From: an uncultured Flavihumibacter sp.
Lineage (GTDB): Bacteria > Bacteroidota > Bacteroidia > Chitinophagales > Chitinophagaceae
Assembly (NCBI GenBank): GCA_946481605.1
Contig: CAMLPA010000045.1
Span: 1 to 13,077 of the forward strand
Length of the DNA: 13,077 nucleotides
Direction: 5' to 3'
The number at the start of each line of letters is the position of its first letter. Within the stretch, counting starts at the first letter, position 1. Shown here one piece after another: positions 1-13,077 of this stretch. The translations under genes and the position numbers were made by a program. The notes under the pieces are model-generated. The model ran no database searches and was not told where the DNA came from. It saw only the letters and a program-made list of their open reading frames with translations.

Positions 1-1674
1 GGATACTACAGCTACAACGATAAAACGTACACTGTTTACAACCGTTCCGCGCTCAGTTACATTAAAACGGTTAACAGGCATAACTTCAACGCTTTTGTGT
101 TCAATGAACTGTCTTCTTATGGTTTCAGGGCGAATGCAATTGAACTGAACCAGACCAGCAACGACCAGATCGAAGGTCCGGTGGGTTACAACTGGACCCT
201 CTCCCGCGGCGGTACACTCAACAATGCGAAAGATACCCGTATCCACGGTTATGGCGGTACCATCTCTTATAACTTCGATACCAAATACGTGATCGACCTG
301 AGTTATCGTTGGGACGGAACTTCTACCAACGGACCCACCACCGGTTATACCCAAAACCCTTCGGTGAGTGCGCGCTGGAACTTTAACCGCGAAAACTTCT
401 TTGCCGATAAGGCCTGGCTCAGTTACGGTTCCATCAGGGCCGGATGGGGAAAGAACATCGTGCCCACCGGAAGTATCTTCGATGCCTACGGAACATACAG
501 CATCGGCAACAACTACAATGATGATCCCACTGTTTACATCAACTGGGGCAATATTCCGAACGACAATTTCAAACCCCAAACCAAAACCAAGTTCAACCTC
601 GGCTTCGAACTCGGTTTCCTGAACAACGCCATCAATACCACGGTGGAAACTTACTACGAATCGATGGACAATGAAGTGATGGAAGTACCACTTTCTGTAG
701 AGAATGGATTCTCCACCATCAAATCGAACGAAAGAAGTATGGTGAACTACGGCTATGAAATCACCGCCATGTTCCGGTTGCTGCCCCAGGGCCGTCCGTT
801 GCAATGGACCGTTTCAGGCACTTACGCCCTCAACAACCCCGTACTGACAAGATTACCAAACAACGAGCGCCAGCGGGTACAGAATTTTACAGACTCCGAT
901 AATTCGGGTGTGCCCATCGTTTACCGTCTTGGCATGTCGCCCTTCTCCAACCTGGTGTACCATACCGCAGGCGTATTCGCCAGCACCGCGGATGTACCCG
1001 TGAATCCACAAACCGGATTGCGCTTGCAGAACGGAAGGAATACCGGCGTTTATTTCCAGGGTGGAGATCCCATGTTCACGGATATCAATGGTGATTACAT
1101 TATCGATGAACAGGACCTGGTTTCAGCCGGTAACCCGTTACCGAGAATTACAGGCGGATTCAACTCACTGACTACTTACAAAAACTTCACCCTGAGTGTG
1201 AACCTTTCTTACACCATAAAAAGGGATTTGCTGAACAGCGCGTTGTCTGAAACTTTCCGCAACTTCTACAATCCTACTGCTGCCAATGCACTGGTACCGA
1301 TTGATGAATATGATTTCTGGAAGCCATCCGCGGATGATAAAGCCAGCGGCAGCGCAAATGCCACTTATCCGAATCCGTTCGATTTCAGAAGAGCGAACCT
1401 GATTCAGCCTTACCGTTACAATCAAACGCTTTTCATGGAAGATGGTTCTTACTGGAAGATCAACAACATCACCCTGAAATACAACTTTAACAGGAACTGG
1501 ACCAGGAGCATCGGGGTTACATCCGCCAATGTTTATTTAACACTCAACAACGTGTACACCTTCTCTAACTACTCCGGGCCTGATCCCGAACTGGTAAGCC
1601 AACTGGGAAGAGATGTTTCCGGCGGGTACCCCAACAGAAGGAGTATGGCCGTGGGCATGAACATTCAATTCTAA
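1..1674 (+). CDS. SusC/RagA-family TonB-dependent outer-membrane transporter, C-terminal half (5' partial)
   Basis: The reading frame is open from the first base, giving 557 residues. SusC proteins usually run to about 1000-1100 residues, so the signal peptide, carboxypeptidase-like domain, TonB box and plug lie left of the window. What remains is beta-barrel: alternating aromatic/polar strands, a C-terminal aromatic end (GMNIQF) typical of outer-membrane barrels, and late SusC signatures such as the DPE-containing loop near residues 527-531. Residues 361-372 read DINGDYIIDEQD, which fits a 12-residue EF-hand-like calcium loop and precedes a GNPLPRITGGF stretch; this pair is usual in SusC proteins. 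In the family, SusC forms the transport channel under a SusD lid and imports oligosaccharides or peptides using TonB energy. The next gene, 18 bases on, is the SusD partner. The substrate cannot be read from the barrel. Confidence 0.95.
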   Translation, partial: GYYSYNDKTYTVYNRSALSYIKTVNRHNFNAFVFNELSSYGFRANAIELNQTSNDQIEGPVGYNWTLSRGGTLNNAKDTRIHGYGGTISYNFDTKYVIDLSYRWDGTSTNGPTTGYTQNPSVSARWNFNRENFFADKAWLSYGSIRAGWGKNIVPTGSIFDAYGTYSIGNNYNDDPTVYINWGNIPNDNFKPQTKTKFNLGFELGFLNNAINTTVETYYESMDNEVMEVPLSVENGFSTIKSNERSMVNYGYEITAMFRLLPQGRPLQWTVSGTYALNNPVLTRLPNNERQRVQNFTDSDNSGVPIVYRLGMSPFSNLVYHTAGVFASTADVPVNPQTGLRLQNGRNTGVYFQGGDPMFTDINGDYIIDEQDLVSAGNPLPRITGGFNSLTTYKNFTLSVNLSYTIKRDLLNSALSETFRNFYNPTAANALVPIDEYDFWKPSADDKASGSANATYPNPFDFRRANLIQPYRYNQTLFMEDGSYWKINNITLKYNFNRNWTRSIGVTSANVYLTLNNVYTFSNYSGPDPELVSQLGRDVSGGYPNRRSMAVGMNIQF

Positions 1675-1692
1675 ACCGGGAAAGAAAGCAGG

Positions 1693-3279
1693 ATGCTAAA
1701 CAGAAAATCGACAACAATGAAACACAGACTGATCCATATATTACTGGTTTGCGCCGTGGCTGCCACAGGCTCCGGTTGCAAGAAGTTCCTGAACCTCGAT
1801 CCGCTGAGCAACCTCTCCGGAAACAACTTCTGGACCACCGAAGAGGACGTGGACAATTATACCAACGGCCTGTTTGAACTGTACCGCGCCGCCACTTTCA
1901 GGAGCAACATGAAATCGCCCGGAGGATCGGATGAATTTCCTTTCTTCGCTTTTTCCGGCGACATGCGTTTCGCGCCGGTGTATGAACCTTCCAACAGCGG
2001 ATGGGGACGTACCTATGTACAGTTCCTGCGTACCAATAACCTCAATCCCATTGTGCGTGGTACTTTTGGGTGGAGTGGCAACAACTGGTCTACTATATTT
2101 AATACTTCGCGTTTCATGAACTGGGACCGTTTGTTCAAGGTTGTGGCTGGTGCCAATGTGTTGGTGCAGGAAGTAGATGGCGTAGCCGTACTCTCCGATG
2201 AAATGAAAGCGAAATACAAGGCTGAAGGCGTGTTCATGCGCAATATGGCTTACTTTACCATGGTGCGTCTTTACGGCGATGTGCCTTATTATACCAATGC
2301 TTACAATTCCACGCCACTGGCCCGCACGAATATGATTGAAGTGTTGAAGAAATGCGTGGCCGATATGGAAGCACATTATCAGAACCTGCCCTGGACCTAT
2401 AACGACGCGGCAAGAAGAGCGGTGCGTGGCATGCGTGGCGGCGCCCTGGCGCTGATGATGCACATGAACATGTGGCTTGCTTCATTTGATCCCGGAAACG
2501 CCACCGATCACTATACGAAAACTGTGGCGTTCGGCGAAGAACTGATCAATGAAAACGGCGGCGCTTACGAACTGCTTCCTTACGACAACGGAAATTTCCG
2601 GGTAGTGTTCCGTGGCCGTTCCAAAGAAGGATTGTTTGAAATGCCACAGAACTCCAACTACGGCGAAAGCTTCGGCTGGTCTTATTATTCCGACCATGTT
2701 ACGCGTGCCTTTGTGGGCGGTACCACCACCAGGAGAAATACTTATCTGTATTATGCGCAGGCTTTCCTGGATGAAATTTATCCCAGCGGGGAACCCGATA
2801 TCCGGCGGTCAGATTGGTACGATGGTATCTATTCCACTACCGGTGAATTCTGGCTCACCAAATACAGCAATATCTTCCAGACTGAAAACAACGCTACTTA
2901 TGTGGACGACAGCCAGATCGTTTTCCGCCTGGGTGAATCTTACCTGATGCTGGCCGAAGCTTATGCGGCACTGAGCCGTAACGAAGAAGCCATCACCATG
3001 TTGAATACCATCCGTAACAGGGCACGCGCCACCGTATATTCTGGTCCGGGTGGAGACGAACTGAAAGAGGCGATATGGTATGAGCGTTGTAAGGAGTTGA
3101 TAGGAGAGGGACATTTCTCTTATGATATGATCCGTACCAGGAACGTGCTTGATCCTGACCTCAGCTTCGGCAACACGATCTCGCCCGAAGATTTCAAGAA
3201 CGGCGCATGGACCTGGCCCCTCAGCAATGCCGTGCGCAACAATAACCCGAACGTTACTTTAAATAATTACTGGAATTAA
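1693..3279 (+). CDS. SusD/RagB-family nutrient-binding outer-membrane lipoprotein
   Basis: The 528-residue length is normal for SusD. The N-terminus has a hydrophobic signal segment (about residues 12-28) ending in a lipobox with Cys29, followed by KKFLNLDPLSN, a typical mature SusD start. The C-terminal part carries the family's helical TPR-like signature: FRLGESYLMLAEAYAAL (412-428), then NEEAITMLNTIRNRA, and an IWYERCKELIGEG segment (from residue 461). SusD proteins form the hinged, substrate-binding lid of the SusC channel, and the preceding gene is that SusC. Two in-frame ATGs compete. The one used here follows a purine-rich stretch ending AGG; the one at 1717 (MKHRLIH...) gives a more classical signal peptide. 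The ligand is not predictable from sequence; from the neighbouring M60 peptidase, a glycopeptide or glycan is plausible. Confidence 0.95.
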   Translation: MLNRKSTTMKHRLIHILLVCAVAATGSGCKKFLNLDPLSNLSGNNFWTTEEDVDNYTNGLFELYRAATFRSNMKSPGGSDEFPFFAFSGDMRFAPVYEPSNSGWGRTYVQFLRTNNLNPIVRGTFGWSGNNWSTIFNTSRFMNWDRLFKVVAGANVLVQEVDGVAVLSDEMKAKYKAEGVFMRNMAYFTMVRLYGDVPYYTNAYNSTPLARTNMIEVLKKCVADMEAHYQNLPWTYNDAARRAVRGMRGGALALMMHMNMWLASFDPGNATDHYTKTVAFGEELINENGGAYELLPYDNGNFRVVFRGRSKEGLFEMPQNSNYGESFGWSYYSDHVTRAFVGGTTTRRNTYLYYAQAFLDEIYPSGEPDIRRSDWYDGIYSTTGEFWLTKYSNIFQTENNATYVDDSQIVFRLGESYLMLAEAYAALSRNEEAITMLNTIRNRARATVYSGPGGDELKEAIWYERCKELIGEGHFSYDMIRTRNVLDPDLSFGNTISPEDFKNGAWTWPLSNAVRNNNPNVTLNNYWN

Positions 3280-3299
3280 GGATCCATAAACCAACGCAG

Positions 3300-4052
3300 A
3301 TGATACCAGTTAAAAAAACAGGAGCAATCTCCATATTCCTGCTGATTCTTTTCAGCGGCTGTAAAAAAAGCAACTACCAGGATGGCGGTGTGCTGGACCC
3401 GGTTTTCAAGGGCTCATCCATGGAATACCTGGAATCGGGGAAAGGCATGTTTGATACATTGAATAAGGTTATCCGTTTCGCCGGAATGGAAGCAACCCTC
3501 CGCAACCAGGAGGTGACTTTCTTCGCGCCACCGGATCCCACTATCCAGCTCACGATCCGTTTAACGAATATGCTGCTCTATTCTTATGGAAAAGATACCA
3601 TCAGAAGAGTGGAGCAGGTAAAACCAGAAGTCTGGAAAAAAATGCTGGGCAAATATATGTTCGCGCACAAAAAATCATTGAATGATTACCCGCAGATAGA
3701 CTTCCTGAACATTCCTGTTTTTCCCGGACAGCCTTATGTTTCACTGGAAGGATCGGTGATGAACGTTGGCGTTGATTATGAAGATGCAGGTGGCATTCAG
3801 TATGCCGGCCTCAGAACTTTATACCTGTCATATATCAGGTCCATGTCTGCGCCTTCTAATTCCCTGTTGTCGGCTGGCGTTGCCACATCCAATATTCAAA
3901 CGGACAATGGCTATATTCACGTGCTCCGTTATGCGCTGAGTGGATTTGCCCTTGATCCCTCGCTGAACGACCTTGATCTTTCCACGCATTTTTTCGGTTT
4001 CGACCCTTTTCTGTTTTACAACGAGGCATTGAACGCGGGCATAGATCCATAA
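3300..4052 (+). CDS. Fasciclin (FAS1) domain lipoprotein
   Basis: The 250-residue protein has a short signal segment and a lipobox ending at Cys21 (CKKSNYQDGG), so it is predicted to be lipid-anchored. Residues about 40-215 fit a single, diverged FAS1 domain. The opening helix ends in TLNKVIRFAGMEATL, then comes an H1-like strand VTFFAPPDP (72-80, compare the family's FAPT/D pattern) and an H2-like hairpin ATSNIQTDNGYIHVLRY (195-211, compare the family's SNG-IHVID pattern). FAS1 domains generally mediate adhesion or binding of proteins or glycans; they are not enzymes. The gene sits 20 bases after susD and 34 before the next gene, so it probably serves the same surface complex as an accessory binding subunit. 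That role is inferred. The central part, residues 85-150, is poorly conserved with what I know of FAS1. Confidence 0.8.
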   Translation: MIPVKKTGAISIFLLILFSGCKKSNYQDGGVLDPVFKGSSMEYLESGKGMFDTLNKVIRFAGMEATLRNQEVTFFAPPDPTIQLTIRLTNMLLYSYGKDTIRRVEQVKPEVWKKMLGKYMFAHKKSLNDYPQIDFLNIPVFPGQPYVSLEGSVMNVGVDYEDAGGIQYAGLRTLYLSYIRSMSAPSNSLLSAGVATSNIQTDNGYIHVLRYALSGFALDPSLNDLDLSTHFFGFDPFLFYNEALNAGIDP

Positions 4053-4086
4053 AGCAATTCTGTTCCACCATTCTCAACTGAAAATT

Positions 4087-5730
4087 ATGAGCAAAACGCA
4101 TCGATCATACATGAAAAAATACTGGCTGCTGCCGGCAGGCATGGCGCTGTTCCTGTTTGCCTGCACGAAAGACAATCAAACCAGGGTGCAATTGTATCCC
4201 GAAGGACCAAAGGCTGAGATCAGGTTCCTGGATGGACTTCCCAGTCCCTCGCAGGGAAGGGCAGGTGCGCCCATTACTTTTAAAGTACTCGGGCTCAAAG
4301 GCAAGGAGAATAATTTCAAATTCCTGATGGGACAACTGGAAACCGAAGTAATAACCGTAACGGATAGCACTGTTACGGTGCGTGTGCCGGAAGATGCCAT
4401 TACCGGCGGAGCCGCTGTAGTGTACGACAACCAATATTATTTCGGTCCTCAATTCCGGGTAAGGGGCAATATTACAATTGACCCGGCTTTCAACGCTTTC
4501 AACGGCGCTGAAGGGACCATATATGACGTTGTGCCCGCTACAGGGTTGGCCAACAACTATATTGTGGCCGGTTTTTTCACCAACTACCAGAACCAGGGTA
4601 CGCCTGCGGCGCCGATCATTAACCTGGCCCGGATCAACGAAACGGGAGCACCTATGACTGCTACCAACGACAGGCTGCTCACGCGCACCGGTACTGAAGG
4701 TGGGGCAATCTATTCGATAGCTCCCATGTCCACCTCGCAATACCTGATCTCCGGTTTTTTCTCCAAATACAATGAAAGAGACGGGATCAGTTCCATTACC
4801 CGGGTGTACCAACGGGCGCAATTGGATACTGCTGTTGTCACACTTGTGAACCCTGATCCGATCAACAATCCGAATGACGACAGGGATACTGTTGCCACCT
4901 TCAATGGCGGTGTGAACGGTACCATCCGGCGCGCTTTTGAAACCGCTTCCGGACAAATTATCGCAGTGGGCTCTTTTACCCAATACCAAAGCTATTTTTA
5001 CGAGCGTTCCAGCAAGACCGCTAAAATAACCGACCGTGTTCTGATGAATACCGTATTGCGCATGAACAGCAACGGTACACTGGATTCCACTTTCAATTAC
5101 GACCTGGCTTTGCACCGCGGCAAACCCGGGGTGAACGGCGTTGTTTCGGAGGCCTTGCGTATTTCAGGCAACCGCATCGTGATCGTGGGCAATTTCACCA
5201 ACTACAACGGCAGCGCTGCCGGCAGGATCGTTGCAGTCAATGAAAGCGACGGCTCCGTTGCCACCAACTTCAATACCGGTACAGGAGCAGACGGGCTGAT
5301 TACCGCCGCCACATACAATGCCACCACAGGAAGAATACTGCTCACGGGCGAGTTCAGGAATTTTAACGGAACACCCGTGAACGGCGTGGTGATGCTGAAA
5401 ACGGACGGCTCCATTGATACAGGGTTTACCCTTGCACCCGTTGAAGGTGGAATGGTCACTTTCGCTTCCCAGCTCAATTCAGGTAAAATACTCATCGCCG
5501 GTAGTTTCCAGAAATACAATGGGAAGATCCGACCCGGTTTCGGTGTATTGGATGCCGCTGGAAATGCTATTCAGGGCTATAACAACTTAGGCGCCTTCAG
5601 CGGAACCGTGCACAAAGCGTTAGAAAGAACCACCGAACAGGGGTATCCGGGCGTAATACTCGTGGGCAACTTTACCCGGTTCGATAACACAGAAGTAAGG
5701 AATATCGTGTTCCTTGAAATCAGGAACTAA
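4087..5730 (+). CDS. Lipoprotein with IPT/TIG-like domain and seven-repeat (delta-60/DUF5122-type) predicted beta-propeller
   Basis: 547 residues with a signal peptide and lipobox ending at Cys26 (CTKDN). Residues about 42-126 look like an Ig-like IPT/TIG domain (DUF5008-type in my recollection), with a VTDSTVTVRVPEDA strand near its end. From residue 130 on, one motif recurs seven times: small or aliphatic residues, Gly, any residue, Phe, two residues, Tyr/Phe, Asn/Gln. Copies start near 158, 219, 291, 364, 417, 468 and 523 (for example IVIVGNFTNYNG and ILIAGSFQKYNG). Linking phrases such as NGTLDSTFN and DGSIDTGF match delta-60 repeats, known to form propeller blades. Ig-like plus propeller with a lipid anchor resembles surface glycan-binding proteins of SusCD loci; that role is inferred. 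An in-frame ATG at 4111 (MKKYWLL...) may be the true start. The next gene begins only 3 bases after the stop. Confidence 0.8.
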   Translation: MSKTHRSYMKKYWLLPAGMALFLFACTKDNQTRVQLYPEGPKAEIRFLDGLPSPSQGRAGAPITFKVLGLKGKENNFKFLMGQLETEVITVTDSTVTVRVPEDAITGGAAVVYDNQYYFGPQFRVRGNITIDPAFNAFNGAEGTIYDVVPATGLANNYIVAGFFTNYQNQGTPAAPIINLARINETGAPMTATNDRLLTRTGTEGGAIYSIAPMSTSQYLISGFFSKYNERDGISSITRVYQRAQLDTAVVTLVNPDPINNPNDDRDTVATFNGGVNGTIRRAFETASGQIIAVGSFTQYQSYFYERSSKTAKITDRVLMNTVLRMNSNGTLDSTFNYDLALHRGKPGVNGVVSEALRISGNRIVIVGNFTNYNGSAAGRIVAVNESDGSVATNFNTGTGADGLITAATYNATTGRILLTGEFRNFNGTPVNGVVMLKTDGSIDTGFTLAPVEGGMVTFASQLNSGKILIAGSFQKYNGKIRPGFGVLDAAGNAIQGYNNLGAFSGTVHKALERTTEQGYPGVILVGNFTRFDNTEVRNIVFLEIRN

Positions 5731-5733
5731 CCC

Positions 5734-7551
5734 ATGCTGAACATTAAAACATTGAAGATGCGCAAGAACATTTTTCATACTTTAATAGGAGTGGCTGCCA
5801 TAGCGGTTGCCACTAGTACCTATACCTCCTGTAATAAACCTTTTGAACCAACTTTACAGGAAGATTTCGGCACCGATGGCGGCGTTTCCAAAACGCAGAA
5901 AATGCTGGTGATAGTAGTGGACGGCGCCGTAGGGCTTGAAGTACAGAAAATTCAGCCCCCCTATATTTCCGTGCTCACCGACAACTCTATTTACTCCTGG
6001 AACGGACTCACGGATACCCGTAAAACGCCCGTTACCAATGCACTCGGCTGGACCAGTCTGCTCACCGGCGTAAACCAGGATAAACACAATGTGACCGGGG
6101 AAGATTTCACCGGCAACCAGTTGCAGCAATATCCTTCCGTATTTTCCAGGTTAAAGCAATTGCGCCCCGAATGGCGCACAGCAGCGTATGGCGCTTCCCA
6201 GGCGTTCATCACCAACCTGGCTGCAGACGCCACTGAAAAAGCTACTTTTTCCGGAAACGATGAAGCTGTAGCTGATGCAACATTGAACGATATCGCCACC
6301 AAAGATTCACGGCTGATCGTGGCGCAGTTTCACGATGTTGACCTGGCCGGACAGGCAGGTGGCTATTCCGAAGCAGATGCGGGCTACAAAGCTGCTGTGC
6401 TGAAAACGGATACCTATATCCGTGAGTTGGTAGAAGCATTGGGCAGAAGATCTACTTACAACCTGGAAAACTGGATGATCATTGTTACTTCCAACAAAGG
6501 TTCTGTTGTGGCCGATGATCCTGTTGCTGCCGATAAGCTGGCTTACGATGACTCCAGAAGGAATACCTTTTTTGTTTGTTATGCCCCCAATCTGAAAGTG
6601 AATTACCGTCCAGGTTCACTGCCTTTTTCTGGCAATACGCCTGTGTATCAGGGTGGCGCGCAACAGGCAACCAAAGCGCAAACACTGAATGCTGGAAGCA
6701 CATTGGATATTGGCGCTTCGGGCAGCTATACCATCGAATGCAAAGTGCGGATACCCACAGGGAACTATTATTACCCGGCCATACTTTCCAAAAGAGCAAG
6801 CTTCTCGGGCGGTGTGGTAGGATGGGTTTTCTTCCTGGAAGCCAATTTCTGGATGGTGAACTTCGGACAAACAGGGTTGGGAAACAGGCAAATCCGCGGA
6901 CACGCAATTTCTGATGGAAAATGGCACACACTCACTGTAACAATTAAGCAGGTAGATGCCACTACAAGAAGGGTAGAAACTTTTACAGACGGCATCTATT
7001 ATGATGGCGGGATTACTGACGGTACGCGGAATATTCATTCTTACGGAAACCTGAACAGTCCGGCACCACTTACTTTCGGACAACTCGGAGGGGACGATGT
7101 TACAGGGCTTAAGAATTACAATATTACAGATGTGAAAATTTATGACACAGCCTTTAGCAGGGAGTACATCGCTGCAAACTATTGCAGAACAAGCCATCCG
7201 CAGGAAGAAACCAATACTTTAGATAATCTCCTGGCGTATTGGTCCTGCCGTGATATCGCGAAAGTTAATGTGAATGGTACAGAGCGTGAAGCCTTGCTGG
7301 CGCAGTCTGGAAAAATTACCGATCAACAGGTATTGAGCAGTCTCGCTATGCCACTTACCGGCTCTTATGGCAAAACAAGTTTTGTGGAAGTGGTGAATGG
7401 AATATGCCCCACACCCGACGCGAATTCTTACAAAGTGGTACCTAACTCGGTTGACCTTGTAACCCAGTTGATGGCCTGGATGGGCGTTATGCCTACGAAA
7501 GAATGGGGGCTGGATGGAAGTACCTGGCTTACTTCCTACATGAATCTCTAA
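5734..7551 (+). CDS. Lipoprotein with degenerate alkaline-phosphatase/phosphodiesterase-like core and inserted LamG domain (copy 1)
   Basis: 605 residues; lipobox ends at Cys33. Residues 56-290 follow the alkaline phosphatase/nucleotide pyrophosphatase superfamily: VVDG (Asp63), a TSLLTGVNQDKHNV segment (107-120), VDLAGQAGGYS (202-212), a TDTYIREL helix and IIVTSNKGS (249-257). In active family members the third and fifth motifs read D-x-x-G-H and S-D-H-G. Here Asp203 is kept, but Gln207, Asn254 and Lys255 replace metal ligands, so hydrolase activity is doubtful. Residues about 318-480 fit a LamG/concanavalin-like lectin domain (SYTIECKVRIP, DGKWHTLTV, NITDVKIYD). The C-terminus (570-599, VDLVTQLMAWMGV then WGLDGSTW) corresponds to the region named DUF4983 in my recollection. 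It begins 3 bases after the previous stop; an ATG at 5758 (MRKNIF) is an equally good start. It is a diverged paralogue of the gene at 9646-11382. Function is probably binding, but a changed hydrolase is not excluded. Confidence 0.8.
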   Translation: MLNIKTLKMRKNIFHTLIGVAAIAVATSTYTSCNKPFEPTLQEDFGTDGGVSKTQKMLVIVVDGAVGLEVQKIQPPYISVLTDNSIYSWNGLTDTRKTPVTNALGWTSLLTGVNQDKHNVTGEDFTGNQLQQYPSVFSRLKQLRPEWRTAAYGASQAFITNLAADATEKATFSGNDEAVADATLNDIATKDSRLIVAQFHDVDLAGQAGGYSEADAGYKAAVLKTDTYIRELVEALGRRSTYNLENWMIIVTSNKGSVVADDPVAADKLAYDDSRRNTFFVCYAPNLKVNYRPGSLPFSGNTPVYQGGAQQATKAQTLNAGSTLDIGASGSYTIECKVRIPTGNYYYPAILSKRASFSGGVVGWVFFLEANFWMVNFGQTGLGNRQIRGHAISDGKWHTLTVTIKQVDATTRRVETFTDGIYYDGGITDGTRNIHSYGNLNSPAPLTFGQLGGDDVTGLKNYNITDVKIYDTAFSREYIAANYCRTSHPQEETNTLDNLLAYWSCRDIAKVNVNGTEREALLAQSGKITDQQVLSSLAMPLTGSYGKTSFVEVVNGICPTPDANSYKVVPNSVDLVTQLMAWMGVMPTKEWGLDGSTWLTSYMNL

Positions 7552-7602
7552 ACATACTGAACGAATTAATTGCTGGCCAAACCTTAACATAAACAAACTA
7601 GG

Positions 7603-9609
7603 ATGAGACCAAAACATACCGGAAAGAAACTGATGGCCCTGGCGCTTTCTTCCTTATTGCTGACGCAATGCGCGAAAAGCACGATCGATTTTGAAAGCGG
7701 GGTGGACGATGGCGGATTCGACGCGCCTTCCGTTACGGTAGATACCACCCGCGCCTTTGTGGACGTGAGTAAGTACGCGCAGGCCAGGGTTTTTCCCGGA
7801 CTCGTTTGCTCCTCGGAACCCCGGCTGGAAAACTTCCAGCTCACCATGAGCCTGAACTACAATTATGTGGCACAGAACCTGCGTATCTCTGTTCCGCCGC
7901 AACCCCAGTTCAGTACGGGACTATACGCTCCGCCAGGAGAACTGATTGTGATTGATGTACCTGCAGACTATTCACTCTCGCTCCAGATTGGCGCATGGAC
8001 GGATAACCTGAGCAATGTGCAGAATGCACCACGCGATCCTGTTATTTTCACCCGTACACAATTGGCGCCGGGAAGAAACTACGTGCGCAACCTGTATGGT
8101 GGACACATCTATATTTATGCCGCACGCCCGGTTACCACACCCGTTACATTTCGTATATCCGGTGCCGTTAAATCACCCGATTTTGAGCTGGGCAAATCCA
8201 ACAACGCAGAATGGGCCGCAGCCATTCGCAACTCTTGTGTTCCTTACCTTGAACTCCGCAGCCGGAATATGACCTTCGTGGTGCCCCGTGAATATTGCGT
8301 GGCCAGAAATATCCAGGATCCCGAAAGTATTATGACCGAATGGGATCGTGCCATTGATGTGGATGTTTACCAATGGGAGGGACTGGAAGATGATCCAGCC
8401 GAAGGCGTTGATCTGGCGCCCAGGTTGCCTTATCGCGTGGTGCAGGACATTAAGCCTTCCTTAGGTTATGGCCACAGCGGCTTCCCGATTGTTACTTACA
8501 ACGACTATGGCTGGTTCGATGAATACACCGACCTTACCACCATCCGCAAAGGATGGGCATGGGGTACCTTCCACGAACTCGGGCACAACAACCAGCAGGG
8601 CAACTACTGGAGCTGGGGCACATTGGGAGAAACCACCTGTAACCTGTTTTCCTTTAAAGCGGCACGCAGGCAAAGCATCGAAAAGAATAACCCCGCCGCA
8701 TGGCCACCGTTTCATCCTTCGCTCAATACTTCGTTCGCCAACGCACTCGCCTTCGCGGCAGCCACCGGAACAAAAAACTTTGACGGAACCGATGCACGCA
8801 TCAACGATCCTTTCTCCAGGCTCACCCCCTTTATCCAGGTATTTGAAAAAATACCCGCCGATTGGGGCTATCCCGGACAGCCGGATGGCTACGCGTTCAT
8901 GACCGAATTGTATAAAAAGGCAAGACGCGCCCAGCGCCCTTCCAACAACGACCAGGATAAAAGAGATTTTGTTTACGAAACACTTTGCGACTTTACCCGT
9001 AAGGACTGGCGCTTCTTCTTCAATGCCTGGGGTATGACCGTGAGCAATGTTTCGCTCACCGCCATCGAGAACAAAGGCTATCAATTGGTGACACAGGAAA
9101 TCTGGAAATACAACCCGCTCACAGGAACCGGCGGAAATACTTTCATTGATCTTTATGCACGAAGCAACTGGACCGTAACCTTCACTTCTTCCAATGCAGA
9201 AGGGATAGGCAGTTCAGGAAGTGTACAGGCTGCCGTACTGGATGGTAACCCTGCCACATACTGGCATACTTCTTATGGCCCAACAACAATGCCACAGGTG
9301 ATTACTGTGGATATGGGAAGAGTGCTGCCAATTAAAGGATTCAGCTTCGTGCAACGGCAGAGTTTGTCGAGGAACATTAAGAACCTGAAAGTGGAAATAA
9401 GCTCAGATAACACTAACTGGACAGCAGTAGATGGTAGTCCGCTGTTACTGCAGCGCATTGCTGCCGAACAGTTCTTTAACCTTCCTTCACAGGTTAACGC
9501 CCGCTATTTCAGGCTTTCCATCCTTTCAGCCGCGGATACTTACAATGGGTCGGCTGCACCTGACGGCAACAATATTTGTCTGGCGGAATTAAATGTGATC
9601 AAACCTTAA
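7603..9609 (+). CDS. M60-family (enhancin/mucinase-type) zinc metallopeptidase lipoprotein with C-terminal F5/8 type C domain
   Basis: 668 residues; lipobox ends at Cys23. An N-terminal beta region has the M60 hallmarks TGLYAPPGE (105-113) and YGGHIYIYA (165-173). The catalytic part contains HELGH (His324, Glu325, His328) and, 14 residues further, Glu343 in GETTCNLFS, which gives the complete M60 gluzincin pattern HExxH...E; nothing essential looks lost. Residues about 515-666 fit an F5/8 type C (discoidin/CBM32-like) domain: VLDGNPATYWHTSYG, PQVITVDMG, ARYFRLSIL and a terminal ICLAELNVI. Known M60 enzymes from gut bacteria and pathogens cut O-glycosylated proteins such as mucins next to the glycan, and the lectin-like domain usually aids substrate targeting. 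It is the only clear enzyme of the operon and so the best clue to its substrate. A surface location is inferred from the lipobox. Confidence 0.92.
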   Translation: MRPKHTGKKLMALALSSLLLTQCAKSTIDFESGVDDGGFDAPSVTVDTTRAFVDVSKYAQARVFPGLVCSSEPRLENFQLTMSLNYNYVAQNLRISVPPQPQFSTGLYAPPGELIVIDVPADYSLSLQIGAWTDNLSNVQNAPRDPVIFTRTQLAPGRNYVRNLYGGHIYIYAARPVTTPVTFRISGAVKSPDFELGKSNNAEWAAAIRNSCVPYLELRSRNMTFVVPREYCVARNIQDPESIMTEWDRAIDVDVYQWEGLEDDPAEGVDLAPRLPYRVVQDIKPSLGYGHSGFPIVTYNDYGWFDEYTDLTTIRKGWAWGTFHELGHNNQQGNYWSWGTLGETTCNLFSFKAARRQSIEKNNPAAWPPFHPSLNTSFANALAFAAATGTKNFDGTDARINDPFSRLTPFIQVFEKIPADWGYPGQPDGYAFMTELYKKARRAQRPSNNDQDKRDFVYETLCDFTRKDWRFFFNAWGMTVSNVSLTAIENKGYQLVTQEIWKYNPLTGTGGNTFIDLYARSNWTVTFTSSNAEGIGSSGSVQAAVLDGNPATYWHTSYGPTTMPQVITVDMGRVLPIKGFSFVQRQSLSRNIKNLKVEISSDNTNWTAVDGSPLLLQRIAAEQFFNLPSQVNARYFRLSILSAADTYNGSAAPDGNNICLAELNVIKP

Positions 9610-9645
9610 CAACAAGCTTTCATTCCTGAATCCGATAAAACAGTT

Positions 9646-11382
9646 ATGATGAAGAAAATGAATGTACATATAGCAAGGCTGGCGGTTACAACGACGCTGG
9701 TGGCTGCAATGGCGCTGCCCGCCTGTAAAAAGTATGCCGATCCACCGCCATTCTTTGAAGACGATAGTTCAGGAGCGGTACTGAACGGTAGGAAAGTAAT
9801 GCTCATCGTTATAGATGGTGGTGTTGCCCCTGCGCTAAAAACCATTGCGCCCCCTGCAATTACGGCCATGATGGAAAAGGGAAAGTACACGTACACTGCC
9901 CGTACGGAAGATGTTACCACTACCGGCGCTACCTGGAAAACGCTGGCTTCAGGCGTGTCTTATTCAAGACATAATATCTCCGATAGTTCACTGGTATATT
10001 CTGCTGCTTCGGGCGGCAACCAGCACGATGCGCCGGCCAACTATCCATCCTTCATGCAGTTCATTCTTACTTCCAGCAGGGCCGATATCAAAACATCGGT
10101 GATTTCTCCGTGGGGGTATATGGTGAACAAACTTTTTCCCGAAGCAGAAGATCCGGTGGTGGCAGCCAACGACCAGGCTGTTAAAGACAGTGCGCTTGCG
10201 CGCCTCAAAGCGCCTGATACCGATCTGATGCTGGTGCATTTTAATGGTGTGAACATCGCCGGGAAAGAGCATGGCTATTCCGCTACTGCTGAAGGGTACA
10301 AGCAAGCCATCCTGAAAGTGGATGGCTACATCGGCGAACTGATGGCCGCTATGAAAGCGCGTCCGGAATACAACAAACGGGAAGAATGGATGGTGATTGT
10401 AACTTCTTCTCATGGTGGAAACGGGAACAGTCATGGTGGTTCATCCCTGAATGAAACAAACGTATTCACGCTGTATTATAATGAGAATCTGAAAAAGCAG
10501 GAACTGATCCGTGGCGGATACAGTGGGGTGCAGATGGGCGGCAGAGATGCCACCGCCATCAGGGCAAGAATGGGAGATGCTGCGGCTTACGACCCCGGAA
10601 GAGGAGAGCAAACCGTGCAGATCAGGGTGAAAGGGAATGGCGCATACTATCCGCATTTCTTTTCCAAAATGGACAGATGGCCTTCCACGCCGGGATGGTC
10701 GATGTTTACTGCGGGCGGCGTTTGGGCCATGTCGGTAAGGTCAACAACAAGCGGGGAAGTAAGGATAGAAGGTTCTGCTACCAGCAAGACCGCTTTCGAT
10801 AACCAATGGCATACCATCACTATTGTATTTGCAGACAGCGCATCAAAACGATGGCTGCGCCGCTACACGGATGGTGTAAGGCACGACCAGCGCGATATAA
10901 CTTCCATCTATAATAACAACGGCTCTATCACTTCGCCTTCCCCGATAACCATCGGTTGGGGAGCAGACCCCGGTTATACCGGATCTGTTTTCTATTCTTC
11001 CGATGTAATGATCTTCAATACCGCGTTAACCGATACTGAGATTTCTTCCAATATCTGCCTGAAAGATGTAACCACACATCCTAAATACACCAATCTAATC
11101 GGTTATTGGCCAGGCACAGATGGTTACGGAAGTCAGTTCGTAAACAAAGCGCCCGGACAATCCACCAACTTCGTGCTTTCCGGTCCGTACAAATGGGCGG
11201 GATTAACAGATGTGCCCTGTTCGCTGAATCCGTTGGGCAGCGGAGAAATAGCTGTTCAGCCCGCGAATGTGGATATTGTGGCGCAGATGTTCTACTGGAT
11301 GCGGATTTCCGTGAACTCCTCCTGGAACCTGGATGGCAGCGGCTGGATTAATTTGTTTGAAAGAGAATTGGTGCAGTTGTAA
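9646..11382 (+). CDS. Lipoprotein with degenerate alkaline-phosphatase/phosphodiesterase-like core and inserted LamG domain (copy 2)
   Basis: 578 residues; lipobox ends at Cys27 (CKKYADPPPFFEDD). The layout equals that of the gene at 5734-7551: IVIDGG (Asp57), a WKTLASGVSYSRHN segment (97-110), FNGVNIAGKEHGYS (199-212), a VDGYIGEL helix and IVTSSHGG (251-258), then LamG (about 310-470; NQWHTITIVF, SSDVMIFNTAL) and the C-terminal VDIVAQMFYWM...WNLDGSGW segment (542-567). Between the two proteins the stretch around residues 198-256 is about half identical; the rest is much less alike, so the duplication is old or the copies came in separately. Metal-ligand positions differ again: Asn203, Lys207 and Ser255 replace the usual Asp, His and Asp, while His256 is kept, the reverse of copy 1. 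Two ATGs in tandem (9646, 9649) are both possible starts. As last gene of the operon it ends about 110 bases before the terminator. Confidence 0.8.
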   Translation: MMKKMNVHIARLAVTTTLVAAMALPACKKYADPPPFFEDDSSGAVLNGRKVMLIVIDGGVAPALKTIAPPAITAMMEKGKYTYTARTEDVTTTGATWKTLASGVSYSRHNISDSSLVYSAASGGNQHDAPANYPSFMQFILTSSRADIKTSVISPWGYMVNKLFPEAEDPVVAANDQAVKDSALARLKAPDTDLMLVHFNGVNIAGKEHGYSATAEGYKQAILKVDGYIGELMAAMKARPEYNKREEWMVIVTSSHGGNGNSHGGSSLNETNVFTLYYNENLKKQELIRGGYSGVQMGGRDATAIRARMGDAAAYDPGRGEQTVQIRVKGNGAYYPHFFSKMDRWPSTPGWSMFTAGGVWAMSVRSTTSGEVRIEGSATSKTAFDNQWHTITIVFADSASKRWLRRYTDGVRHDQRDITSIYNNNGSITSPSPITIGWGADPGYTGSVFYSSDVMIFNTALTDTEISSNICLKDVTTHPKYTNLIGYWPGTDGYGSQFVNKAPGQSTNFVLSGPYKWAGLTDVPCSLNPLGSGEIAVQPANVDIVAQMFYWMRISVNSSWNLDGSGWINLFERELVQL

Positions 11383-11393
11383 AACATGTTTTA
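11380..11393. repeat. 14-bp perfect palindrome over the stop codon of the last operon gene
   Basis: TAAAACATGTTTTA is its own reverse complement. It begins with the stop codon of the second LamG gene. It has no loop and no T-run after it, so it is not a normal terminator. It might be a protein-binding site or chance in AT-rich DNA; nothing else supports a role. Confidence 0.35.
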
Positions 11394-11491
11394 GAAAACC
11401 ATTAACAAACCTTTTATACGCCCTTATGTTATAATTGTATCAATTCAAATGAATTCTTTTTCATGTTGGTTGTTTTAAGGGTTAAAGAAAA

Positions 11492-11524
11492 ATCCCCCTG
11501 TATTTACAGGGGGATACTTTTTTT
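11492..11524 (+). terminator. Strong intrinsic (rho-independent) terminator of the operon
   Basis: The arms ATCCCCCTGTA (11492-11502) and TACAGGGGGAT (11505-11515) are perfectly complementary over 11 pairs around a TT centre, and the second arm is followed by AC and seven T (11518-11524). This is a textbook terminator for the upstream operon. An A-run precedes the first arm, so it could also stop transcription coming from the right. It ends only 18 bases before the porQ start codon. The rest of the 160-base gap from 11383 to 11542 is AT-rich and holds a short palindrome (AATTCA-AA-TGAATT, 11442-11455) but no promoter I trust. Confidence 0.9.
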
Positions 11525-11542
11525 ATTACCTATCTTCATTTG

Positions 11543-12574
11543 ATGAGAAGGTGGTGTTCAATCCTGTTCTTTATGTGGGTGCTTTGCCTTTCAACAAAAG
11601 CACAAACTTTGGGTGGCGAAACCACATTCAGTTTCCTTAAACTGCCTTTCTCTCCCCAACAATCCGCCCTCGGCGGTATCAATACAACGCAGTTTTCCAA
11701 TGATGTGTCACTTGCTTTCCATAATCCCGCACTTTTGTCGAAGGAAATGGACAGGCAACTCGCTACTTCCTTTAACAGCTTTTACGGAGGGATCAAAAAC
11801 TACGCGTTACAGTTTGCTTACCACCATCCAAAACTTGAAACGGATTTCTCAATCGGGACACATTTTCTGAACTATGGCGACGTACTTCAGACCGATGCCT
11901 CCGGTATGGAAATGGGCACCTTCCGGCCCCGGGATTTTGTACTTCAATTATCGGCGGCTCGTACTTACCTGGAAAAATGGCGCTACGGCGTTTCTGTAAA
12001 ATGGATCGGTTCAAATTACGGTATTGCCCGGGCAAATGGTATAGCCGTTGATGTGGGCGTTTTGTACAACGATACGGCAAACGGACTCAGGATCGCACTA
12101 ACGGCCATCAATATGGGCACGCAGTTCCGGACCTATGCCGGCCAGCAGGAAGAACTGCCGTTCGATCTTCAACTGGGCATTTCCAAAAAACTGGCAGAGG
12201 CCCCGCTTCAATTCAGTTTAAACCTTCACCACCTTCATCGCTTCGATATCCGGTACAACGATCCTCTTTTCAACGAGGAAGTAGGCGAGGAGAATACAGG
12301 TCGTTCCGGGTTGGATGGATTGTTCCGTCACGTGGTGGCGGGCGCACAACTTTTTTTGGGGCAGAAAGTAGAACTGAGTGCGGGCTATAATCACCTGCGT
12401 CGCCGGGAGTTAAATATCGCCAATACCGCCAACGGATTGAACGGGTTTTCCATGGGCATAGGTATGATCCTCGAAAAAATTCAGGTCAGGTACACAAGCA
12501 CCTGGTACCAGAACAACCGGGCCTACCAGCAATTGGGGCTTAATCTTCCCCTGAAATCTTACACAAAAATGTAG
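11543..12574 (+). CDS. porQ: Type IX secretion system protein PorQ (outer-membrane beta-barrel)
   Basis: 343 residues. A cleavable signal peptide (about residues 1-20, MRRWCS... ending STKA before QT) precedes the hallmark PorQ opening: GGETTFSFLKLP (24-35), SALGG (41-45) and DVSLAFHNPALL (54-65). The rest is alternating beta-strand sequence, as for the PorV/PorQ/PorP-like barrels; the length fits PorQ rather than the longer PorV. In the type IX system PorQ holds PorZ at the cell surface, within the complex that attaches secreted cargo to lipopolysaccharide. The ATG at 11543 is chosen because the signal peptide starts there; a TTG just before it (11540) would add one residue but is less likely. 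It lies behind the operon's terminator, so it is probably a separate core gene. None of the operon's lipoproteins ends in a recognisable type IX sorting domain. Confidence 0.85.
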   Translation: MRRWCSILFFMWVLCLSTKAQTLGGETTFSFLKLPFSPQQSALGGINTTQFSNDVSLAFHNPALLSKEMDRQLATSFNSFYGGIKNYALQFAYHHPKLETDFSIGTHFLNYGDVLQTDASGMEMGTFRPRDFVLQLSAARTYLEKWRYGVSVKWIGSNYGIARANGIAVDVGVLYNDTANGLRIALTAINMGTQFRTYAGQQEELPFDLQLGISKKLAEAPLQFSLNLHHLHRFDIRYNDPLFNEEVGEENTGRSGLDGLFRHVVAGAQLFLGQKVELSAGYNHLRRRELNIANTANGLNGFSMGIGMILEKIQVRYTSTWYQNNRAYQQLGLNLPLKSYTKM

Positions 12575-12601
12575 ATTGCTTGGAAGATTAGCCGGATAAT
12601 T

Positions 12602-12617
12602 ATATTTTTAAAAATAT
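12602..12617. repeat. 16-bp perfect AT-only palindrome between porQ and the response regulator gene
   Basis: ATATTTTTAAAAATAT is its own reverse complement and starts 28 bases after the porQ stop codon. Without any G or C, a hairpin here would be weak, so a terminator role for porQ is doubtful; a protein-binding site or chance is as likely. The whole 135-base gap (12575-12709) is strongly AT-rich compared with the genes around it and should contain the promoter of the next gene, but I could not fix a convincing element. Confidence 0.35.
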
Positions 12618-12709
12618 TCATTTGTTCGCTTACGAATAATAATTTACCCTTAGTGTCGTTAATAGAAAACCCTTTGAAAGCTCTTTAACTTTTAACAGAG
12701 CCAAAACTT

Positions 12710-13077
12710 ATGATTTCAGTTTTAATCGTGGACGACCACACCCTGGTTCGCGAAACCTGGAGCTTTATCCTGAAAACCAGCCCGTACATCAGCCATGTGG
12801 AAGAATGTGCCGATGGTATTTCCGCCATAGTAAAAGCATCGGAATACAAGCCCGACGTAATTCTGATGGACATCAACATGGAGCCCATCTCCGGCATTGA
12901 AGCATCCCGCCGCATACTGGAACAACATCCCGGTATAAAAATAATTGGCGTTTCCACCCATACAGATGCAGCTACCATCAAAAGAATGATCGCCGCTGGC
13001 GCAGCGGGATACGTTACCAAAACAAGTCCGGTAAGTGAGATGATCCACGCCATTCAACAGGTGATGGAAGGCGGGAA
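12710..13077 (+). CDS. Response regulator, NarL/FixJ-type receiver domain (3' partial)
   Basis: From ATG at 12710 the frame stays open to the right edge: 122 residues, all receiver domain. It has the acidic pair Asp8-Asp9 in LIVDDH, the phosphoacceptor Asp54 in ILMDINM, the switch Ser82 in IGVSTH and the conserved Lys104 in GYVTKTS. The opening (ISVLIVDDHTLVRE) and the AGAAGYVTK stretch are typical of the NarL/FixJ group, whose members carry a LuxR-type helix-turn-helix after the receiver; that part would lie beyond the window. Such proteins are phosphorylated by a sensor histidine kinase and control transcription. No kinase is in the window. The 135-base AT-rich gap before it suggests its own promoter. 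A link to the upstream operon or to porQ is not shown. Confidence 0.93.
   Translation, partial: MISVLIVDDHTLVRETWSFILKTSPYISHVEECADGISAIVKASEYKPDVILMDINMEPISGIEASRRILEQHPGIKIIGVSTHTDAATIKRMIAAGAAGYVTKTSPVSEMIHAIQQVMEGG

Follow-up and report, generated by a model that had tools for sequence, protein, structure and literature searches.

A transport locus that groups an M60 metallopeptidase with a SusC/SusD pair raises the question of which cargo such a system takes up when no glycan-degrading enzyme is encoded beside it. The window, which is the whole stretch of 13,077 nucleotides analysed here, holds most of one such locus, and it is rather probable that this is part of a surface operon by which O-glycosylated proteins or peptides would be captured, cleaved by the M60 peptidase and imported.

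Gene content of the window

Seven open reading frames were found collinear on the plus strand, with intergenic gaps of 3-51 bp. The first (1-1674, open at its 5' end) encodes the 3' part of SusC1, a TonB-dependent outer-membrane transporter that matches TIGR04056 (E 1.8e-86) over positions 465-981 of the 981 in the profile, and its score falls below the curated cut-off of that model because the 5' half of the gene lies beyond the window. The SusD1 lipoprotein follows (1693-3279; PF07980, E 6.4e-18, and PF14322), so the adjacent susC and susD homologues that mark a SusCD locus occupy 1-3279. Among PDB sequences SusD1 is far closer to 3iv0 (E 6e-92), which we take to be BT0273 of Bacteroides thetaiotaomicron, than to the next best structure (2.8e-18). 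The next genes encode a FAS1 (fasciclin) lipoprotein (3300-4052; PF02469, E 2.6e-5, barely above the cut-off), the lipoprotein PROP (4087-5730; PF16400, PF17160, PF01833 and PF17164), with a TIG/DUF5008 part (8.7e-11) and a DUF5122 beta-propeller (9.7e-20), and the lipoprotein PDE1 (5734-7551), in which a phosphodiesterase-like domain of the alkaline-phosphatase superfamily (PF01663, E 1.6e-7) is joined to a LamG-like part with weak LamG and DUF4983 matches (0.012 and 0.032). The M60 metallopeptidase lipoprotein (7603-9609) carries PF17291 (M60-like_N), PF13402 (E 1e-35) and PF00754 (F5/8 type C, CBM32-like). The last of the seven is the lipoprotein PDE2 (9646-11,382), with phosphodiesterase-like, LamG and DUF4983 parts (PF01663, 4.7e-12; PF16356, 1.4e-10; PF13385, 6e-7), and it is the only one of the two PDE copies in which DUF4983 is clear (1.4e-10).

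The open reading frames and profiles thus bear out the gene set of an earlier note on this DNA, which had listed SusC, SusD, FAS1, an Ig-like/propeller lipoprotein, two phosphatase-like/LamG lipoproteins and one M60 peptidase, and had seen no glycoside hydrolase, lyase or esterase over 11 kb. In the profile search of these seven genes (11.4 kb), no glycoside hydrolase (GH), PL or CE family reached the cut-off, and the window showed none of the CAZymes for a target glycan that are expected within a polysaccharide utilization locus (PUL). All seven genes are under purifying selection relative to the nearest relative (omega 0.010-0.098), with SusC1 99.1% identical over 536 codons. A decaying locus was rejected since omega was at most 0.098 in every gene of the window.

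Conservation and extent of the locus

Among 40 loci of Chitinophagaceae and Sphingobacteriaceae obtained from the M60 scan, the exact order DUF5007-SusC-SusD-FAS1-PROP-PDE1-M60-PDE2 was observed in 33; the other seven depart from it where a contig ends, where sequence is masked or the frame is broken, or where a second M60 is present. A chance array was rejected on the same count. The conserved block for which the earlier note proposed a search was recovered in these relatives, with M60 belonging to it in one group of loci. In a sample of 117 Chitinophagaceae genomes, centred on a genome that is itself among the analysed loci, DUF4983 was found in 11 and M60 in 11, side by side in 9. No description of this locus and no mention of DUF4983 were found in searches of open-licence PMC papers, in which DUF5007, DUF5008, DUF5122 and DUF5124 turned up in two.

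In the relatives the operon reaches upstream of the window, with the rest of SusC and four more genes, and a second SusC-SusD-FAS1-like triple was found 5' of DUF5007 in all 20 relatives examined there. Because of this second triple, the full locus is predicted to comprise 11 genes with two SusCD pairs (SusC2-SusD2-FAS1b-DUF5007-SusC1-SusD1-FAS1-PROP-PDE1-M60-PDE2), of which the window would hold about six and a half, so the extent given in the earlier note was too small. The upstream genes of the window organism, which stands near Chitinophagaceae, are presumed from those of its relatives, the nearest of which (G045) served as the proxy for its genome.

The earlier note had also named glycoside hydrolases and a sugar-responsive regulator directly upstream, or a gene set not conserved in relatives, as evidence against its reading, and neither applies to the nearest relative. 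There the next gene upstream of SusC2 encodes a Lon protease, and inspection by eye of 9.5 kb past SusC2 revealed no glycoside hydrolase or regulator. Across the 20 relatives, a LacI-type gene adjoins SusC2 in three and a GH29 gene lies directly upstream of the locus in two. Downstream, at least 12 of 45 M60-type loci have a recognised CAZyme (GH2-, GH20- or GH29-type, PL8 or arabinofuranosidase) in the genes that follow on the same strand. The absence of glycoside hydrolases thus applies to the core of the locus but not to its surroundings in every relative.

M60 peptidase

The zinc-binding motif is intact in the M60 of the window, and the pattern HExxH...E was present in the M60 proteins of 40 of 41 relatives, the exception being one orthologue (L003). 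In 32 aligned sequences H324, H328 and E343 are invariant, and E325 is kept in at least 90%. A search of PDB with the M60 profile returned the solved O-glycopeptidases BcM60C, BcM60K, BcM60F and BcM60B (E 6e-16 to 4e-6) together with other M60 structures. A glycoprotein is suggested as the cargo from the membership of this family. M60 peptidases have mostly been studied as mucinases of host-associated microbes. The genera of the relatives are mostly from soil or water, where mucin is scarce, and this, like the L003 exception, counts against an O-glycoprotein cargo.

Eroded active sites of PDE1 and PDE2

Six positions were scored in the PDE proteins, namely the Thr nucleophile and the two-metal ligands of Xanthomonas NPP (presumably T90, D54, D210, H214, D257 and H258), and the PDE2 profile was searched against PDB sequences. 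The window copies retain two of six (PDE1) and three of six (PDE2), and in 41 relatives each no PDE1 had more than two and no PDE2 more than three, short of the set expected of an NPP-type enzyme. Since at least half of the catalytic positions are lost, PDE1 and PDE2 are predicted to be catalytically dead and probably act as binding proteins. The label "phosphatase-like" given to them earlier is therefore appropriate for the fold but not for catalysis.

It has to be considered whether both proteins are still catalytically active despite a reduced metal site, for instance as single-metal phosphoesterases, and would desulfate or dephosphorylate the glycan ahead of the M60 cut. The first Asp ligand is retained in 37/41 PDE1 and 39/41 PDE2, the last His of the six in 34/41 PDE2, and purifying selection is strong; with a further Asp ligand in 20/41, PDE1 may have a non-canonical activity. 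Nevertheless, the Asp of the DHG motif (the D257 position) is missing in 82/82 PDE1 and PDE2 proteins, just 5/41 PDE2 have Thr or Ser in place of the nucleophile, and the domain, judging from its limits, seems to end short of the last metal His, which leaves this explanation improbable. In contrast, VDG, DHG and GHG motifs can be seen by eye in an enzyme neighbouring the locus of one relative (L084_6), which has kept them.

Exchange of the M60-PDE2 module

A chassis of DUF5007-SusC-SusD-FAS1-PROP-PDE1 without M60-PDE2 was complete in 17 of a further 20 loci of Sphingobacteriaceae and Chitinophagaceae (L112-L131) and likewise in L081 and L083-L085. In place of M60-PDE2, these 20 loci encode a protein related to F5/8 or PA14 lipoproteins (18/20) and a PKD-F5/8 relative (16/20). 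In two more loci (L110 and L111) both SusCD pairs were seen, with genes up to PROP; PDE1 was not recognised in L111, and L110 is partly unreadable owing to a masked stretch. In the propeller tree the M60 loci form one group and the chassis loci with other cargo a separate one. Judged by this arrangement of genes, M60 plus PDE2 is a swappable module on a common chassis.

At 25 of 37 strong DUF5007 places in Sphingobacteriaceae there was no M60 downstream, and since the M60-less chassis is commoner there, the transporters may mainly carry other cargo, with M60 as an add-on. M60 was also found at places outside this locus, in 28/40 cases in Sphingobacteriaceae and 6/15 in Chitinophagaceae. In Bacteroidales, DUF5007 exceeded the cut-off in 1 and DUF4983 in none of 295 genomes sampled; DUF5008 was found in 0/393, a count for which the controls were equally blank and which therefore does not establish absence. 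The two weak DUF5007 loci of Bacteroidales (L106-L109) consist of SusC-SusD-small protein-DUF5007 only.

These exchanges would also fit a cargo other than glycoprotein, for example glycoprotein-bound iron or heme, or phosphoglycans, with M60 helping to release the ligand. Binding lipoproteins replace the enzyme in the M60 slot of the chassis loci, the core of L016 is adjoined by NAGPA phosphodiester glycosidase, a metallophosphatase and DUF3472, and identically labelled genes of B. theta appear in an iron stimulon table (PMC10434189). We regard such a cargo as unlikely, as the profile search reported none of the core genes as belonging to a heme or siderophore family, and the inducer documented for BT0268 in the sections available of two papers is arabinogalactan (PMC6874557, PMC5061871).

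Comparison with Bacteroides thetaiotaomicron

The earlier note recognised no characterised locus of this composition, but two published systems of B. theta, BT4240-50 and BT3010-3017, are of the same kind (PMC11992087, PMC13176161). BT4240-50 combines M60 and SusCD, and glycopeptide import was proposed for it; like the window locus it has SusCD (BT4246/47, SusD/C), a surface M60 with CBM32 (BT4244-M60L) and a glycan-binding lipoprotein (BT4245, SGBP) (PMC11992087). Unlike the full locus of the relatives, it has a single SusCD pair and places glycosidases in the second operon of the PUL, and the excerpt of the paper names no DUF5007, FAS1, DUF5008 propeller or phosphodiesterase-like protein (PMC11992087). 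The solved SusD most like that of BT4240-50, BT3013 (7BLL), was not among the matches of SusD1 even at E 10.

BT3013 itself belongs to PUL-45 (BT3010-BT3017), which has the M60 BT3015, the "phosphatase" BT3017 and SusC, contains no CAZymes and is upregulated on porcine mucosal glycans, according to the available parts of two papers (PMC11992087, PMC13176161). It resembles the window locus in M60, SusCD, a phosphatase-like protein and the absence of CAZymes, BT3015 and BT3017 being matched by description only, and differs from the full locus in its ECF sigma/anti-sigma control and in the one SusC and one SusD named there (PMC11992087, PMC13176161). A further difference is the DUF4983 of the window locus, which exceeded the cut-off in none of the 295 Bacteroidales genomes.

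By annotation labels, PUL5 (BT0268-BT0279) probably has the same chassis. BT0269-75 are labelled SusD, hypothetical, DUF5007, SusD and DUF5124, and BT0277-79 carbohydrate-binding protein, alkaline phosphatase family protein and hypothetical (PMC10434189), so two SusD genes flank DUF5007 and a phosphatase-like protein is present, as in the eleven-gene locus. The order in the relatives matches this PUL5-type SusC-SusD-x-DUF5007-SusC-SusD-x-DUF5124, in a comparison with the B. theta labels and not with sequences. Unlike the window locus, PUL5 has no M60 named in the labels available (PMC10434189), and it is induced by arabinogalactan under an HTCS regulator (PMC6874557).

A chassis for uptake of arabinogalactan or arabinogalactan-protein, as in PUL5, with M60 stripping off or opening up the protein moiety of AGP-like glycoproteins from plants, is possible but doubtful. 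By their labels, the PUL5 genes are the same set, arranged alike (BT0269-79; PMC10434189), BT0268 encodes the SusC of a locus that arabinogalactan induces (PMC6874557, PMC5061871), and SusD1 matches 3iv0 far better than any other structure. GH2, GH27, arabinofuranosidase and GH88 lie close to the core in some relatives, but GH20 and PL8 beside it in others suggest amino sugars. To our knowledge, moreover, M60 enzymes act on mucin-type and not Hyp-linked glycans, the B. theta genes were matched by label only, and the rarity of DUF5007 and the blank DUF5008 count in Bacteroidales, with the reservation on its controls, also speak against it. This explanation is a narrower form of the O-glycoprotein reading, with a plant substrate.

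Proposed function

The capture and import of glycopeptides remains the favoured function, for which the B. theta precedent of M60 with SusCD and its glycopeptide import model is one of several supports (PMC11992087, in the part available). The substrate would be held by putative surface lipoproteins (DUF5007, FAS1, the propeller and the PDE1/PDE2 LamG pair) together with the F5/8 domain carried by M60, the M60 metallopeptidase would cleave the peptide backbone beside glycans, and the resulting glycopeptides would be taken in through the two SusCD pairs. Glycans may then be trimmed by enzymes encoded elsewhere, which are next door in some relatives (GH2, GH27, GH29 and GH20).

Tentatively, the chassis could be a platform for the exchange of enzyme or binding modules, on which one clade gained an M60 O-glycopeptidase and the second pseudo-phosphodiesterase once. 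This would have yielded a dedicated glycopeptide importer for O-glycoproteins of plants (AGP/extensin-like), fungi or microbes rather than of animals, with dead PDEs as glycan-capturing arms. If true, this would represent a new use of the alkaline-phosphatase fold and an M60 system aimed beyond mucins. Within the known SusCD kind of uptake, the two transporter pairs and the two apparently dead phosphatase-like proteins are unusual. A core without CAZymes and with two SusCD pairs across Chitinophagaceae and Sphingobacteriaceae offers a genetic system for testing SusCD glycopeptide import, and allows one to ask about M60 targets outside animals and about the roles that several lipoproteins of DUF type, and a phosphodiesterase family predicted to be dead, have on the Bacteroidota surface.

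Downstream boundary

A bidirectional terminator-like hairpin at 11,492-11,515, whose 10-bp stem is the longest among 22 such patterns, compared with 14.8 (sd 4.2) in shuffled sequences, probably ends the operon. No known RNA element was found in the window by Rfam search, and this candidate was rejected. The following genes, PorQ at 11,540-12,574 and a response regulator (recognised by eye) from 12,710, look unrelated to the locus. PorQ was rejected as a member on account of the hairpin and the 157-bp gap before it; among the loci listed, it follows the core in L089 only.

Gene content of the window and conservation of gene order

Seven close-packed open reading frames, 3-51 bp apart, were found on the + strand at positions 1-11382 of the window, in the order SusC (3' part), SusD, FAS1, TIG/DUF5008 plus DUF5122 propeller lipoprotein (PROP), phosphodiesterase-like lipoprotein (PDE1), M60 metallopeptidase and second phosphodiesterase-like lipoprotein (PDE2). 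From SusD through PDE2, each product has an N-terminal hydrophobic leader followed by a Cys within residues 21-33, and three of the six (SusD, FAS1, PDE2) match the strict lipobox pattern. A looser pattern (Cys behind a small residue close to the start; a pattern match, not a signal-peptide program) was observed in relatives for SusD (38/40), FAS1 (40/40), PROP (40/41), PDE1 (41/41), M60 (36/41) and PDE2 (39/41). PDE2 is followed by a terminator-like hairpin with a 10-bp stem (11492-11515), beyond which lie the gene for PorQ of type IX secretion (11540-12574) and the start of a response regulator gene (12710-13075; receiver domain recognized by eye), truncated by the window end. The Rfam search of the window gave no match. 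PorQ also lies behind PDE2 in the nearest relative, G045 (L089:6042-7073), and among the loci listed no other relative had a gene labelled PorQ following the locus.

The window's M60 was aligned with 31 further proteins, picked among 120 matches listed of 402, and genome contigs were scanned with the resulting profile; at least 588 stretches matched, 522 were confirmed and the best 80 were taken on. Forty of these 80 were Chitinophagaceae, Sphingobacteriaceae or Bacteroidetes MAG loci (L001-L038, L040, L048), and with genes labelled by best phmmer match, the exact order DUF5007-SusC-SusD-FAS1-PROP-PDE-M60-PDE was found in 33 of these 40 (among the best 80 of 522 confirmed). The exceptions were loci interrupted by contig ends (L010, L018, L036), loci with one slot unreadable in a masked stretch (L020, L021), a locus with the M60 gene twice (L024) and one with the order retained and the frames broken (L048). 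The other 40 of the best 80 (Odoribacter, Culturomica, Verrucomicrobia, Planctomycetes and others) were without the chassis, that is, the genes from the upstream SusC2 through PDE1, and tblastn gave matches only in L041 (SusC, SusD) and L069 (PROP-like). Odoribacter locus L041 is a looser parallel, in which SusC, two SusD-type genes, two fasciclin genes and GH29 surround M60.

Since the presence of M60 in the locus set comes from selection on M60, whole-genome draws were taken. Among 117 Chitinophagaceae genomes, whose centre G001 belongs to the M60 locus set, DUF4983 and M60 were each found in 11 and were adjacent in 9; strong DUF5007 matches occurred at 12 places in 11 genomes, with M60 downstream at 9, and 9 of the 15 M60 places were within the locus. 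The 116 Sphingobacteriaceae genomes, of which G003 and G004 belong to the M60 locus set, had 37 strong DUF5007 places (one joined from two pieces), with M60 downstream at 12, and 12 of 40 M60 places were linked to the DUF5007 locus. Among 295 Bacteroidales genomes, DUF4983 over the cut-off was found in none and M60 in 18.

Upstream and downstream ends of the locus

In G045, whose PROP is 93% identical to that of the window, SusC1 is preceded, going upstream, by DUF5007, a FAS1-like lipoprotein (FAS1b; 29 bits to FAS1 by phmmer, no Pfam match), SusD2, SusC2 and Lon protease. The SusC2-SusD2-FAS1b triple was present in all 20 loci carrying the M60-PDE2 module that were read upstream (L101-L105, L132-L146), which points to a complete unit of eleven genes with two SusCD pairs; judging from these relatives, the window's own locus would have the same make-up. 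A LacI-type gene adjoins SusC2 in 3/20 (L105, L135, L145; confirmed by Pfam for L105 only), with GH88 past it in L105, and GH29 is the next upstream gene in L134 (0.9 kb off) and L133 (two fragments).

Counting the next same-strand genes with gaps of at most 400 bp, a downstream CAZyme-labelled gene was found in at least 12 of 45 M60-type loci (L005, L011, L012, L014, L016, L024, L028, L029, L037, L091, L092, L093), some labels being from phmmer alone and L016 and L093 being the same species. These include GH2 and GH27 in L011, L012 and L014 (two of these loci having a further M60), NHL, PL8 and GH29 in L024, and arabinofuranosidase in L037; GH2, GH29 and GH20 lie more than 400 bp off in L026 and L032. 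Behind the core of L016 (13927-20165), Pfam identified DUF3472, NAGPA (phosphodiester glycosidase) and metallophosphatase, hinting at phosphoglycans there. Other genes lying downstream, for an RND pump, an FAD oxidase or a glycosyltransferase, clearly have nothing to do with the locus. DUF3472, NAGPA, metallophosphatase and a GH2-like gene lie behind the core in the Pinibacter relatives L016, L092 and L093, a set that hints at a phosphorylated glycan.

Exchange of the module after PDE1

The chassis loci without M60 comprised L112-L131, L083 and L085, which are 22 of the 25 non-M60 chassis places in the Sphingobacteriaceae draw, and, from Chitinophagaceae, L081, L084, L110 and L111. Of the 20 loci L112-L131, 17 have the complete chassis through PDE1 and none has M60 after it; at the M60-PDE2 position, 18/20 encode a protein related to the L081/L083/L085 lipoproteins of the F5/8 or PA14 kind, and 16/20 a relative of PKD-F5/8 proteins. 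In the PROP tree of 70 rows (44 M60-type, window included, and 26 others; midpoint root only), a single branch with support 100/99 divides the M60-type loci from the others, giving one change of locus kind (0 of 500 shuffles as low), and the long branches L084 and L111 join inside the non-M60 group. This split makes a single gain, or a single loss, of the M60 module probable. A GtaA-type protein (family named glutaminase A) was observed behind the Sphingobacteriaceae non-M60 loci L083, L114, L115, L117 and L118, that of L083 matching DUF4964, DUF5127 and GtaA hairpin in Pfam.

Eroded phosphodiesterases and selection

The profile of 65 PDE proteins matches Xanthomonas NPP (2gsn, 7mw8, 7n1s; the latter two look like variants of it) across the catalytic motifs. 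At six positions, which we take to be NPP D54, T90, D210, H214, D257 and H258, 0-2 canonical residues were kept in 41 PDE1 and 1-3 in 41 PDE2 proteins, a sample size that slightly overstates independence because L016 and L093 are identical in sequence. Asp was found at the D257 position in 0/82; window PDE1 retains D54 and D210, and window PDE2 retains D54 and H258 and has Thr as its nucleophile-position residue. Both are predicted to be dead phosphodiesterases; however, almost every copy has D54 and 34/41 PDE2 have H258, so these residues still matter for something, which counts against that reading. Every gene is under strong selection: omega between the window and G045, by a simple counting method on one sequence pair, was 0.010 for SusC, 0.020 for SusD, 0.069 for FAS1, 0.061 for PROP, 0.055 for PDE1, 0.030 for M60, 0.098 for PDE2 and 0.075 for PorQ.

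Proposed function and known relatives

SusD1 gave one strong PDB match, 3iv0 (E 6e-92 vs 2.8e-18 for the next), presumably Bacteroides thetaiotaomicron BT0273. If so, the M60 group may be a variant, serving O-glycoproteins, of an arabinogalactan(-protein) importer. The idea draws on that match, on the annotation labels of BT0269-75 and BT0277-79, which in PMC10434189 resemble the chassis (likened by labels, not sequence), and on BT0268, described as arabinogalactan-induced in PMC6874557 and PMC5061871.

From family knowledge and the B. thetaiotaomicron BT4244 work (PMC11992087), the likeliest activity of M60 is cleavage of O-glycoproteins at the cell surface. Holding the substrate would fall to the PDE/LamG, F5/8, propeller and FAS1 proteins. 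For SusCD import of peptides, RagAB and BT2263-64 are precedents cited in PMC11992087, and BT3010-3017 appears in PMC11992087 and PMC13176161 as an M60/SusCD locus without CAZymes.

The M60 orthologue of L003 (Niabella drilacis) lacks the HExxH...E pattern in an otherwise complete locus. M60 homologues longer than the window protein (roughly 814-816 aa compared with 668 aa) were found in the M60 slot of L002 and as proteins P0120-P0122, P0124-P0126 and P0130, with PF24607 listed for P0120, P0121, P0122 and P0130.
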